From Cryomorphaceae bacterium (GTDB lineage Bacteria; Bacteroidota; Bacteroidia; Flavobacteriales_D; Crocinitomicaceae), in NCBI GenBank assembly GCA_027483605.1, contig JAIXUE010000002.1, forward strand, positions 1-64,000: DNA of 64,000 nucleotides. Direction: 5' to 3'. Both the position numbers and the translations under genes were made by a program. Positions within the stretch are counted from its first letter, which is position 1, and each line of letters starts with the position of its first letter. The notes under the pieces were generated by a model. The model saw only the letters and a program-made list of their open reading frames with translations. It had not been told where the DNA came from and did not search any database. Shown here piece by piece: positions 1 through 64,000 of the stretch.

Positions 1-1107
1 ACGGGAGTGGTAAACACCAACGAGGTCGCCAAAGTAGTGTTGCAAGCGCCCAATGAGTTGGGTGGTGAGTGCAATTTCTGGGATCAGAAAAAGCACCTGT
101 TTTCCGAGGTCTAGGTATGTTTGGATCAGTTGCACATAAATTTCGGTCTTGCCTGAGCCAGTTACGCCATAAAATAAACATACATCTTTTTGAGAGAAGC
201 CTGTTTCGATTTCTTGAAGTGCAGTACGCTGCACTTCAGTAAGTGGTTTAAAAGCGCCTTTTCCTTCACCAATACTACTATAGCGTTCTACCTGAAGTCT
301 TTCCATTTGGAAAATACCCTGTTTTTCTAGTGTAGCGAGTGCTGAGGCACTGATGTCGTGCTGGAGTAAAAGTGTTTTGGATACTGGCGCAGCTAAACTA
401 CCGGCTTCGGTAGCTAATTGGATAAAGCGCAACAGTGCTTGTACTTGTTTTTCAGCTCGTGGCTTGCGTTCAATGGTATTGAGAAACGCAGTAAGTTGTT
501 CTTCTTGCTGAAAATCTGAGTGCAAAAAGATAAAGAGTTGTGTTTTGGGGGTGTAACGCTCTTGAACTTCTTCGGCACTCGCAATGAGTTTGAGCTCGAG
601 GAGTTTTTTGAGGTAGGGCTGAATGGTTTTGATGCCTAAACGTTCGGTGAGTTCTTTGCTGCTCATTTGGCTTTGCACCATGAGCAATTCTAGAATTTCT
701 TCGGCGCGCGTGCTGAGTTCTGGTCTTTGCAGCGGTGCGTCTGGGTGCAGACAAAATTTAGATTCGCTGGCCAGCTTGAAATTTGCCGGTAAGGCGGCGT
801 TCATGACATCGCCAATCGGTGCCATGTAATAAGTACTTACCCAATCCCAGAAAGCGAGTTGCTTGCCTGTGATAATGGGTTGTTCATCGAGGATGGTATC
901 GATGTATTTGGCTTGGTAATTTTGAGGTACGTTCGAATGAACGTTTGTTACTAAACCGGTTAGGAGTTTGTTTTTTCCGAACGGAACCAATACGCGCAAT
1001 CCACTGCGCATTTGTGCATTGAATTCAAAAGGAACGCGGTAAGTGAAAACCTGCCGCATCGGGACTGGCAGCAAGACATCGGCAAAGAGTGTCTGGCGCT
1101 CAGTCAT
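1..1107 (-). CDS. priA: Primosomal protein N' (PriA helicase), 5' part only
   Basis: PriA is a 3'-5' DNA helicase that reloads the replisome at stalled forks. The first 369 codons are visible, starting at the ATG at 1107 (MTERQTLFADV) with no stop before the window edge. The N-terminal DNA-binding domain (roughly residues 1-105) is followed by a winged-helix-like linker. The helicase domain starts with Walker A GVTGSGKT at residues 314-321 and continues with VLFLIPEIALTTQ, typical of PriA. The DEXH box, zinc-binding cysteines and C-terminal helicase domain would lie beyond position 1. The ATG directly abuts the stop codon of the lipoprotein gene upstream, so the two are probably co-transcribed. 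The family call is very secure. Confidence 0.95.
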   Translation of the reverse strand, partial: MTERQTLFADVLLPVPMRQVFTYRVPFEFNAQMRSGLRVLVPFGKNKLLTGLVTNVHSNVPQNYQAKYIDTILDEQPIITGKQLAFWDWVSTYYMAPIGDVMNAALPANFKLASESKFCLHPDAPLQRPELSTRAEEILELLMVQSQMSSKELTERLGIKTIQPYLKKLLELKLIASAEEVQERYTPKTQLFIFLHSDFQQEEQLTAFLNTIERKPRAEKQVQALLRFIQLATEAGSLAAPVSKTLLLQHDISASALATLEKQGIFQMERLQVERYSSIGEGKGAFKPLTEVQRTALQEIETGFSQKDVCLFYGVTGSGKTEIYVQLIQTYLDLGKQVLFLIPEIALTTQLIGRLQHYFGDLVGVYHSR

Positions 1108-2250
1108 TTAGTTACATGCAAAAGACTCCTCTTGCCCCACTACGTTGTCACCTGGATGGTTGGAGCAAAATAGGAGAAATCCTGTAATTGGGCCGTTGCA
1201 GAGTTCTCGGGTTGATTTTTTATCGATTGCTCTAATGTAGGCCTGTTGTGGAGAGGTGTAGAAAGGTTTATAGTACGTTACGGTTTGTCGCGAAGAGAAG
1301 ATTCCAACTACACGCTTGCCGTTGGTGACACTGAGGTTGGTGTAGGTGGGTTTGCTCTGTGCCAAACTAGAGCTAGGTGAGTTGACGCTCATGTAGTTGT
1401 ACAGCTCTTCAGCACCTCCAGTAAGAATGACGCGAATCCCTTTAAAGGTGCGTTTGTCTATCGCTGGATTGTTGCTTACATTGGCTTTGACAAGGTCGTA
1501 GAAAGTTCTACCAACAGCAGAGTAAGTACGAGTTGTAAATGGTTCAGCAGCTGCTTCTCCAAGTTTCCAACGAAAGGATTTTTCGTTAACTACAGGACCT
1601 TGGTGTTCATTGAAAAGTATGTCGAGATGAGCACTAGTGATATACGAATTACCGGTATTGGAAATTGCGATTCCGGTAGAGATGTATTCTCCTGGATCGT
1701 CGGCAAATTTAAAAGTAAAATTTTGAGAAGCAGACGGGGAGGTCATGCCGCGAACAAGTTCGGTTTGGCCGCTCACCTCAAATTCACCACCATTGATAAT
1801 GGCCTTGAATTGATAAGTTGCAGTTGGCTTGAGTGAACTCAGCATGGGGTTGCTAGAAGTTTGAATGGCTTCTAGTGGCCCTGTTGGTAGGGTCTTGAAA
1901 TAGTACGCTTTTTGTTCGGGGCCGTAGAAAAGACCATTGGTATCTTTATCTTGTACGATGGTATCTTTTAGGGTCCATGTGCGGGTGACCTGACCATTTA
2001 CCACTTCAGATACCGTAGCTTCTACTTGATCAAAATAACTGGAGTCTGGTATTTGAGCGATGTCGAGGGCAGAACCCGGGCCAATAAATGCGCGGGTAAT
2101 TTTGATCATGTGGATAGAATCTGCTTGGTCGAGAAGGCCATATACAACAGCAGTTTCTACGAAGTCGCCATCGAGGATGATGTCTTCTTCACAGGAGCTC
2201 AGTGCCAAAGCACCGGCAACAAAAATGGAGAGGTATTTTAAAAAACGCAT
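1108..2250 (-). CDS. Outer-membrane or periplasmic lipoprotein, DUF4249-like
   Basis: A 380-residue predicted lipoprotein. The signal peptide ends in the lipobox LALSSC, giving a lipidated Cys20, followed by acidic residues (EEDIILDGD) that are compatible with surface or outer-membrane sorting in Bacteroidota. The rest looks like a beta-rich extracellular fold, and the N-terminal segment (AVVYGLLDQADSIHMIKITR) recalls DUF4249-type proteins often seen beside TonB receptors. I assign this family only tentatively, and the function is unknown. The gene sits between a lipoprotein prolyl isomerase and priA, and its stop touches the priA start. Confidence 0.75.
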   Translation of the reverse strand: MRFLKYLSIFVAGALALSSCEEDIILDGDFVETAVVYGLLDQADSIHMIKITRAFIGPGSALDIAQIPDSSYFDQVEATVSEVVNGQVTRTWTLKDTIVQDKDTNGLFYGPEQKAYYFKTLPTGPLEAIQTSSNPMLSSLKPTATYQFKAIINGGEFEVSGQTELVRGMTSPSASQNFTFKFADDPGEYISTGIAISNTGNSYITSAHLDILFNEHQGPVVNEKSFRWKLGEAAAEPFTTRTYSAVGRTFYDLVKANVSNNPAIDKRTFKGIRVILTGGAEELYNYMSVNSPSSSLAQSKPTYTNLSVTNGKRVVGIFSSRQTVTYYKPFYTSPQQAYIRAIDKKSTRELCNGPITGFLLFCSNHPGDNVVGQEESFACN

Positions 2251-2265
2251 GGTCTAATTTACGAA

Positions 2266-3201
2266 TTATTGTATTCTTGGATTGGGCATTTGGAGAGCAG
2301 TATTTGGAGCTGCTGCTTTTTCGATGGCCATGAGTTCCATTTCAAAAATGAGTGGAGAATATGGTTTGATGTTGGCGCCTTGCGGTGGATTACCTGCGTA
2401 GCCGAGTTCTTGTGGTACGAATAAACGAATTTTGGTGCCTACGCTCATGAGTTGAACACCTTCGGTCCAGCCGGGAATCACTTCGTTGAGACCAAAACTA
2501 ATGCCTTCACCCGCAGGCGATTGATCAAAAATACTGCCGTCGGGGTTCATCCCTACATAATTCATCTTCACACGTGCATCTCGACCAGGTTTTGGTCCTT
2601 TTCCTTCTTTAATGACCATATATTGCAGGCCGCTTGCCGTTGTGATGACTCCAGGTTTGTTTTTGTTGGCATTCATAAAAGCCTCACCTTCGGCTTTGTA
2701 GCCTGCAGTAATTTTTTGGTATTTCTGATTCATGAGGGCCTCAAAGCCAGCCATTATTTTTTTGCGGTCTTGGCCTTTGAGGGCTTCAGCATCTTTTTTA
2801 TTCAAACCGTCTGAGAATCCTTTTTTAACGAAATCGCTATTGATCAGCGCTTTTGCATCGAGTTCGTCGAAGTAATGATCAAAGCGCTCACGGTTGATTT
2901 TACCTACAGCAAAAGAGCCTTGTTCTTTGTATTTTTCGTTGAAGCTTTTGCCAGTTTGTCCAAGAAGTAATTCGAGGTCTTTGTAATATTTTTTGAGTTC
3001 AGCTTCTTTGACTGGGTTTTCGAAACCTTCGATCATTTTTTCTTTGTCCATTTTGGTAAATGGCGCCTGTGTGATGAATGGCTTGGCAATCTCCACGCCC
3101 AGTAAGTAAGAGTAGCGTTCTTTGTCTGTTTTGAAGGTCACCACTTCATCACCGCAAGATAAAAGCGTTAAAACAAGGGCAAGGATAGATAGGTATTTCA
3201 T
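2266..3201 (-). CDS. FKBP-type peptidyl-prolyl isomerase, lipoprotein
   Basis: A predicted cis-trans prolyl isomerase folding exported proteins in the periplasm or at a membrane. The chosen start (MKYLSILALV, 311 residues) gives a signal peptide with lipobox LTLLSC (Cys16); a longer frame would run into the neighbouring gene and hide the signal. Residues about 20-185 form an alpha-helical dimerisation-type region like that of FkpA/MIP proteins. Residues about 190-300 are the FKBP domain, with GLQYMVIKEGKG, the V-I-P-G-W core and the QELGYAG loop. It starts 10 bases after the stop of a second FKBP gene, so the pair is probably one transcript. The isomerase call is firm; substrates are unknown. 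Confidence 0.92.
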   Translation of the reverse strand: MKYLSILALVLTLLSCGDEVVTFKTDKERYSYLLGVEIAKPFITQAPFTKMDKEKMIEGFENPVKEAELKKYYKDLELLLGQTGKSFNEKYKEQGSFAVGKINRERFDHYFDELDAKALINSDFVKKGFSDGLNKKDAEALKGQDRKKIMAGFEALMNQKYQKITAGYKAEGEAFMNANKNKPGVITTASGLQYMVIKEGKGPKPGRDARVKMNYVGMNPDGSIFDQSPAGEGISFGLNEVIPGWTEGVQLMSVGTKIRLFVPQELGYAGNPPQGANIKPYSPLIFEMELMAIEKAAAPNTALQMPNPRIQ

Positions 3202-3211
3202 GTTGTAAGGT

Positions 3212-3811
3212 TTAGGCAATAGAGAGTAGTTCGACATCAAAAATGAGTGCAGCGTATGGCTGAATGGCTCCGCCCGGGTGCGGGTTGGCACCATAGGCCA
3301 ATTCTTGGGGAATGGAGAGGCGATATTTAGCACCTTCGGACATCAGTTGCAGCGCTTCAGTCCAGCCCCGGATTACTTGATTGACACCAAATGTAGCAGG
3401 CGCACCGCGCTGTACGGAGCTGTCAAAGACTGTTCCGTCTATTAAGGTTCCGTGGTAATGAACAGTAACTTGGCTCGTTGGGCCCGGCTTGGGTCCGTCG
3501 CCTTCTTGCAGCACTTCGTACTGCAAACCACTTGCAGTGGTTTTGACTTCCGGCCGCTGCGCGTTGTCGGCCAAGAAGGCTTCCCCAGCCAACTTCACAG
3601 CTTCGTATTTTTGTGTTTTTTGAGCGTCTAAAAAACGCTGGATATGCATATTGGCTTCTTCTGGACTGATGAGTGGGGGCTCGCCGCTAAAAACAGCGCG
3701 CATGCCTGCCAATACCTGATCGAGATCTAGGGTGGAAAGGTCTTGTTGGGCCAAACTTTCGGCGATGCTCATGCCTACGCCATATGATGCTTTTGATTTA
3801 TCTGCTTCCAT
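3212..3811 (-). CDS. FKBP-type peptidyl-prolyl isomerase, FklB-like, no signal peptide
   Basis: A 199-residue prolyl isomerase resembling FklB. Residues 1-90 are a helical N-terminal dimerisation region (SYGVGMSIAESL) and residues about 95-199 the FKBP domain, with GLQYEVLQEGDGPKPG, the FDSS motif, GVNQVIRGW and the IPQELAYG loop. No signal peptide or lipobox is visible, so it is likely cytoplasmic, unlike its downstream partner with the same domain order. A -7-like element (TAAATTCG, one mismatch to TAnnTTTG, 3826-3833) lies about 15 bases upstream of the ATG. The tandem arrangement suggests duplication followed by targeting to different compartments. Confidence 0.92.
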   Translation of the reverse strand: MEADKSKASYGVGMSIAESLAQQDLSTLDLDQVLAGMRAVFSGEPPLISPEEANMHIQRFLDAQKTQKYEAVKLAGEAFLADNAQRPEVKTTASGLQYEVLQEGDGPKPGPTSQVTVHYHGTLIDGTVFDSSVQRGAPATFGVNQVIRGWTEALQLMSEGAKYRLSIPQELAYGANPHPGGAIQPYAALIFDVELLSIA

Positions 3812-3914
3812 GTATTGTAAAAACGCGAATTTACCGAAAAAAGGGCTGTAAATCCCTTACGCTGTCAAATTAAATCGCGAAACTTTTTGTAATCAGTTGC
3901 GTATAAACGCCTCG

Positions 3915-4385
3915 ATGATGCAACAGTTCTCTTTTTCTTATCGTTTAGTGCCCACTTTCCAAGATTTAGCTACTGAAGATAAATTATTGGCGAGCGCCGC
4001 CCAAGCCGCGATGAGACGTGCTTATGCACCCTATTCGAAATTTCAAGTTGGCGCCAGTCTTTTATTGAAAAGTGGCCTTGTTGTAGAAGGAAACAATCAA
4101 GAAAATATTGCATATCCTTCAGGTTTGTGTGCCGAGCGCGTGGCTTTGTTTTATGCCGGTGCCAATTATCCAGAAGACCCCATTGTCAAGATCTGTATTG
4201 TAGCAGAAGGCGATTTAATGCCCGAGGGCGCCTTGCTCTCTCCTTGTGGGTCGTGCCGACAAGTTATGTTGGAGAGTGAAGCGCGTCAAAATAATCCGAT
4301 AGAGGTACTTTTGGTACAAAGATCAGGTGAAATACTTGTCTTGGAAACGGTTCAAAACTTATTGCCATTTGGCTTTTCTAAGTAG
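3915..4385 (+). CDS. cdd: Cytidine deaminase
   Basis: Hydrolytic deamination of cytidine and deoxycytidine to uridine forms in pyrimidine salvage. The 156-residue protein has the complete zinc site and catalytic acid of the small tetrameric family: C72-A-E74 (LCAERVA) and the P-C111-G-S-C114-R-Q motif. Length is slightly above the usual 130-140 because of an N-terminal extension (MMQQFSFSYRLVPTFQDL) that is common in Bacteroidota. Two adjacent ATGs (3915 and 3918) are available; an upstream TTG at 3897 would extend the frame but is unlikely. It is divergent from the FKBP genes. Confidence 0.95.
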   Translation: MMQQFSFSYRLVPTFQDLATEDKLLASAAQAAMRRAYAPYSKFQVGASLLLKSGLVVEGNNQENIAYPSGLCAERVALFYAGANYPEDPIVKICIVAEGDLMPEGALLSPCGSCRQVMLESEARQNNPIEVLLVQRSGEILVLETVQNLLPFGFSK

Positions 4386-4406
4386 TGTAAATTCCAACGA
4401 GCGTAT

Positions 4407-4414
4407 TATCTTTG
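4407..4414 (+). promoter_or_regulatory. Bacteroidota -7 promoter element for the DUF4494 gene
   Basis: TATCTTTG matches the Bacteroidota housekeeping consensus TAnnTTTG exactly and ends 19 bases before the ATG at 4434. No clear TTTG-type -33 element is seen at the expected distance, so this is a half-site call. Confidence 0.5.
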
Positions 4415-4433
4415 TAGTCCAAATTTAATACGC

Positions 4434-5036
4434 ATGAATAGCTGGTTTACTGTCAAAGTCAAATACACCAAACAACTCGAAAACGGCACTTTTAAAAGGG
4501 TTTCTGAACCTTATTTGCTCGCCGCCATGACCTTCACCGATGCCGAAGCGCGTATTTACGAAGAATTGGGCTCTAGCATCAGAGGCGAGTTTCAAGTAAC
4601 TGGTATTGCCCGCACCGATTTACACGATATTTTCCAATACGACGACGCCGAACAATGGTTCAAATGCAAGGTCACCTATGACCGCATCGACGAAGACGGC
4701 GAAAAAGCCAAAACAATTTCTCAAAATTTCTTGGTGAGTGCAGCTCATGTCAAAGAAGCTTATGAGCGCATAGAAGAAAGCCTCGCTACGCTCATGATTG
4801 ACTTCAATGTGGTATCCATTACCGCTTCTCCTATCGTTGAAATCTTCCCTTACCGCGAAGAAGACGTTCAGTCTCCAGCGCAAAAGGCGCCTAAATTCGA
4901 GGAAGAAACAACCCATACGCCTATTCGTCAAGTTTTCTCTGCTTCGGGTTCCGATTCCGATGACGACCTCACCGACGAGGATGTTTTTTACGATGAAGAC
5001 GATTCAGAAATAACCGACGAAACCGCAGAAGCCTAA
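4434..5036 (+). CDS. DUF4494 family protein with acidic tail
   Basis: A 200-residue cytoplasmic protein of the Bacteroidota-restricted DUF4494 family, whose function is unknown. Residues 1-145 hold two similar halves, each starting with a W-F-x-V/C-K-V-x-Y-type strand (NSWFTVKVKY and QWFKCKVTYDR), which suggests an internal duplication. The last 30 or so residues are very acidic (DSDDDLTDED and EITDETAEA) and probably disordered. No signal peptide or catalytic motif is visible. Only 2 bases separate it from pdxH, with which it should be co-transcribed; this is the only functional hint. Confidence 0.85.
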   Translation: MNSWFTVKVKYTKQLENGTFKRVSEPYLLAAMTFTDAEARIYEELGSSIRGEFQVTGIARTDLHDIFQYDDAEQWFKCKVTYDRIDEDGEKAKTISQNFLVSAAHVKEAYERIEESLATLMIDFNVVSITASPIVEIFPYREEDVQSPAQKAPKFEEETTHTPIRQVFSASGSDSDDDLTDEDVFYDEDDSEITDETAEA

Positions 5037-5038
5037 AC

Positions 5039-5683
5039 ATGAGTGAGTGGCTCAAAGCATACCGTGAAAACCACGCCGATTTCGATCAGCCTTCGGCTAT
5101 CGGGAGCCTTCCTTCAGATCCTTTTGCAGCCTTTTCACTCTGGTTCGACGCAGCAGTACAGGCCCAAGAATTAGAGGCCAATGCATGCGTCTTGAGCACA
5201 ACCAATGCGCAACTTCAAAGCAGTTCGCGCGTTCTGTACCTCAAAGAATTACTACAGCAGCAATTTATTTTCTACACCAACTACAGCAGCCACAAGGGTC
5301 AAGAACTCCAACTCAACCCTAAAGCCTCACTGCTCTTCTTTTGGCCTCAACTCATGCGTCAGGTGCGCATTGAGGGCCAAGTTCAACAAATTGACCCAGC
5401 TATATCTGATGCTTATTTTGCTTCTCGCCCCCGCGAAAGCCAACTAGGTGCTTGGGCCTCTCAGCAATCCGAGACCTTAACCGATCGTGCTGAGCTCATT
5501 GCGCGTTTTGAAGCCCTCGATTTGCAATTCCCGTCTAAGGTACCTCGCCCGCCACATTGGGGAGGTTTTGCGCTGCATCCCCACTACTTAGAATTTTGGC
5601 AAGGTCAACCTTCTCGCTTACACGAACGCCGCGCCTATGAGCTCAGTCAGAATGAATGGAAATCCAAACTCCTCAATCCTTAA
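5039..5683 (+). CDS. pdxH: Pyridoxamine 5'-phosphate oxidase
   Basis: FMN-dependent oxidation of pyridoxamine or pyridoxine 5'-phosphate to pyridoxal 5'-phosphate, the last step of vitamin B6 biosynthesis and salvage. The 214-residue length is typical. The FMN-binding strand region (SSRVLYLKEL), the FYTNYSSHKGQEL motif, the SRPRESQLGAWASQQS segment and the C-terminal WQGQPSRLHER active-site motif are all present. It lies in a tight unit with the DUF4494 gene (2 bases) and the M16 peptidase gene (directly adjoining). A PLP-binding YggS-type protein is encoded just beyond on the other strand. Confidence 0.96.
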   Translation: MSEWLKAYRENHADFDQPSAIGSLPSDPFAAFSLWFDAAVQAQELEANACVLSTTNAQLQSSSRVLYLKELLQQQFIFYTNYSSHKGQELQLNPKASLLFFWPQLMRQVRIEGQVQQIDPAISDAYFASRPRESQLGAWASQQSETLTDRAELIARFEALDLQFPSKVPRPPHWGGFALHPHYLEFWQGQPSRLHERRAYELSQNEWKSKLLNP

Positions 5684-6940
5684 ATGAAGGCTTATCAACC
5701 TATTTGTGAAGTATTGTCCAATGGCACGCGCTTGGTTTACTTAAAAGTACCTAGCCAAGTCGCGCATCTGGGTTTTTTCTTTGCAGCGGGCTCGCGTCAC
5801 GAGGCCCCAAATCAAATTGGTTTGGCACATTTTCTAGAGCATTGTCTTTTTAAAGGCACCCATAAACGCAAGGCGCTTCACATTCTGTCGCGCATAGATG
5901 CTGTAGGTGGCGAACTCAATGCTTACACTGCCAAAGAAGAAATGTGCTTGTACGCCTCGTTTTCCAAAGAACACACAAAGCGTGCTATCGATTTGTTGTC
6001 CGACATCTCTATTCATTCTACTTTTCCGCAAAAAGAGATTGAGAAAGAAAAAGAAGTCATTTTAGATGAAATCAATTCTTATTTAGATTCTCCTAGTGAC
6101 AAAATCTTCGACGATTACGACGCCAAACTCTTCAAAGGTCATCCCTTGGGTCAAAACATCCTCGGCACCAAAGAAAGTGTTTCGGGTTTCACGCAGCAAG
6201 ATCTCCAAGATTATGTAAAGCAATATTTTACCGCAGACAACTTAGTAGTTTCTTTCGTTGGCAATATGTCTTTGCCAAGACTAAAAGCTTCATTAGAGTC
6301 TGCACTCATGGATATGCCCAAAACGGCAATGCGTCCTGCACCTCAACCATTTAATAGCACGGCACCATTCAATGAAATAGTCAAGGAGGCTAACTATCAA
6401 GCCCATGCAGTTTTAGGGGGCTTGGCACCGAGTTACCATCAAGACGAGCGCATAGCGATGTCATTACTGATCAATATTTTAGGCGGTCCTGCGCTCAACT
6501 CTCGTCTCAATTTATCAGTTAGAGAGCGCTATGGTTACGCCTATTCAATCGAAGCCAATTACCATACCTTTGCCGATACCGGCTATTGGCAAATTTATTT
6601 TGGTTCAGAATCCAAGAATATCAATAAAACACTGACGCTAATAGATAAAGAACTTGACAAATTGCGAGATAAACCACTCTCCTCAAGCCAACTTACGCAA
6701 GCCAAAAGACAATTCAAGGGTCATTTAGCCTTGGGAATGGATGTCAATTCGGGTCTGATGCAGGGGCTAGGCAAGAGCATGTTGGCGTTTGGTCAGATAG
6801 ACACTATCGCTGAAATGCACCAGGCCATCGACAAAATTACAGCAGAAGAAATTCAAGGACTCGCAAAGCAATACCTGAGAAAAGAAGCCATGTCTTCACT
6901 CATTTTTGATGTCGAAAATCTTGATAAAGAAGCTGAGTAG
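5684..6940 (+). CDS. M16 family zinc metallopeptidase
   Basis: An insulinase/processing-peptidase (pitrilysin) family protein of 418 residues, the usual size of a single two-domain M16B subunit. The inverted zinc motif H49-F-L-E52-H53 and the third ligand E129 (VILDEI) are intact, so it should be catalytically active. The second half carries the conserved RERYGYAYSIEA motif typical of the substrate-binding domain. No signal peptide is obvious, so it is probably cytoplasmic and degrades peptides. Its start abuts the pdxH stop. It converges on yggS with only 8 bases between stops, and no terminator hairpin is visible there. Confidence 0.93.
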   Translation: MKAYQPICEVLSNGTRLVYLKVPSQVAHLGFFFAAGSRHEAPNQIGLAHFLEHCLFKGTHKRKALHILSRIDAVGGELNAYTAKEEMCLYASFSKEHTKRAIDLLSDISIHSTFPQKEIEKEKEVILDEINSYLDSPSDKIFDDYDAKLFKGHPLGQNILGTKESVSGFTQQDLQDYVKQYFTADNLVVSFVGNMSLPRLKASLESALMDMPKTAMRPAPQPFNSTAPFNEIVKEANYQAHAVLGGLAPSYHQDERIAMSLLINILGGPALNSRLNLSVRERYGYAYSIEANYHTFADTGYWQIYFGSESKNINKTLTLIDKELDKLRDKPLSSSQLTQAKRQFKGHLALGMDVNSGLMQGLGKSMLAFGQIDTIAEMHQAIDKITAEEIQGLAKQYLRKEAMSSLIFDVENLDKEAE

Positions 6941-6948
6941 ACACCCGT

Positions 6949-7608
6949 TTAGCGTCCGCCAAAAATTTTGCTTCCAACTCTTACCATAGTGCTGCCATTT
7001 TGTATGGCCAATTGGTAGTCACCACTCATACCCATCGAAATTTCTTTAAAGTAGGTCTGCCCTTGAAAATAATTATTGCTGAGCGTTTCAAAAATCTGCT
7101 TCAAGGTTCGGAATTCGCTGGCAACTTGCGTTTGATCGGAGGTATTGCTCGCCATGCCCATGACGCCACAAATTTGTATGTTTTTGAGTTGTTTGAACTC
7201 GAGCGAATCTAAAATTGCCTTTGCTTCTTGTAGTTCAAGACCAAATTTGGTTTCTTCTTGAGCAATATAAAACTGAAGCAGTACATCTTGCACCCGTCCC
7301 ACTTTTCGAGCTTGTTTGTCAATTTCTTGGAGTAACTTGAGGCTGTCCACACCATGAATGAGGTGTACAAAACCCGCCATATACTTGACTTTATTGGTTT
7401 GCAAATGGCCAATCAGATGCCAATGGATGTCTGGGGGAAGTTGCCGCGCTTTTTCGACCATTTCTTGCACTTTGTTTTCTCCAAAATGTCGTTGACCTGC
7501 ATTGTAGGCCTCTTGAAGATCAGCAAGGGGTTTGGTTTTGGAAACCGCAATGAGTGTTGTGTTTGTTGGGATTTCAGCCCGAACAAGATCTAGTTGTTTG
7601 GGGATCAT
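6949..7608 (-). CDS. YggS/PLPBP family pyridoxal-phosphate homeostasis protein
   Basis: A single-domain PLP-binding protein of 219 residues with no known catalysis, involved in vitamin B6 homeostasis. The PLP lysine is K24 in the AVSKTKP motif, followed by FGENKVQE and the IHWHLIGHLQTNK motif diagnostic of the family. The C-terminal SMGMSGDYQLAI phosphate-binding loop and VRVGSKIFGGR are complete. Its ATG overlaps the stop of the DUF1015 gene by 4 bases, indicating translational coupling in the receptor-DUF1015-yggS unit. Confidence 0.95.
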   Translation of the reverse strand: MIPKQLDLVRAEIPTNTTLIAVSKTKPLADLQEAYNAGQRHFGENKVQEMVEKARQLPPDIHWHLIGHLQTNKVKYMAGFVHLIHGVDSLKLLQEIDKQARKVGRVQDVLLQFYIAQEETKFGLELQEAKAILDSLEFKQLKNIQICGVMGMASNTSDQTQVASEFRTLKQIFETLSNNYFQGQTYFKEISMGMSGDYQLAIQNGSTMVRVGSKIFGGR

Positions 7609-8840
7609 GCCTCAAGCGAATAAATGGTGAGTCCGCTCCTTAATTTGGGTTCAACCCATGTCGATTTAGGTGGCATATTGAGGCCGGCGTCAGCTACTTT
7701 TTTAACATCGGCTATGCTTGCCGGATGCAGTAAAAAAGCGACTTCAAATTTTTTGGCATCCACTGCAGCGATCATTTTATGAAGTGGCTCGTTACCTGGC
7801 ACAAATTCTACTTGATCGGTGGTTTTAAGGTCAATGATGCCAAAAATTGGTTTGAGTATGAGGTCTGAAAGAATGAAGGAATCTAATGTTTCTATGGGGT
7901 CTTGGTCGTTGATAAAGTTCAGGTTGGGCCTAAACTTGAGCCAAGTTTTGTCCATGTAAATATGGATATCGTGTTTCTTTTCAGGAAGTTGTGGACCTGC
8001 TAAAGTTTCGAGGCTGCCTTCGCTGCTCAGGATGGCCATAAGTCCTTTTAGCTCGAGTCCATTAGTAGACTTCAGCAAGCGATGAAAAGCTGCAATTTGC
8101 ACTTCGCGTTCATCCACTAAATAGCCCAAAAAATAATCTGCTGCCGCTGGATAGGCGGTCCCTTTTTCACGTAGTTGTTGCGTGTAGCGTGCCGAAGACG
8201 CAGAGCGGTGGTGACCGTCTGCAATATAAAGTGCAGGAACATTTTGGAAAGCTTGGCAGACAACCGCGGAGTCAGTAGGGCTCAAGATCCAGACTTCATG
8301 GGTAATGCGATCTGTGGTGGTAAATTCGTATTCTGGTCTTGTGGCTAAATAGTTGTCGAGCATTTTTTGAATGGGTGCTTGCCCTTCATAAGTGAGCAAA
8401 ACAGGCTCGGCATTGAAGCCAACGGTATGCAGGTAGTTGGTGAAGACGTCTTCTCTGGCAGTGAGTGTTTGCTCGTGAATTTTGATGCTGCCATTAAGGT
8501 AATCGTCTACACTTACACCGGCAAAAAAACCAGATACGACAAGGCCAGCTCTAGATTGTCTATAGATATAGAGTTGGGCTTCTGGGTCAGTGGTGAGTAT
8601 GCCGGCATCGATAAACGCATTAAATCTTTGTTTGACCTGTAAAAATCGTTCGGTTGAATTAGGTTTGGTTTTGATTTGAGCACCAAACTCGGGGTTAATT
8701 ATGTGCAAGAAGGTAAATGGATTGTCTTCGAGTTTGGCCTTCAGGACATTTTTTTTATACGAATAGTAAGGTCTAGTCGCTACCAGATGAACTTTACTGC
8801 GAACCGGGCGAATTCCCTTAAACGACCTGATGTTTGCCAT
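7605..8840 (-). CDS. DUF1015 family protein
   Basis: A 411-residue protein of the widespread but poorly characterised DUF1015 family, some members of which are annotated as HTH/SpoOJ-like. It starts with the family hallmark ...IRSFKGIRPVRS and contains the ADGHHRSASSARYTQ motif near residue 210, a conserved polar cluster resembling an active site. No signal peptide or membrane segment is visible. It begins 3 bases after the TonB-dependent receptor stop and overlaps yggS by 4 bases. The function is not known and the neighbours do not settle it. Confidence 0.88.
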   Translation of the reverse strand: MANIRSFKGIRPVRSKVHLVATRPYYSYKKNVLKAKLEDNPFTFLHIINPEFGAQIKTKPNSTERFLQVKQRFNAFIDAGILTTDPEAQLYIYRQSRAGLVVSGFFAGVSVDDYLNGSIKIHEQTLTAREDVFTNYLHTVGFNAEPVLLTYEGQAPIQKMLDNYLATRPEYEFTTTDRITHEVWILSPTDSAVVCQAFQNVPALYIADGHHRSASSARYTQQLREKGTAYPAAADYFLGYLVDEREVQIAAFHRLLKSTNGLELKGLMAILSSEGSLETLAGPQLPEKKHDIHIYMDKTWLKFRPNLNFINDQDPIETLDSFILSDLILKPIFGIIDLKTTDQVEFVPGNEPLHKMIAAVDAKKFEVAFLLHPASIADVKKVADAGLNMPPKSTWVEPKLRSGLTIYSLEA

Positions 8841-8843
8841 TTT

Positions 8844-11180
8844 TTAGAACTTATAACTGATCCCTAAACTTGGTAAAACGGGGAATTGATAGATGATTTC
8901 GTTGGTGACGCGGTTTACGTAAAAGATATTGTTGCGGTTATATACGTTTGTTATGCCAATTACCAATTCTAAATTCGATTTGTTCTTCATGATGATACTG
9001 TGCTTTACAGTAATATCAAGGCGGTGATAAGAAGGTAATCTTTGTGAGTTAAAGGTGCCGAGCATGGTAGCTACGTTGTTGGGGTTATTGGTTACGTAGT
9101 CTGTGGTGAGGCCCTCTCCGAAATTTTCAAGTTGGTAGTAGCCTGCTGTTGGCGTGAATGGTAGCCCAGAACCTAAATTCCAACGAATATTGAGTTCAGT
9201 TTGCTTCTTTTTGCCAAAAGCATATGAGCCGACTAAATTTACGTTGTGGCGTCTGTCAAAGACAGGGAAGTAGTTGTCAAAACCATCCCAACGGGTATTG
9301 TATCCGAGTGAATAAACAGCCCAAAGGAAGACGCGGTCTTTGGCGTATTTGACAAGTGCATCTACACCATAGGATTGCCCAGATTCAATAATGAAATCTT
9401 TCTTGAAGACATCGTCGATCAGTTCGAACTGTGCGATATCAGAGTAAAGTTTGTTTTGATTGATGTTACTGAGTTGGTCAAAATATTTATAGTAGGCTTC
9501 AATGTTGACATTCCAATATTTATTGAGGTCATATTCAAAGCCCGCGATGGCGTGCCAAGCATATTGTAAACCATTTTTAATTTCAGAAACTTGTTGAAAC
9601 TCGTTAATGAATTGATCCTGTACATTTGTAGGCGCAGAGAGCAGTCCGTTAAATAGATTGACCACATCTTTGTCGGAAGAGGCCGAGGTGAAGTTTTGAG
9701 AGAATCTTCCGCCTGAAAACTTAAAGCGCAGTTTGTCAGAGGCATTATATTTTGCACCAATTCTAGGCTCAATAGAAACGGTATTGAGCGATGCGTATAA
9801 TTGCATGCGCACACCGCCTTGATACACCCAACGCGGGGTAACCAAACGGTAGTTCACGTAAGAGCCGATTTCGGTGGTGAAGTTACTGGCTTCAATTTTA
9901 CGTTCGAGTTCGTTGTATGTAATGAATTGGGTATTGAAGCCACTTAAATTGAAGCCGTAGTTGAGTTCGCTTTCATTCTTTTGAAAAAAAGTGAAATCAA
10001 AACCGAGATCAAAGCCACCAATTTTCGAGTATCGTGGTTCTTGTCCTGTTTCTAAAAAGGTTGTTTCATAATTACTACCATTGACATGTCCACGAATAAA
10101 AATAGGAGAACTACTAGGCACAAGCGTAAAATTAAGCCCGCCTCCTGCCGCATTCCAGTCCAGGTCGGCGACGTTGTAACTAACGGAGTCTTGATTAGAA
10201 AAACCGAAAACACTTACCTTAGAGCCGCCTTCGCCATTAAAGGTTACTTTCCCGTAGAGGTCAGTGAAGTTAAAAGGAAGACCGTTGCCGTCGTTTACGG
10301 TTGGATACAAAGACTTGCTGGTGTAGTCTAGAAGTGAATGCTTTCCAGTTAACATGTAAGAACCACTGGATAAACCATCTTTTCCTTTTTTACCCAACGG
10401 ACCTTCAATTACTGCCTTTGTCATGAAAGGAGATGCAGAAACTTTACCCGCAAACTTACTGCGGTTACCATCTCGGTAGGTGATGTCCATGACCGACGAA
10501 ATACGCCCTCCATATTTAGATTCAAAGCCACCCGTGTAGATGTCTACGGACTTCACGAGCTCAGTTTCAAAAATCGAGTAAAAACCGATGGAGTGAAAAG
10601 GGTTGTAGATGGTCATGCCATCGAGTAAAGTTTTATTTTGAATGGGTGTTCCACCGCGCACATACAATTGCCCTCCTTGGTCACCTGTGGTCACGACACC
10701 AGGGGTCACACTCAAGGCGCCGACAATATCGCTTTCTGCACCATACATCGGAATGCGCTCCACAGCTTGTTTGTCCATTTTTATTTCAGACATACCAATT
10801 TGCTGCTTCTTTACTTTAGCTTCATTGCTCACGCGAACATCCTGAACATTGAGCGTGTTTGGGTTCAAATTCCAAGAGCCAACATCATATATCTTTTTGG
10901 CAGCGGTCATTTCGACATTCAAAAAACTCCGCTCATATTTCCCCTTCTCAATTTTGAGGATGTAGTTTCCTACGGCTAATTTGGGAATAGAAAAGAAACC
11001 AGAAATATTGGAATAGCCCACTGCAATTGGGGTACTGTCTTGCTTGAGTACTTTGACGCGTTCGTCGGAGATGGGCTCTCCATTAGAGGCGTCGTGTAAA
11101 AATCCGCGAATGACGTAATCTTGGGCAGCAAGGGTATTGCAAACTAGAATCAGGAGGGGTAGGAGTATTCGTTTGAGCAT
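8844..11180 (-). CDS. TonB-dependent outer-membrane receptor with N-terminal carboxypeptidase-like domain
   Basis: A 778-residue outer-membrane transporter. It has a signal peptide (MLKRILLPLLILVCNTLAAQ), a CarboxypepD_reg-like beta-sandwich (about residues 22-105), a plug domain (about 120-230, with GQLYVRGGTPIQNKTLLDG and FESKYGGRISSV), and a 22-strand barrel ending in the aromatic terminus LGISYKF. The plug region is like the many non-SusC TonB receptors of Flavobacteriia. No SusD gene is adjacent, so it is not a typical polysaccharide-utilisation pair, and the substrate cannot be told. A near-consensus -7 element (TAACTTCG, 11200-11207) lies upstream. It is first in a unit with DUF1015 and yggS. 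Confidence 0.93.
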   Translation of the reverse strand: MLKRILLPLLILVCNTLAAQDYVIRGFLHDASNGEPISDERVKVLKQDSTPIAVGYSNISGFFSIPKLAVGNYILKIEKGKYERSFLNVEMTAAKKIYDVGSWNLNPNTLNVQDVRVSNEAKVKKQQIGMSEIKMDKQAVERIPMYGAESDIVGALSVTPGVVTTGDQGGQLYVRGGTPIQNKTLLDGMTIYNPFHSIGFYSIFETELVKSVDIYTGGFESKYGGRISSVMDITYRDGNRSKFAGKVSASPFMTKAVIEGPLGKKGKDGLSSGSYMLTGKHSLLDYTSKSLYPTVNDGNGLPFNFTDLYGKVTFNGEGGSKVSVFGFSNQDSVSYNVADLDWNAAGGGLNFTLVPSSSPIFIRGHVNGSNYETTFLETGQEPRYSKIGGFDLGFDFTFFQKNESELNYGFNLSGFNTQFITYNELERKIEASNFTTEIGSYVNYRLVTPRWVYQGGVRMQLYASLNTVSIEPRIGAKYNASDKLRFKFSGGRFSQNFTSASSDKDVVNLFNGLLSAPTNVQDQFINEFQQVSEIKNGLQYAWHAIAGFEYDLNKYWNVNIEAYYKYFDQLSNINQNKLYSDIAQFELIDDVFKKDFIIESGQSYGVDALVKYAKDRVFLWAVYSLGYNTRWDGFDNYFPVFDRRHNVNLVGSYAFGKKKQTELNIRWNLGSGLPFTPTAGYYQLENFGEGLTTDYVTNNPNNVATMLGTFNSQRLPSYHRLDITVKHSIIMKNKSNLELVIGITNVYNRNNIFYVNRVTNEIIYQFPVLPSLGISYKF

Positions 11181-11235
11181 TTGTTCAGATAAGAGTTCCC
11201 GAAGTTAATGAATTGTTTTGATTTCTCATGACTAC

Positions 11236-12621
11236 TTAATGCGCAATAATGACCTTGTAAAATGATGACGGTGCGGAATCTAATTGTAGCAAATAGGTCC
11301 CGTTTTTGATGCTTTCGATGTCAATAGCATCTTGGCTCTTATTGATAGAGCCCGATAACACAACTTGCCCCCCTACATCGAATAACTGGAAGTGGGCATG
11401 AAATTCAGCTGGACCTTGAATTTGTAAGGTTTTATTGGCCGGATTCGGGAAAATTTGAAATGCGCCAAATGATTCTTCTAGACCGGCAATGTTGTTGCTG
11501 AAAGCGCAGCCATAATCATAGGTAACCAATAAATTATAGACCCCTGAGAAATTACTTTGAACCGTTAAACTGTCATTGGTAGCGCCTTGAATAGGGCTGT
11601 TGTTCAAATACCATTGATAGCTGAGGCCTTGAGTAGTTGTGCTGAGTACGTTTCCGTTTTGACTGATACTGACGGCAGGCACTGTTGTGGGGCAGGTGGT
11701 GGTGAGCGCAATGCCCGAAATTGGATCGGAAGCGAAAGATTCATAGGCACTGCAAGATAGGTCTAAGAAATAGGCTAACCAGGACGTAATTTGCTGGAAC
11801 ATCAAGCCTTGTTGCTCGGTTCTCGTGAGGCTGATACCCGTTGAGCTTGTGCTTTCGCCGAAATCGCAATTGAAATTGGTGTTGGCAAAGTAACAATGCC
11901 CGCCGCCTATCAGGCTTGAAAAGCTCTTGCATTCATGTGGAATGGCATCGTAAATGGGCAAATGGTGTTGACTTGGTGGTGTCACGCCATCGTTGGTGCC
12001 AGAAAGGATTAAGGAGGGCACCTGCAGATTGGCTGCCGCTGCAATGGCACTAGGGTTGGTTTCTGCCGGGGCAAGTCCGAGGTAGCAATCAAAAATATTG
12101 TTTTGGCTTGCTGCCAATACGGCTGCGCCCCCGCCCATGGAATGCCCCATGGCGCAAGCGTATTCAGTTAGTTTTCCTTCAAATAAACTACCTGTGGTTT
12201 GGGCCGCTGTTGTCATCTTTTGAGCAACGAGCGCGATGTCTTGCCCGAAATCGCCGTGGCTGGGTGCCGGAAACAAGCCACCCTCTGTGCGCGGAAAGGC
12301 CATGATGTAACCCAACGGCACCAGTTGATTCCAGATGTTCGAGTAGGCATCCCAATTCATGGCAAAACCATGGCCAAATACAATGATTGGAAACTGACCA
12401 TTGGCAACAGCCACATTTTCTCCTGCCGCAGCCGCAGGATAGTAAATTTCTGTTTGGATTTGCCGCCCGGGCCCAGCCCCGCTTCCAAAACCTCCTGTTC
12501 GGTTGGGGTCATTAAAGGTGAGGGTGGTGTGGCCAATATTCAGAGTTTGTGAAAAACTTAATGTAGTATGAAAAAGTCCGATCAAAGTAATCAGAGCGAG
12601 CTTGTATGTAGTGCTTTGCAT
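11236..12621 (-). CDS. T9SS-exported alpha/beta hydrolase, chlorophyllase/polyester-hydrolase-like
   Basis: A secreted serine hydrolase of 461 residues. The start chosen (MQSTTYKLAL) gives a clean signal peptide ending near SFSQ; an ATG 27 bases upstream would add a polar leader. The alpha/beta hydrolase domain (about 26-290) shows the oxyanion loop GHGFA, the nucleophile Ser161 in GHSMGGG, Asp211 in GTNDGVTPP and His242 in GGGHCYF, so the triad looks complete. An Ig-like segment (SYQWYLNNSPIQGATNDSL) precedes a C-terminal type A sorting domain (FQIFPNPANKTLQIQG to the end). This layout is shared with marine Bacteroidota esterases, including described polyester hydrolases; the actual substrate is unknown. 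A -7-like element (TTTATTTG, 12646-12653) lies upstream. Confidence 0.9.
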   Translation of the reverse strand: MQSTTYKLALITLIGLFHTTLSFSQTLNIGHTTLTFNDPNRTGGFGSGAGPGRQIQTEIYYPAAAAGENVAVANGQFPIIVFGHGFAMNWDAYSNIWNQLVPLGYIMAFPRTEGGLFPAPSHGDFGQDIALVAQKMTTAAQTTGSLFEGKLTEYACAMGHSMGGGAAVLAASQNNIFDCYLGLAPAETNPSAIAAAANLQVPSLILSGTNDGVTPPSQHHLPIYDAIPHECKSFSSLIGGGHCYFANTNFNCDFGESTSSTGISLTRTEQQGLMFQQITSWLAYFLDLSCSAYESFASDPISGIALTTTCPTTVPAVSISQNGNVLSTTTQGLSYQWYLNNSPIQGATNDSLTVQSNFSGVYNLLVTYDYGCAFSNNIAGLEESFGAFQIFPNPANKTLQIQGPAEFHAHFQLFDVGGQVVLSGSINKSQDAIDIESIKNGTYLLQLDSAPSSFYKVIIAH

Positions 12622-12710
12622 AGGCTTCTTTTCTATAAATGTACGCAAATAAAGCGCGAATAAAATCTATTTGCTTGTTGTATAGCTCCTTGTAACAATT
12701 GAAATACCAA

Positions 12711-14237
12711 TTAGTTGCTCCGATCCAAATTCCTGTACTGTATGGCTTCGGATAGGTGGCATGTGGCGATGTTTACAGAGGCGTCGAGGTCGGCGATGGT
12801 GCGGGCCACTTTGAGGATGCGCTCGTAGGCACGGGCAGACAAGCCGAGTTTTTTCATGGCACTTTGCAAAATACTTTGGGCTTCTGCGGTTAATTGGCAA
12901 AATTGTTCTACCTCTCGCCTGTTCATGTGTGCGTTGGCATAGGTGCCGGATTGCTTCGTGTAACGCTCGAGTTGTAATTTGCGCGCGGCCAAAATACGCA
13001 GCCTGATTTGCTGACTACTTTCTGCATCAGTGCTTTGATTGAGTTCGGTGTATTTGACAGGGCTCACTTCTATGTGCATATCGATGCGGTCTAGCAGTGG
13101 ACCCGAGACGCGTTGAAGGTAGCGCTGCACGGCATTGGGGTGGCACCCACAAGATTTTTCGGGGTGGTTTAAAAAACCGCAGGGGCAGGGGTTCATGGCG
13201 GCTACCAACATAAAGTTTGCAGGGAAGTCAATAGAAAATCGGGCTCTGGAGATGTTGACGGCTCTGTCTTCGAGTGGCTGCCGCAGTACTTCAAGCACGT
13301 GCCTTTTGTACTCTGGGAGTTCATCTAAAAAAAGCACACCATTGTGCGCCAAAGAAATTTCGCCAGGTTGAGGAAAATTACCCCCTCCGATCAGGCCGAT
13401 GTCTGAGATGGTGTGGTGCGGTTTGCGAAAGGGGCGTTGAGATACAATTCCTGCACTTCTTTTTTTGCCCGCTACACTGTGAATTTTGGTGGTTTCGAGT
13501 GCTTCTTCGAGGGTCATGGGGGGTAAAATAGTGGGCAGTCGCTTGGCCAGCATAGATTTTCCGGCGCCAGGTGGCCCAACGAGGACGAGGTTGTGCGAGC
13601 CCGCAGCAGCAATTTCAAAAGCGCGCTTGACGTGGAGTTGCCCTTTGACTTCTGCAAAGTCGAGGTTGGTTTGTGTGGCGAGTTGCTCAAACGCTGCAGG
13701 CCCAATAGTTGGCGTGGGTAGAACGTTTGATTTGCCATTCAGTAGCGCAATGACTTCAAGAATGTTCTTGACTCCATAAATCTCTAATCCTTGGACAATA
13801 GCTGCTTCGGGCGCATTTTCCAAGGGGACAATCAGGCCCTTGAAACCCTCGGCTTTGGCTTGCAGCGCAATGGCTAAAACACCTTTGGTGCGCTGAATAC
13901 TCCCGTCTAAAGAGAGTTCGCCTAGCAAGAGCAGCTCGCTCAGTCGGGTTTCCTTGACTTGCTTGGTAACCGCCAGTATGCCGATAGCAATAGGGAGGTC
14001 AAAGACAGAGCCCTCTTTTCTGATGTCTGCAGGGGAGAGGTTGATCGTAACTTCCTTACCTGGGAAATGGAGCTTGTTATTGCGAAAAGCAGCCTTGATG
14101 CGCTGATGGCTTTCTCTAACGGCGATATCTGGCAAACCAACCAAATGAAAATTGATGCCAATATCGATGTTAACTTCGACTTGAATGGTGGTGGCAGAAA
14201 TGCCAAATACGGCGCTGGAGTAGGTTTTGATGAACAT
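12711..14237 (-). CDS. YifB/ComM family Mg-chelatase-like AAA+ ATPase
   Basis: A 508-residue protein of the ComM/YifB family; ComM acts as a hexameric branch-migration helicase in natural transformation in some bacteria. The N-terminal Lon-like domain (1-170) contains SPADIRKEGSVFDLPIA. The AAA+ domain has Walker A GPPGAGKS at 221-228, the Walker B-type strand GVLFLDELPEY, and a cysteine cluster MNPCPCGF...CGC likely to bind zinc. The C-terminal Mg-chelatase domain ends with the LSARAYERILKVARTIADL motif. It seems to be a single-gene unit, with a weak -7 match (GAACTTTG, 14257-14264) upstream. Confidence 0.94.
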   Translation of the reverse strand: MFIKTYSSAVFGISATTIQVEVNIDIGINFHLVGLPDIAVRESHQRIKAAFRNNKLHFPGKEVTINLSPADIRKEGSVFDLPIAIGILAVTKQVKETRLSELLLLGELSLDGSIQRTKGVLAIALQAKAEGFKGLIVPLENAPEAAIVQGLEIYGVKNILEVIALLNGKSNVLPTPTIGPAAFEQLATQTNLDFAEVKGQLHVKRAFEIAAAGSHNLVLVGPPGAGKSMLAKRLPTILPPMTLEEALETTKIHSVAGKKRSAGIVSQRPFRKPHHTISDIGLIGGGNFPQPGEISLAHNGVLFLDELPEYKRHVLEVLRQPLEDRAVNISRARFSIDFPANFMLVAAMNPCPCGFLNHPEKSCGCHPNAVQRYLQRVSGPLLDRIDMHIEVSPVKYTELNQSTDAESSQQIRLRILAARKLQLERYTKQSGTYANAHMNRREVEQFCQLTAEAQSILQSAMKKLGLSARAYERILKVARTIADLDASVNIATCHLSEAIQYRNLDRSN

Positions 14238-14330
14238 AATGAATCTTGATTTGATTCAAAGTTCCTCATCCTCTAGCTAAACGGATTCAGTAGAAATACC
14301 GAGATCAAACGCACTTTGGTCCAAAGCCCT

Positions 14331-15041
14331 TTATTCTATCAGTAATTTTTCCTGTAAAATACCATTGACCGTTAATAAATAACATCCTTTGGGCAGGTAT
14401 CCGAGTTCTAAATCTATCGATTTTTGGCTTGTAGTGATTTGATAAACTTCTTTTCCCAATAAATCCGAACAGGAGATTTTTGAATTTACAGGTAAATGAT
14501 CGATATGAAATAAGCCATTACTTGGATTCGGGAATACCGTTATGGTACTTCTTACAACCATTTGAGCACTACTCGTTACGCACACTCCTTGGTAATAAGA
14601 GCTGACACCATAGTAAGAAATCGCTTGACAAGAATTTTGATACGTAACTGAATCACAACCGCAAACTGGGTCAATGACACCCGGGCAAAATACTTGGAGG
14701 TCAATCAAATTAGAATCAATGCAGTTCAACATGACTACTGTGTCTTGTAAGCACGCGCTGTTGCATTCGTAGGAAGAACTAAAAAATGAACTGGTATAAT
14801 CAATGCCATCGCTGCCAATCCAGCCGCAACCCGAGAGCAACACACAGCCAGTATCGGTCAGTGCCCAGCCCAGCGGCATGGCGCAAAAGCCAAAACTCAC
14901 TCCTAATGGGATCACATCACAAGTATCGTTAAGGTCTTTGGTGGGCCAGGCATCCCAATCTTTGGTACCTCTGATGGGCCAATCTTGTGCCTGGGAAAAC
15001 AAGGGAAGTAGAATGAGTAGGAGTTGTAAAAACGTTTTCAT
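14331..15041 (-). CDS. T9SS-exported protein with Kazal-like domain
   Basis: A 236-residue secreted protein. It has a signal peptide (MKTFLQLLLILLPLFSQA), a cysteine-rich N-terminal part (about residues 38-110), and a Kazal-like serine-protease-inhibitor motif (VCGCDSVTYQNSCQA, about 125-140, with flanking cysteines). It ends in a C-terminal type A sorting domain (ITVFPNPSNGLFHIDHLP, then ...LPKGCYLLTVNG). Kazal motifs in Bacteroidota T9SS proteins are common but their inhibitory activity is rarely tested. It follows the aminotransferase of the polysaccharide operon by 16 bases on the same strand, so it may be its last gene. Confidence 0.82.
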   Translation of the reverse strand: MKTFLQLLLILLPLFSQAQDWPIRGTKDWDAWPTKDLNDTCDVIPLGVSFGFCAMPLGWALTDTGCVLLSGCGWIGSDGIDYTSSFFSSSYECNSACLQDTVVMLNCIDSNLIDLQVFCPGVIDPVCGCDSVTYQNSCQAISYYGVSSYYQGVCVTSSAQMVVRSTITVFPNPSNGLFHIDHLPVNSKISCSDLLGKEVYQITTSQKSIDLELGYLPKGCYLLTVNGILQEKLLIE

Positions 15042-15057
15042 TTGAAATCTAAATGTT

Positions 15058-16266
15058 TTATAAATTTAAAATCATTTCAACTGAAGTGCAAACAGCGGTA
15101 ATAACGGTCTGAACTTGCGCATCATTGAGGTCGTAATAAACTGGTAACGAAATTTCAGCTGCATAATGGGAGTAGGCATTTGGATAATCTTGGATTTGAT
15201 AACCCAATTGCTTGTATGCCGTGAGCAAAGGCAAAGGCTGAAAATGCACATTGACAGCTACATCGTGGTCAAAAATGGCTTGAATGATGGCATCGCGTTG
15301 CGCTTCGGTGCAATTTTGAATGCGGAGTTGATAGAGGTGATAAGAACTTTCCTTGAAACCCGTCGAATAAGTGGGTAGGAGTGCCCAAGATTTTTTAGAA
15401 AAGGCAAGCTCATATTGTCTGAAGATCTCAAGGCGACGGTCTAAGTTTTCTTGGTACCTACTCAGCTCAACAAGGCCAATTGCCGCTTGAATATCTGTCA
15501 TATTGCATTTGAAGCCAGGCTCCAAGACGTCATAACGCCAGGCTCCTTTTTGGGTTTTGGCGAGTGCATCTTTGGATTGACCATGCAAAATTTTCATATT
15601 GAAAGTCTTGTAAATCTCCTCGTGGTCAAAATGGTCGGGCAAATTAAAAGTAATGGCACCTCCCTCTGCTGTAGTGAGGTTTTTAACGGCATGAAAAGAA
15701 AAGACTGTGATATCGGCGAGGCTACCCACACGCTGGTTATTGTATAAAGCACCAAAACTATGTGCTGCATCGGCAGCAATTAAGACCCGACCGAGTTTTT
15801 CTTGTGCTGTTGAATGGGCTTCAAAAAGGTGTTTTTTCGCTTCGATGATTTCGTATAACGCTGTGTAATCACAGGGAAAACCGCCGATATCTACCGGCAT
15901 GATTACCTTGGTGCGTGGTGTGATGGCAGTAGCTACCGCCTCCATAGACAGATTGAAATCAGTGGGGTCGCAATCGACAAGAACCGGAGTAGCACCTGTG
16001 TGCAATACCACATTTGCGCTTGCGCAATAAGTGTAGGCAGGTAAAATGACTTCGTCGCCAGGGCCAATGCCCCACCAACGCAATAATACTTCCATACCAG
16101 TGGTCCAGGCGCTGACGGCTATGGTGGTTTTCGAACCACAATACGCTGTAATTTCTTTTTCGAAGCGCTTGGTGCGTGGCCCAGTCGTGATCCAGCCACT
16201 TTGTAGCGCGGCTGTCACTTCATCAATAACCGCTTGGTCGATGCGTGGTGGAGAAAAAGGAATCAT
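15058..16266 (-). CDS. DegT/DnrJ/EryC1/StrS family sugar aminotransferase
   Basis: A PLP-dependent aminotransferase that converts a nucleotide-activated keto sugar to an amino sugar. The 402-residue fold type I enzyme has SGWITTGPRTKRFE near the start, D166 in AADAAHSFGA binding the pyridine nitrogen, and the Schiff-base lysine K195 in FSFHAVKN. The C-terminal VNVHFQPLPLL motif is also typical. It is the sixth gene of the polysaccharide operon and overlaps the upstream glycosyltransferase by 4 bases. No dehydratase or epimerase making its substrate is encoded in the window, so those steps must be elsewhere. Confidence 0.93.
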   Translation of the reverse strand: MIPFSPPRIDQAVIDEVTAALQSGWITTGPRTKRFEKEITAYCGSKTTIAVSAWTTGMEVLLRWWGIGPGDEVILPAYTYCASANVVLHTGATPVLVDCDPTDFNLSMEAVATAITPRTKVIMPVDIGGFPCDYTALYEIIEAKKHLFEAHSTAQEKLGRVLIAADAAHSFGALYNNQRVGSLADITVFSFHAVKNLTTAEGGAITFNLPDHFDHEEIYKTFNMKILHGQSKDALAKTQKGAWRYDVLEPGFKCNMTDIQAAIGLVELSRYQENLDRRLEIFRQYELAFSKKSWALLPTYSTGFKESSYHLYQLRIQNCTEAQRDAIIQAIFDHDVAVNVHFQPLPLLTAYKQLGYQIQDYPNAYSHYAAEISLPVYYDLNDAQVQTVITAVCTSVEMILNL

Positions 16267-17486
16267 GAGAGCGAAATTAAATGTTGATACAAAGATGCGG
16301 CAATTTGATCTCTATTGAAATGTTGACTTACATATATTCGACCGTTTTTACCCGCGCTTTTAATGTCATCCGGTTTTGCAACAATAGATTGAATCACATT
16401 TGCCAATTCTCTTGCATTTTCTGGTTCAAAATACCAACCTGCTGCCGCGTTGTCAATAAAATGTTGGCGCGCCTCACCATCTACCCCTAATAATAGCGGC
16501 ACTTCCATCGCCAGTGCTTCGAATACTTTTGATGGTATCGCACCTTGAAACAGCGGTAAGTTTTTTAAAGGAACCAATGCGACGTCGATGGCTTGTAAGA
16601 TAGCAGGCATTTCAGTCTTTGATACGGGTTCCAAAAAATGAATATTGGAGAGATTCAAAGATGCTTTGAGTGCTATTAATTTTTCTTTTTCGGGTCCTGA
16701 ACCTTGCAATATAAAGTGGATGTGCGGATGCATTGAAAGTTGCTCAGCGGCGTGTAATATAACCTCAAGTCCTTGGGCATGACCTAAAATCCCACCGTAA
16801 AAAAACAAAAGGTCACTTGCTTTAAATCCATTTCGGGTTCTAAAGTCGCTTTCGTTTAAGTTTGACGGCTTGTAATAATCGATATTCACCCCATTTGGCA
16901 ACCAGTAAACCTCTTTTTCAGGGAAGCGTGTTTTGATATCCGCTACAATTCCTTGGGTTTGCCCAGTAATGAGTGCTGCGTTTCTGTAGCATTTAGCCTC
17001 GAGTCGGTAAGCCATTTTGAGCAGTGCTTGGTTGTTTACAATACCGAGTTTTTCAGCACTCTCAGGCCAGAGGTCGCTGACATTAAAAATGAGCTTAGCG
17101 CTTAACTTTCTGGACAAAGCCATGGCACTATAACCCAAGAAAAGCGGCGGACTTTCTACGAGTAAAAAATCAAATTTGTCGAGTTTTCTACCGCGCCAAT
17201 AAGAGGTCCAGACAAAGCTGAAATAGTTGAGTAAGCGCGCCACGATACTTTTGGACGCCGACACATAGATAGCAGCGCGGTGCACGGCAATGCCGTCGAT
17301 TTGTTCTTCGCGTTTCTTACCCTTTTCATAGCCCTCCTGAATTTTCATTTTGGGGTAATTGGGCAGTGCGGTGAGCACTTCTACCTCCATGCCATAAGCC
17401 TTGAGCCGAATAGCAAGTTCGTGGAGGCGGTTTTGTGGTGCGCCAATTTCTGGAGGATAATATTGTGTCAGGATGAGTAGCCTCAT
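16263..17486 (-). CDS. Glycosyltransferase family 4, WbuB-like
   Basis: A 407-residue GT-B fold glycosyltransferase. The N-terminal domain starts LLILTQYYPPEIGAPQNRLHELA, with a strong match to WbuB/WbpH-type amino-sugar transferases, and LIFNVSDLWPESAEKLGI is also family-specific. The C-terminal nucleotide-sugar domain has FFYGGILGHAQGLEVIL and the E-x7-E-like motif PSKVFEALAMEVPLLLG. It probably adds an N-acetylated amino sugar to a lipid-linked oligosaccharide on the cytoplasmic side of the inner membrane. It overlaps both neighbours by 4 bases. Confidence 0.92.
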   Translation of the reverse strand: MRLLILTQYYPPEIGAPQNRLHELAIRLKAYGMEVEVLTALPNYPKMKIQEGYEKGKKREEQIDGIAVHRAAIYVSASKSIVARLLNYFSFVWTSYWRGRKLDKFDFLLVESPPLFLGYSAMALSRKLSAKLIFNVSDLWPESAEKLGIVNNQALLKMAYRLEAKCYRNAALITGQTQGIVADIKTRFPEKEVYWLPNGVNIDYYKPSNLNESDFRTRNGFKASDLLFFYGGILGHAQGLEVILHAAEQLSMHPHIHFILQGSGPEKEKLIALKASLNLSNIHFLEPVSKTEMPAILQAIDVALVPLKNLPLFQGAIPSKVFEALAMEVPLLLGVDGEARQHFIDNAAAGWYFEPENARELANVIQSIVAKPDDIKSAGKNGRIYVSQHFNRDQIAASLYQHLISLS

Positions 17487-18697
17487 GTTGTCGCATTTTT
17501 AGGCCAATAACTAAGTGCAGTGAACCAGCACAAGAAAAATACGATGCCAGACTCGCGTTGTAAGATGCTTTCAAATAAGCAAAAAACAATAAAAACGAGG
17601 GAAAGCAATAGTCCGCTGAGTTGTCTTTTGTTGTAAAATGCTTGGTTGATGAAGATCAAAAGTCCTAAAAAAAGTAGCACGCCGATGTAGCCGATTTCAT
17701 TCCAAATTTGTAAAAATTGATTGTGTGGATTGAATTCTTTTTTCGCCTGTTCTGGGTAGCCCCAAGCGATGAGTTTTTGGGAAAGTGCAGGCTCCAAACC
17801 TCCTAAGCCAAGCCCAAACGGATGTGCCGTTCCAATTTCAACACTTGCTGTCCAGAGGATCAGTCTCACCTCATTTCCTTGCAAAGGTTCTTTTCTGCCT
17901 TCTACAAATTTGGTCGGATTTTCAAGATAACTGCTCGTGAACTGAGCTGCATTTTGCGCATCTAGTCGGATGTCTTTGCTAAAGAGTGCAAGTACAATAC
18001 TCACTATCAAAATGAGCGATCCTAGAAAAATACTTTTAGTCGTTCCGAAGTATTGAATCGAATAATAAATGGCAAAAATCATCAAGACGGAGCCAAGCGC
18101 AATGATGCCAGCCAACGCACCCAGATGAAGATGCATTGCTGCAAACAACATGATGAGTAGCCACGAAAGCCAGCGAGGTTGTGAACGAAACCAGGCCACT
18201 TTACCGAGGAGCAAACCGATGATGGCAAAAATCAAAAAGGCTGAAAAATACGACGGATGATGCAGCTGAGAGAAATAGGTCGTGTTGAAACAACGCACGC
18301 TGTTGCCGAGGGTGAGCTGGCACATAATAGCATCGTAGTAGGCAATTGCAATCAAAACCAAGCATGCTAGCGTATGCGCCAACCACATGTGCGCCAAAGG
18401 CAAAGGATTTTTCCATTTGAAAGCAAACAGCAGTGGAAAGGCCAAGAATGCTAACTTTCTTTCAAGTGCACTCCAATCTGGTGTACCTGACCAATACAAA
18501 GAGCAAGCGTACAACACAAAGAGCAAAACCCATGGGGCATGAATCAACTGAAATTGGACTTGATTTTCTTTTTTCAGATTTCCTACCAAAGCAATACCCA
18601 AGAGCAAGATCAGTAGAGGGCCAGATAAGCCTTTCCATAGCAACCATGATCCGCAAAATGCGATCAATACGATATTGAAAAGTCTCTGTGAATTCAA
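17483..18697 (-). CDS. O-antigen ligase/polymerase family membrane protein
   Basis: A 404-residue integral membrane protein with about ten hydrophobic segments. It resembles the Wzy_C/WaaL (O-antigen ligase) family: a large periplasmic loop in the C-terminal half contains GLGLGGLEPAL and the conserved FNPHNQFLQIWNEIGYIG motif. Members either polymerise repeat units (Wzy) or transfer finished glycan to a carrier (WaaL, or ligases for protein O-glycosylation), and sequence alone does not separate these. The gene is 3 bases after the upstream glycosyltransferase and overlaps the next by 4. Confidence 0.85.
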   Translation of the reverse strand: MNSQRLFNIVLIAFCGSWLLWKGLSGPLLILLLGIALVGNLKKENQVQFQLIHAPWVLLFVLYACSLYWSGTPDWSALERKLAFLAFPLLFAFKWKNPLPLAHMWLAHTLACLVLIAIAYYDAIMCQLTLGNSVRCFNTTYFSQLHHPSYFSAFLIFAIIGLLLGKVAWFRSQPRWLSWLLIMLFAAMHLHLGALAGIIALGSVLMIFAIYYSIQYFGTTKSIFLGSLILIVSIVLALFSKDIRLDAQNAAQFTSSYLENPTKFVEGRKEPLQGNEVRLILWTASVEIGTAHPFGLGLGGLEPALSQKLIAWGYPEQAKKEFNPHNQFLQIWNEIGYIGVLLFLGLLIFINQAFYNKRQLSGLLLSLVFIVFCLFESILQRESGIVFFLCWFTALSYWPKNATT

Positions 18698-18700
18698 GTT

Positions 18701-19801
18701 TTATAAGTTTAAATAAAATTGGTGGAGTTGCTCGGCTTCTTTTTCCCAATTGTATTGGGTTTCGAAAAGATTTCGAGCAGTTTTACCCATTTCTATTGTT
18801 TGTTTTGAATTCGAAGCGAAATCTATGAGCGCTTGTGCGATATCATGTTGATTTTGAGGATCGACAAAAAAAGCACAAGATTCCTCTTTTAGTAAAGAGC
18901 GGTACAGGGGAAAGTCGCTTGCAAGAACGCAGCATCCGGCTGCTAAATATTCAAACATTTTGATGGGGTAGGCTTCTTTGTAGCTTGGAGTGGGGTGTAG
19001 GGTCACAATCCCAACGCTACATTGGCTCAAAATCTGCTGAATTGCAGAACGCCCAACTTGCCCATGGTAGATCACTTTTTTCCAGGCGCTGGAACTTTCG
19101 AGTTCGGCTAGCAATAACGGATCATCAAAAGTACCGGCTAAGTGCAAGACCGCATCGAGGTCTTTCATGGCCAAAACCACCTCGCGAATACCCCTCGACT
19201 CATAAAGCCCGCCGATGTAACAAAAATGCTTGGTATTTTTCTGGCTCCAATCTGGAATTGGGAATTCAGCGCGCAGCGGGAAATTGCGAATGAGGGCTAC
19301 CTTTTGATTCATTTTGGCAAAGCGCGCACAAATGCCTGGCGTTACTGAAATGATGCCATCGAGTTGTCGAACACTTCTTTTTTCATACCAAGCATAGGTC
19401 CATGAAATCAGTTTACGAAATACCCAAGGAATCCAGAATTTATCCATGATTTGTTTGGGCACATCTTCATGTGAGTCAAAGACAACTTTAGCTCCGGTTA
19501 GCTGAAGTTGAGGTGCAATGCGAAGTAATTCTGGATCGTGCAACTGATAAATATCCGCTTGAATGGATAAACCCACTTTTAACACTTCATTTACGGTATA
19601 TTTCATCCGTTTACTTCGGACTTGTGTTTCAGCTGCAAAACTATGGATATGCACGTCGTTTTGAATGCGGCTTTCCGTATTGGGTACCACTACATGCATT
19701 TCAAAATGAGGCGTCATTGTTTGAGCCATCTTGTGAAAGATGCGGATGTCACCGTCCAGGTGAACACTTGTGAGATGGCAAATTCGCAACTGCTTAAGCA
19801 T
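18701..19801 (-). CDS. Glycosyltransferase, GT-B fold (family 4-like)
   Basis: A 366-residue glycosyltransferase. The N-terminal domain begins RICHLTSVHLDGDIRIFHKM and carries IYQLHDPELLRIAP and ISVTPGICARF, seen in family 4 enzymes of surface polysaccharide clusters. The C-terminal domain has HFCYIGGLYESRGIREVV and the sugar-nucleotide motif PIKMFEYLAAGCCVLASDFP. It is third in the operon, overlapping the upstream polymerase-like gene by 8 bases. Donor and acceptor are unknown. Confidence 0.9.
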   Translation of the reverse strand: MLKQLRICHLTSVHLDGDIRIFHKMAQTMTPHFEMHVVVPNTESRIQNDVHIHSFAAETQVRSKRMKYTVNEVLKVGLSIQADIYQLHDPELLRIAPQLQLTGAKVVFDSHEDVPKQIMDKFWIPWVFRKLISWTYAWYEKRSVRQLDGIISVTPGICARFAKMNQKVALIRNFPLRAEFPIPDWSQKNTKHFCYIGGLYESRGIREVVLAMKDLDAVLHLAGTFDDPLLLAELESSSAWKKVIYHGQVGRSAIQQILSQCSVGIVTLHPTPSYKEAYPIKMFEYLAAGCCVLASDFPLYRSLLKEESCAFFVDPQNQHDIAQALIDFASNSKQTIEMGKTARNLFETQYNWEKEAEQLHQFYLNL

Positions 19802-20969
19802 AGGAGTTGTCCGTATTTTGGCGAGCTAATAACAGCAATAAAATGAGTCCCCAACCACCACTAAACAACAAGGTAAGTAAGGATCCTGAACTGAGTAAAA
19901 GTAGCGGGAAAATCTGCAAACTAAACGCCAACGCTGCATGGGTTTTCCTATGTACAATGTTCAAAAATTGAAAGAATGCGGCAAGAAATATAGCCGAAAA
20001 CGGAAGCCCCCACCAGCCAAAATTGGCATAAGCACGCATGAAATGTGCTGTATTGACACTCCCCTGAATACCCTGAGCGGCGTAGTCTGGGTAAAACAAA
20101 GGGTAAAGTTCTAAATTGTAATCTTTTGTTTGGCGACCAGTGATTTTGGTATACAAACCAAAATCTTGACCATACAAGAATGGTTTATCTTTGGGCACAT
20201 GCGCAAACCACATACTCAGCGTTTTGCCCGGTACTATAAAAATGCGCTTTAGCATCCCTTCAGAAACCGTTTGGCTTTGCGCTTGCTTTTTTAAATTGTC
20301 CTGTAAATCGTGTTGACCTCCGTGTAATTGTGGATTATTCGCATAAATAGCAACAATAAAAAAAACAAGCATGAGGGTTCCGCTCAATAATCCATACCAC
20401 CACTTTCTATTCAGCAATAAATAAACGATTACAGGGAAACCCATCCAAAAGATCAAACTTTTTTGCAGCAGTGCCAAGCCATAAAAACAACCCAAAGCAA
20501 TACTCAAGAAAAACCCGAGTTTATTCTTCCCTACAAGGAAAAATAATGCTGTTGTGGGGAGTAAGGCCCTGATTGTCCAGGTGCTGGCATAATGCAACCA
20601 TTTTGGTAAACTCGCTGAACTCATTTTGCGAATGAGATTGGCTTCTGAGAGTTTAGTCGCTTGCCATGCCTCGACAAATGGAATTTTGCCGAGCCAAAAC
20701 AGGTGTAGGACAAGCACTAAAAGAGAAAAAATAAAAAAGTACTTTTCTAAATGTTTGAAGTGCTGCTGCGGGAACGGAAAAGAAAACGAAATGGAAATGG
20801 GTGAAAAGATCCAATAAGCCAGTAGAAAGGGTAGCAAAAATAAAAAGAACAGGGCTGGGGCATAGGTCAGGCCAGAATGGTTCAGCAGTCCTATTTGTAG
20901 CAAGGCATATACAAACAAATATGTCGTCAAATAGGGGTGGGCTTTCACTAAAGCGCTCAAATGTTTCAT
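19794..20969 (-). CDS. Polytopic membrane protein, probable oligosaccharide repeat-unit polymerase
   Basis: A 391-residue protein with about ten or eleven predicted transmembrane segments and one long periplasmic-type loop (about residues 205-310, including GKTLSMWFAHVPKD and YPLFYPDYAAQGIQGS). The topology and position between a flippase and glycosyltransferases fit a Wzy-type polymerase, which joins undecaprenyl-linked repeat units in the periplasm. No sequence motif proves this; Wzy proteins are highly divergent. It overlaps its upstream neighbour by 4 bases and its downstream neighbour by 8. Confidence 0.68.
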   Translation of the reverse strand: MKHLSALVKAHPYLTTYLFVYALLQIGLLNHSGLTYAPALFFLFLLPFLLAYWIFSPISISFSFPFPQQHFKHLEKYFFIFSLLVLVLHLFWLGKIPFVEAWQATKLSEANLIRKMSSASLPKWLHYASTWTIRALLPTTALFFLVGKNKLGFFLSIALGCFYGLALLQKSLIFWMGFPVIVYLLLNRKWWYGLLSGTLMLVFFIVAIYANNPQLHGGQHDLQDNLKKQAQSQTVSEGMLKRIFIVPGKTLSMWFAHVPKDKPFLYGQDFGLYTKITGRQTKDYNLELYPLFYPDYAAQGIQGSVNTAHFMRAYANFGWWGLPFSAIFLAAFFQFLNIVHRKTHAALAFSLQIFPLLLLSSGSLLTLLFSGGWGLILLLLLARQNTDNSYA

Positions 20970-22240
20970 GCGCGCAGTTTTTCGTAGTGGTTGACGCGGT
21001 TGTAGATCAGGCCGTAATAACAGCTGTACGCAATGAGGTCAACAAGGCAGTAGCGCCATACAAAATCTTGGATATCCTGACCCGGATTTATGTAAAGCCA
21101 AAGCATTGACGCAAAATAAAGAATTTGCCAGAGGGCACTGAAACGTACTTCTTGGAGTGCAACCAAAGTTGAGCTCAAGGGTGAAACCACAAATTTGAGG
21201 GTTTGACCAAAAATAAGTACGCCGGTAAGTTGGCCTGCGAGCCGCCATTCAGGTCCGAAAACAAAGGCAAAGAGCGGTGAGGCAAAGAGTAATAAAAAGA
21301 CCGCAAGTGGCAAACTCAAAAGCAGTAGGGTCAGGCTCACTTTTTTGAAGTCTGGAACAATTGCTTCTTTTTTTCGTTTGCTCTCTGCTTGATGCTGCAA
21401 GTAAACTTGAGAAAGCGAAATGGAAATAAGTGCCATAGGCAAGGAAAGCACCATTCTACTGAGGTCAAATTGACCTGTTTGTGCTTTGCCAAAAGCTGCA
21501 TTCACGATAAATACGGGAAGGGTGAGGCTGATGGTGTTGAGCAAAGATGGAAAGGCGTGGTAAATTGGAAAGCGCCAATACTTTTTGAGTGTTGGGATGG
21601 TATTTTGGAGTCGAAAAGCAAAATTGAGCCCCATTCTTTTGGCCTGCCAAAATCCGCCAAAAAAATTGATGATATCGCCTACTAGGTTGCCTAAAAGCAA
21701 ACCAGTGCTGTTCCCAAAATAACCACTTGCGCTCTGTGCAGCGGCTTCGGTTGTTCTGCGGTACACCTTGTTTTTTGCCGCGTCTTTGAATGCTTTTTTT
21801 CTGATCAGGTATAGATTAAAGCATTGAAAACTGCTCACCAAAAAAACACTTACCGGCAATAAGTGCAGGTACCAAGCTTCTTGGTCGTTCAAGGAAAAGC
21901 GTCGAACAATCCAAGATTCATTTAAAAACACAATAATCCAAACAAGCAAGGCAAGAACAGCCGTAATCAAGACGCCTCCTGCTACTAAATGGTTGGCCTC
22001 TTTGTCCTCTTCCGGCAAAACAATAGCGCTCTCATACTTGAGATTGGCGATGGCTACGAGCATCCCAACAGCAGTGACATAAAGTGCGGCTGTTCCGAAT
22101 TCTTCGGCGCTGAACATTCTGCGGAGCACAGGCTGAAATAAAATGGGAATGAGTTGAGCGAGCACCGTACCCACAATCAGAGTAGCCGAATTGCGAAGTA
22201 GTCCAGAGTTGGTAAAATATTGTCGGATGCGTTGGTACAT
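20966..22240 (-). CDS. Wzx-like polysaccharide flippase
   Basis: A 424-residue MOP-superfamily flippase with about twelve to fourteen transmembrane segments. It moves lipid-linked oligosaccharide across the inner membrane. The N-terminus is typical of polysaccharide biosynthesis flippases (NSATLIVGTVLAQLIPILFQPVLRR, with the FSAEEFGTAALYV segment and YESAIVLPEED). It is the first gene of the operon and has a perfect -7 element just upstream. The shared 96-base intergenic region drives it and the divergent hydroxyacyl-CoA dehydrogenase gene. Confidence 0.9.
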   Translation of the reverse strand: MYQRIRQYFTNSGLLRNSATLIVGTVLAQLIPILFQPVLRRMFSAEEFGTAALYVTAVGMLVAIANLKYESAIVLPEEDKEANHLVAGGVLITAVLALLVWIIVFLNESWIVRRFSLNDQEAWYLHLLPVSVFLVSSFQCFNLYLIRKKAFKDAAKNKVYRRTTEAAAQSASGYFGNSTGLLLGNLVGDIINFFGGFWQAKRMGLNFAFRLQNTIPTLKKYWRFPIYHAFPSLLNTISLTLPVFIVNAAFGKAQTGQFDLSRMVLSLPMALISISLSQVYLQHQAESKRKKEAIVPDFKKVSLTLLLLSLPLAVFLLLFASPLFAFVFGPEWRLAGQLTGVLIFGQTLKFVVSPLSSTLVALQEVRFSALWQILYFASMLWLYINPGQDIQDFVWRYCLVDLIAYSCYYGLIYNRVNHYEKLRA

Positions 22241-22256
22241 AAGTGAGCTAACACTA

Positions 22257-22264
22257 CAAAGATA
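22257..22264 (-). promoter_or_regulatory. -7 promoter element for the polysaccharide operon
   Basis: Read on the minus strand this is TATCTTTG, an exact TAnnTTTG match ending 16 bases before the flippase ATG. The -33 region is A/T-rich without a clear TTG. Confidence 0.55.
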
Positions 22265-22311
22265 ATCAAATCAAAATGTATTCATTTTTAGTGCAAATTA
22301 CCAAGGAGCAG

Positions 22312-22319
22312 TATATTTG
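22312..22319 (+). promoter_or_regulatory. -7 promoter element for the 3-hydroxyacyl-CoA dehydrogenase gene
   Basis: TATATTTG is an exact TAnnTTTG match, with a TTTTA tract about 21 bases upstream. It overlaps the possible GTG start at 22319, which argues for the ATG at 22337. Confidence 0.55.
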
Positions 22320-22336
22320 TGCAAACTTTCAACAAA

Positions 22337-23227
22337 ATGAAAAACGTAGCAGTAATTGGTGCAGGCACCATGGGAAATGGCATCGCACACGTCTTTGCCC
22401 AATTTGGATACAATGTCAACCTTATTGATGTTTCTGAGGCCGCCCTCGAGCGCGCCATCGGGACCATCTCCAAAAACCTCGATCGCCAAGTAGCCAAAGG
22501 GAGCCTCACCGAGGAGCAAAAAGCCCAAACGCTACAAAACCTCACCACTTTTTCCAATATGGCTGAAGGCGTAAAAGGAGTTGAGTTAGTTGTAGAAGCT
22601 GCCACTGAAAACGTAGATTTAAAACTTAAAATCTTTAAAGACCTCGATGCATTTACCGCGCCAGAAGTGATTCTAGCAACCAATACGTCTTCAATTTCAA
22701 TTACCAAAATTGCGGCCGTTACCAATCGCCCCGATAAAGTGATTGGCATGCACTTCATGAATCCTGTACCGGTCATGAAACTCGTTGAAATCATTCGCGG
22801 TTATTCCACTTCAGATGAAGTCACGCAACTCATTATGGAAACCTCGCGCAGCTTGTCAAAAGTGCCTGTAGAGGTTAATGACTACCCTGGTTTTGTGGCC
22901 AACCGCATCCTGATGCCAATGATCAACGAAGCGATCTATACTTTGTTTGAAGGTGTGGCAGGCGTCGAGGAAATCGATACCGTTATGAAGCTTGGAATGG
23001 CGCACCCGATGGGCCCACTTCAATTAGCGGATTTCATTGGTCTCGATGTATGTTTGGCCATTTTAGAGGTCTTGCACGACGGTTTTGGCAATCCAAAATA
23101 TGCACCGTGCCCGCTGTTGGTTAATATGGTGATGGCAGGTAAAAAAGGAGTGAAGTCTGGCGAAGGATTCTATTCCTGGACCCACGGAACCAAAGATTTA
23201 GTGGTAGCCTCTAATTTTAAGAAGTAA
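22337..23227 (+). CDS. 3-hydroxybutyryl-CoA (3-hydroxyacyl-CoA) dehydrogenase
   Basis: NAD(P)-dependent interconversion of 3-hydroxyacyl-CoA and 3-ketoacyl-CoA, in fatty-acid degradation or butanoate metabolism. The 296-residue single-chain length fits the Hbd/PaaH type. The Rossmann motif GAGTMGNG is at residues 8-15; the C-terminal domain contains VIGMHFMNPVPVMKLVE with the catalytic histidine and VNDYPGFVANRILMPMINEA. The start is set by the conserved MKNVAVIGAG and by a promoter element overlapping the upstream GTG. It stands alone on the plus strand. Confidence 0.95.
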   Translation: MKNVAVIGAGTMGNGIAHVFAQFGYNVNLIDVSEAALERAIGTISKNLDRQVAKGSLTEEQKAQTLQNLTTFSNMAEGVKGVELVVEAATENVDLKLKIFKDLDAFTAPEVILATNTSSISITKIAAVTNRPDKVIGMHFMNPVPVMKLVEIIRGYSTSDEVTQLIMETSRSLSKVPVEVNDYPGFVANRILMPMINEAIYTLFEGVAGVEEIDTVMKLGMAHPMGPLQLADFIGLDVCLAILEVLHDGFGNPKYAPCPLLVNMVMAGKKGVKSGEGFYSWTHGTKDLVVASNFKK

Positions 23228-23237
23228 GCTTTACGGG

Positions 23238-23272
23238 AGGATTGCAACGGAAGTAATTTTATGTTGAATCCT
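23238..23272. terminator. Possible hairpin between convergent genes
   Basis: An imperfect inverted repeat (AGGATTGCAAC at 23238-23248 and GTTGAATCCT at 23263-23272) spans the gap between the convergent dehydrogenase and NUDIX genes. There is no long T tract, so terminator function is uncertain. Confidence 0.3.
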
Positions 23273-23709
23273 CATAAGAGTAGTATTTGCTTTAACTTTT
23301 CCAGTACAATCTTGTCAATAGGAAAGGTGAGCTCTTCGCTATTCAATTTTTGAATACTTATCCAGCGCTGTTTCTCTTGTTCTATTTCAAAAGGAGTTTG
23401 ATATGCCTCGCTTTCCGGAAACTCATGCTTTTGCAAGCGAATAAGGTAGTAGAAAGCAACTAAATTGCTTTGGTCAAAAGCAGAGGCCTGATGAAACTCA
23501 TTGAAATAAAAGAAACTGACGTCATTGACCACTAGCCCGAGTTCTTCTTGTAACTCGCGGTGTAAGGCAGCTTCAATACCTTCTTGAGCTTCTACGCCAC
23601 CACCAGGGAACTTGGTAAAAAATTGCCCAAAGCGGTATTCATCCGAAAGTAGAATTTCGTTGAATTCGTTGATGATGAGACCGTAAACTCTTAAGTTGAA
23701 GCACTTCAA
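23272..23709 (-). CDS. NUDIX hydrolase
   Basis: A 145-residue NUDIX protein hydrolysing a nucleoside diphosphate linked to another moiety. The full Nudix box is present (GGVEAQEGIEAALHRELQEE followed by LG), matching G-x5-E-x7-R-E-U-x-E-E-x-G-U, so metal binding should be intact. The substrate cannot be told. Its ATG lies immediately after the enolase stop, so it is the third gene of the carA-eno-NUDIX unit. It may be a house-cleaning enzyme. Confidence 0.9.
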   Translation of the reverse strand: MKCFNLRVYGLIINEFNEILLSDEYRFGQFFTKFPGGGVEAQEGIEAALHRELQEELGLVVNDVSFFYFNEFHQASAFDQSNLVAFYYLIRLQKHEFPESEAYQTPFEIEQEKQRWISIQKLNSEELTFPIDKIVLEKLKQILLL

Positions 23710-26099
<2,390 letters not shown>

Positions 26100-26113
26100 T
26101 TAAAAATTTTCTC

Positions 26114-26121
26114 CAAAATTA
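26114..26121 (-). promoter_or_regulatory. -7 promoter element for carA-eno-NUDIX
   Basis: On the minus strand TAATTTTG, an exact TAnnTTTG match, ends about 14 bases before the carA ATG and lies after the ribosomal-operon terminator. A TTG-type -33 is not clear. Confidence 0.5.
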
Positions 26122-26145
26122 CGGACTTTGTCAAAATAGGAGGGG

Positions 26146-26183
26146 TATAAAAACAAAAAAGGCGGACAATGTCCGCCTTTTTT
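26146..26183 (-). terminator. Terminator of the ribosomal super-operon
   Basis: A perfect hairpin GGCGGAC-AAT-GTCCGCC (26161-26177) flanked by A6 and T6. On the minus strand it is followed by a T-rich tract interrupted by a single G. It lies 17 bases after the rplQ stop. The symmetric flanks could also stop plus-strand transcripts. Confidence 0.9.
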
Positions 26184-26200
26184 ATCAACATATTGTCAAT

Positions 26201-26854
26201 TTATTCTTCAGTTTTCTCTTCTTCAGTTGCAGTATCTGCTTCTTCAGGTGTTTCTGTAGCTGGTGTTTCTTCAACAACCTCTGCTACTGGAGTTTCTTCA
26301 ACCACCTCAGCCGCTGGTGTTTCTTCAACCACCTCTGCTACTGGTGTTTCTTCAACAACTTCTGCAACTGGCGTTTCTTCAACAACTTCTGCTACCGGTG
26401 TTTCTACTACTGGAGTAGCTGCAACACCTTCGCTCGCTTTGCCACCACGACGTGAACGACGTGTGGTTTTCTTGCTTTCGTTATTGTTGTACAATTCGTT
26501 GAAGTCAACGATTTCGATCATGCACATTTCTGCGTTGTCACCTAAACGGTAACCAGTGCGAATGATGCGTGTGTAACCACCTTCGCGGTTCGCAATTTTT
26601 GGCGCAACCTCTCTAAACAATTCTGTAACTGCTTCCTTACTTTGAAGGTAAGAAAAGACAACACGACGAGAGTGTGTAGAATCGGTTTTTGATTTAGTGA
26701 GCAAAGGCTCAACAAATACGCGCAAGGTTTTTGCTTTGGCAATTGTAGTGGTGATGCGCTTGTGTTCGATCAAAGAACAAGCCATGTTTTGAAGCATTGC
26801 TTTGCGGTGGCCAGTCTTTCTTCCTAAGTGATTTACTTTATTTCCGTGTCTCAT
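26201..26854 (-). CDS. rplQ: 50S ribosomal protein L17 with repeat-containing acidic tail
   Basis: L17 sits near the peptide exit tunnel of the large subunit. Residues 1-125 or so are canonical ([38 protein letters not shown]). After a basic linker ([12 protein letters not shown]), a tail of about 75 residues holds five copies of the nonapeptide [10 protein letters not shown] and ends in acidic residues. Typical L17 is 115-130 residues; C-terminal extensions are known in Bacteroidota, but the regular repeat is unusual. It is the last gene of the alpha block, 11 bases after rpoA. Confidence 0.97.
26262..26396 (-). repeat. Tandem 27-base repeat, five copies, inside rplQ
   Basis: Units begin at 26262, 26289, 26316, 26343 and 26370 (plus-strand consensus starts GGTGTTTCTTCAACAAC). 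Copies differ at only a few, mostly synonymous, positions. A partial sixth unit follows at 26397. The period keeps the reading frame and encodes the L17 tail repeat. Confidence 0.95.
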
Positions 26855-26865
26855 GACTTAAAATC

Positions 26866-27858
26866 TTAATCTCTGTCTAATTTATATTTTGCGACATTCA
26901 TCCCGAAAGTCAAGCCTTTGCTGTCGACGAGGTCTTCTAGCTCAGTCAATGACTTCTTACCAAAGTTTCTGAATTTCAATAAATCAGACTTGGCATAGGA
27001 TACGAGGTCTCCAAGTGTTTCTACATCTGCAGCTTTCAAGCAATTAAGCGCACGAACTGAAAGGTCCATGTCTACCAACTTGGTTTTGAGCAATTGACGC
27101 ATATGTAGTGATGTTTCGTCAAATTCTTCTGATTCAGCTTTGATCTCACTGTCTAATGTAATGCGCTCATCAGAGAACAACATGAAGTGGTGGATCAAAA
27201 TCTTTGCAGCTTCTTTCAACGCATCTTTTGGATGAATAGAACCATCTGTTTTGATATGGAATACCAATTTCTCGTAGTCGGTTTTCTGCTCAACACGGTA
27301 GTTTTCAATGCTGTATTGAACATTTACAATTGGTGTAAAGATGGAGTCAATGCAAATCGTTCCAAAAGGAGCGTTTGCAGATTTGTTTTCTTCAGCAGGA
27401 ACATATCCACGACCTTTGACAATCGTGAGTTCCATTTCAAATTTTACAGAAGACTCCATATTACAAATGACGAGGTCAGGATTCAAAACCTGGAACGCAC
27501 TTGTAAATTTACCAAGATCACCGGCAGTGAGTTGTTGTTGATTGCTTACTGAAACAATAACTGTTTCAGTATCTGTTCCTTCAATCTGACGCTTAAAGCG
27601 TACTTGCTTGAGGTTCAATACAATTTCCGTAACATCCTCTACGATACCTTTGAGGGTCGTAAATTCGTGGTCTGCACCTTGAATTTTAATAGACGAAATT
27701 GCAAAACCTTCTAAGGAAGAAAGCAAAATTCGACGGAGGGAGTTACCAATGGTAATTCCGTAGCCCGGTTCTAGCGGACGAAACTCAAATTCCCCGTTGA
27801 AATCATCGGAGTTGAGCATGATAACCTTGTCAGGTTTTTGAAAATCCAATATTGCCAT
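26866..27858 (-). CDS. rpoA: DNA-directed RNA polymerase subunit alpha
   Basis: The alpha subunit, whose dimer nucleates RNA polymerase assembly. At 330 residues it is full length. The N-terminal domain has [20 protein letters not shown] (contact with beta). The C-terminal domain has [20 protein letters not shown] and [19 protein letters not shown] for contacts with DNA UP elements and activators. It lies 16 bases after rpsD and 11 before rplQ, the standard alpha-operon order. Confidence 0.99.
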
Positions 27859-27874
27859 TTTCTATCGCTTAGGG

Positions 27875-28483
27875 TTATTTAGAATACAATTCGACGATCA
27901 ATTGCTCGCGAATATTTTCTGGAATCATTTCTCTTGCAGGTAAGTTCAATAATTTACCGCTCATGCTTGATGAATCCCAATCAAGCCAATCAAATGTTTT
28001 ATTTCTTGCAGTTAGGGATCCTGTAATCGCTTCTAAAGACTTTGATTTTTCGCGAACGCCTACGACGTCACCAACGCGCAAAGTATAAGATGGGATGTTT
28101 ACAACTTCTCCGTTTACTGTGATGTGTTTGTGAGAAACAAGTTGACGAGCGCCACGACGAGTAGGAGAAATACCTAAGCGGTAAACTGTGTTGTCTAAGC
28201 GGGCTTCGCATAGTTGCAATAACACTTCACCGGTGATACCTTTCATGCGTGATGCTTTCTCAAACATGTTAGCAAACTGACGCTCAAGAATACCGTAAGT
28301 GTACTTCGCTTTTTGCTTTTCACCTAACTGTACTGCGTATTCAGATTGCTTGCCACCTCTTCTTTTGGATGGACCGTGTTGCCCTGGACCGTAATTTCTT
28401 CTTTCCAAGGATTTGTCTGGGCCAAAAATTGGATCGCGGAAGCGACGCGCAATTTTTGATTTAGGACCTCTGTATCTTGCCAT
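27875..28483 (-). CDS. rpsD: 30S ribosomal protein S4
   Basis: A primary 16S rRNA binder that starts assembly of the 30S body. At 202 residues it has the S4 RNA-binding domain ([20 protein letters not shown]) and the C-terminal [16 protein letters not shown]. The N-terminal part has no cysteine cluster, so this is the zinc-free form. Unlike its neighbours it is separated from the gene before it by 75 bases containing a large hairpin (see 28499-28544). S4 is a translational autoregulator in several bacteria, making that leader a candidate control site. Confidence 0.99.
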
Positions 28484-28498
28484 TATAAAAAATATTGT

Positions 28499-28544
28499 GC
28501 GGGCGTCATGAATTAAGGCATTCCTTCGATGACACTAAGCCCGC
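28499..28544 (-). promoter_or_regulatory. Structured RNA leader in front of rpsD
   Basis: Between rpsK and rpsD an inverted repeat forms a two-part stem: GCGGGC (28499-28504) with GCCCGC (28539-28544), and GTCAT (28505-28509) with ATGAC (28529-28533). A five-base bulge lies on one side, and a smaller AAGG/CCTT hairpin sits inside the loop. On the minus strand it is followed by a U-rich run (ACAATATTTTTT) just before the rpsD ATG, so it could be an attenuator or a protein-binding leader. Function is inferred from position only. Confidence 0.5.
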
Positions 28545-28558
28545 GGGTTAAAAAAAAA

Positions 28559-28945
28559 TTATACTCTTCTTCTTTTAGGTGGACGACAACCATTGTGTGG
28601 CATAGGTGTCACGTCAATGATTTCTGTTACTTCAATGCCTGAATTGTGAAGCGCACGGATGGCAGACTCGCGTCCGGCACCTGGCCCTTTTACAAAAACA
28701 CGCACTCTACGTAGTCCGAAGTCATGTGCTTCTTTGGATGCGTCTTCTGCCGCGATTTGTGCAGCATAAGGCGTGTTCTTTTTAGAACCTTTGAAGCCCA
28801 TCTTGCCTGCAGATGACCAAGAGATCACTTGTCCGGCATTGTTCGTTAAAGAAATGATGATGTTATTGAAACTCGCTTGGATATGCGCTTCTCCGGCAGC
28901 ATCAACTTTAACGTTCTTCTTCTTTTTTTGATTTGCTTTTGCCAT
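28559..28945 (-). CDS. rpsK: 30S ribosomal protein S11
   Basis: S11 lines the mRNA exit channel on the 30S platform. The 128-residue protein has a basic N-terminus ([14 protein letters not shown]), the [23 protein letters not shown] motif in shortened form near residue 40-60, and the C-terminal [18 protein letters not shown]. It is 18 bases after rpsM, and the structured rpsD leader follows it. Confidence 0.99.
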
Positions 28946-28963
28946 TTTATTGGGAACTAGTTA

Positions 28964-29338
28964 TTATTTAGTTGCTTTTTTCTTGTTCGCAACAGTCTTA
29001 CGTTTTCCTTTACGTGTGCGAGAGTTGTTTTTGGTTCTTTGACCACGGAGCGGTAAGCCTAAACGGTGACGAATTCCGCGCTGACATCCGATGTCCATGA
29101 GGCGCTTGATGTTCAACTGAACTTCTGAGCGCAACTGACCTTCCGTTTTGATTTCATTAACGGTGTTACGAATAGCGGCTAATTGATCATCGTTCCAATC
29201 CTGGACTTTGATGTTTTCATCAATACCGTTTGTGTTCAAGATCATTTGAGCTTTACTTCTACCGATTCCGTAGATGTAAGTCAAGCCAATGACTCCTCTT
29301 TTGTTTTTTGGTAAATCTATACCTGCAATACGTGCCAT
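28964..29338 (-). CDS. rpsM: 30S ribosomal protein S13
   Basis: S13 sits in the 30S head and contacts the P-site tRNA and the 50S subunit. The 124-residue protein begins [19 protein letters not shown] and has the C-terminal [18 protein letters not shown] tail that reaches toward tRNA. It is 10 bases after rpmJ. Confidence 0.99.
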
Positions 29339-29348
29339 ATACTTAATA

Positions 29349-29465
29349 TTATCCTTGACGTTGTTTTAATTTCGGATTCTTCTTGTTGATTACGTAAACT
29401 TTGCCTTTACGCTTCACAATCTTGCAATCTGCAGTTCTCTTTTTAACTGATGCTCTGACTTTCAT
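29349..29465 (-). CDS. rpmJ: 50S ribosomal protein L36
   Basis: A 38-residue protein ([20 protein letters not shown], ending NPKLKQRQG) located between infA and rpsM. L36 helps fold 23S rRNA near the exit-site side of the large subunit. Only one of the four usual zinc ligands is present (C14), so this is the zinc-independent form usual in Bacteroidota. It is 8 bases after infA. Confidence 0.97.
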
Positions 29466-29473
29466 AATTCTAG

Positions 29474-29692
29474 TTATTTGTATCTAAAAGATATTCTACC
29501 TTTTGTTAAATCATAAGGAGACATTTCTACTTTGACGCGGTCTCCAGGAAGTATTTTAATGTAAAACATGCGCATCTTGCCAGAAATATGGGCAGTAATG
29601 ACATGTCCGTTTTCGAGTTCTACTCTAAACATTGCATTTGGCAATGCCTCGAGGATGGTACCATCTTGTTCTATGGAAGTTTGCTTTGCCAT
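29474..29692 (-). CDS. infA: Translation initiation factor IF-1
   Basis: IF-1 occupies the 30S A site during initiation and assists IF-2 and IF-3. The 72-residue OB-fold protein ([36 protein letters not shown]) is full length. It starts 3 bases after secY, as in most Bacteroidota, where infA and rpmJ lie between secY and rpsM. Confidence 0.98.
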
Positions 29693-29695
29693 AAA

Positions 29696-31042
29696 TTACA
29701 TTCCGGATAATTCGTTAGCACCTCTACGACCTCTTACACGAGTACCTTCCATGAGAGAATCCATGTTGCGGTTCAATTGGTAAGTTTCGATTTGTTGCAA
29801 TGTATCTAAAACAACACCAACCATAATCAAGATGGAAGTACCACCGAAGAACATGGCAAAGCTGTCATTGACACCAGCTAGTTTAGCAATGGATGGCAAA
29901 ATTGCGATCAAGGCCAAAAACAAGGAACCTGGGAAGGTAATGCGCGATACAACTTGATCTACGTGCTCGGCTGTTTCTTCACCTGGACGAACTCCTGGGA
30001 TAAATCCACCACTCTTTTTGAGGTCATCGGCGATTTTACTTGGATTGATCATAATTGCAGTGTAGAAGTATGTAAACACAACAATTAAGATGACCAAAAG
30101 TAGGTTATAGCTAAATCCGTATGGGTCTCCGAGTGTTTTGGTCAACCATCCGGCATTTTGCTCTTGCGTCACTCCTTGGTAAACCATCATTGGGATGGTC
30201 ATGATCGCTTGCGCGAAAATAATAGGCATGACACCGCTTGCATTGATTTTAATCGGCAAGTAGTTGCGCGCGCCGTTCACATCTTCCATTGCTCTGGCTC
30301 CTGCAACGCGCTTCGCTGTATTGAGCGGAATGCGTCGGACTCCTTGCACAATGAGAATGGTCACGAGGATGATCAAGAAGAACATTACGATTTCCAAAAC
30401 CAAACGAATGAGGTTACCGGCTTCAACTGATTTACCAAATTCTGCAAAGAATGCGCCAGGTAAACGTGAGAGGATACCTACGGTAATGAGTAAAGATATA
30501 CCGTTTCCGATACCGCGCTCTGTAATGCGCTCACCTAACCAAACAGCGAACATTGAACCAGCTATCAATAGCATAATGGTTTGTGTCCACCAGAATGTGT
30601 TGGGGTCATCTGGCATGGCATTTTTGTTACTTACGTAAAGCGTAAGGTAACTTGGGGCTTGCAAAGCACAAATAACAATGGTCAAAAGACGGGTGTAGTT
30701 ATTGATTTGCTTTCTGCCTGATTCTCCTTCATTTTGCATTTTCTGAACCGCTGGAACAGCCATTCCTAACAATTGCATGATGATGGAGGCACTGATGTAA
30801 GGCATGATACCTAGTGCCATGATCGAAGCATTCGTGAATCCTCCACCGGAAAATACGGAGAGAATACTTTCTAGAAAGTTTTGGTCCGTAGCTGTGCTTG
30901 ACAGCGCGTCGTACTTGACGCCTGGCAAAATCACAAACGATCCTACTCTGTAAGTAAGAATGAGGCCAAGTGTCAAGAGAATGCGTTTGCGCAACTCTTC
31001 AACTTTCCAGATATTTTGCAGGTTGGTTATTAATCGTTTCAT
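29696..31042 (-). CDS. secY: Protein translocase subunit SecY
   Basis: The channel-forming subunit of the SecYEG translocon in the inner membrane. The 448-residue protein has ten transmembrane segments. Conserved pieces include FSGGGFTNASIMALGIMPYI (segment 2 plug region), GERITERGIGNGISLLI, and the cytoplasmic loop FKKSGGFIPGVRPGEET-type sequence (seen here as KKSGGFIPGVRPGEETAEH). secG is separately encoded at 59680. It is 20 bases after rplO. Confidence 0.98.
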   Translation of the reverse strand: MKRLITNLQNIWKVEELRKRILLTLGLILTYRVGSFVILPGVKYDALSSTATDQNFLESILSVFSGGGFTNASIMALGIMPYISASIIMQLLGMAVPAVQKMQNEGESGRKQINNYTRLLTIVICALQAPSYLTLYVSNKNAMPDDPNTFWWTQTIMLLIAGSMFAVWLGERITERGIGNGISLLITVGILSRLPGAFFAEFGKSVEAGNLIRLVLEIVMFFLIILVTILIVQGVRRIPLNTAKRVAGARAMEDVNGARNYLPIKINASGVMPIIFAQAIMTIPMMVYQGVTQEQNAGWLTKTLGDPYGFSYNLLLVILIVVFTYFYTAIMINPSKIADDLKKSGGFIPGVRPGEETAEHVDQVVSRITFPGSLFLALIAILPSIAKLAGVNDSFAMFFGGTSILIMVGVVLDTLQQIETYQLNRNMDSLMEGTRVRGRRGANELSGM

Positions 31043-31062
31043 CTAAAAGCGTGCAAAGATAG

Positions 31063-31509
31063 TTAGATTTTTGTACATGTACCACCTAAAGCTTCAATTG
31101 CAGCGATTGCTGTAGTTGAAAAACCATTGGCAGTAATGTTCACTTTTGCTTTTAAGTCACCACGACCAAGTACTTTGACAAGTTCGTTGTTAGATAAAAG
31201 ACCATTCTCACGCATGACTTCTGGAGTGATGTCCAAGATGCCTTTTACGCTGGCTAGGTTTTCGATGATGTCTAGGTTAATGGCTTTGTATTCAACACGG
31301 TTGATGTTTTTAAAACCAAATTTAGGTACACGACGCTGCAAAGGCATCTGTCCACCTTCAAAACCAATTTTGGTTTTGTAACCAGAACGAGATTTTGCAC
31401 CTTTGTGTCCACGTGTGGAGGTACCACCACGTCCTGATCCTTGACCGCGTCCGATACGCTTTTCTGCTTTGATCGAACCTGCTGCTGGTGTAAGATTATG
31501 TAATTCCAT
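31063..31509 (-). CDS. rplO: 50S ribosomal protein L15
   Basis: A late-assembly large-subunit protein. At 148 residues it starts MELHNLTPAAGSIKAEKRIG and has the glycine/arginine-rich RGQGSGRGGTSTRGHKGAKS extension that threads into 23S rRNA. The L15e/L18e-type core follows. It is 12 bases after rpmD. Confidence 0.99.
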   Translation of the reverse strand: MELHNLTPAAGSIKAEKRIGRGQGSGRGGTSTRGHKGAKSRSGYKTKIGFEGGQMPLQRRVPKFGFKNINRVEYKAINLDIIENLASVKGILDITPEVMRENGLLSNNELVKVLGRGDLKAKVNITANGFSTTAIAAIEALGGTCTKI

Positions 31510-31521
31510 TTCTTTCTTAGT

Positions 31522-31701
31522 CTATTGTTCCACTACTTGAATAAGGTGTTGTACCTTATTCACCATTCCCATAATTTGAGGAGTAACCTCTTTTTCAATA
31601 ACTTGGTTCAAGCGACGAAAACCTAAAGCTTGGATTGTAGCTTTTTGATCAGCTGGACGCTTGATCGCACTTTTCACGAGTTTGATTTTGATTGTGCTCA
31701 T
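31522..31701 (-). CDS. rpmD: 50S ribosomal protein L30
   Basis: A 59-residue protein (MSTIKIKLVKSAIKRPADQK, then ALGFRRLNQVI). It has the L30 ferredoxin-like fold length and sits in its conserved place between rpsE and rplO, 11 bases after rpsE. It is a non-essential large-subunit surface protein in many bacteria. Confidence 0.97.
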   Translation of the reverse strand: MSTIKIKLVKSAIKRPADQKATIQALGFRRLNQVIEKEVTPQIMGMVNKVQHLIQVVEQ

Positions 31702-31712
31702 TGCTGAATATT

Positions 31713-32231
31713 TTAACCGTTGAATACTTTATCAAGGGAAATTCCACGTTGACGAGCAACTGCAACTGCATCGCGCATGTTTGCAAGCGCGTCCATAGTT
31801 GCTTTCACAACGTTGTGTGGATTAGATGATCCTTGTGATTTTGCCAATACGTTGTGTACGCCAACGCTTTCGAGTACGGCGCGCATTGCACCACCAGCGA
31901 TTACACCAGTACCTTCGGTTGCTGGCTTGAGGAATACCTCAGCGCCACCGAATTTACCTTTTTGCTCGTGTGGAACAGTACCTCTAAGAATAGGAACTTT
32001 GATCAAGTTTTTCTTAGCGTCATCGATGCCTTTAGTGATGGCTTCGGTAACTTCTTTTGCTTTACCAAGACCATGACCTACAACGCCGTGTTCATCTCCA
32101 ACTACAACAATAGCTGAGAAACTGAACGTACGACCACCTTTAGTTACTTTGGTAACACGGTTTACAGCAACGAGTTTGTCTTTTAACTCGATATCAGCTG
32201 ATTTCACTCTGTTTACGATTTGAGCTGCCAT
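31713..32231 (-). CDS. rpsE: 30S ribosomal protein S5
   Basis: S5 supports decoding accuracy and mRNA unwinding at the 30S entry channel. In 172 residues it contains the dsRBD-like S5 domain ([20 protein letters not shown]) and the C-terminal domain ([20 protein letters not shown]). It is 5 bases after rplR. Confidence 0.99.
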
Positions 32232-32236
32232 TTTTC

Positions 32237-32590
32237 TTAAAATTTGAGTCCTCCTTCGCGAGCTGAATCAGCCAAGGATTTAATTCTACCATGATACAAG
32301 TAACCGTTGCGGTCAAATACTACGCGTTCAACACCTGCTTTTTGAGCAACTTCTGCGATTTTCTTTCCGACAACTGCTGCCTGGTTTACTTTGTTGATTT
32401 TTTGCGCATCGTCCATTTTAAGGGAACCAGCAGAGGCAAGTGTACGACCTGTGTTGTCGTCGATTACTTGCGCATAGATTTGCTTGTTACTTCTAAAAAC
32501 AGTAAGACGCGGGATAGCTGAAGTACCAAAAACTTTTTTTCTGATTCTTCGCTTGATTTTTGCTCTTCTTAAAACTTTATTTAGTGCCAT
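32237..32590 (-). CDS. rplR: 50S ribosomal protein L18
   Basis: L18 binds 5S rRNA with L5 and L25 in the central protuberance. The 117-residue protein has the basic N-terminus [20 protein letters not shown] and the C-terminal [19 protein letters not shown] motif. It is 11 bases after rplF. Confidence 0.99.
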
Positions 32591-32601
32591 AATTCTTTCG
32601 A

Positions 32602-33156
32602 TTATTTTTTACCTGCTGACTTACCAGCTTTTCTACGAATTTCTTCACCTACAAAGCGGATACCTTTTCCTTTGTATGGTTCAGGTTTTCTGAAAGAGCG
32701 AATCTTGGCTGCAACCTGTCCGAGTAATTGTTTGTCATATGACTCTAAAGTCACGACAGGTGCTTTACCTTTCTCAGTTACAGTGGTAACGTTCACTTCT
32801 TTCGGGATTTCCAAAATAATGGCATGTGAAAATCCGAGGGCTAATTCGAGTTGTTGACCAACTGCATTTGCACGGTAACCAACTCCAATAACTTCCATTT
32901 CTTTTTTGAATCCTTCTGATACACCATGGATCATGTTGAATACCAAAGCGCGGTATAAACCATGCTTGGAACGGTGATCTGGAGCGTCAGTAGCACGCGC
33001 AAAAGTAATGACGTTGTCTTCAATGCTAACGCTTACCGAAGCATCAATGTGTTGAGATAATTCTCCTTTTTTCCCTTTTACCGTCATGACGGCATCTTTG
33101 AACGTCACTTCGACGCCAGCTGGGATAGTTATAGGTGCTTTTCCAATTCTTGACAT
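32602..33156 (-). CDS. rplF: 50S ribosomal protein L6
   Basis: L6 lies near the factor-binding site of the large subunit. The 184-residue protein has two tandem L6 folds, starts [17 protein letters not shown], and carries the C-terminal signature [20 protein letters not shown]. It is 12 bases after rpsH. Confidence 0.99.
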
Positions 33157-33168
33157 TGCTCTTGATTT

Positions 33169-33567
33169 TTAGTAAACGTAACAAATAACCTCGCCGCCAA
33201 CGTTTTGTTGACGTGCTTCTTTATCTGTAATCACACCACGAGAGGTAGAAACGATGGCAATACCTAAACCGTTCAAAACGCGTGGCATTTCTTCGGCACT
33301 GCTATATTTTCTAAGTCCTGGACGTGAAGCACGTTGCAATTTAGTAATGGCTGGTACACGCGTAGACATGTTGTATTTCAAGGCGATTTTGATTGTTCCT
33401 TGTTTGTTGTCTTCCTCAAATTTGTAGTTGAGGATATACCCTTGGTCAAACAAAATTTGTGTCATTGCACGTTTGATGTTTGAACCTGGGATATCTACGG
33501 TCTTCAAGCCTGCTGCACTCGCATTTCTGATGCGGGTGAGGAAATCTGCTATTGGATCTGTATTCAT
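33169..33567 (-). CDS. rpsH: 30S ribosomal protein S8
   Basis: S8 binds helix 21 of 16S rRNA in the central domain and represses the spc operon in Escherichia coli. The 132-residue protein starts [17 protein letters not shown] and has the C-terminal [20 protein letters not shown] motif. It is 19 bases after rpsN. Confidence 0.99.
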
Positions 33568-33586
33568 TTCTTTAGTTTTTTCTTAA

Positions 33587-33901
33587 TTACCAACTTGCTT
33601 TCTTAACTCCGGGGATTTTACCAGCCAAAGCCATCTCGCGGAAAGTAACCCTTGAGATACCAAATTGACGCATGTAACCTCTCGGACGACCAGTTAAGCC
33701 ACAACGGTTGTGTTTTCTGATTTTAGAGGAGTTTGCTGGTAATTTTTGCAATTGCATCATTGCATCCCATTTTTGAGACTGAATTTCTTCAGATGCATCA
33801 GTTGACTTCAAAATTTTGGTAAGTTCCGCACGTTTCTTTTCGTAACGGTTTACTAACCTTTCTCTTTTGCGCTCACGCGCTTTCATTGATTCTTTAGCCA
33901 T
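33587..33901 (-). CDS. rpsN: 30S ribosomal protein S14, long zinc-free form
   Basis: S14 helps assemble the 30S head. The protein has 104 residues, longer than the roughly 89 that I know for most Bacteroidota. The extra part lies around residues 30-50 ([20 protein letters not shown]), a position where the long proteobacterial S14 also has an insert. The conserved core [20 protein letters not shown] and PGVKKASW are intact. Only one cysteine is present, so it does not bind zinc. It is 5 bases after rplE. Confidence 0.98.
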
Positions 33902-33906
33902 TTCTA

Positions 33907-34458
33907 TTACTTTTTAATAAATGGAAAACCAAATGCATCCAACAATGCTTTTGCCTCTTCGTCGCTTGCCGCAGAAGTAACGAAAGTGATGTCCATACCG
34001 AGAATACGATTTACTTTATCAATATCAATTTCAGGGAAAATGATATGTTCTTTGATACCGAGGTTGAAATTACCACGTCCGTCAAATCCTTTAGGGTTGA
34101 TCCCGCGGAAGTCACGTGTTCTAGGCAACGCAACAGCAAGTAAACGATCTAGGAAATCGTACATGCGGTCACCGCGAAGGGTAACTTTAGTACCAATTGG
34201 CATTCCTTTACGCAACTTAAAGTTGGAGATATCTTTCTTAGAAATGGTAGTAATTGCTTTTTGACCAGCGATACGAGAGAGGTCAGCAGCCGCACTGTCG
34301 ATCAATTTCTTGTCGGCAACTGCATCACCCATACCTTGGCTGAGTACAATTTTTTCTAACTTAGGAACGCTCATTACAGACTTGTAATTGAAACGCTCTT
34401 GAAGCGTTTGCTTGATTTCGTTCCTGTACTTTTCTTTTAATCTTGGCGTGTAACTCAT
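33907..34458 (-). CDS. rplE: 50S ribosomal protein L5
   Basis: L5 binds 5S rRNA and contacts P-site tRNA. The 183-residue protein contains [17 protein letters not shown] and the [19 protein letters not shown] region. It shares one base with the rplX stop (TAATG arrangement), implying translational coupling. Confidence 0.99.
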
Positions 34459-34772
34459 TACTTAATCACCTCCCCTGATTTTTTTGAATAACGTACTAAT
34501 TTTCCTTTTTCCTCTTTTCTTCCGATGCGTGTTGCAACGCCGTTGCTCATCACCATAAGGTTAGAAATGTGAATCGAACCTTCTTTTTCTTCGATTCCAC
34601 CTTGAGGATTTGTTGCGCTTGGCTTGTTGTGTTTTTTAACCATGTTAACACCTTCAACAGTTGCACGCATTTTTTCGCGATCAATGGTGGCAACTTTGCC
34701 CTCACGACCTTTGGATTCACCAGAAATAACCTTCACGGTGTCGCCAATCTTGATGTGTAATTTCTTTTGCAT
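34458..34772 (-). CDS. rplX: 50S ribosomal protein L24
   Basis: An assembly initiator of the large subunit located at the peptide exit. The 104-residue protein has the KOW motif region [18 protein letters not shown] and the [13 protein letters not shown] segment. It is 11 bases after rplN and overlaps rplE by one base. Confidence 0.99.
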
Positions 34773-34783
34773 TACTCAATGAT

Positions 34784-35152
34784 TTATAACACCTCAGGTG
34801 CTAGTGAAACAATTTTCATGTAGTTGCTTTCGCGTAATTCACGAGCTACTGGCCCGAAGATACGCGTGCCACGCATTTCACCACCTTGGTTGAGGATCAC
34901 ACAAGCGTTGTCATCAAAACGGATATAAGAACCGTCTGGTCGACGAATTTCTTTTTTCGTTCTCACTACAACTGCTTTTGCTACTGAACCTTTTTTGACG
35001 GCTGCGTTTGGCATTGCACTTTTTACGGCAACAACAATTTTGTCACCAACTGAAGCATAACGGCGTCTTGTACCGCCTAAAACGCGGATGACCAATACTT
35101 CCTTTGCTCCTGAGTTGTCTGCTACTGATAGTCTGGATTCTGTTTGTATCAT
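34784..35152 (-). CDS. rplN: 50S ribosomal protein L14
   Basis: L14 lies at the subunit interface, making contacts to 16S rRNA. The 122-residue protein starts [19 protein letters not shown] and has the [19 protein letters not shown] motif. It is 9 bases after rpsQ. Confidence 0.99.
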
Positions 35153-35161
35153 TTTATCCGA

Positions 35162-35425
35162 TTATTTAGCGCGTTCTACAATTTCTACCATTCTCCAGTT
35201 CTTTGATTTGCTCAAAGGACGTGTTTCCATGATGCGAACGGTATCACCAACATGACAATCGTTGTTCTCGTCGTGAGCAACAAAACGGGTAGTTTTCTTA
35301 ACGAACTTACCGTATTTCGGGTGCTTCACTTTACGCTCAACAGAAACGACAATGGATTTCTCCATTTTGTCACTGGTTACGACACCAATTCTTTCTTTTC
35401 TTAAATTTCGTTTTTCCATGTTCAT
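35162..35425 (-). CDS. rpsQ: 30S ribosomal protein S17
   Basis: An OB-fold protein binding the 5' domain of 16S rRNA. It has 87 residues from the first ATG, or 85 from the second ATG at 35419; the latter ([14 protein letters not shown]) better matches relatives. The motif [20 protein letters not shown] is present. It is 15 bases after rpmC. Confidence 0.98.
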
Positions 35426-35440
35426 TTTTTTAGCTCAGGA

Positions 35441-35635
35441 TTATGCCTGATTTGAACGTTTAGTTAACTCTGTACTCAATCTTGCTACCAATTTACGCAT
35501 GTGGTGAATGCGCAAAGGATTTTCAATAGGAGCCATTTTGTGCGTCAACTTCAAGTTGGTCAATTGACCTTTGAAGTCGTCCAAACGGCTTTGTAAATCC
35601 GCTGTAGAAAGTTTTGTGATTTCTGTTTGTTTCAT
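35441..35635 (-). CDS. rpmC: 50S ribosomal protein L29
   Basis: A small two-helix protein beside the exit tunnel that helps dock SRP and trigger factor. The 64-residue protein has KLTHKMAPIENPLRIHHMRK, the usual C-terminal signature of Bacteroidota L29. It is 9 bases after rplP. Confidence 0.97.
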   Translation of the reverse strand: MKQTEITKLSTADLQSRLDDFKGQLTNLKLTHKMAPIENPLRIHHMRKLVARLSTELTKRSNQA

Positions 35636-35644
35636 CTTTATCGA

Positions 35645-36070
35645 TTAAACTGGTAAAACATAATCATTGCGAACAATGAACTTGCATTTCACAGGCAACT
35701 TCTGTGCAGCAAGGCGCATTGCTTCTTTTGCAATGTCGTAAGCGACACCATCTGCTTCGAACATGATCGTTCCTGGTTTGATCACGGCAACCCAGTGGCT
35801 AGGTGCACCCTTACCTTTACCCATACGTACTTCAGCTGGTTTTGAGGTAACCGGCTTGTCTGGGAATATTCGGATCCAAACTTTTCCTTCACGCTTCATG
35901 TATCGAGTAACGGCGATACGAGAAGCTTCAATCTGACGTGAAGTAATCCATCCTGGTTCCAAAGCCTTTAATCCGAAAGATCCGAACGCGATTGTTGATC
36001 CACGATGGGCCAAACCACGGTTTCTTCCTTTCTGTACTCTTCTAAATTTTGTTCTTTTAGGCTGTAACAT
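35645..36070 (-). CDS. rplP: 50S ribosomal protein L16
   Basis: L16 is close to the A site and is needed for late large-subunit maturation. The 141-residue protein starts [19 protein letters not shown] and has [20 protein letters not shown]. It is 23 bases after rpsC. Confidence 0.99.
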
Positions 36071-36093
36071 TTCCTGTCAATTTAACTGTCTTA

Positions 36094-36816
36094 TTACTTC
36101 TTCTTTCTTTTGAACGACGCAGGTTTGCGATCGCCTCCTTGGTTGTTTCCTGCACCGGTGTTCATACCGATGTTTGGAGCGAGGTCGCGCTTACCATATA
36201 CTTCACCGCGACAAATCCACACTTTGACACCAATACGACCGTATGTAGTGTGTGCTTCAGATACTGCGTAGTCGATATCGGCACGGAATGTATGCAAAGG
36301 CGTACGACCGTCTTTGTACATTTCTGTACGAGCCATTTCAGCTCCGTTCAAACGGCCAGAGATTTTAACTTTGATCCCTTCAGCACCCATACGCATCGAT
36401 CCTGCGATTGCCATTTTGATGGCACGACGGAAAGAAATACGAGCTTCTAATTGACGAGAAATACCATCAGCTACTAAGCGTGCGTCTAGTTCAGGACGCT
36501 TCACTTCGAAGATGTTGATTTGAATTTCTTTTTTCGTCAACTTTTTCAATTCTTCTTTTAGTTTGTCAACTTCTTGACCACCTTTACCGATGATGACACC
36601 AGGACGGGCAGTGTTGATCGTAACCGTAACTAGTTTGAGGGTACGCTCAATAATGATTTTGGCAATACTTGCTTTTGCCAAACGAGCGTTAAGGTAACGA
36701 CGGATTTGATCGTCTTCAACGATTTTATCTTTGTAATCGTTGCCGCCGTACCAATTTGATTCCCATCCGTGGATGTAACCAAGTCTATTTCCAATTGGAT
36801 TCGTTTTTTGTCCCAT
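36094..36816 (-). CDS. rpsC: 30S ribosomal protein S3
   Basis: S3 forms part of the mRNA entry channel and has helicase activity there. The 240-residue protein has the N-terminal [20 protein letters not shown], a KH domain with [18 protein letters not shown], and the S3 C-terminal domain [20 protein letters not shown]. It is 9 bases after rplV. Confidence 0.99.
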
Positions 36817-36825
36817 TTCTTCTAG

Positions 36826-37221
36826 TTATTTAGTACCATCAACTACGATCGTCACGTGGTTCGATCTTTTTCTAATTCTGTGTGCACGACCTTGTGGTGC
36901 CGGTTGAATGCGTTTAAGCATTGTTCCACACCCTACTTCAATACGACTCACAACGAGTGTTTCTTGGCTGATATCTGCACCTTCATTTTTTTGTTCCCAG
37001 TTTGCAATCGCAGAACGTAACAATTTACCAAGGCTTGTTGAGGCATCTTTACCATTGAAGTGGAGGATGTTCAAAGCTTTGTTGACTTCAACACCACGGA
37101 TCAAATCAGCCACCAATCTCATCTTGCGAGGAGAAATAGGTGAATCATTTAAGCGTGCGATGGCCAATGACTTTTTATTTTCTTTAAGCTCTTCAGCTCT
37201 TAAGCGTTTTCTAGCTCCCAT
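36826..37221 (-). CDS. rplV: 50S ribosomal protein L22
   Basis: L22 lines the exit-tunnel constriction with L4; its beta-hairpin is a macrolide resistance site. The 131-residue protein includes [20 protein letters not shown] and the hairpin end [20 protein letters not shown]. It is 14 bases after rpsS. Confidence 0.99.
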
Positions 37222-37235
37222 GACTGTAATAATTC

Positions 37236-37514
37236 TTAACGTTTCTTATCTTTTTTATTACCGGCGTGGCCACGGAAGTTGCGAGTAGGGGAAAATTCTC
37301 CTAGTTTGTGACCTACCATATTTTCCGTAACAAATACTGGGATGAACTTATTGCCGTTGTGAACAGCGAAAGTCAGACCAACAAATTCCGGAGTAATCGT
37401 GGATGCTCGTGACCATGTTTTGATAACAGCCTTGCTGCTAGACGCTTGAGCATCGTCAACTCGTTTCATCAACTTATAGTGAACAAACGGTGGTTTCTTT
37501 AATGAACGACTCAT
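37236..37514 (-). CDS. rpsS: 30S ribosomal protein S19
   Basis: S19 forms the 30S head complex with S13. The 92-residue protein starts [19 protein letters not shown] and ends with the conserved [20 protein letters not shown] segment. It is 7 bases after rplB. Confidence 0.99.
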
Positions 37515-37521
37515 ACCTTAA

Positions 37522-38346
37522 TTATTTCTTTCTTCTTTCTACAATTAACTTATCGGAATACTTGGTCTTGGATCTTGTTTTGAATCCTTTTGCAGGCATA
37601 CCATTTCTAGAGCGTGGGTGACCACCGGCGTTGCGGCCTTCACCACCACCCATCGGGTGATCAACTGGGTTCATCACAACACCACGTACACGTGGACGGC
37701 GACCTAACCAGCGAGAGCGTCCTGCTTTACCAGAGACAACTAGGTTGTGCTCAGCGTTAGAAACAGAACCAATTGTAGCAAGACAAGTTGTAAGAATCAT
37801 ACGTGTTTCACCTGAAGGCATTTTAACGATAGCGTATTTGCCATCTCTTGCGTTCAATTGCGCATACGTACCTGCACCGCGTGCAATGATACCTCCAGCA
37901 CCTGGCTTCAATTCGATATTGTGAATAACAGTACCTAGTGGAACATCAGAAAGGAACATGGCATGACCAACATTTGGCAAAGCAGTTTTTCCTGACAAAA
38001 CTACATCTCCAACCTTTAATCCGTTAGGAGCAATGATGTAGCGCTTTTCACCGTCTGCGTAGAACAACAATGCAATGTTTGCAGTACGGTTAGGGTCATA
38101 TTCAATGGATTTAACAGTAGCAGGGATATCAAACTTTTCGCGCTTGAAATCAATGATACGATATCTTTGCTTGTGACCTCCACCAAGGTAGCGCATGGTC
38201 ATGCGACCATCGTTGTTACGACCACCTGATTTTTTCATCGGTGCCAACAAGCTCTTCTCTGGCGTCGCTTTGGTAAGCTCTGCAAAGTCAGTAGCTACTT
38301 TATGGCGCTGACCTGGAGTTGTTGGTTTAAATTTTTTCAAACTCAT
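37522..38346 (-). CDS. rplB: 50S ribosomal protein L2
   Basis: L2 is required for subunit association and lies near the peptidyl-transferase centre. The 274-residue protein shows [20 protein letters not shown] and the C-terminal signature [18 protein letters not shown]. It is 9 bases after rplW. Confidence 0.99.
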
Positions 38347-38355
38347 GGTTAAACA

Positions 38356-38652
38356 TTAATAATTGTTAAATAAATCAATGGTTTCACCATCTGCTATCGT
38401 TACTACAGCCTTCTTCCATTGTTTGCTTTTTTGCTCAACAATGCCTTTATTCGTGTACTTCACAGAGGATACCCCACCACCATAGTTTAATGTATGAACA
38501 TCTGTGACATGTACTCCATACATCTTTTCGATGGCATTTTTAATTTCGATCTTGTTGGACTTACGGTCTACTTCAAAAGTAAAGCGATTAGAAAGCTCGC
38601 TTAATTTTGTTGCTTTTTCCGTAATGACCGGCTTCTTGATAATTGTTTGCAT
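38356..38652 (-). CDS. rplW: 50S ribosomal protein L23
   Basis: L23 is the main docking site for trigger factor and SRP at the tunnel exit. The 98-residue protein starts MQTIIKKPVITEKATKLSE and has KIEIKNAIEKMYGVHVTDV. It is 5 bases after rplD. Confidence 0.99.
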   Translation of the reverse strand: MQTIIKKPVITEKATKLSELSNRFTFEVDRKSNKIEIKNAIEKMYGVHVTDVHTLNYGGGVSSVKYTNKGIVEQKSKQWKKAVVTIADGETIDLFNNY

Positions 38653-38657
38653 AACGC

Positions 38658-39281
38658 TTAGTTAAGAATCGTTTGAATTTTCTCAATAGAGCTTTCAGCC
38701 AAAATCACTTTCGATGCATTGAGCACGTCGTAAGTGTTAAAGGAATCTGCTGTTACGACTTTTACACGTCCAAGGTTACGTGCAGCTAGGTAAACGCTGT
38801 CCGTTTTGTCACCGAGGATAAAAAGTACTTTTTGGTTTTCAAGGTTGAGTGAAGACAAAAGCGCTTTGAAGTCTTTTGTTTTTGCTTCCATGTTCAGGTC
38901 TTGAATGACCATTAGAGAGTCGCTTTTTGCTTTGAAAGCAAAAGCAGACTTACGTGCCAAACGCTTTAACTTCACGTTTAATTTGAAGTGGTAGTTGCGC
39001 GGACGCGGTCCGAAAATACGGCCACCACCAACGCGTGTACCAGACTTAGCTGAACCTGCACGTGCACCACCAGTACCTTTTTGACGCTTGAGTTTTTTGG
39101 TAGAACCAGCAATCTCGTTGCGCTCTTTGGACTTGTGAGTACCTTGACGTTTGTTCGCTAAATGTTGTTTGACATCCAAGTAAATTGCGTGGTTGTTTGG
39201 TTCAATTCCAAACACCTCGTCTGCAAGGGTTACTGACTGAGCAGTAGCTGCACCTTTTGAATCGTAGATCTTCAGTTTCAT
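38658..39281 (-). CDS. rplD: 50S ribosomal protein L4
   Basis: L4 reaches the exit-tunnel constriction; in Escherichia coli it also represses the S10 operon. The 207-residue protein includes the tunnel loop GSTKKLKRQKGTGGARAGSA and GGGRIFGPRPRNYHFKLN. Its start overlaps the rplC stop by one base. Confidence 0.99.
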   Translation of the reverse strand: MKLKIYDSKGAATAQSVTLADEVFGIEPNNHAIYLDVKQHLANKRQGTHKSKERNEIAGSTKKLKRQKGTGGARAGSAKSGTRVGGGRIFGPRPRNYHFKLNVKLKRLARKSAFAFKAKSDSLMVIQDLNMEAKTKDFKALLSSLNLENQKVLFILGDKTDSVYLAARNLGRVKVVTADSFNTYDVLNASKVILAESSIEKIQTILN

Positions 39282-39895
39282 TACTTGACAATTGTTACGG
39301 TTGAACCATTTGCACCTGGAATCGATCCTTTAATGATCATGAGATTCTTGTCTGCAATTACCTTTAAAATTTGTAGGTTGGCCTGCTTGCGTCTTTTGTT
39401 ACCCATTTGGCCTGCCATGCGCATTCCTTTGAATACTCGAGCAGGATAAGAACAAGCACCGATAGAACCCGGTGCACGAAGACGGTTGTGCTGACCGTGT
39501 GTAGCTTGTCCAACTCCACCAAATCCGTGGCGACGAACAACCCCTTGGAAACCTTTACCTTTTGTGGTTCCGGTTACATCGACGAATTCACCTTCTTCGA
39601 AAAGGTTGACATCGATGGTGTCTCCTAAATTAGCAGCGTCGAATCCTTTGAATTCAACTAACTTGGCTTTAGGAGCCGTGTTTGATTTTTTGAAATGACC
39701 TTTTAATGCATTGGGGGTGTTTTTCTCTTTGCGAGCACCGAATCCCAACTGAACTGCATCGTAACCATCCCTGTCTTGTGTTTTGACTTGCGTCACAACA
39801 CAAGGACCAGCTTCTACGACTGTGCATGGCATTGATTTGCCCTCAGCACTGAAGATGCTAGTCATCCCGATTTTGCGTCCAATAATTCCTGGCAT
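39281..39895 (-). CDS. rplC: 50S ribosomal protein L3
   Basis: L3 is an early assembly protein extending toward the peptidyl-transferase centre. The 204-residue protein starts [20 protein letters not shown] and carries [20 protein letters not shown]. It is 17 bases after rpsJ. Confidence 0.99.
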
Positions 39896-39912
39896 ATACT
39901 AGTTGTTAAAAA

Positions 39913-40218
39913 TTACACTTTGATTTCTACGTCAACTCCACTAGGAAGCTCCAACTTCATGAGGGCATCTACTGTCTTAGAAGAACTGCTGTAGATATCC
40001 ATCAAACGCTTGTAGGCACACAATTCGAATTGCTCACGCGCCTTTTTGTTCACGTGTGGTGAACGAAGTACGGTGTAAATTCTTTTGTGTGTTGGAAGTG
40101 GAATAGGACCACTAACCACAGCACCTGTAGACTTAACTGTTTTTACGATTTTCTCTGCTGATTTATCGAGCAAGTTGTGATCGTAAGATTTTAATTTTAT
40201 TCTGATTTTTTGGCTCAT
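39913..40218 (-). CDS. rpsJ: 30S ribosomal protein S10
   Basis: S10 functions in the 30S head and, with NusB, in transcription antitermination. The 101-residue protein has the motif [20 protein letters not shown] and ends [13 protein letters not shown]. It lies 24 bases after fusA, with no tuf gene between them. Confidence 0.99.
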
Positions 40219-40242
40219 CTGCTTAACTTTTTATGCTTTGAC

Positions 40243-42336
40243 TTAACCTTTTGATTTTGCTACTACGTCATCGGAGATGTTTCTAGGTGCTTCAGCATAG
40301 TGTGAAAACTCCATAGAAGAACTTGCACGACCTGAAGTGATGGTACGCAATTGTGTTACGTAACCGAACATTTCTGATAATGGAACGTCAGCTTTTAATA
40401 CTTTCGCACCATTGCGGTCATCCATACCTTTCATCATACCACGACGGCGGTTGAGGTCACCAACGACGTCACCCATGTTTTCCTCTGGGGTAACTACTTC
40501 CAATTTCATGATTGGTTCGAGTAGAATAGGGCTACATGCTTTCAAAGCTGCACGGTAAGCCATTTTCGCACACAATTCAAATGATAGTGAGTCGGAGTCG
40601 ACGTTGTGGTAAGAACCATCTAACAATTCAACTACCATAGCGTCGATAGGGAAGCCAGCAAGAACACCATTTTTCATGGAATCTTTGAAGCCTTTTTCAA
40701 CTGAAGGGATGAATTCGCGCGGGATGTTACCACCTTTGATGCTGTTGATGAATTCAAGACCTGTCTTCTCTTCGTTGGTTTGCGCTGAAATTTTTACGTA
40801 GATATCGGCAAATTTACCACGACCACCTGTTTGTTTCTTGTAAACTTCGCGGTGTTCTGTAGCGCCAGTAATGGCTTCGCGGTAGGCAACTTGAGGCGCA
40901 CCTTGATTTACTTCTACTTTGAATTCACGCTTCAAACGGTCGATGATGATTTCGAGGTGAAGCTCACCCATACCAGAGATGATCGTTTGACCTGTTTCTT
41001 CGTCAGTGTTGACGCGGAAAGTTGGATCTTCTTCAGAAAGTTTAGACAAACCAATAGATAAACGGTCGGTGTCAGCTTGTGTTTTAGGCTCAATTGCCAA
41101 ACCAATTACTGGATCTGGGAAGTCCATAGACTCGAGGATGATTGGTGCATTTTCAGCACAAAGGGTATCCCCAGTTTTGATGTCTTTGAATCCTACAACC
41201 GCACCGATATCACCAGCACCGAGTTCAGGAATTTGGTTTTGCTTGTTTGCGTGCATTTGGAAGATACGAGAAATACGCTCTTTGTTGTCTGAACGTGTGT
41301 TCAATACATAAGAACCTGCTTCAAGCTTACCAGAGTATGCACGAACGAAACACAAACGACCTACGAATGGGTCAGTTGCAATTTTGAATGCAAGTGCAGC
41401 GAAAGGCTCGTCGTAAGATGGCTTGCGCGTTACTTCTTGATCTGTTTTAGGGTTGATACCTGTAATGCCTTCAACGTCCATTGGTGACGGAAGAATTTCC
41501 ATTACCATATCGAGCATGGCTTGTACCCCTTTGTTTTTGAAAGAGGAACCACACATCATTGGAACTACTTTTCCAGCGATGGTAGCCTGACGCAAAGCAT
41601 CGAGGATTTCGCGTTCTGTCAAAGAGTTTTCGTCTTCGAAGAATTTCTCCATGAGGTTTTCGTCGAATTCTGCAACCGCTTCGAGTAATTCCGAACGCAA
41701 TTGACGTGCTTCGTCGATGATGTCTGCAGGAATCTCTACTTCTTGGAAAGTCATTCCCATGTCGTGCTCGTTCCAAACGATACCTCTCCAGTTGATCAAG
41801 TCGACTACACCCTTGAAGTTATCTTCTTCACCGATGTTGATTTGAAGTGGAAGCGCGTGGCTACCCAACATTTCTTTAACCTGACGACAAACCATGAGGA
41901 AGTCTGCACCTTGACGGTCCATTTTGTTCACAAAACCAATACGTGGAACGTTGTAGTTATTAGCCAAACGCCAGTTGGTTTCAGATTGAGGCTCAACGCC
42001 GTCAACAGCAGAGAACAAAAATACCAATCCGTCGAGAACGCGTAGGGAACGGTTTACCTCTACGGTGAAGTCAACGTGTCCTGGGGTATCGATGATGTTC
42101 ACGTGGTATTTTTGACCGCGGTAGTTCCAATCTAAGGTAGTAGCAGCAGAGGTAATGGTGATACCACGCTCTTGCTCTTGCTCCATCCAGTCCATGGTGG
42201 CTGCACCGTCGTGAACTTCACCAATTTTGTGGCTTACACCACCGTAGTAAAGGATACGCTCGGTTGTAGTGGTTTTACCAGCATCGATGTGAGCTGCAAT
42301 ACCAATATTTCTTGTGAATTTTAAATCTCTTGACAT
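40243..42336 (-). CDS. fusA: Elongation factor G
   Basis: The translocation GTPase. At 697 residues it is full length, with five domains. The P-loop [20 protein letters not shown], switch I region [15 protein letters not shown], switch [13 protein letters not shown] and NKMD motif are all intact. Domain IV carries the [13 protein letters not shown] segment and domain V the [20 protein letters not shown] end. It is 3 bases after rpsG. One copy is seen here; paralogues elsewhere cannot be excluded. Confidence 0.99.
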
Positions 42337-42339
42337 TGC

Positions 42340-42810
42340 TTAGAATCTGAAGTGTGAGAATGCTTTGTTCGCTTCAGCCATGCGAAGCGTATCTTCTTTC
42401 TTCTTGAAAGCAGCACCTTCTTCTTTTGAAGCGGCGATGATTTCAGAGGCCAAACGTTGAGCCATAGTTTTCTCGTTGCGTTTGCGTGAGTAACCAATTA
42501 ACCATTTCATGGCCAATGATGCCTTGCGCTCTTCGCGAACTGGAGTAGGGATTTGGAAAGTAGCACCACCAACGCGACGCGAGCGTACTTCTACACTTGG
42601 CGTTACGTTTTCGATTGCTTTTTTCCACGTTTCGAGACCATTTGCGTCTTCGATTTTCTTTTCTACGATTTCTAATGCTTCGTAAAAAATACGGAATGCT
42701 AAACTCTTTTTACCGTCTAGCATGAGGTTGTTTACAAATTTAGTAACAACTACTTCTTGAAATTTTGGATCTGGTAGGATCGCAATTTTTTTCGCTTTTC
42801 TTCTTCTCAT
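42340..42810 (-). CDS. rpsG: 30S ribosomal protein S7
   Basis: S7 nucleates the 30S head and contacts mRNA at the E site; it autoregulates the str operon in Escherichia coli. The 156-residue protein starts [20 protein letters not shown] and has [20 protein letters not shown]. It is 16 bases after rpsL. Confidence 0.99.
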
Positions 42811-42826
42811 GATGTCTAGCTTTTAA

Positions 42827-43204
42827 TTATTTCTGCTTAGGACGTTTTGTACCATACTTAGAACGACGTTGGCTACGGCCTTGTACTCCGGCTGTATCCT
42901 CAGCACCACGTACAATGTGGTAACGTACCCCAGGTAAATCTTTTACCCTTCCTCCGCGTACTAATACTAATGAGTGTTCTTGAAGATTGTGGCCTTCACC
43001 ACCGATGTAAGCGTTGACTTCTTTTCCATTGGTCAAACGTACACGCGCTACCTTTCGCATGGCCGAGTTCGGCTTTTTAGGAGTTGTCGTGTACACACGA
43101 ACGCAAACACCTTTGCGTTGTGGACATGAATCAAGCGCAGCAGACTTACTTTTCTTCACTACCGCAGTTCTTCCTTTGCGAACTAATTGTTGAATAGTTG
43201 GCAT
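42827..43204 (-). CDS. rpsL: 30S ribosomal protein S12
   Basis: S12 is at the decoding centre and is the classical streptomycin target. The 125-residue protein has the wild-type KPNSA region ([19 protein letters not shown]) and the second resistance loop [16 protein letters not shown]. It is the first gene of the 31-gene unit, behind a strong promoter and a leader hairpin. Confidence 0.99.
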
Positions 43205-43236
43205 AAAATACTCTTGTTTTTAATAATAAATAATAA

Positions 43237-43258
43237 CCCCCAAACGCACTTTGAGGGG
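43237..43258 (-). promoter_or_regulatory. 5' leader hairpin of the str-S10-spc-alpha transcript
   Basis: Read on the minus strand, CCCCTCAAA and TTTGGGGG pair around a GTGCG loop (eight pairs, one G-U). The hairpin starts only a few bases after the predicted transcription start and ends 32 bases before rpsL. It may stabilise the mRNA 5' end or bind a regulator. Confidence 0.5.
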
Positions 43259-43260
43259 TG

Positions 43261-43290
43261 CAAAGATAACTATATATTTTTATAAACCAA
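43261..43290 (-). promoter_or_regulatory. Promoter of the ribosomal super-operon
   Basis: On the minus strand TTG (43288-43290), a 19-base A/T-rich spacer and TATCTTTG (43261-43268) match the Bacteroidota -33/-7 consensus with standard spacing. It lies 57 bases ahead of the rpsL ATG and behind the terminator of the upstream gene. Confidence 0.8.
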
Positions 43291-43330
43291 GACCGTTTGA
43301 AAAATATTCGGCTATTTATCGCCTGATTTT

Positions 43331-43361
43331 CAAAAAAAAAGGGAATCGACTCCTGATTCCC
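43331..43361 (-). terminator. Terminator after the 645-residue orphan gene
   Basis: A hairpin GGGAATC with GATTCCC around a seven-base loop (43341-43361) is followed on the minus strand by nine T. It starts 10 bases past the stop codon and insulates the ribosomal promoter. Confidence 0.9.
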
Positions 43362-43370
43362 TCTTTTGTT

Positions 43371-45308
43371 TTATTTTACTTGGTAATAAGAATGGGGTTG
43401 TAGGTTTCCACCATATTCTAAATGCAATAACGGGTAATAATAGCCGGAAAATTGCTGGACCTTATTCAATCTTTTTTGAAAATTAAGTTGATTGGCTAGG
43501 GTCAGAAGCTGCAATTCATCCTTTCCTTTCAAATTGTATGTTTGGATGGTGTTGAGGCATAAAATCATTTGTTGGAGTTGATTGGGGTAGCAGTCAGCAA
43601 CGTCTTGTTCGCTCAATAGTTTATAGCAGTCTTTTACTTGTGCCTCAAATTCAGATCTAGCAACCATTGGTGACTGATCTTTAGATGTGTGCAGGGTGAG
43701 GTAATCAAATCCGCGGTCACTTTTCTTCGCGACAAAGTCATTCCAGAAAGCAGGGTCGTTGATGATGTCAGACTCACCATCCCAATTGCTGATCTTCTTA
43801 AGGTGCGAATGCGCGCAGGCTAAGAGCGAATAATAATTCTTGTAAGGTAGTGCACTGAAATAATGCCAGTCGTAGAGGTCAAAGGTACCTTGCTCATTTT
43901 TGAGTAGCACATAAAACTTGAAATCTTCATTGGTATAATAAAAATCGCGGTCTTGTGCTGAGCGGTGCTGCATTAGCACAGGGTAGATGTAAGCTGTTTT
44001 TTCTGGGTTGGAAAGGAGATAGTCTTTTACAACAGAGGGTTTGGTTTCCACATCAAAATCATATTCATTAATGTTATCGGCAGTGATCCGTTGGTAATAA
44101 TTGTTGTATTGGCTCGAGTCATTCACGAGCTCATTGAGTAGCGGCTCAATATAGGTCTTGAGGAGTTGGCTTGTTTCTTTGGATTGGCTTTCGTGTTTCA
44201 AAATTATATTCGGATAATAGCCATCTAAATTTTCTGAATCAAAAAAGGTGCTGAGCCATTGTGCTTCGTTATAGGCTAAAGTTGGAAAAGGAGTCAAGGA
44301 ATTGTAATAAAATCTATTTTGATAATAAGACAATCTATCAACTGAGTAGAATATATTTTCACCTAATTGCGCGCATTGAATTTCACCTTCTGAATTCATT
44401 TGAATTTTTGTAAGCGTTATAAGGAATATTTCGGATTCATTATCAGCCCCCATCCTATACTCATCTGGAAGTTGTTGTTGCGTGTACAAAATATACTTGT
44501 TTTGGTCTTGGCTCATTAAAATGCCTTTTACCTGATCCAAATTGAGTCCGCTATTCGGGAAACTGATGAGTTGCTTTTGTAAGATGCCAACTCGTTCTTT
44601 CACGTAGCTTTCAGTGCCTATTCCTAGCTCGCTTAATTTGGCTTCAATCATATCGTTGCGTTGTTTTTCAGAGAACAATTTGTTGTTGATCTTATACAGC
44701 TCATCTAGCACCCAGTCTTGAAATGCCACTTCCGCATAAAATTGTTGCCAAAAGAAAAACCAAAGGGCCTCGTCTTGTTGCGTTTCTAATATACGTCCGG
44801 TTGCACAAGAAAAGTGTTTGCTCACCTTTGGCGCACCCGCTTGACTTAAATCGATGATGTCCATGTCTAAGGAGGTTGTGGAGGGGCTCACTACTACGTT
44901 GCGGATGCCGATTTGAATGTTTGGATTGCCGAGCTCTTTTAAGGCTACTTCTTGAAGGCTTATAAATACCTTGTCTTCAAACAAGTCGTCGTATTGTCTA
45001 AAAATATCTGTGATAGGGCTGTAAATTGGAAAATAATCTTTGGGATTTTCGGCTAGTTTTTGAATGAGTTGGTAATTGGCAACTTCTATCAGATCCGCTT
45101 TTTTGATATTGTATTCACCTGACTTTTTAGCCTTCTTGATCTTTATCATTTCTTTTTCCATCAAATTCTTTGATTCTTCGATCATGGCTGTACAGAGGGG
45201 CTCTGAAATTTGATAGTTACCGTCTGTGGTAAAAAGGAAATGGATGGATTCTTGTGCGTAGCTTAAGGTACCTACAAGAATGGAGAGGAGAAAAAGGAAG
45301 TGTTTCAT
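43371..45308 (-). CDS. Uncharacterised secreted protein, 645 residues
   Basis: I do not recognise this family. The start chosen gives a clear signal peptide (MKHFLFLLSILVGTLSYAQ); a longer frame would begin inside the pdhB terminator. The mature part has no lipobox, no transmembrane segment and no T9SS sorting domain. It is rich in aromatic residues and Q/N. One recognisable feature is a region near residue 160 (KHFSCATGRILETQQ). It is flanked by terminators on both sides, so it is a single-gene unit. A near-consensus -7 element (TTACTTTG, 45353-45360) lies about 45 bases upstream. It is probably periplasmic or surface exposed. Confidence 0.8.
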   Translation of the reverse strand: MKHFLFLLSILVGTLSYAQESIHFLFTTDGNYQISEPLCTAMIEESKNLMEKEMIKIKKAKKSGEYNIKKADLIEVANYQLIQKLAENPKDYFPIYSPITDIFRQYDDLFEDKVFISLQEVALKELGNPNIQIGIRNVVVSPSTTSLDMDIIDLSQAGAPKVSKHFSCATGRILETQQDEALWFFFWQQFYAEVAFQDWVLDELYKINNKLFSEKQRNDMIEAKLSELGIGTESYVKERVGILQKQLISFPNSGLNLDQVKGILMSQDQNKYILYTQQQLPDEYRMGADNESEIFLITLTKIQMNSEGEIQCAQLGENIFYSVDRLSYYQNRFYYNSLTPFPTLAYNEAQWLSTFFDSENLDGYYPNIILKHESQSKETSQLLKTYIEPLLNELVNDSSQYNNYYQRITADNINEYDFDVETKPSVVKDYLLSNPEKTAYIYPVLMQHRSAQDRDFYYTNEDFKFYVLLKNEQGTFDLYDWHYFSALPYKNYYSLLACAHSHLKKISNWDGESDIINDPAFWNDFVAKKSDRGFDYLTLHTSKDQSPMVARSEFEAQVKDCYKLLSEQDVADCYPNQLQQMILCLNTIQTYNLKGKDELQLLTLANQLNFQKRLNKVQQFSGYYYPLLHLEYGGNLQPHSYYQVK

Positions 45309-45376
45309 AGCAGAAGTTTGATGGGGTATTCGATTTAAAAATGATAAGGATTCAAAGTAACGCTTTTGCTTACAAT

Positions 45377-45406
45377 AAAAAAAGGAATCCGAGTAGGGAT
45401 TCCTTT
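45377..45406 (-). terminator. Terminator after pdhB
   Basis: A ten-pair stem AAAGGAATCC with GGATTCCTTT (45381-45390 and 45397-45406), loop GAGTAG, followed on the minus strand by a T-rich run. It lies 24 bases after the pdhB stop. Confidence 0.9.
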
Positions 45407-45429
45407 TCATATATGCATTTTTAGAACAC

Positions 45430-46407
45430 TTACCTGTAAAGTGTGGCTTTCACTGCTTTAACGATGCGCTCTACGTTTGGTAAAGCTTCGTCGATGAGCG
45501 TTGGAGAGAAAGCAAATGGGGTGTCGGTTTGGGTAACGCGTTGTACGGGTGCATCTAAGTAATCAAATGCGTAGCGTTGCAAGTGGTAAGCAATTTCTGA
45601 AGAGATACTTGCCAAAGGCCATGCTTCTTCGACAACCACACAACGGTTGGTTTTCTTGATGGATTCAACAATACAACCGTAATCAATTGGGCGAATGGTG
45701 CGCAAATCAATGATTTCTACACTGATGTTTTCTTTAGCCAATACTTCAGCTGCTTCATGCGCTACTTTGATGATTTTTCCGAAGGAAACTAGGGTGATAT
45801 CGGTACCTTTTCTTTTGACATCTGCAACGCCAATCGGGATGATGTATTCTCCTTCAGGTACTTCGCCTTTGTCACCGTACATTTTTTCAGATTCTAAGAA
45901 GACAACTGGGTCGTTGTCTCGGATGGCTGCTTTTAACAAACCTTTTGCGTCCGCTGGGTTGGACGGCGTAATGACTTTTAGGCCAGGAACATGCGCGTAA
46001 AAGGCTTCAAAACTTTGGGAGTGTGTGGCTGCTAATTGGCCTGCAGGGCCGTTGCCACCGCGAAATACGATAGGACAACCATACTGACCGCCAGACATCT
46101 GGAGCATTTTAGCTGCTGAGTTGATGATTTGGTCAGCGGCAAGAATAGCGAAATTCCAAGTCATGAACTCTACGATAGGGCGCAAGCCGTTCATGGCAGC
46201 GCCTACAGCAATACCTGAAAAACCGAGTTCGGCGATTGGTGTGTCGATGACGCGTTTTGCACCAAATTCATCGAGCATCCCTTGAGATACCTTGTAGGCG
46301 CCATTGTATTCGGCAACTTCTTCTCCGAGTAAAAATACGTTTTCATCTCTGCGCATTTCTTCGGACATTGCTTCTCTAAGGGCTTCTCTGAATTGTAGGG
46401 TTTTCAT
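45430..46407 (-). CDS. pdhB: Pyruvate dehydrogenase E1 component, beta subunit
   Basis: The beta chain of the thiamine-diphosphate E1 enzyme that decarboxylates pyruvate for acetyl-CoA synthesis. The 325-residue length fits the alpha2-beta2 type. It has the N-terminal TLQFREALREAMSEEMRRDE, the LGEEVAEYNGAYKVSQG motif with the conserved glutamate for cofactor activation, and the C-terminal PYA-like VVVEEAWPLASISSEIA region. The alpha subunit is not adjacent in this window. A branched-chain 2-oxoacid E1 beta is a less likely alternative. It is a single-gene unit with its own promoter and terminator. Confidence 0.92.
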   Translation of the reverse strand: MKTLQFREALREAMSEEMRRDENVFLLGEEVAEYNGAYKVSQGMLDEFGAKRVIDTPIAELGFSGIAVGAAMNGLRPIVEFMTWNFAILAADQIINSAAKMLQMSGGQYGCPIVFRGGNGPAGQLAATHSQSFEAFYAHVPGLKVITPSNPADAKGLLKAAIRDNDPVVFLESEKMYGDKGEVPEGEYIIPIGVADVKRKGTDITLVSFGKIIKVAHEAAEVLAKENISVEIIDLRTIRPIDYGCIVESIKKTNRCVVVEEAWPLASISSEIAYHLQRYAFDYLDAPVQRVTQTDTPFAFSPTLIDEALPNVERIVKAVKATLYR

Positions 46408-46427
46408 AGTGTCATTTTTACAATTTG

Positions 46428-46457
46428 CAAAATTACAAATAAGTCAGAAACTTCAAA
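46428..46457 (-). promoter_or_regulatory. Promoter of pdhB
   Basis: On the minus strand TTTG (46454-46457), an 18-base spacer and TAATTTTG (46428-46435) match the Bacteroidota promoter consensus. The -7 element ends 20 bases before the pdhB ATG. Confidence 0.7.
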
Positions 46458-46460
46458 TGT

Positions 46461-47693
46461 TTATGCGACTTTAAGTGTTGCAATTTTTGATTTGCCGAAT
46501 TGTTGGGTGGCGTAGTCTAGATTGACGGATAAAGATTTTTTGGAAGAACTCGGCAAATCGAACATGGCGTCGGTGAGGATAGCCTCGCAAATAGAGCGCA
46601 AGCCTCTGGCACCTAAACCGAATTCCATGGCTTTCTGTACAATAAAATCGAGTACTTCTTGATCAAACTCTAGTTTCACGCCATCGATGTCAAAAAGTTT
46701 GGTGTATTGCTTCACCAAAGCGTTTTTAGGTTCAGTTAAAATGCGTTTGAGGTCAGCTTCCTTGAGTGGTTCAAGATAGGTGAGCACAGGAAAACGACCA
46801 ATGAGCTCTGGGATTAGGCCAAAAGATCGGATATCTGTAGGCGAGATGTATTTGAGTAGTGAATCTTGTTCAATACTGAAGTCGTGTTCAGAGGAGAAAC
46901 CGATAGTTTGGCGATTGACGCGGTTGGCAATGAGTTTTTCGATGCCATCAAAAGCACCACCACAGATAAACAAAATATTTTTGGTATCGATAGAAATCAT
47001 TTTTTGTTCGGGGTGCTTGCGGCCGCCTTGTGGTGGTACATTGACCGTAGCGCCTTCGAGCAACTTGAGTAAGGCTTGTTGCACGCCTTCACCTGATACA
47101 TCTCGGGTAATACTTGGGTTGTCATTCTTGCGGGCAATTTTATCGACTTCATCGATGAAAACAATACCCATTTGAGCATTTTCCACGTTGTAGTCTGCTG
47201 CTTGTAAAAGTCTTGACAAAATACTTTCGACGTCTTCACCCACATAGCCAGCTTCTGTCAGAACGGTGGCATCAGCAATGCAAAATGGCACATTGAGCAG
47301 TTTTGCTATTGATTTGGCAAGTAAGGTTTTACCTGTACCCGTTCGGCCAACGAGAATGACATTTGATTTTTCAATCTCAACTTCATTTTCGGTGGTTTTT
47401 TGCTTGAGTCTTTTGAAGTGGTTATAGACTGCTACAGCTAATACTTTTTTAGCATCTTGTTGGCCAATGACATATTGGTCAAGGTGCGCTTTGATCTCTT
47501 GTGGCTTGAGCAAGTTGAGTGCCTGAAAGGCGGTGCTAGTAGCGCTTGGAGCAAGCGTGAGTTCTTCTTGAACAATTTTACTGGCTTGATTGGCACAGGA
47601 GTCACAGATATGGCCGTTGATACCGGCAATCAGCATGTTGACACCAGAGCGCGGTGAACCGCAAAATGAACAAGTTGTTTCTTTTTTAGCCAT
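46461..47693 (-). CDS. clpX: ATP-dependent Clp protease ATP-binding subunit ClpX
   Basis: The AAA+ unfoldase that feeds substrates to ClpP. The 410-residue protein has the N-terminal zinc-binding domain with C8, C11, C30 and C33 (CSFCGSP and HICDSC). The AAA+ module has Walker A GRTGTGKT, Walker [13 protein letters not shown] and the pore-loop region [14 protein letters not shown]. The IGF-like ClpP-docking loop is expected near NRQTIGFSS. It starts 3 bases after clpP, forming the standard clpP-clpX unit. Confidence 0.98.
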
Positions 47694-47696
47694 GTG

Positions 47697-48362
47697 TTAT
47701 TTTGGATTGCGCAATAAGACTTCGTCAACCATTCCGTAGGCTTTCGCTTCTTCGGAGGTCATCCAGTAGTCTCGATCGGAGTCGGCCCATACTTTGTCGT
47801 AGTCTTGTTTGGAGTGCGTGGCAATGATGTCGTAAAGTTCTTTTTTCAACTTTTGGATTTCACGAGCAGTAATTTCGATGTCTGACGCTTGCCCTTGTGC
47901 ACCGCCAAGTGGTTGGTGAATCATGACGCGAGAGTGCTTGAGTGCACTGCGTTTGCCCTCAGCACCTGCACAAAGCAGAACGGCGCCCATTGAAGCGGCC
48001 ATACCTGTGCAAATGGTGGCCACATCAGGACGAATGTATTGCATGGTATCATAGATGCCTAAGCCTGCATAAACCGATCCTCCTGGAGAGTTGAGGTAAA
48101 TTTGAATGTCTTTTTTGGCGTCAACCGATTCTAAAAACAGAAGTTGCGCATTGATGATATTCGCGACTTGGTCATTGATGCCAGTGCCAAGAAAAATGAT
48201 GCGGTCCATCATGAGGCGCGAAAAGACGTCCATTTGTGTCATGTTGAGCGGGCGCTCTTCGATGATATAGGGAGTCATGGAGGACTCGATATAGTGGTCC
48301 ACGTTCATGCTGCTAATGCCCATGTGTTTGGTGGCGTATTTGCGAAATTCGTTGCTATCCAT
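47697..48362 (-). CDS. clpP: ATP-dependent Clp protease proteolytic subunit
   Basis: The serine peptidase that forms a double heptameric ring. The 221-residue protein has the catalytic Ser124 (GMAASMGAVL) and His149 (VMIHQPLGG), with the downstream aspartate region intact. The N-terminal extension of about 30 residues (DSNEFRKYATKHMGISS) is usual in Bacteroidota. It lies upstream of clpX, 3 bases apart. Confidence 0.98.
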   Translation of the reverse strand: MDSNEFRKYATKHMGISSMNVDHYIESSMTPYIIEERPLNMTQMDVFSRLMMDRIIFLGTGINDQVANIINAQLLFLESVDAKKDIQIYLNSPGGSVYAGLGIYDTMQYIRPDVATICTGMAASMGAVLLCAGAEGKRSALKHSRVMIHQPLGGAQGQASDIEITAREIQKLKKELYDIIATHSKQDYDKVWADSDRDYWMTSEEAKAYGMVDEVLLRNPK

Positions 48363-48381
48363 TGTTTTTGTTTTAGAGTCT

Positions 48382-48389
48382 CAAAATTA
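48382..48389 (-). promoter_or_regulatory. -7 promoter element for clpP-clpX
   Basis: TAATTTTG on the minus strand is an exact TAnnTTTG match ending 19 bases before the clpP ATG. No strong -33 element is visible. Confidence 0.5.
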
Positions 48390-48424
48390 GTGATAAAGGT
48401 TGGCTTTTAACAGAACTTTTTTTC

Positions 48425-48456
48425 AAAAAAAAATCCTGAACGAATCCAGGATTTTT
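48425..48456 (-). terminator. Terminator after the OmpA/TPR lipoprotein gene
   Basis: A ten-pair stem AAAAATCCTG with CAGGATTTTT (48429-48438 and 48447-48456) around an eight-base loop, followed by more T on the minus strand. It lies 20 bases after the stop codon and ahead of the clpP promoter. Confidence 0.9.
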
Positions 48457-48476
48457 AAATGACGTTTATGGGCTAC

Positions 48477-50171
48477 TTATTTGACTAAGTCAATGAAAGT
48501 GGCATCGTTCATGAGTTTGATGAATTCGCGGTCTTTGCTTGCTTTTTCTTTGTATGCAGCGTTCTTTGAAATGGCTGTTTTCAACTTAGCAACAACTGCA
48601 TCGGCACCTGCACCGCTGCGCGCTTCGATGATGGCTTTAAGGTAAGCAAGTTCTGCTGTTTCGGTTAGTCCGGCACTTGCTTTTTTAGCGGCATCTAATT
48701 TGTTGCTTAAAATAAGCACAAGCACTTTATTGTAGGAATCTTGTGTGAGGTTTTTCTCAGCTGCACCGTAGTTGCCATCCATGATGTCAAGAACCGCTTG
48801 ATTGTAGTTGCTAACGCTTGTTTTGGAAGCGCTGATGAGCTTCTTTGCAGCCGCACGGTTGCCTTCTAGGATCAGGCTTGCTGCCAAGTTGTTCTTCGTA
48901 ACAGGGATATCTTTGAGCTCGTTGGCTTTTTTGAAAGATTTAGCAGCATCTTTAGTGTTGCCCAATTCGAAAAGGGTAGCACCTAGGTTCGTGTGCGCGC
49001 GGTGGTCATTAGCGTAGTTTGCTGCTGCAATTGCGTAAATGCGCGCTTTTTCGTTTACATCGGTAGTGAGTTTGCCTGCAGTGAATAACAATTCTTCGAT
49101 AGAAAGTGAATTTGGATTTTGCACACTTGCTGCACGAAGTTCTTCGTCGGTGAGACCATATTCTGTATACTTCACGACAACAACTGCACGGCGAATCATA
49201 GGGAACACATCGCGCTCTAATTCAGTGTAAGCTTTCCCCAAATTGACCATGTCTTTTTCGCGTTGCTCTGGGTCTTTGGTCATTTCTAAGATGCGAATGA
49301 ATAGGTTTTTATCAGCTTCTGGAATAGTGGTAGTGGCAGCAAGTTGACTTTTGAAACCTTCAAAGTCTTCGCCGAATTTTGCCAAAGCGTATGCATTAGT
49401 GTCTGCGTAGGCAGTAAGCTTTGCTTTTTTCATGAGGTCGGTAAGGGCCTTGCGCGCCGCTACTGTGCGGTCTGCTGAAAGGTTGTCATTCTTGGCAACT
49501 TCGCCATCTGGAGAAGCGTAACCATTGATTTCTATTCCTGTGATTTTGATTTTAGGATTGGTTTGGGCAGCTTGCATCCAAGCCATAAGCGCAAGGATGT
49601 CTTGGTCTTTGATTTCATTTGCGCGGATATCAGACTTGCCTTTTTCAAAGTTAAAGGTAGCTGTAGTTGTTTTGTCAAAAGAACGAACCAAAGCATCTTG
49701 CTCAGTGAGTACTTTAAAGGTTTTGTCTACGAGGTAGGGTGTAATGATGGTAGCGTCGGCAATTTTAGTTTCAGGCAATGCACCTTTTTCTTTGGTTTGC
49801 TTGTACAATTTACCAGTGATGATGACATCTGCAGCCTCCATGGATGGGTCGTAGGCCATGGTTTGCTCAAATGTGGCGGTACCGCCAGTTTTGAAATCGA
49901 TGGTGGTGCCGTTTCCGGTAACTTTAGAACCATTTACATACCAAGTTCCAATTGCTGTGGAACCAATTTTTGGGGTAATTTCAGCTTTCGCCTTTTTTTG
50001 GATGCCCTTTTCAGGAACATTAACTGTAATGCTAACCTTTACGGAGTCACCGTGCATTTCCAACGGATTGGGGTTCACTGTGTAGGTGATGTCTTTGACA
50101 AGGTCGCAAGATGCGACAAAAAACGCCGCAGTTCCGATCAGTAAGGTTCCGTTTAAGCGAGTGAAATTCAT
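48477..50171 (-). CDS. Lipoprotein with OmpA-like and TPR regions
   Basis: A 564-residue lipoprotein. The start chosen (MNFTRLNGTL) places Cys22 in the lipobox FFVASC; a longer start 27 bases upstream is possible. Residues about 23-160 are beta-rich (PNPLEMHGDSVKVSITVNVP). A segment near 185-260 resembles the OmpA peptidoglycan-binding fold (TGIEINGYASPDGEVAKNDN, then LSADRTVAARKAL). The C-terminal third has helical tetratricopeptide-like repeats (DHRAHTNLGATLFELGNTKD). It may tether an envelope complex to the cell wall; no specific partner is visible. Confidence 0.82.
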   Translation of the reverse strand: MNFTRLNGTLLIGTAAFFVASCDLVKDITYTVNPNPLEMHGDSVKVSITVNVPEKGIQKKAKAEITPKIGSTAIGTWYVNGSKVTGNGTTIDFKTGGTATFEQTMAYDPSMEAADVIITGKLYKQTKEKGALPETKIADATIITPYLVDKTFKVLTEQDALVRSFDKTTTATFNFEKGKSDIRANEIKDQDILALMAWMQAAQTNPKIKITGIEINGYASPDGEVAKNDNLSADRTVAARKALTDLMKKAKLTAYADTNAYALAKFGEDFEGFKSQLAATTTIPEADKNLFIRILEMTKDPEQREKDMVNLGKAYTELERDVFPMIRRAVVVVKYTEYGLTDEELRAASVQNPNSLSIEELLFTAGKLTTDVNEKARIYAIAAANYANDHRAHTNLGATLFELGNTKDAAKSFKKANELKDIPVTKNNLAASLILEGNRAAAKKLISASKTSVSNYNQAVLDIMDGNYGAAEKNLTQDSYNKVLVLILSNKLDAAKKASAGLTETAELAYLKAIIEARSGAGADAVVAKLKTAISKNAAYKEKASKDREFIKLMNDATFIDLVK

Positions 50172-50195
50172 GTGTTTAATTTTTATGATTCCTTG

Positions 50196-50203
50196 CAAAA
50201 TTA
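50196..50203 (-). promoter_or_regulatory. -7 promoter element for the OmpA/TPR lipoprotein gene
   Basis: TAATTTTG on the minus strand is an exact match to TAnnTTTG, 24 bases before the chosen ATG at 50171. It supports that start: the alternative ATG at 50198 would fall inside the element. Confidence 0.55.
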
Positions 50204-50258
50204 GGGAATAATTTTAACATCCCTATTTTTTGTTCCAAGATCTTTATATTTTGAAAAA

Positions 50259-50690
50259 TTAATGTGGATGAAAATCTAGTTGCAGCGATTGTAACGGAAT
50301 CAATACAAAGTCGCGGTCTTGGTATCGCGGGTGCGGTATTTGTAAATTTGGGCTTTGGATGCAGAGATTTTCATAGAAGATGATATCTAGATCAATGCAG
50401 CGGTCTTCGTAATGTGCCGAATGCTTGATGCGGCCTAAAGCCATTTCAATTGCCTGCAATTCTTTTAGAAGTTGATAAGGATTTAAATCAGTCAACAAAA
50501 GCAAACAACCATTGACAAATTCATGATCAGAAATGAATCCCTCTGGGGCACTCCTGTAAAAAGCGGAGACCTGGACCACTCTTCCACAAGATTTTGCCAA
50601 CTGATCAATGGCTTTTAGGATGTTTGCTTCTTTATCCCCCAAATTAGAGCCAAAAGCGATAACAACTCTGTTGCTCCCAGCTATTTCCAT
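50259..50690 (-). CDS. folK: 2-amino-4-hydroxy-6-hydroxymethyldihydropteridine pyrophosphokinase
   Basis: HPPK transfers pyrophosphate from ATP to 6-hydroxymethyl-dihydropterin in folate synthesis. The 143-residue protein has VVIAFGSNLGDKEANILKAI, the acidic magnesium motif RCIDLDIIFYE, and the LQIPHPRYQDRDFVLIPL signature. Its start overlaps gldD by 10 bases, so it is the last gene of the topA-ssb-gldE-gldD-folK unit. Confidence 0.95.
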   Translation of the reverse strand: MEIAGSNRVVIAFGSNLGDKEANILKAIDQLAKSCGRVVQVSAFYRSAPEGFISDHEFVNGCLLLLTDLNPYQLLKELQAIEMALGRIKHSAHYEDRCIDLDIIFYENLCIQSPNLQIPHPRYQDRDFVLIPLQSLQLDFHPH

Positions 50691-51259
50691 TTGAAACTTT
50701 TGACAAGTTCTTGTAAATCTGACTTTAGGTAGATCAAGGTGGGTCTCAGTGAGTCATAATTTGGTCTGCAATTGAGCAGGACTTCCCCACGCAAAAAATG
50801 TTGGGTAGAGTCAGTGAGGTAAAACTGGAAGTTAGTGGCGACATTTCCTTTGAGTTCGAAAAATGTTCCAAATACGCGTTTTTGAGGCTCGATAATTTGT
50901 TCAAAATCAATTTTGTCGGCCATGATTTTGTGCTCGTCTACTTTGTCGTTGGCAAAATTGATGATTTCAGGCAACGAATCTTTGGAAGGAATGCGCAAGT
51001 AGTATAAAAAGAGGGTGCCGTTGAGCGGGCCAAGGTCTATTTCTTGTAAACTGTAGTTGTTCTTGGATTGCTCATATTTCTTTGGCATGAAGGAATTGGC
51101 CAACTTGAATTGAAAATTGTTGGGGCTGGTATAGCTCCGATAAGCATGCGCAGGGAATTCAGTGCGCAAAAAAGTACTCGGTTTAGGCACTGGGTTGGAT
51201 TCGCCACAGGCCATTAATAGCCATAAAACCAAATAAGCGAGAAGCAAGTTAATTTTCAT
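50681..51259 (-). CDS. gldD: Gliding motility lipoprotein GldD
   Basis: GldD is an essential gliding and type IX secretion lipoprotein in Flavobacterium, and is thought to work with GldE. The 192-residue protein has lipobox LLMACG (Cys18), then PKPSTFLRTEFPAHAYRSY, which matches the family's conserved N-terminal segment. Location in the periplasmic leaflet or outer membrane is inferred. It overlaps gldE by 11 bases and folK by 10, showing tight coupling. Confidence 0.92.
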   Translation of the reverse strand: MKINLLLAYLVLWLLMACGESNPVPKPSTFLRTEFPAHAYRSYTSPNNFQFKLANSFMPKKYEQSKNNYSLQEIDLGPLNGTLFLYYLRIPSKDSLPEIINFANDKVDEHKIMADKIDFEQIIEPQKRVFGTFFELKGNVATNFQFYLTDSTQHFLRGEVLLNCRPNYDSLRPTLIYLKSDLQELVKSFKWK

Positions 51260-52586
51260 CTATGCAGACTTTTACAGATTTAACGCGTTTTTTGTCAGAA
51301 GATTCTACAATCAGTTTGAGTGGTCCCAACACGATGTATTCATTGTTTTTGAGAATTCTGCCGGCAACTTCAATCACGAGTCCTCCTAGGGTTTCGGCTT
51401 CGCCGCGTGCGTCTTCGATGGTGTTTTCGTGCTGCTCTCCAATGATTTTGAGTAAATCATTGAGCGAGGTTCGGCCTTCGAACAGAAAAATGTTGTCTGC
51501 CTGTTTGGTGTACTGAATTTCGGTGTCGTCGAATTCATCAGTGATATCGCCTACAATTTCTTCAAGGATGTCTTCTAGGGTAATGATACCACTGGCCCCG
51601 CCGTATTCATCTACAACCACCGCCATGTGCATTTTCATATTCCTGAATTCTTGTAAGAGATCATTGATCTTTTTGTTTTCAGGTACAAAATATGGTTTTC
51701 TAAGGACTTGCGCCCAATTAAAATCAGCAGGTTGATCTAGATGATTTAACAAATCTTTGATATACAAGATCCCAATAATGTTGTCCGGGCTTTCATTGAA
51801 AACAGGGATGCGTGAATAGCCTACTTCGATGATTTTATTCAGGACCGCTGAGAAGGAATCGGCAGCATCGATGTCTTCCACCTCTACGCGCGGTGTCATG
51901 ATTTCCGATGCTTCGGTTTTGCCAAAACGCACGATGCCTTCTAGAATTTTGTGTTCTTCTATTGATCCGCCATCTGTTTTGGTAAGCGCAACTGCTTGCT
52001 CGAGTTCGTTTTGATTGATAGTAGCTCCTTTATTACCGAGTTTTTGGATAAAATTGGTGCCCCAAACTAAAATATACTTGAGCCATGAGATGGGCGGCAT
52101 CTTGCTGATCAAGCGCAGCGGATACGCCGCAAGCAAACTCACTTTTAAGGCATTGCGATTGGCAAAAATTTTAGGGATAACCTCGCCAAATAGCAAGAGT
52201 AAAAGTGTGATGCCAAGTACCTCAATGACAAAACGCCAAGGTGCAAAATGACCCTGTGTAGGGAAGAGGTCATTGAGTACAAACGACGATAAAATGACAA
52301 TTCCAACGTTAACAAAATTGTTGAAAATGAGAATAGTAGCTAAGAGTTCTTGCGGCTTTGACAATAGCGTCAAAATGAGTTTGGCCCGTGCCGAAGGATT
52401 GGCTTTTATGGCTGCGTTGTCTTTGGGCTTGAGTGAAAAGTAAGCACTTTCTGAGCCCGATGCAAATGCAGATAGCAAGAGCAGTAAAAGAATGATCAGG
52501 AGGTAAAGATAACTTGCATCGCTAATTTGGACATGAAAATCAAAAAGCGATGCTTCGAGACTCGGAGGTTCTATGGCTGAGTTCAT
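51249..52586 (-). CDS. gldE: Gliding motility-associated CBS/CNNM membrane protein GldE
   Basis: A 445-residue protein of the HlyC/CorC (CNNM) family. The N-terminal DUF21 region has about four membrane segments (SGSESAYFSL motif). Two CBS domains follow (about 215-335, with FGKTEASEIMTPRVEVEDID and VVDEYGGASGIITLEDILEE), then a CorC_HlyC domain (about 350-440). In Flavobacterium GldE sits next to GldD and supports gliding; magnesium transport has been suggested for the wider family. It is 3 bases after ssb. Confidence 0.92.
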   Translation of the reverse strand: MNSAIEPPSLEASLFDFHVQISDASYLYLLIILLLLLLSAFASGSESAYFSLKPKDNAAIKANPSARAKLILTLLSKPQELLATILIFNNFVNVGIVILSSFVLNDLFPTQGHFAPWRFVIEVLGITLLLLLFGEVIPKIFANRNALKVSLLAAYPLRLISKMPPISWLKYILVWGTNFIQKLGNKGATINQNELEQAVALTKTDGGSIEEHKILEGIVRFGKTEASEIMTPRVEVEDIDAADSFSAVLNKIIEVGYSRIPVFNESPDNIIGILYIKDLLNHLDQPADFNWAQVLRKPYFVPENKKINDLLQEFRNMKMHMAVVVDEYGGASGIITLEDILEEIVGDITDEFDDTEIQYTKQADNIFLFEGRTSLNDLLKIIGEQHENTIEDARGEAETLGGLVIEVAGRILKNNEYIVLGPLKLIVESSDKKRVKSVKVCIDEN

Positions 52587-52589
52587 GGT

Positions 52590-53030
52590 TTAAAAGGGAA
52601 GGTCGTCGGCTGAATCTGAGGCGAGGCCGCTCATGGGTGTGGGGTTATTGGGTTTTCCTTCGTTCCCATAATGACTTGTGCGCTCTATTTGTTCGGAGCG
52701 AGTAAGAATAGTAAGCTCGTCGCCAACTACTTCGGTGGCATAGCGCATTTGCCCTTCTTTGTCTGTCCAGGATCTTTTTTTGAGTTTGCCTTCTACATAA
52801 ATTTTACTGCCTTTGCGCAGGTATTTATCGGCAACTTCTGCAAGACCACGCCAAAGAACGATGTCGTGCCAATCGGTTATTTCTTTCTTTTCACCACTTT
52901 GCTTGTCGGTGTAATTCTCTGAGGTGGCCAGCGGAAACGATGCCACTACCGCACCATTTTCTAGGCGGCGAACGTCTGGGTCTTTGCCCAGATTTCCGAT
53001 TAAAATAACTTTATTGACACTCCCGTTCAT
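52590..53030 (-). CDS. ssb: Single-stranded DNA-binding protein
   Basis: SSB protects single-stranded DNA and recruits repair and replication proteins. With the start [20 protein letters not shown] it has 146 residues; an ATG 18 bases upstream would give 152. The OB fold covers about residues 1-110, and the C-terminal tip is DDLPF, the protein-interaction tail. The order ssb-gldE-gldD is characteristic of Flavobacteriia. Its start lies 24 bases after the topA stop. Confidence 0.96.
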
Positions 53031-53054
53031 TTGATTTTTTTCAATCAATAATAG

Positions 53055-55379
53055 TTATTTTTTTCGAATAGGACGCTTTTTCGCACTTTTTGCTGGCTGA
53101 TTAGCAGCAATTTCCATGCATTCTGCCAAACTTAAAGTTTCTGGCTTGCAGTCTTTTGGCAATTTGAAGTTGTCTTTCCCAATCTTAAGGTAGGCACCAT
53201 AGCGGCCATTGAGCAATTGAACATCTGGGTTTTCATCAAAGGTTTTGATGAGCGCTTTTGCGGCTTCATCTTGCTTGATGGTATCAAGTTCAATGGCTCT
53301 CTCCAAGCTAATGGACATTGGGTCTTCTTCTTTTGGGATTGAGCAAAAACGCTTACCTACTTGTACATAAGGACCAAAGCGACCAATGTTGACCCGTACA
53401 GCTTCACCGTTGTGTTCGCCGAGCACTTTTGGTAATTCAAAAAGTTTGAGCGCTTCTTCGAGCGTGATGTTGTTGATCGATTGATTTGCTTGTAAGGAAG
53501 CGAATTGAGGTTTGAGGCCATCCGATTTTTCATCGCCAATCTGAATCATGGGGCCAAAGCGGCCAATGCGGGCAATAATCTTGCGTCCGCTTTTTGGGTC
53601 TGTACCTAATTCGCGTTCGCCAGTAGCTCTTTCGGAGTGTTCGAGGGTGTTTTCTACAGTCGAATGAAAAGGACCATAAAAGGACTGTAGCATGTCGGTC
53701 CAGTTGAGTTGTCCGCTGGCAATTTCGTCAAAAGAAGCCTCCACTTTTGCTGTAAACTGATAATCGAGAATTTGTTCAAAGTTGGCGACCAAAAAGTCGG
53801 TCACAACCATGCCGATATCGGTAGGAGAGAGCTTGTTTTTCTCTTTACCTGTAGTTTCCGATTTTTCTAGTTCTTGAATGCCGTTCGAATCCAATACAAG
53901 CTGTGCATATTTGCGAATAACACCTTCTCGCTCTTGTTTTTCGACGTAGTTGCGTTTCTGAATTGTTGAAATGGTTGGGGCGTAAGTAGAGGGGCGGCCA
54001 ATTCCTAATTCTTCGAGTTTTTTGACCAAAGATGCCTCCACGTAGCGCGACGGCGGACGGCTGAAACGCTCCGTTGCAGTGCTCTGTTGTAGGGTCAAAA
54101 CTTCGCCGACAGTAACTTTTGGTAATAGGCCCTCTGTTTCGTTGTTTTCGTCTAGATCGTCGTCTAGACTTGCAGCCAAATAAACTTTTAAAAAGCCATC
54201 AAAAATCAAGACCTCGCCTTTTGCTTGAAAATAGTATGGATTGCTCAGTCCGTTGATTTTGATGGTTGTTCTTTCGAGTTGTGCATGAGCCATTTGGCTG
54301 GCTATACCGCGTTTCCAAATGAGTTCATACAAACGTTCTTCGTCGCGCTCTGCTTGGATATTTGAGCGGGTAAAGTCTGTGGGGCGAATGGCTTCGTGGG
54401 CCTCTTGTGCGCCCGCACTTTTGGTGCTGTATTTGGTAGGTTTGGAGTAAGCTTCGCCGTAAAGGCTCGTGATGGCGCTTTTTGCGGCGTCAATGGCAGT
54501 TTGCGATAAATTCACAGAATCGGTACGCATGTAGGTGATGTGACCTGCTTCGTAAAGTCTTTGGGCAACACTCATTGTTTTGCTCACCGAAAAACCGAGC
54601 TTGAGGCTTGCCTCTTGTTGAAGGGTAGAAGTGGTGAAGGGCGCTGCCGGGCTTTTTGTAGCTGGTTTTTGTTGTACGTCTTCTACACTAAATTGGGCAT
54701 TTTGCGCTTCTGTCAAAAGTTGCTGCGCCGCTTTTTTGTCGGAAATTTGTTGGTTGAGCTCTGCATTGAGTATGCCATTTCCCGATAAAAACTGACCTTG
54801 AACTCGGAAAAATCCTTCGGAATTGAATTGATTGATCTCGCGTTCGCGCTCTACAATAAGCCGAACGGCTACCGATTGCACGCGGCCAGCAGAAAGGCTT
54901 GGACGCACTTTTTTCCAAAGCACTGGCGAGAGTTCAAAACCAACAATGCGGTCTAGCACACGGCGCGCTTGCTGTGCATCGACAAGTTCTTGATTGATTT
55001 GTCTGGGATTTTCGATGGCACGCGTAACGGCTGTTTTGGTAATTTCATTGAAAGTGATGCGCTTGGTATCTTTTTTTTGGAGCTCAAGTGTTTCGTACAA
55101 GTGCCAAGAAATGGCTTCTCCTTCGCGGTCTTCATCGGTTGCGAGCCATACGGTGTCGGCTGCTTTGGCTAATTTTTTAAGTTCGGCAACTACTTGTTTT
55201 TTGTCGGGACTCACTTCATATTGCGGTGCAAAACTCGCTTCAATGTCTATGGCAATGCCTTTTTTGGCGAGGTCTCTGACGTGGCCGTAGCTCGACTTTA
55301 CAATGTAGTCTTTACCGAGGTAGCCCTCGATGGTTTTTGCCTTTGCAGGAGACTCAACGATAACAAGATTTTTAGCCAT
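53055..55379 (-). CDS. topA: DNA topoisomerase I
   Basis: A type IA topoisomerase that relaxes negative supercoils. The start chosen (MAKNLVIVESPAKAKTIEGY) gives 774 residues; an upstream ATG at 55427 lies within the promoter. The Toprim domain (1-110, with ATDEDREGEAISWHL) and the catalytic tyrosine in ITYMRTDSVNLS are intact. Instead of zinc fingers, the C-terminal third has repeated modules with GRFGPYVQVGKRF-type motifs and a basic tail, as usual in Bacteroidota. It is first in the topA-ssb-gldE-gldD-folK run. Confidence 0.98.
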   Translation of the reverse strand: MAKNLVIVESPAKAKTIEGYLGKDYIVKSSYGHVRDLAKKGIAIDIEASFAPQYEVSPDKKQVVAELKKLAKAADTVWLATDEDREGEAISWHLYETLELQKKDTKRITFNEITKTAVTRAIENPRQINQELVDAQQARRVLDRIVGFELSPVLWKKVRPSLSAGRVQSVAVRLIVEREREINQFNSEGFFRVQGQFLSGNGILNAELNQQISDKKAAQQLLTEAQNAQFSVEDVQQKPATKSPAAPFTTSTLQQEASLKLGFSVSKTMSVAQRLYEAGHITYMRTDSVNLSQTAIDAAKSAITSLYGEAYSKPTKYSTKSAGAQEAHEAIRPTDFTRSNIQAERDEERLYELIWKRGIASQMAHAQLERTTIKINGLSNPYYFQAKGEVLIFDGFLKVYLAASLDDDLDENNETEGLLPKVTVGEVLTLQQSTATERFSRPPSRYVEASLVKKLEELGIGRPSTYAPTISTIQKRNYVEKQEREGVIRKYAQLVLDSNGIQELEKSETTGKEKNKLSPTDIGMVVTDFLVANFEQILDYQFTAKVEASFDEIASGQLNWTDMLQSFYGPFHSTVENTLEHSERATGERELGTDPKSGRKIIARIGRFGPMIQIGDEKSDGLKPQFASLQANQSINNITLEEALKLFELPKVLGEHNGEAVRVNIGRFGPYVQVGKRFCSIPKEEDPMSISLERAIELDTIKQDEAAKALIKTFDENPDVQLLNGRYGAYLKIGKDNFKLPKDCKPETLSLAECMEIAANQPAKSAKKRPIRKK

Positions 55380-55395
55380 AAGGAGATTTTGGGGA

Positions 55396-55427
55396 CAAAT
55401 GTAAAAGTAAAACAGTTCACAGCTCAA
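55396..55427 (-). promoter_or_regulatory. Promoter of topA-ssb-gldE-gldD-folK
   Basis: On the minus strand TTG (55425-55427), a 21-base spacer and TACATTTG (55396-55403) fit the Bacteroidota consensus. The -7 element ends 16 bases before the topA ATG at 55379. Confidence 0.65.
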
Positions 55428-55510
55428 CTTGTTTGTTGCATTTTTCTACGGATTGATCCTTAACCTATGGTTATATTTTTTTTAGGTTTGACAACTTCCT
55501 GTGCTGCCAA

Positions 55511-55542
55511 TTTGTCAGTAGTTTGATTTTGCCCTATTTTTG
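55511..55542 (+). promoter_or_regulatory. Promoter of miaB
   Basis: TTTG (55511-55514), a 20-base spacer and TATTTTTG (55535-55542) match both Bacteroidota elements. The -7 ends 16 bases before the ATG at 55559, which excludes the longer frame beginning at 55523. Confidence 0.75.
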
Positions 55543-55558
55543 CAGTTCAAGAAAAACG

Positions 55559-56986
55559 ATGGAATACGAAAACAAAGTAATAGACGAAGCACTCCAAGGT
55601 ACTGCCCTTGATTTACCAACTCAGGGCAGCCCCGACGCAAAAAAATTATACTTAGAAAGTTATGGTTGCCAGATGAATTTCTCAGACAGCGAGGTGGTGG
55701 CTTCCATTCTTTCCGATCAAGGTTATCAAACCACCCGCAATATCGATGACGCCGATGTCATTTTGCTCAACACCTGCTCCATTCGCGAAAATGCTGAGCA
55801 ACGCGTACGTAACCGCCTCACCGAGTTCAAAATCAAAAAAGAACGCAATCCTGAGTTGGTGGTGGGTATTCTTGGTTGTATGGCCGAGCGCCTCAAAAAG
55901 AATTTACTCGACGAAGAAAAACTCGTCGATCTAGTTGCGGGCCCAGATGCCTACCGCGACCTTCCTAATTTGATAGACGAAGTGGGAACCGGTCAAAAAG
56001 CAGTAAATGTGTTGTTGTCACGCGATGAAACCTACGCCGATATCGCACCTGTTCGTCTTGACCAAGGAGGTATTTCAGCTTTTGTTACCATTATGCGTGG
56101 CTGTGACAACATGTGTTCTTTTTGCGTGGTGCCGTTTACACGTGGTCGCGAACGTTCTAGGGACCCAAAAACGATTGTTGCCGAATGCCAAGATCTTTTT
56201 GATAAAGGCTATCGCGAAGTGACTTTATTGGGTCAAAACGTCGATTCTTATCGTTGGAACATCTCTGCAAAAGGAGAAATTAAAAATGAAGCAGAGCCCA
56301 CGACTAATTTTGCTCAGCTCATGGAAATGGTGGCGCAGGTTTCTCCGCTATTGCGCGTGCGTTTCAGTACTTCGCATCCAAAAGACATGACCGACGACGT
56401 TCTCGAAATAATGGCCAAATACGAAAATATTTGTCCTTACATCCACTTACCCGTTCAGTCGGGCAACACTGATGTGCTTTATCGCATGAACCGCGGCTAT
56501 TCCCGCGAGTGGTACCTCGAGCGCATTGCGGCCATTAAACGCATCATTCCGGGTTGTGCCATTTCAACTGATATCATAACTGGTTTTTGTGGTGAAACAG
56601 AAGAAGAGCATCAAGAAACGCTCAGCTTAATGGACCTCGTTCAGTACGATTTCGCTTATATGTTTAAGTACTCAGAACGTCCCAAAACACTCGCCGAAAG
56701 ACGCTTTGCCGACGACGTTCCCGAAGAAGTGAAGGGTCGTCGCCTAAACGAAATCATCGAAAAGCAATTGGCTCACTCTTTGGCCTCCAATCAGCGCCTA
56801 GTTGGCACGCTTCAAAAAGTCCTGATAGAAGGTAAATCCAAAAGATCAGAAGAGCATCTTTGTGGCCGCACAGGTAGCAACGTCATGGTCGTTTTCCCGA
56901 AACTTCATTTCGAAAAAGGAGACTACGTGAATGTCCGCATCAAAGACTGCACTTCAGCCACTTTGATGGGTGAAATAGAATTATAA
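55559..56986 (+). CDS. miaB: tRNA-2-methylthio-N6-dimethylallyladenosine synthase
   Basis: A radical-SAM methylthiotransferase that modifies A37 of tRNAs reading UNN codons. The 475-residue protein has three domains. The N-terminal UPF0004 domain has [13 protein letters not shown] and cysteine ligands in NTCSIRENA and GCMAE. The radical-SAM domain has the CxxxCxxC motif ([20 protein letters not shown]). The C-terminal TRAM domain carries [12 protein letters not shown]. It begins an operon that runs through the sigma-54 regulator, lptE and secG. Confidence 0.97.
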
Positions 56987-57002
56987 ACACGAGTTCAATA
57001 AC

Positions 57003-58253
57003 ATGGATGTTCAGCAAATCAAGCAAAGATTCGGCATCATTGGCTCAGCACCTTTGCTCAATCGCGCATTGGAAATTGCCATGCAAGTTGCGCCCACAGA
57101 CATTTCTGTATTAGTTACTGGCGAGAGTGGAACAGGTAAAGAAATCATCCCACAGGTCATTCACCAACTTAGTGCGCGCAAACACGGCGAATACATTGCC
57201 GTGAACTGTGGCGCAATCCCAGAAGGTACTATTGATTCCGAACTATTTGGACACGAAAAAGGATCTTTCACGGGCGCCCAAGGAAGCCGGCAAGGTTATT
57301 TTGAAGTGGCCAACGGGGGTACTATCTTTTTGGATGAGGTCGCAGAACTACCCATGCAGACACAAGTGCGTTTGCTGCGTGTACTCGAAACAGGTGAATA
57401 CATTCGGGTGGGCTCTTCTAAGCCGCTCAAAACCAATGTGAGAGTGGTTGCTGCCACCAACGAAAACATGCAAAAAGCTATTGCATCCGGCAAATTCCGA
57501 GAAGATTTATATTACCGCCTGAGCACCGTTCCGATTCCTTTGCCAGCCTTGCGCCAGCGTGCCGAAGACATCCATTTGCTTTTTAGAAAATTTGCCAACG
57601 ACTTTGCCGACAAATACCGCATGCCGGCCATCAAGCTGACCGAAGCTGCTGTCGAACTTCTGCTCAGTTATCCTTGGCCAGGAAATATTCGTCAGCTCAA
57701 AAATTTGGTCGAGCAGCTTTCTGTCATTGAAACAGCACGCCAAATTGATCCAATGACGCTCAGTGCTTACCTGACGCCAATCACTGAAAAGAGCAGTGGC
57801 TTGCAGCTCAACGACCAAAGTCAAGATTCCATCTCGGAAAGAGAACTCATGTACAAATTTTTATTTGACATGAAAAAAGACCTCACTGAACTCAAAAAAC
57901 TGGTCATCGACATCGCTAGCGGCACCCAAAACATTAACCTCAGTGCCGATCAGACTGCTGCGGTTTCACGACTCTATCAGGAGGTTTACGAAGAACCCAC
58001 TTCCCCCACAAGGATCTTACCGGCTCCTAGTGTACATGTAGAGTTGCCTACCATACAGCGCACACCAGATCACGACGAATACGAGGCCCACATAGAACTT
58101 GAAGAATCCTTAAGTCTAGAGGATCGCGAGCGCGAGCTCATTCAAAAAGCACTCGAGAAGCACCGCGGAAAGCGCAAATATGCAGCGCAAGAACTCGGTA
58201 TTTCTGAGCGCACACTCTATCGCAAAATCAAAGAATTTCAATTAGCAGAATGA
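57003..58253 (+). CDS. Sigma-54-interacting transcriptional regulator without receiver domain
   Basis: A 416-residue bacterial enhancer-binding protein. The AAA+ domain starts almost at residue 1: Walker A GESGTGKE at 40-47, the sigma-54 contact loop GSFTGA at 87-92 (usual GAFTGA, one conservative change), Walker [10 protein letters not shown] at 105-113, and the R-finger region downstream ([15 protein letters not shown]). A long linker (about 240-370) leads to a C-terminal Fis-type helix-turn-helix ([20 protein letters not shown]). No receiver, GAF or PAS domain is present, so activity must be controlled otherwise, for example by expression or a partner. It overlaps lptE by 4 bases. Confidence 0.93.
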
Positions 58254-58762
58254 TGCGTTATGCCTGCTATATATTGGTCGCTTTTGCCCTGAGCGCCTGC
58301 TGGCCCGAGAGCTTTTCCTTTCGAGATAGCGGCGGTATGGCCCCAGAATGGGAAAGTTTCACCATACAAAATCTAGAAAATACAGCACCCAATTGCCCGC
58401 TTTCTTTTGCACCATTGCTTACCGAACAACTCAAAGATGGCGTGCAGAACAATACGCGTCTGGTACTCAACACCAAACAAGGTTCGGGTGAGGTAAACAT
58501 CGAAGGTGCGATTACAGCGTATCAAGTACAACCAGTGGCTATTCAAGGTGCAGACAACGCCAGCAGCAATAGGCTCACCATGACGCTCGCGCTCAAAATC
58601 AAAATCAAAGCACCCAAAGAAGAAGAATGGCAAATGGTGAGCACGCGTTTTGCCGATTTCTCATCGTCTAGTAATTTGGCCGACGTCGAGCAAAAACTGT
58701 TTGCAGAGATTTCTGCCCAAATGGTACAAGACCTCATCAATAAGTTGTACAGTAATTGGTAA
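58250..58762 (+). CDS. LPS assembly lipoprotein LptE family
   Basis: A 170-residue lipoprotein with lipobox ALSAC (Cys17), followed by [19 protein letters not shown] and a helical segment ([20 protein letters not shown]) and beta strands. This matches the Bacteroidota LptE family, which with the LptD barrel inserts lipopolysaccharide into the outer leaflet. The conserved order miaB - sigma-54 regulator - lptE - secG in Flavobacteriia supports the call. It is translationally coupled to the regulator gene by a 4-base overlap. Confidence 0.82.
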
Positions 58763-58771
58763 ATTAGCGCT

Positions 58772-59677
58772 GTGTTAAGTAAAGAACAACTTCATTTGCA
58801 AATTGCGACACCAGCCCTATGTTCGGGTGCTTACCTGACTGATCTCGAAGATCTTCAGGCGGCGTATCCCTATGCCACAAGCTTCTCGATTCTTTACTTG
58901 AAGACACTTGCCAAAGAACAAGATGTTCGGCTTGCTAAAGCGCTGGACCAAAAAGCATTTGCGATCCAAAATCGGATAGTACTCTACGAATTACTTAACG
59001 AGCGCCTGCAACAAGAACCCCAAGTAGTTCAAGTTTCAACAGAAAATATTATTCAAGAAATTCAAGTTTCAGTAGAAAAGGTCGTTGGAGACGTTTCAGT
59101 TCCTGAGCAAGAAAAAAACCTTCTAAAGGAAGCGGCAATAGAAGTAGAAGAGGTTGTCACAGAAGCAGTAAAAGGAGAGGAAGAGTTACTAGATAAAGAA
59201 GAAACAGCTCCCGATGAGCTCGATCAATTGTTGCGCGCAAGTCTCATCAACTCGGCTTATGTTGACCTTACTTATACTGAAGAGCTCAAAACCCTAAACG
59301 AACAAGCTGAAGAACCAGATGTCTCAGCAGCGCTTGAGCAAGCAGCGCAAATGCCAACACAAGTCCTAGCTCCAACGGAGCGCTTTACTTTCTCGCAATG
59401 GTTACATCATGCAGAAGAGGTCAATGAAGAGCAGCAAAAGGAGTACCTCAGCATTGCCAAACCCAAGCAAGATTTTTATTCACCGGCCAAAAAAGCAAAA
59501 GAGAGTTTAAGTTCCGATCAAATACCTGTTTCGGAAACCTTAGCCAAAATATACGCGATGCAAGGCGCAGTAGGCAAAGCAATTGGGGTTTATGAGCAAT
59601 TAATTTTGCTTAATCCGGAAAAAAAGAGTTTCTTTGCAAATCAAATTAAAGTACTTAAGAAAAACCTCAACGCTTAA
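58772..59677 (+). CDS. Acidic protein with C-terminal TPR-like repeat, unknown function
   Basis: A 301-residue cytoplasmic protein starting at a GTG. The N-terminal 80 residues are helical. The middle (about 80-160) is highly acidic and repetitive in E and V (EVEEVVTEAVKGEEELLDKE), probably disordered or coiled coil. The C-terminal 45 residues (SETLAKIYAMQGAVGKAIGV, then YEQLILLNPEKK) form one tetratricopeptide-like hairpin that is conserved in Flavobacteriia at this locus. It lies 9 bases after lptE and 2 bases before secG. I cannot assign a function. Confidence 0.75.
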   Translation: MLSKEQLHLQIATPALCSGAYLTDLEDLQAAYPYATSFSILYLKTLAKEQDVRLAKALDQKAFAIQNRIVLYELLNERLQQEPQVVQVSTENIIQEIQVSVEKVVGDVSVPEQEKNLLKEAAIEVEEVVTEAVKGEEELLDKEETAPDELDQLLRASLINSAYVDLTYTEELKTLNEQAEEPDVSAALEQAAQMPTQVLAPTERFTFSQWLHHAEEVNEEQQKEYLSIAKPKQDFYSPAKKAKESLSSDQIPVSETLAKIYAMQGAVGKAIGVYEQLILLNPEKKSFFANQIKVLKKNLNA

Positions 59678-59679
59678 TC

Positions 59680-59988
59680 ATGACCGGAATACTTTCTTTT
59701 TTAATCATCGTAGCCAGCGCATTGCTGATTCTCGTTGTTTATGTTCAAAACCCAAAAGGTGGGGGCCTAAGTGCTGATTTTGGTGGAGCGTCTCAATTAG
59801 GCGGCGTTCAACGCACCAACGAACTCATCGACAAACTTACATGGGGCTTAGCTGCAGCTATCGTTGTTTTTAGCCTTGGTATCTCTTTGAGTCAACCAAA
59901 GCCACCAAAACAAGTTGCACCACAAACCCAACAACAAGCACCAAATCAAGGTCAAGGTCAGAACCAAGGTCAGAGCCAAGGTCAGTAA
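59680..59988 (+). CDS. secG: Preprotein translocase subunit SecG
   Basis: The small SecYEG subunit. The 102-residue protein has two membrane helices (about 3-23 and 53-72) joined by the conserved loop VVYVQNPKGGGLSADFGGAS. A proline- and glutamine-rich tail ends in Q-G and N-Q-G-Q repeats, a low-complexity extension typical of Bacteroidota. It is 2 bases after the acidic TPR protein and ends at a strong terminator. Confidence 0.95.
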   Translation: MTGILSFLIIVASALLILVVYVQNPKGGGLSADFGGASQLGGVQRTNELIDKLTWGLAAAIVVFSLGISLSQPKPPKQVAPQTQQQAPNQGQGQNQGQSQGQ

Positions 59989-60010
59989 CCTGATTTTTTT
60001 AATCATATGA

Positions 60011-60046
60011 AATGTCAGTATGTCACGCATACTGACATTTTTTTTT
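60011..60046 (+). terminator. Terminator after secG
   Basis: A twelve-pair perfect stem AATGTCAGTATG with CATACTGACATT (60011-60022 and 60028-60039), loop TCACG, followed by a run of T. It separates the miaB-secG operon from groES-groEL. Confidence 0.93.
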
Positions 60047-60123
60047 CTCCTTTATGCAATTTTGACGCAAAACAGCAATTGGCATGTTTTTCGAAGGAAT
60101 TGAGCCAACTAAAAATATTTTTT

Positions 60124-60399
60124 ATGTCAGTAAAATTCAAACCTTTGGCAGACAGAGTTCTGGTAGAACCTGCGCCAGCAGAGCAAAAAACAGCAAGCGG
60201 AATCATTATTCCAGACACAGCAAAAGAAAAACCCTTGCGCGGTACTGTTATAGCAGCTGGGTCTGGTAAGAAGGATGAACCCATGTCAGTAAAAGTTGGT
60301 GACTCCATTCTCTATGGCCAATACGCTGGAACAGAAATCAAAATTGATGGGCATACTTTTCTCATCATGCGAGAATCAGACATTTACGGTATTTTTTAA
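60124..60399 (+). CDS. groS: Co-chaperonin GroES
   Basis: The heptameric lid of the GroEL chamber. The chosen ATG ([20 protein letters not shown]) gives 91 residues; a longer frame would start upstream of the secG terminator hairpin. The mobile loop region ([20 protein letters not shown]) and roof-loop [19 protein letters not shown] are intact. It is 18 bases before groEL. I found no CIRCE operator (TTAGCACTC inverted repeat) in the upstream 130 bases. Confidence 0.98.
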
Positions 60400-60411
60400 T
60401 CTAAATTTTAA

Positions 60412-62055
<1,644 letters not shown>

Positions 62056-62062
62056 AGATCAT

Positions 62063-62083
62063 AAGAGCCTTCGGGCTCTTTTT
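62063..62083 (+). terminator. First terminator after groEL
   Basis: AAGAGCC and GGCTCTT pair around a TTCG tetraloop, followed by T3 and further T-rich sequence. It begins 7 bases after the groEL stop codon. Confidence 0.9.
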
Positions 62084-62130
62084 CATTTCTTTCTTCCCGT
62101 CTTTACGGATAGCGAGAAATGTCTATATAG

Positions 62131-62157
62131 AGCCACCTTCGGGTGGCTTTCTTTTTT
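62131..62157 (+). terminator. Second terminator after groEL
   Basis: AGCCACC and GGTGGCT pair around a TTCG tetraloop (62131-62148), followed by TTCTTTTTT. Two tetraloop terminators in series suggest strong insulation of the downstream gene. Confidence 0.88.
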
Positions 62158-62160
62158 GCT

Positions 62161-62168
62161 TAAATTTG
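62161..62168 (+). promoter_or_regulatory. -7 promoter element very close to the SRAP gene start
   Basis: TAAATTTG is an exact TAnnTTTG match ending only 4 bases before the ATG. If it is used, the transcript would be leaderless or nearly so. Confidence 0.4.
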
Positions 62169-62172
62169 AAAT

Positions 62173-62883
62173 ATGTGCTACAGCAATTCATCTACTTCTT
62201 CTACCCAACAGCTTGCTGAACGCTACCGCAAATTAGTTCCCTCACAACCCATAGAATTGAGTTATTACTTTGCGACAGGTTTTCAATTTCCAAACTGGCA
62301 GGTGGTTACAAATGATGAGGTGCTGCAGCAAATGCGCTGGGGTTTGATTCCCAATTGGTACAGCGGTTCAAACTGGATGGATTTCGCCGCCAAAACCCTC
62401 AATTCCCGACTAGAAACTTGTGCCGAAAAAGCATCTTTTCGACACTTAGTTCAGTCCAATCGTTGCCTCGTTCCTTCAACAGGATTTTTTGAATGGAAAA
62501 CCCAAGGTAAGCTCAAGATTCCTTATTTTATCAAAGATATTAAACAACCTGTTTTTTCCATCGCAGGTCTTTACGACACATGGCTCGATCCGTCGAGAGG
62601 TGCTTTTGAAAGAACCTTTACCATTCTAACAACGGAGGCCAATGCATTAATGGCAGAAATTCACAACAGTAAAAAACGCATGCCGCTTGTTTTGTCATTA
62701 AATGAAGAAGAGGATTGGTTAAACGGGCGGCTTGCTTTGCATCAAATAGCCAATCGAGATAGCATTCAATTAGAGGCCTGGGAAGTCAATAAAAAAATGA
62801 TTTTAGGCCCCAACGCGAATGCAGTAGAAGTCAGCCAAAAATTTTGCAATTCTTCGTCAGAACAGCGCAGCTTATTTGACTAA
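62173..62883 (+). CDS. SOS-response-associated peptidase family (YedK/HMCES, SRAP domain)
   Basis: SRAP proteins covalently trap abasic sites in single-stranded DNA through an N-terminal cysteine. The 236-residue protein starts MCYSNSS, placing the catalytic cysteine at position 2 after methionine removal, which fixes the start codon. Other family residues are present: LNSRLET (asparagine and arginine), FFEW (glutamate) and the IHNSKKRMPLVL motif with the active-site histidine. It is separated from groEL by two terminators and seems to be its own unit. Confidence 0.94.
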   Translation: MCYSNSSTSSTQQLAERYRKLVPSQPIELSYYFATGFQFPNWQVVTNDEVLQQMRWGLIPNWYSGSNWMDFAAKTLNSRLETCAEKASFRHLVQSNRCLVPSTGFFEWKTQGKLKIPYFIKDIKQPVFSIAGLYDTWLDPSRGAFERTFTILTTEANALMAEIHNSKKRMPLVLSLNEEEDWLNGRLALHQIANRDSIQLEAWEVNKKMILGPNANAVEVSQKFCNSSSEQRSLFD

Positions 62884-62888
62884 CTTTG
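62881..62888 (+). promoter_or_regulatory. -7 promoter element for the lipoprotein gene
   Basis: TAACTTTG, an exact TAnnTTTG match, includes the stop codon of the SRAP gene and ends 26 bases before the next ATG. A -33 element is not clear. Confidence 0.45.
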
Positions 62889-62914
62889 GCATTACAATTG
62901 TATAGCGCCAACAC

Positions 62915-63580
62915 ATGAAAATTATATACCTGCTCTTTATTCTTGGTTTGTTCACCTCATGTATTGAGATTTGGGATGACCTTACACTCAATAATGATGG
63001 ATCAGGGACACTCCGTTATAAAATTAACCTCAGCGAAAGTAAGGTCAAGGTCAATTCTATTCTAGCCTTAGATAGCCTAGATGGCAAGCCTGTCCCAAGC
63101 AAAGCCCAAATCAGTGCCAAAATCAATGAATTTGTACGCATTTTGGATGCGCAAGTCGGTATATCAAATGTGCTGGTTGAAGAAAACTACACCGATTTTA
63201 TCTTTAAGTTTTCCTGCGATTTCAGCAGTATCCGCAATCTTCAAGACGGCATCAAACTCAGCATCGCTCAATTATCAAATGAAAAGTTAACAACGGCTGC
63301 CGATCAATTTTGGCTCAGTTGGGATGGCAATACTTTGGTACGGAGCATTCCGTCATACATTACACAGCAAATCAAGAATTACAAATTAGAAGATGCTGAG
63401 CAGCTCAAAGAAGGTGTTTATACTTCCATTGCACGCTTTGAACGCCCTGTCGCTTCCTTTGAAAACAAGTTAGGTACACTCAGTAAAAATCAAATGGCTG
63501 TAATGGTCAGAACCAACACCTTTGAGCTCAAGGAAAACCAACATTTGCTAGACAACACAATTGTATTAACTCCGAGATGA
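62915..63580 (+). CDS. Small lipoprotein of unknown function
   Basis: A 221-residue predicted lipoprotein with lipobox LFTSC (Cys16), followed by IEIWDDLTLNNDGSGTLRYK. The DGSG turn flanked by strands recalls LppM-type beta domains, but I cannot confirm the family. The rest is mixed alpha/beta with no transmembrane segment. The next exported protein gene starts 44 bases downstream on the same strand, so they may form an envelope-related pair. Confidence 0.75.
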   Translation: MKIIYLLFILGLFTSCIEIWDDLTLNNDGSGTLRYKINLSESKVKVNSILALDSLDGKPVPSKAQISAKINEFVRILDAQVGISNVLVEENYTDFIFKFSCDFSSIRNLQDGIKLSIAQLSNEKLTTAADQFWLSWDGNTLVRSIPSYITQQIKNYKLEDAEQLKEGVYTSIARFERPVASFENKLGTLSKNQMAVMVRTNTFELKENQHLLDNTIVLTPR

Positions 63581-63624
63581 GAATCGCGGATTATGCTTAA
63601 CTTCGTTTTATAATTTTCTATCGC

Positions 63625-64000
63625 GTGAGTCAACTTTTTAAGATGGTCCTGGGTTTGGTAAGTGCCACGCTCTTTTGCACCACTACCCAAGCCCAACTAA
63701 AACAAATTCAATCCGAGCACTTGCTGCCCAAAGATGCCGTAACGGTATTTAGCATCAACAACATCAGTTTGCTGCAAAAGATTTCCATGGACGAGCTAGT
63801 CAATTACGAATTCATGTCTGAGGTACACCAAGAACTTTTTGACGGTTCTACCTCAGGAAAAACGCTCAAAGATGCAGGGCTAGACTTCAATCAACGCTTG
63901 AATCTTTTTTATGGCAAAACCAATACCCATGAACTTACTGGATTTACTTTTGGGGTTGCCGACAAAGCAGCATTATTTGAAGTCTTTGACGATTTTCAAG
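63625..64000 (+). CDS. Exported protein, 5' part only, possibly DUF4836-like
   Basis: The frame from the GTG at 63625 stays open to the window edge (125 codons). An alternative start is the in-frame ATG at 63643. The N-terminus is a signal peptide (LVSATLFCTTTQAQ) and the mature part begins with HLLPKDAVTVFSINNISLLQ, reminiscent of DUF4836-type Bacteroidota proteins, in which a lysine-aspartate motif precedes a strand. The family is tentative and the C-terminal part is missing. Confidence 0.7.
   Translation, partial: MSQLFKMVLGLVSATLFCTTTQAQLKQIQSEHLLPKDAVTVFSINNISLLQKISMDELVNYEFMSEVHQELFDGSTSGKTLKDAGLDFNQRLNLFYGKTNTHELTGFTFGVADKAALFEVFDDFQ

Follow-up and report, generated by a model that had tools for sequence, protein, structure and literature searches.

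The locus described here raises the question of whether a secreted bacterial hydrolase that is labelled 'PETase' by profile libraries should be expected to act on plastic. The search for plastic degradation in nature reported in the available part of PMC8767016 began from a PETase profile search, and the present gene carries a match to such a profile. It lies within the first 64,000 nucleotides of contig JAIXUE010000002.1 of a Cryomorphaceae bacterium (assembly GCA_027483605.1; this whole stretch is called the window), on the minus strand, with its ATG at 12621 and its stop ending at 11236. The earlier note had placed the gene exactly, from ATG to stop, leaving the strand unstated. We consider it likely, with a probability of roughly 0.7, that the product is a PET38-like secreted serine ester hydrolase for natural aliphatic esters rather than for PET, and that the TonB-dependent receptor encoded next to it is not a dedicated partner. 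The gene and its parts are the following.

11236-12621, minus strand: complete gene for a PET38-like alpha/beta hydrolase with a T9SS tail, 461 aa + stop (ORF and translation)
12547-12621, minus strand: putative N-terminal export signal, about residues 1-25 (inspection; helix in the model)
11728-12543, minus strand: catalytic alpha/beta-hydrolase domain, residues 27-298 (PF12740 match, model, Foldseek and VIA matches to PETases)
11482-11712, minus strand: beta-rich (Ig-like) segment, about residues 304-380 (secondary structure, full-length model)
11242-11457, minus strand: T9SS type A sorting domain, about residues 389-460 (PF18962 and TIGR04183; beta-rich in the model)

Scanning the hydrolase against Pfam placed the PETase family PF12740 at residues 58-251 (56.8 bits, cut-off 28) and Por_Secre_tail PF18962 at residues 390-459 (45.1 bits, cut-off 27). 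Hydrolase_4 (31.8 bits, cut-off 27) and PAF-AH (20.6 bits, cut-off 20) also passed, and additional weak alpha/beta-hydrolase matches all stayed under their cut-offs. In NCBIfam, the T9SS type A domain TIGR04183 scored 37.7 bits (cut-off 23) and the BHET hydrolase equivalog fell far short (35.6 bits against a cut-off of 520). The sorting domain read earlier from the letters is thus recovered by both libraries, and the proposed signal peptide is visible by inspection as a hydrophobic N-terminus. The Ig-like segment fared less evenly: beta strands are indeed predicted at about residues 304-380 (block pLDDT 88-95), but no significant Pfam domain was found there, Ig_2 reaching only E 0.17.

Relatives of the hydrolase are encoded at at least 539 of 596 candidate places in the contig collection, of which 80 were kept as loci. 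The alignment used below has 68 members, namely this hydrolase, a Fluviicola protein and, once near-duplicates had been removed, 66 of the 69 complete frames from the 80 loci; the 67 other full-length members are 74-41% identical to the hydrolase. The frames were chosen by the HSMGGG motif, which by itself makes H160, S161, M162 and the glycines invariant. The domain combination is more than chance, as all 68 aligned members match the PETase family and 64 of 68 the sorting domain. When the whole protein was searched against its own genome (E <=0.001), the 20 matches were the gene itself and 19 that covered the C-terminus only (query residue 299 onward), and the PF12740 profile gave three matches, the second listed at 26.1 bits and below the cut-off. 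The genome therefore has no second, closely similar copy of the catalytic domain.

The predicted structure supports a PETase/polyester-hydrolase fold. The catalytic-domain model (20 homologues) reached pLDDT 89.5 and pTM 0.90, and the full-length model (68 sequences) pLDDT 90.4 and pTM 0.77, with a signal helix at residues 4-21, the hydrolase, strands at about 304-380, a linker at 381-390 (pLDDT 64) and a beta-rich tail in this order. With the catalytic-domain model, Foldseek was led by Ideonella PETase entries and PET30 (E 7.4e-15 to 7.8e-15, TM 0.67-0.70, 20-21% identity), and VIA-align by GlacPETase 8x6v (Z 27.9, rmsd 2.0, 227 aligned), the next rows being PE-H, CtPL and PETase at Z 26.3-27.0. 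With the full-length model, 8x6v was again on top in VIA (Z 29.9, rmsd 2.1, 240 aligned) and the other 49 listed rows had Z 28.3-28.8. Ideonella PETase entries also headed a profile search of PDB sequences (best E 1.6e-25). Structure prediction had been proposed as a check on the hydrolase assignment, with a non-esterase family as the outcome to fear, and the best matches turned out to be PET and polyester hydrolases.

The residues around the predicted active site are listed next, with their state in the 68-member alignment.

12364-12366, minus strand: F86, by alignment at the place of the Ideonella PETase Tyr that serves oxyanion hole and clamp; Phe in 66/68, gap in 2/68
12139-12141, minus strand: S161, predicted nucleophile (GHSMGG); 68/68, which is no independent test in members selected by the motif
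12064-12066, minus strand: A186, position of the PETase clamp Trp185 by alignment; Ala in 68/68
11989-11991, minus strand: D211, predicted catalytic acid; 68/68
11896-11898, minus strand: H242, predicted catalytic base; 68/68
11854-11898, minus strand: loop H242-E256 with C243 and C252, a possible disulfide beside the catalytic His; both Cys in 68/68

The triad Ser161/Asp211/His242 and the GHSMGG elbow had been numbered correctly from the sequence, and in alignments the three residues, part of a confident model, fall on those of the catalytic triad in a variant Ideonella PETase. Invariant in all 68 members without selection are D211, H242, C231, C243, C252, E113, H122, E256, R267 and A186. Cysteines occur in pairs, C231 with C290 in 64/68, C243 with C252 in 68/68 and C310 with C372 in 61/68. 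A further pair beside the nucleophile strand, C156 and C179, is complete in 6/68 and half present in 4/68, mainly in the closest relatives, and may form a bond specific to one clade. A simple pattern search found the HC...C loop in 68 of the 69 complete frames, and the loop H242-E256 is modelled less confidently than the rest (block pLDDT 81 and 75). Among 11 wider Bacteroidota proteins from a PF12740 search, both loop cysteines are retained in four (L187, L181, L190, L192) and not both kept in seven (L182-L186, L189, L191), and therefore the loop appears to mark the nearer group only; the clamp position is Ala in all 11 of these when aligned.

Compared with the Type II PETase of Ideonella sakaiensis, the hydrolase shares the fold, the triad and Met in the elbow, but identity is about 18-22%, Ala stands at Trp185 and a T9SS tail is added. 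It has His at what we take to be Trp159 in the Ideonella numbering, and the second disulfide of type II enzymes, presumably the active-site pair Cys203-Cys239, is absent by alignment, the aligned positions being G208 and Y244 (row 6ky5). According to the available part of PMC13396203, types I and II have at subsite I an aromatic clamp made of Trp together with Tyr or Phe, and type III is marked by a Gln that follows the nucleophile and a Thr in the oxyanion hole. At the clamp the hydrolase retains F86 and lacks the Trp, as do all 68 members, and at the type III positions it has M162 and F86. Thus, it has the PETase fold but falls outside types I, II and III by their residues.

Among described proteins, PET38 of Fluviicola taffensis (WP_083800582.1) comes closest; for it, the available part of PMC8767016 gives an F-M-A motif, 447 aa and a PorC tail. 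We infer that the Fluviicola homologue in our set (L169 / G117) is PET38. It is encoded at L169:4673-6052 with 459 aa, or 447 aa from M13, and is 43% identical to the hydrolase. The published length would result if translation began at codon 13 of the 459-aa frame, 12 codons after the first ATG, and with such a start much of the likely signal peptide of PET38 would be lost. The two proteins have in common the F-M-A motif, the triad and a single catalytic domain ahead of a long C-terminal part that includes a sorting domain; PET38 differs in having no C156/C179 pair. In the same source PET38 was obtained in small quantity, tested negative and received no further characterisation (PMC8767016, available part), and it was subsequently counted among the PET-inactive proteins (PMC9772341, available part). 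The failure of PET38 may only reflect low or insoluble expression. The hydrolase studied here is a real, complete and ordinary enzyme with an export tail, and a new member of the PET38-like group.

The other described Bacteroidota enzymes to be considered are PET30 of Kaistella jeonii (7pzj, the 'bacteroidetal PET esterase') and PET27 of Aequorivita. PET30 resembles the hydrolase in fold (Foldseek E 7.8e-15, TM 0.70) and matches it in sequence in both the catalytic domain and the tail, and it was the best single PDB sequence match (E 7.6e-15), with half of the score coming from the sorting domain. It is however 21% identical and has Ser, not Cys, after the aligned His. Both PET27 and PET30 share the type A sorting domain with the hydrolase, and the suggestion that its layout is common to Bacteroidota polyester hydrolases was borne out, since signal, single hydrolase domain and type A sorting domain recur in PET27-PET30 (PMC8767016, available part). 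The binding motif is F-M-Y in PET30 and F-M-W in PET27, in contrast to F-M-A in the hydrolase. Further, PET27 and PET30 have 364-366 aa with about 100 residues beyond the catalytic domain (PMC8767016, available part), and from this length the extra beta-rich segment is probably missing from them.

Is the hydrolase then a true polyester or PET hydrolase of the PET27 and PET30 kind, normally acting on natural polyesters (cutin-like, PHA) and on PET as a side substrate? Structurally it is closest to PET and polyester hydrolases, the secretion layout is that of PET27-PET30, and PET30 acts on PET with Tyr in place of Trp (PMC8767016, available part), so that the change in the clamp does not by itself rule out PET activity. 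Against this stand the Ala at the clamp Trp throughout the alignment, the low identity to the solved PETases listed (the 18-22% given above), the negative result of the nearest described relative with its caveat of low expression (PMC8767016 and PMC9772341, available parts), and the lack in this genome of a match to PF00848, the alpha subunit of ring-hydroxylating (Rieske) dioxygenases, in a search that was positive in 4/14 control genomes. As PF00848 was not found, the usual route for terephthalate seems to be missing. The resemblance to active PET hydrolases is weakened by PET38, the nearest described relative, which showed no activity though poorly expressed, and we regard a true polyester or PET hydrolase of this kind as unlikely. 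The earlier note had also named chlorophyllases, and an enzyme of that type would remove phytol from the chlorophyll of decaying algae. Plant and Oscillatoria acuminata chlorophyllases are alpha/beta hydrolases with GHSxG and Ser-Asp-His as well, a cyanobacterial chlorophyllase has been modelled on the polyester hydrolase PE-H (PMC7802212, available part), which indicates close folds, the host is probably bloom-associated (PMC9878933, available part), and the Chlorophyllase profile PF07224 matches 66 of the 68 aligned members at E <=0.001 (best 8e-14). In the hydrolase, however, this match is marginal and partial (residues 73-169 only, 26.2 bits against a cut-off of 26) and far below the PETase score, and its Met at x gives GHSMG, which is none of the elbows reported for chlorophyllases in the available part of PMC7802212, GHSRG in plants and GHSFG or GHSWG in cyanobacteria. 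The chlorophyllase reading is hence very improbable, and a PET38-like hydrolase of aliphatic esters is preferred.

The distribution of the family adds to the caution about the profile label. PF12740 was found at E <=0.001 in 212 of 392 Bacteroidota genomes, 85 of them over the cut-off, and in 6/14 control genomes at E <=0.001; because it also passes the cut-off in 4/14 controls, PF12740 alone does not mean polyester hydrolase. Among the best 30 loci, 12 score >80 bits to PF12740, including this genome and one of its genus. Most locus titles are of Crocinitomicaceae or Flavobacteriales MAGs, the others including Chryseobacterium, Chitinophaga and Saprospiraceae. Two loci titled Sphingomonadales (L060) and Verrucomicrobia (L125) encode proteins 80% and 59% identical to the hydrolase and are perhaps mislabelled MAGs. 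A second Bacteroidota PF12740 group has a GYSMGGY elbow (L193, L195, L197, L200, L202, L203, L205, L208, L209) and is different from the PET38-like group.

Regarding the host, the T9SS translocon protein SprA is present in the genome (TIGR04189, 2327 bits, cut-off 200), and together with the type A C-terminal domain this is what is expected of a T9SS cargo. A 3-hydroxyacyl-CoA dehydrogenase is encoded in the genome, with one match within the window (22889-23179). A FadL-type transporter (PF03349) was not found in the genome by a search that was positive in 3/14 controls, and this gives no help to a fatty-acid reading. The physiology fits the use of aliphatic acids better than that of aromatics, without identifying the substrate. 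The genus UBA952, to which the host probably belongs, has been called a freshwater spring-bloom specialist (PMC9878933, available part).

The earlier note had also pointed to a TonB-dependent receptor nearby, as a possible importer of products. The receptor does adjoin the hydrolase:

8844-11180, minus strand: TonB-dependent receptor, 55 bp downstream of the hydrolase on the same strand

It had no NCBIfam match. A unit for degradation and uptake finds support in the short gap, the common strand and the adjacency of the two genes in 18 of the 33 hydrolase-bearing genomes of the host genus. In the other 15 adjacency was not seen. The receptor is nevertheless present in 191/200 family genomes at E <=1e-50 (143/146 of the good ones; this genome included), against 92/200 for the hydrolase at E <=1e-5, or 87/200 once five weak partial matches were dropped (G017, G025, G026, G032, G125). 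Among 60 nearer genomes, this one included in both counts, the receptor was found in 58, in this set as in the family usually as a single copy, and a hydrolase match in 36, of which those in G017, G025, G026, G032 and G048 are weak. Outside the host genus, adjacency was seen in 0 of the 41 hydrolase-bearing family genomes that could be checked, mostly fragmented assemblies, with 13 others left out of the count. Most non-adjacent pairs lie on separate contigs, so that adjacency across a contig break could go unnoticed; pairs on the same contig are 58 kb (G164), 83 kb (G185) and 935 kb (G117) apart, and in G036 the hydrolase is cut by the contig end. In all five hydrolase-lacking genomes inspected, the receptor occurs without a hydrolase beside it, being adjoined directly by a ComM-like gene, as we presume it to be, in G008 and G015 and by other genes in G012, G017 and G025. 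A degradation-and-uptake unit therefore has very little probability. The receptor occurs whether or not a hydrolase is encoded and is best taken for a core gene, beside which the hydrolase stands in part of one genus. As a candidate partner it was rejected on its near-universal presence and on an adjacency limited, among the genomes that could be checked, to part of that genus.

Across the 80 loci, many of which are cut by contig ends, the commonest neighbours are the presumably ComM-like gene, seen in 39 loci and no more than 300 bp away in 28 of them, and the receptor, seen in 23 loci and equally near in 21; their linkage to the hydrolase is read as plain synteny. Rarer neighbours are one on the opposite strand (15/80 loci, with 11 of its 18 ORFs within 300 bp) and one on the same strand (9/80 loci, 8 within 300 bp). 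A scan for promoters and terminators was near chance (12 against 8.4 expected and 6 against 6.5 expected), and a phage tblastn search gave no matches. At 14331-15041 on the minus strand, a 236-aa protein combines a Kazal-type inhibitor domain (PF00050, 24.6 bits, cut-off 21) with a T9SS sorting domain, and a homologue of it is found at the corresponding place in several relatives.

Taken as a PET38-like ester hydrolase, the protein would be carried through the outer membrane by Sec export and T9SS, the type A tail would be removed, and the enzyme would either be set free or be anchored at the cell surface. With H242 and D211 activating it, S161 would attack the ester carbonyl to form an acyl-enzyme, from which acid and alcohol would be released. 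By analogy with PETase, the oxyanion hole is probably made by the backbone NH of F86 and M162. The enzyme probably has an open pocket, like that of polyester hydrolases, but without the aromatic clamp, and for lack of this clamp an aliphatic ester is a likelier natural substrate than PET. Such an ester could be a lipid or an aliphatic polyester from algal or detrital matter, a substrate class suggested by the absent features together with the ecology.

The clamp residue, the PET38 result and the missing terephthalate dioxygenase argue against taking the 'PETase' label here as a sign of plastic degradation. We would also suggest, tentatively and at somewhat less than even odds, that the PET38-like proteins are a type of their own in the PETase superfamily, clampless Bacteroidota surface enzymes in which an HC-x8-C loop follows immediately on the catalytic His. 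They would be adapted to one particular natural ester and common among freshwater bloom bacteria. If true, this would be a subtype beyond the present I/II/III scheme, and the ester might be, for example, an algal lipid or a storage polyester. A protein that profile libraries call 'PETase' is now tied to a widespread group, for no member of which a demonstrated activity was found in the literature searched. Were a soluble member available and its substrate known, this would shed light on a family that is present in 87/200 of the sampled family genomes.
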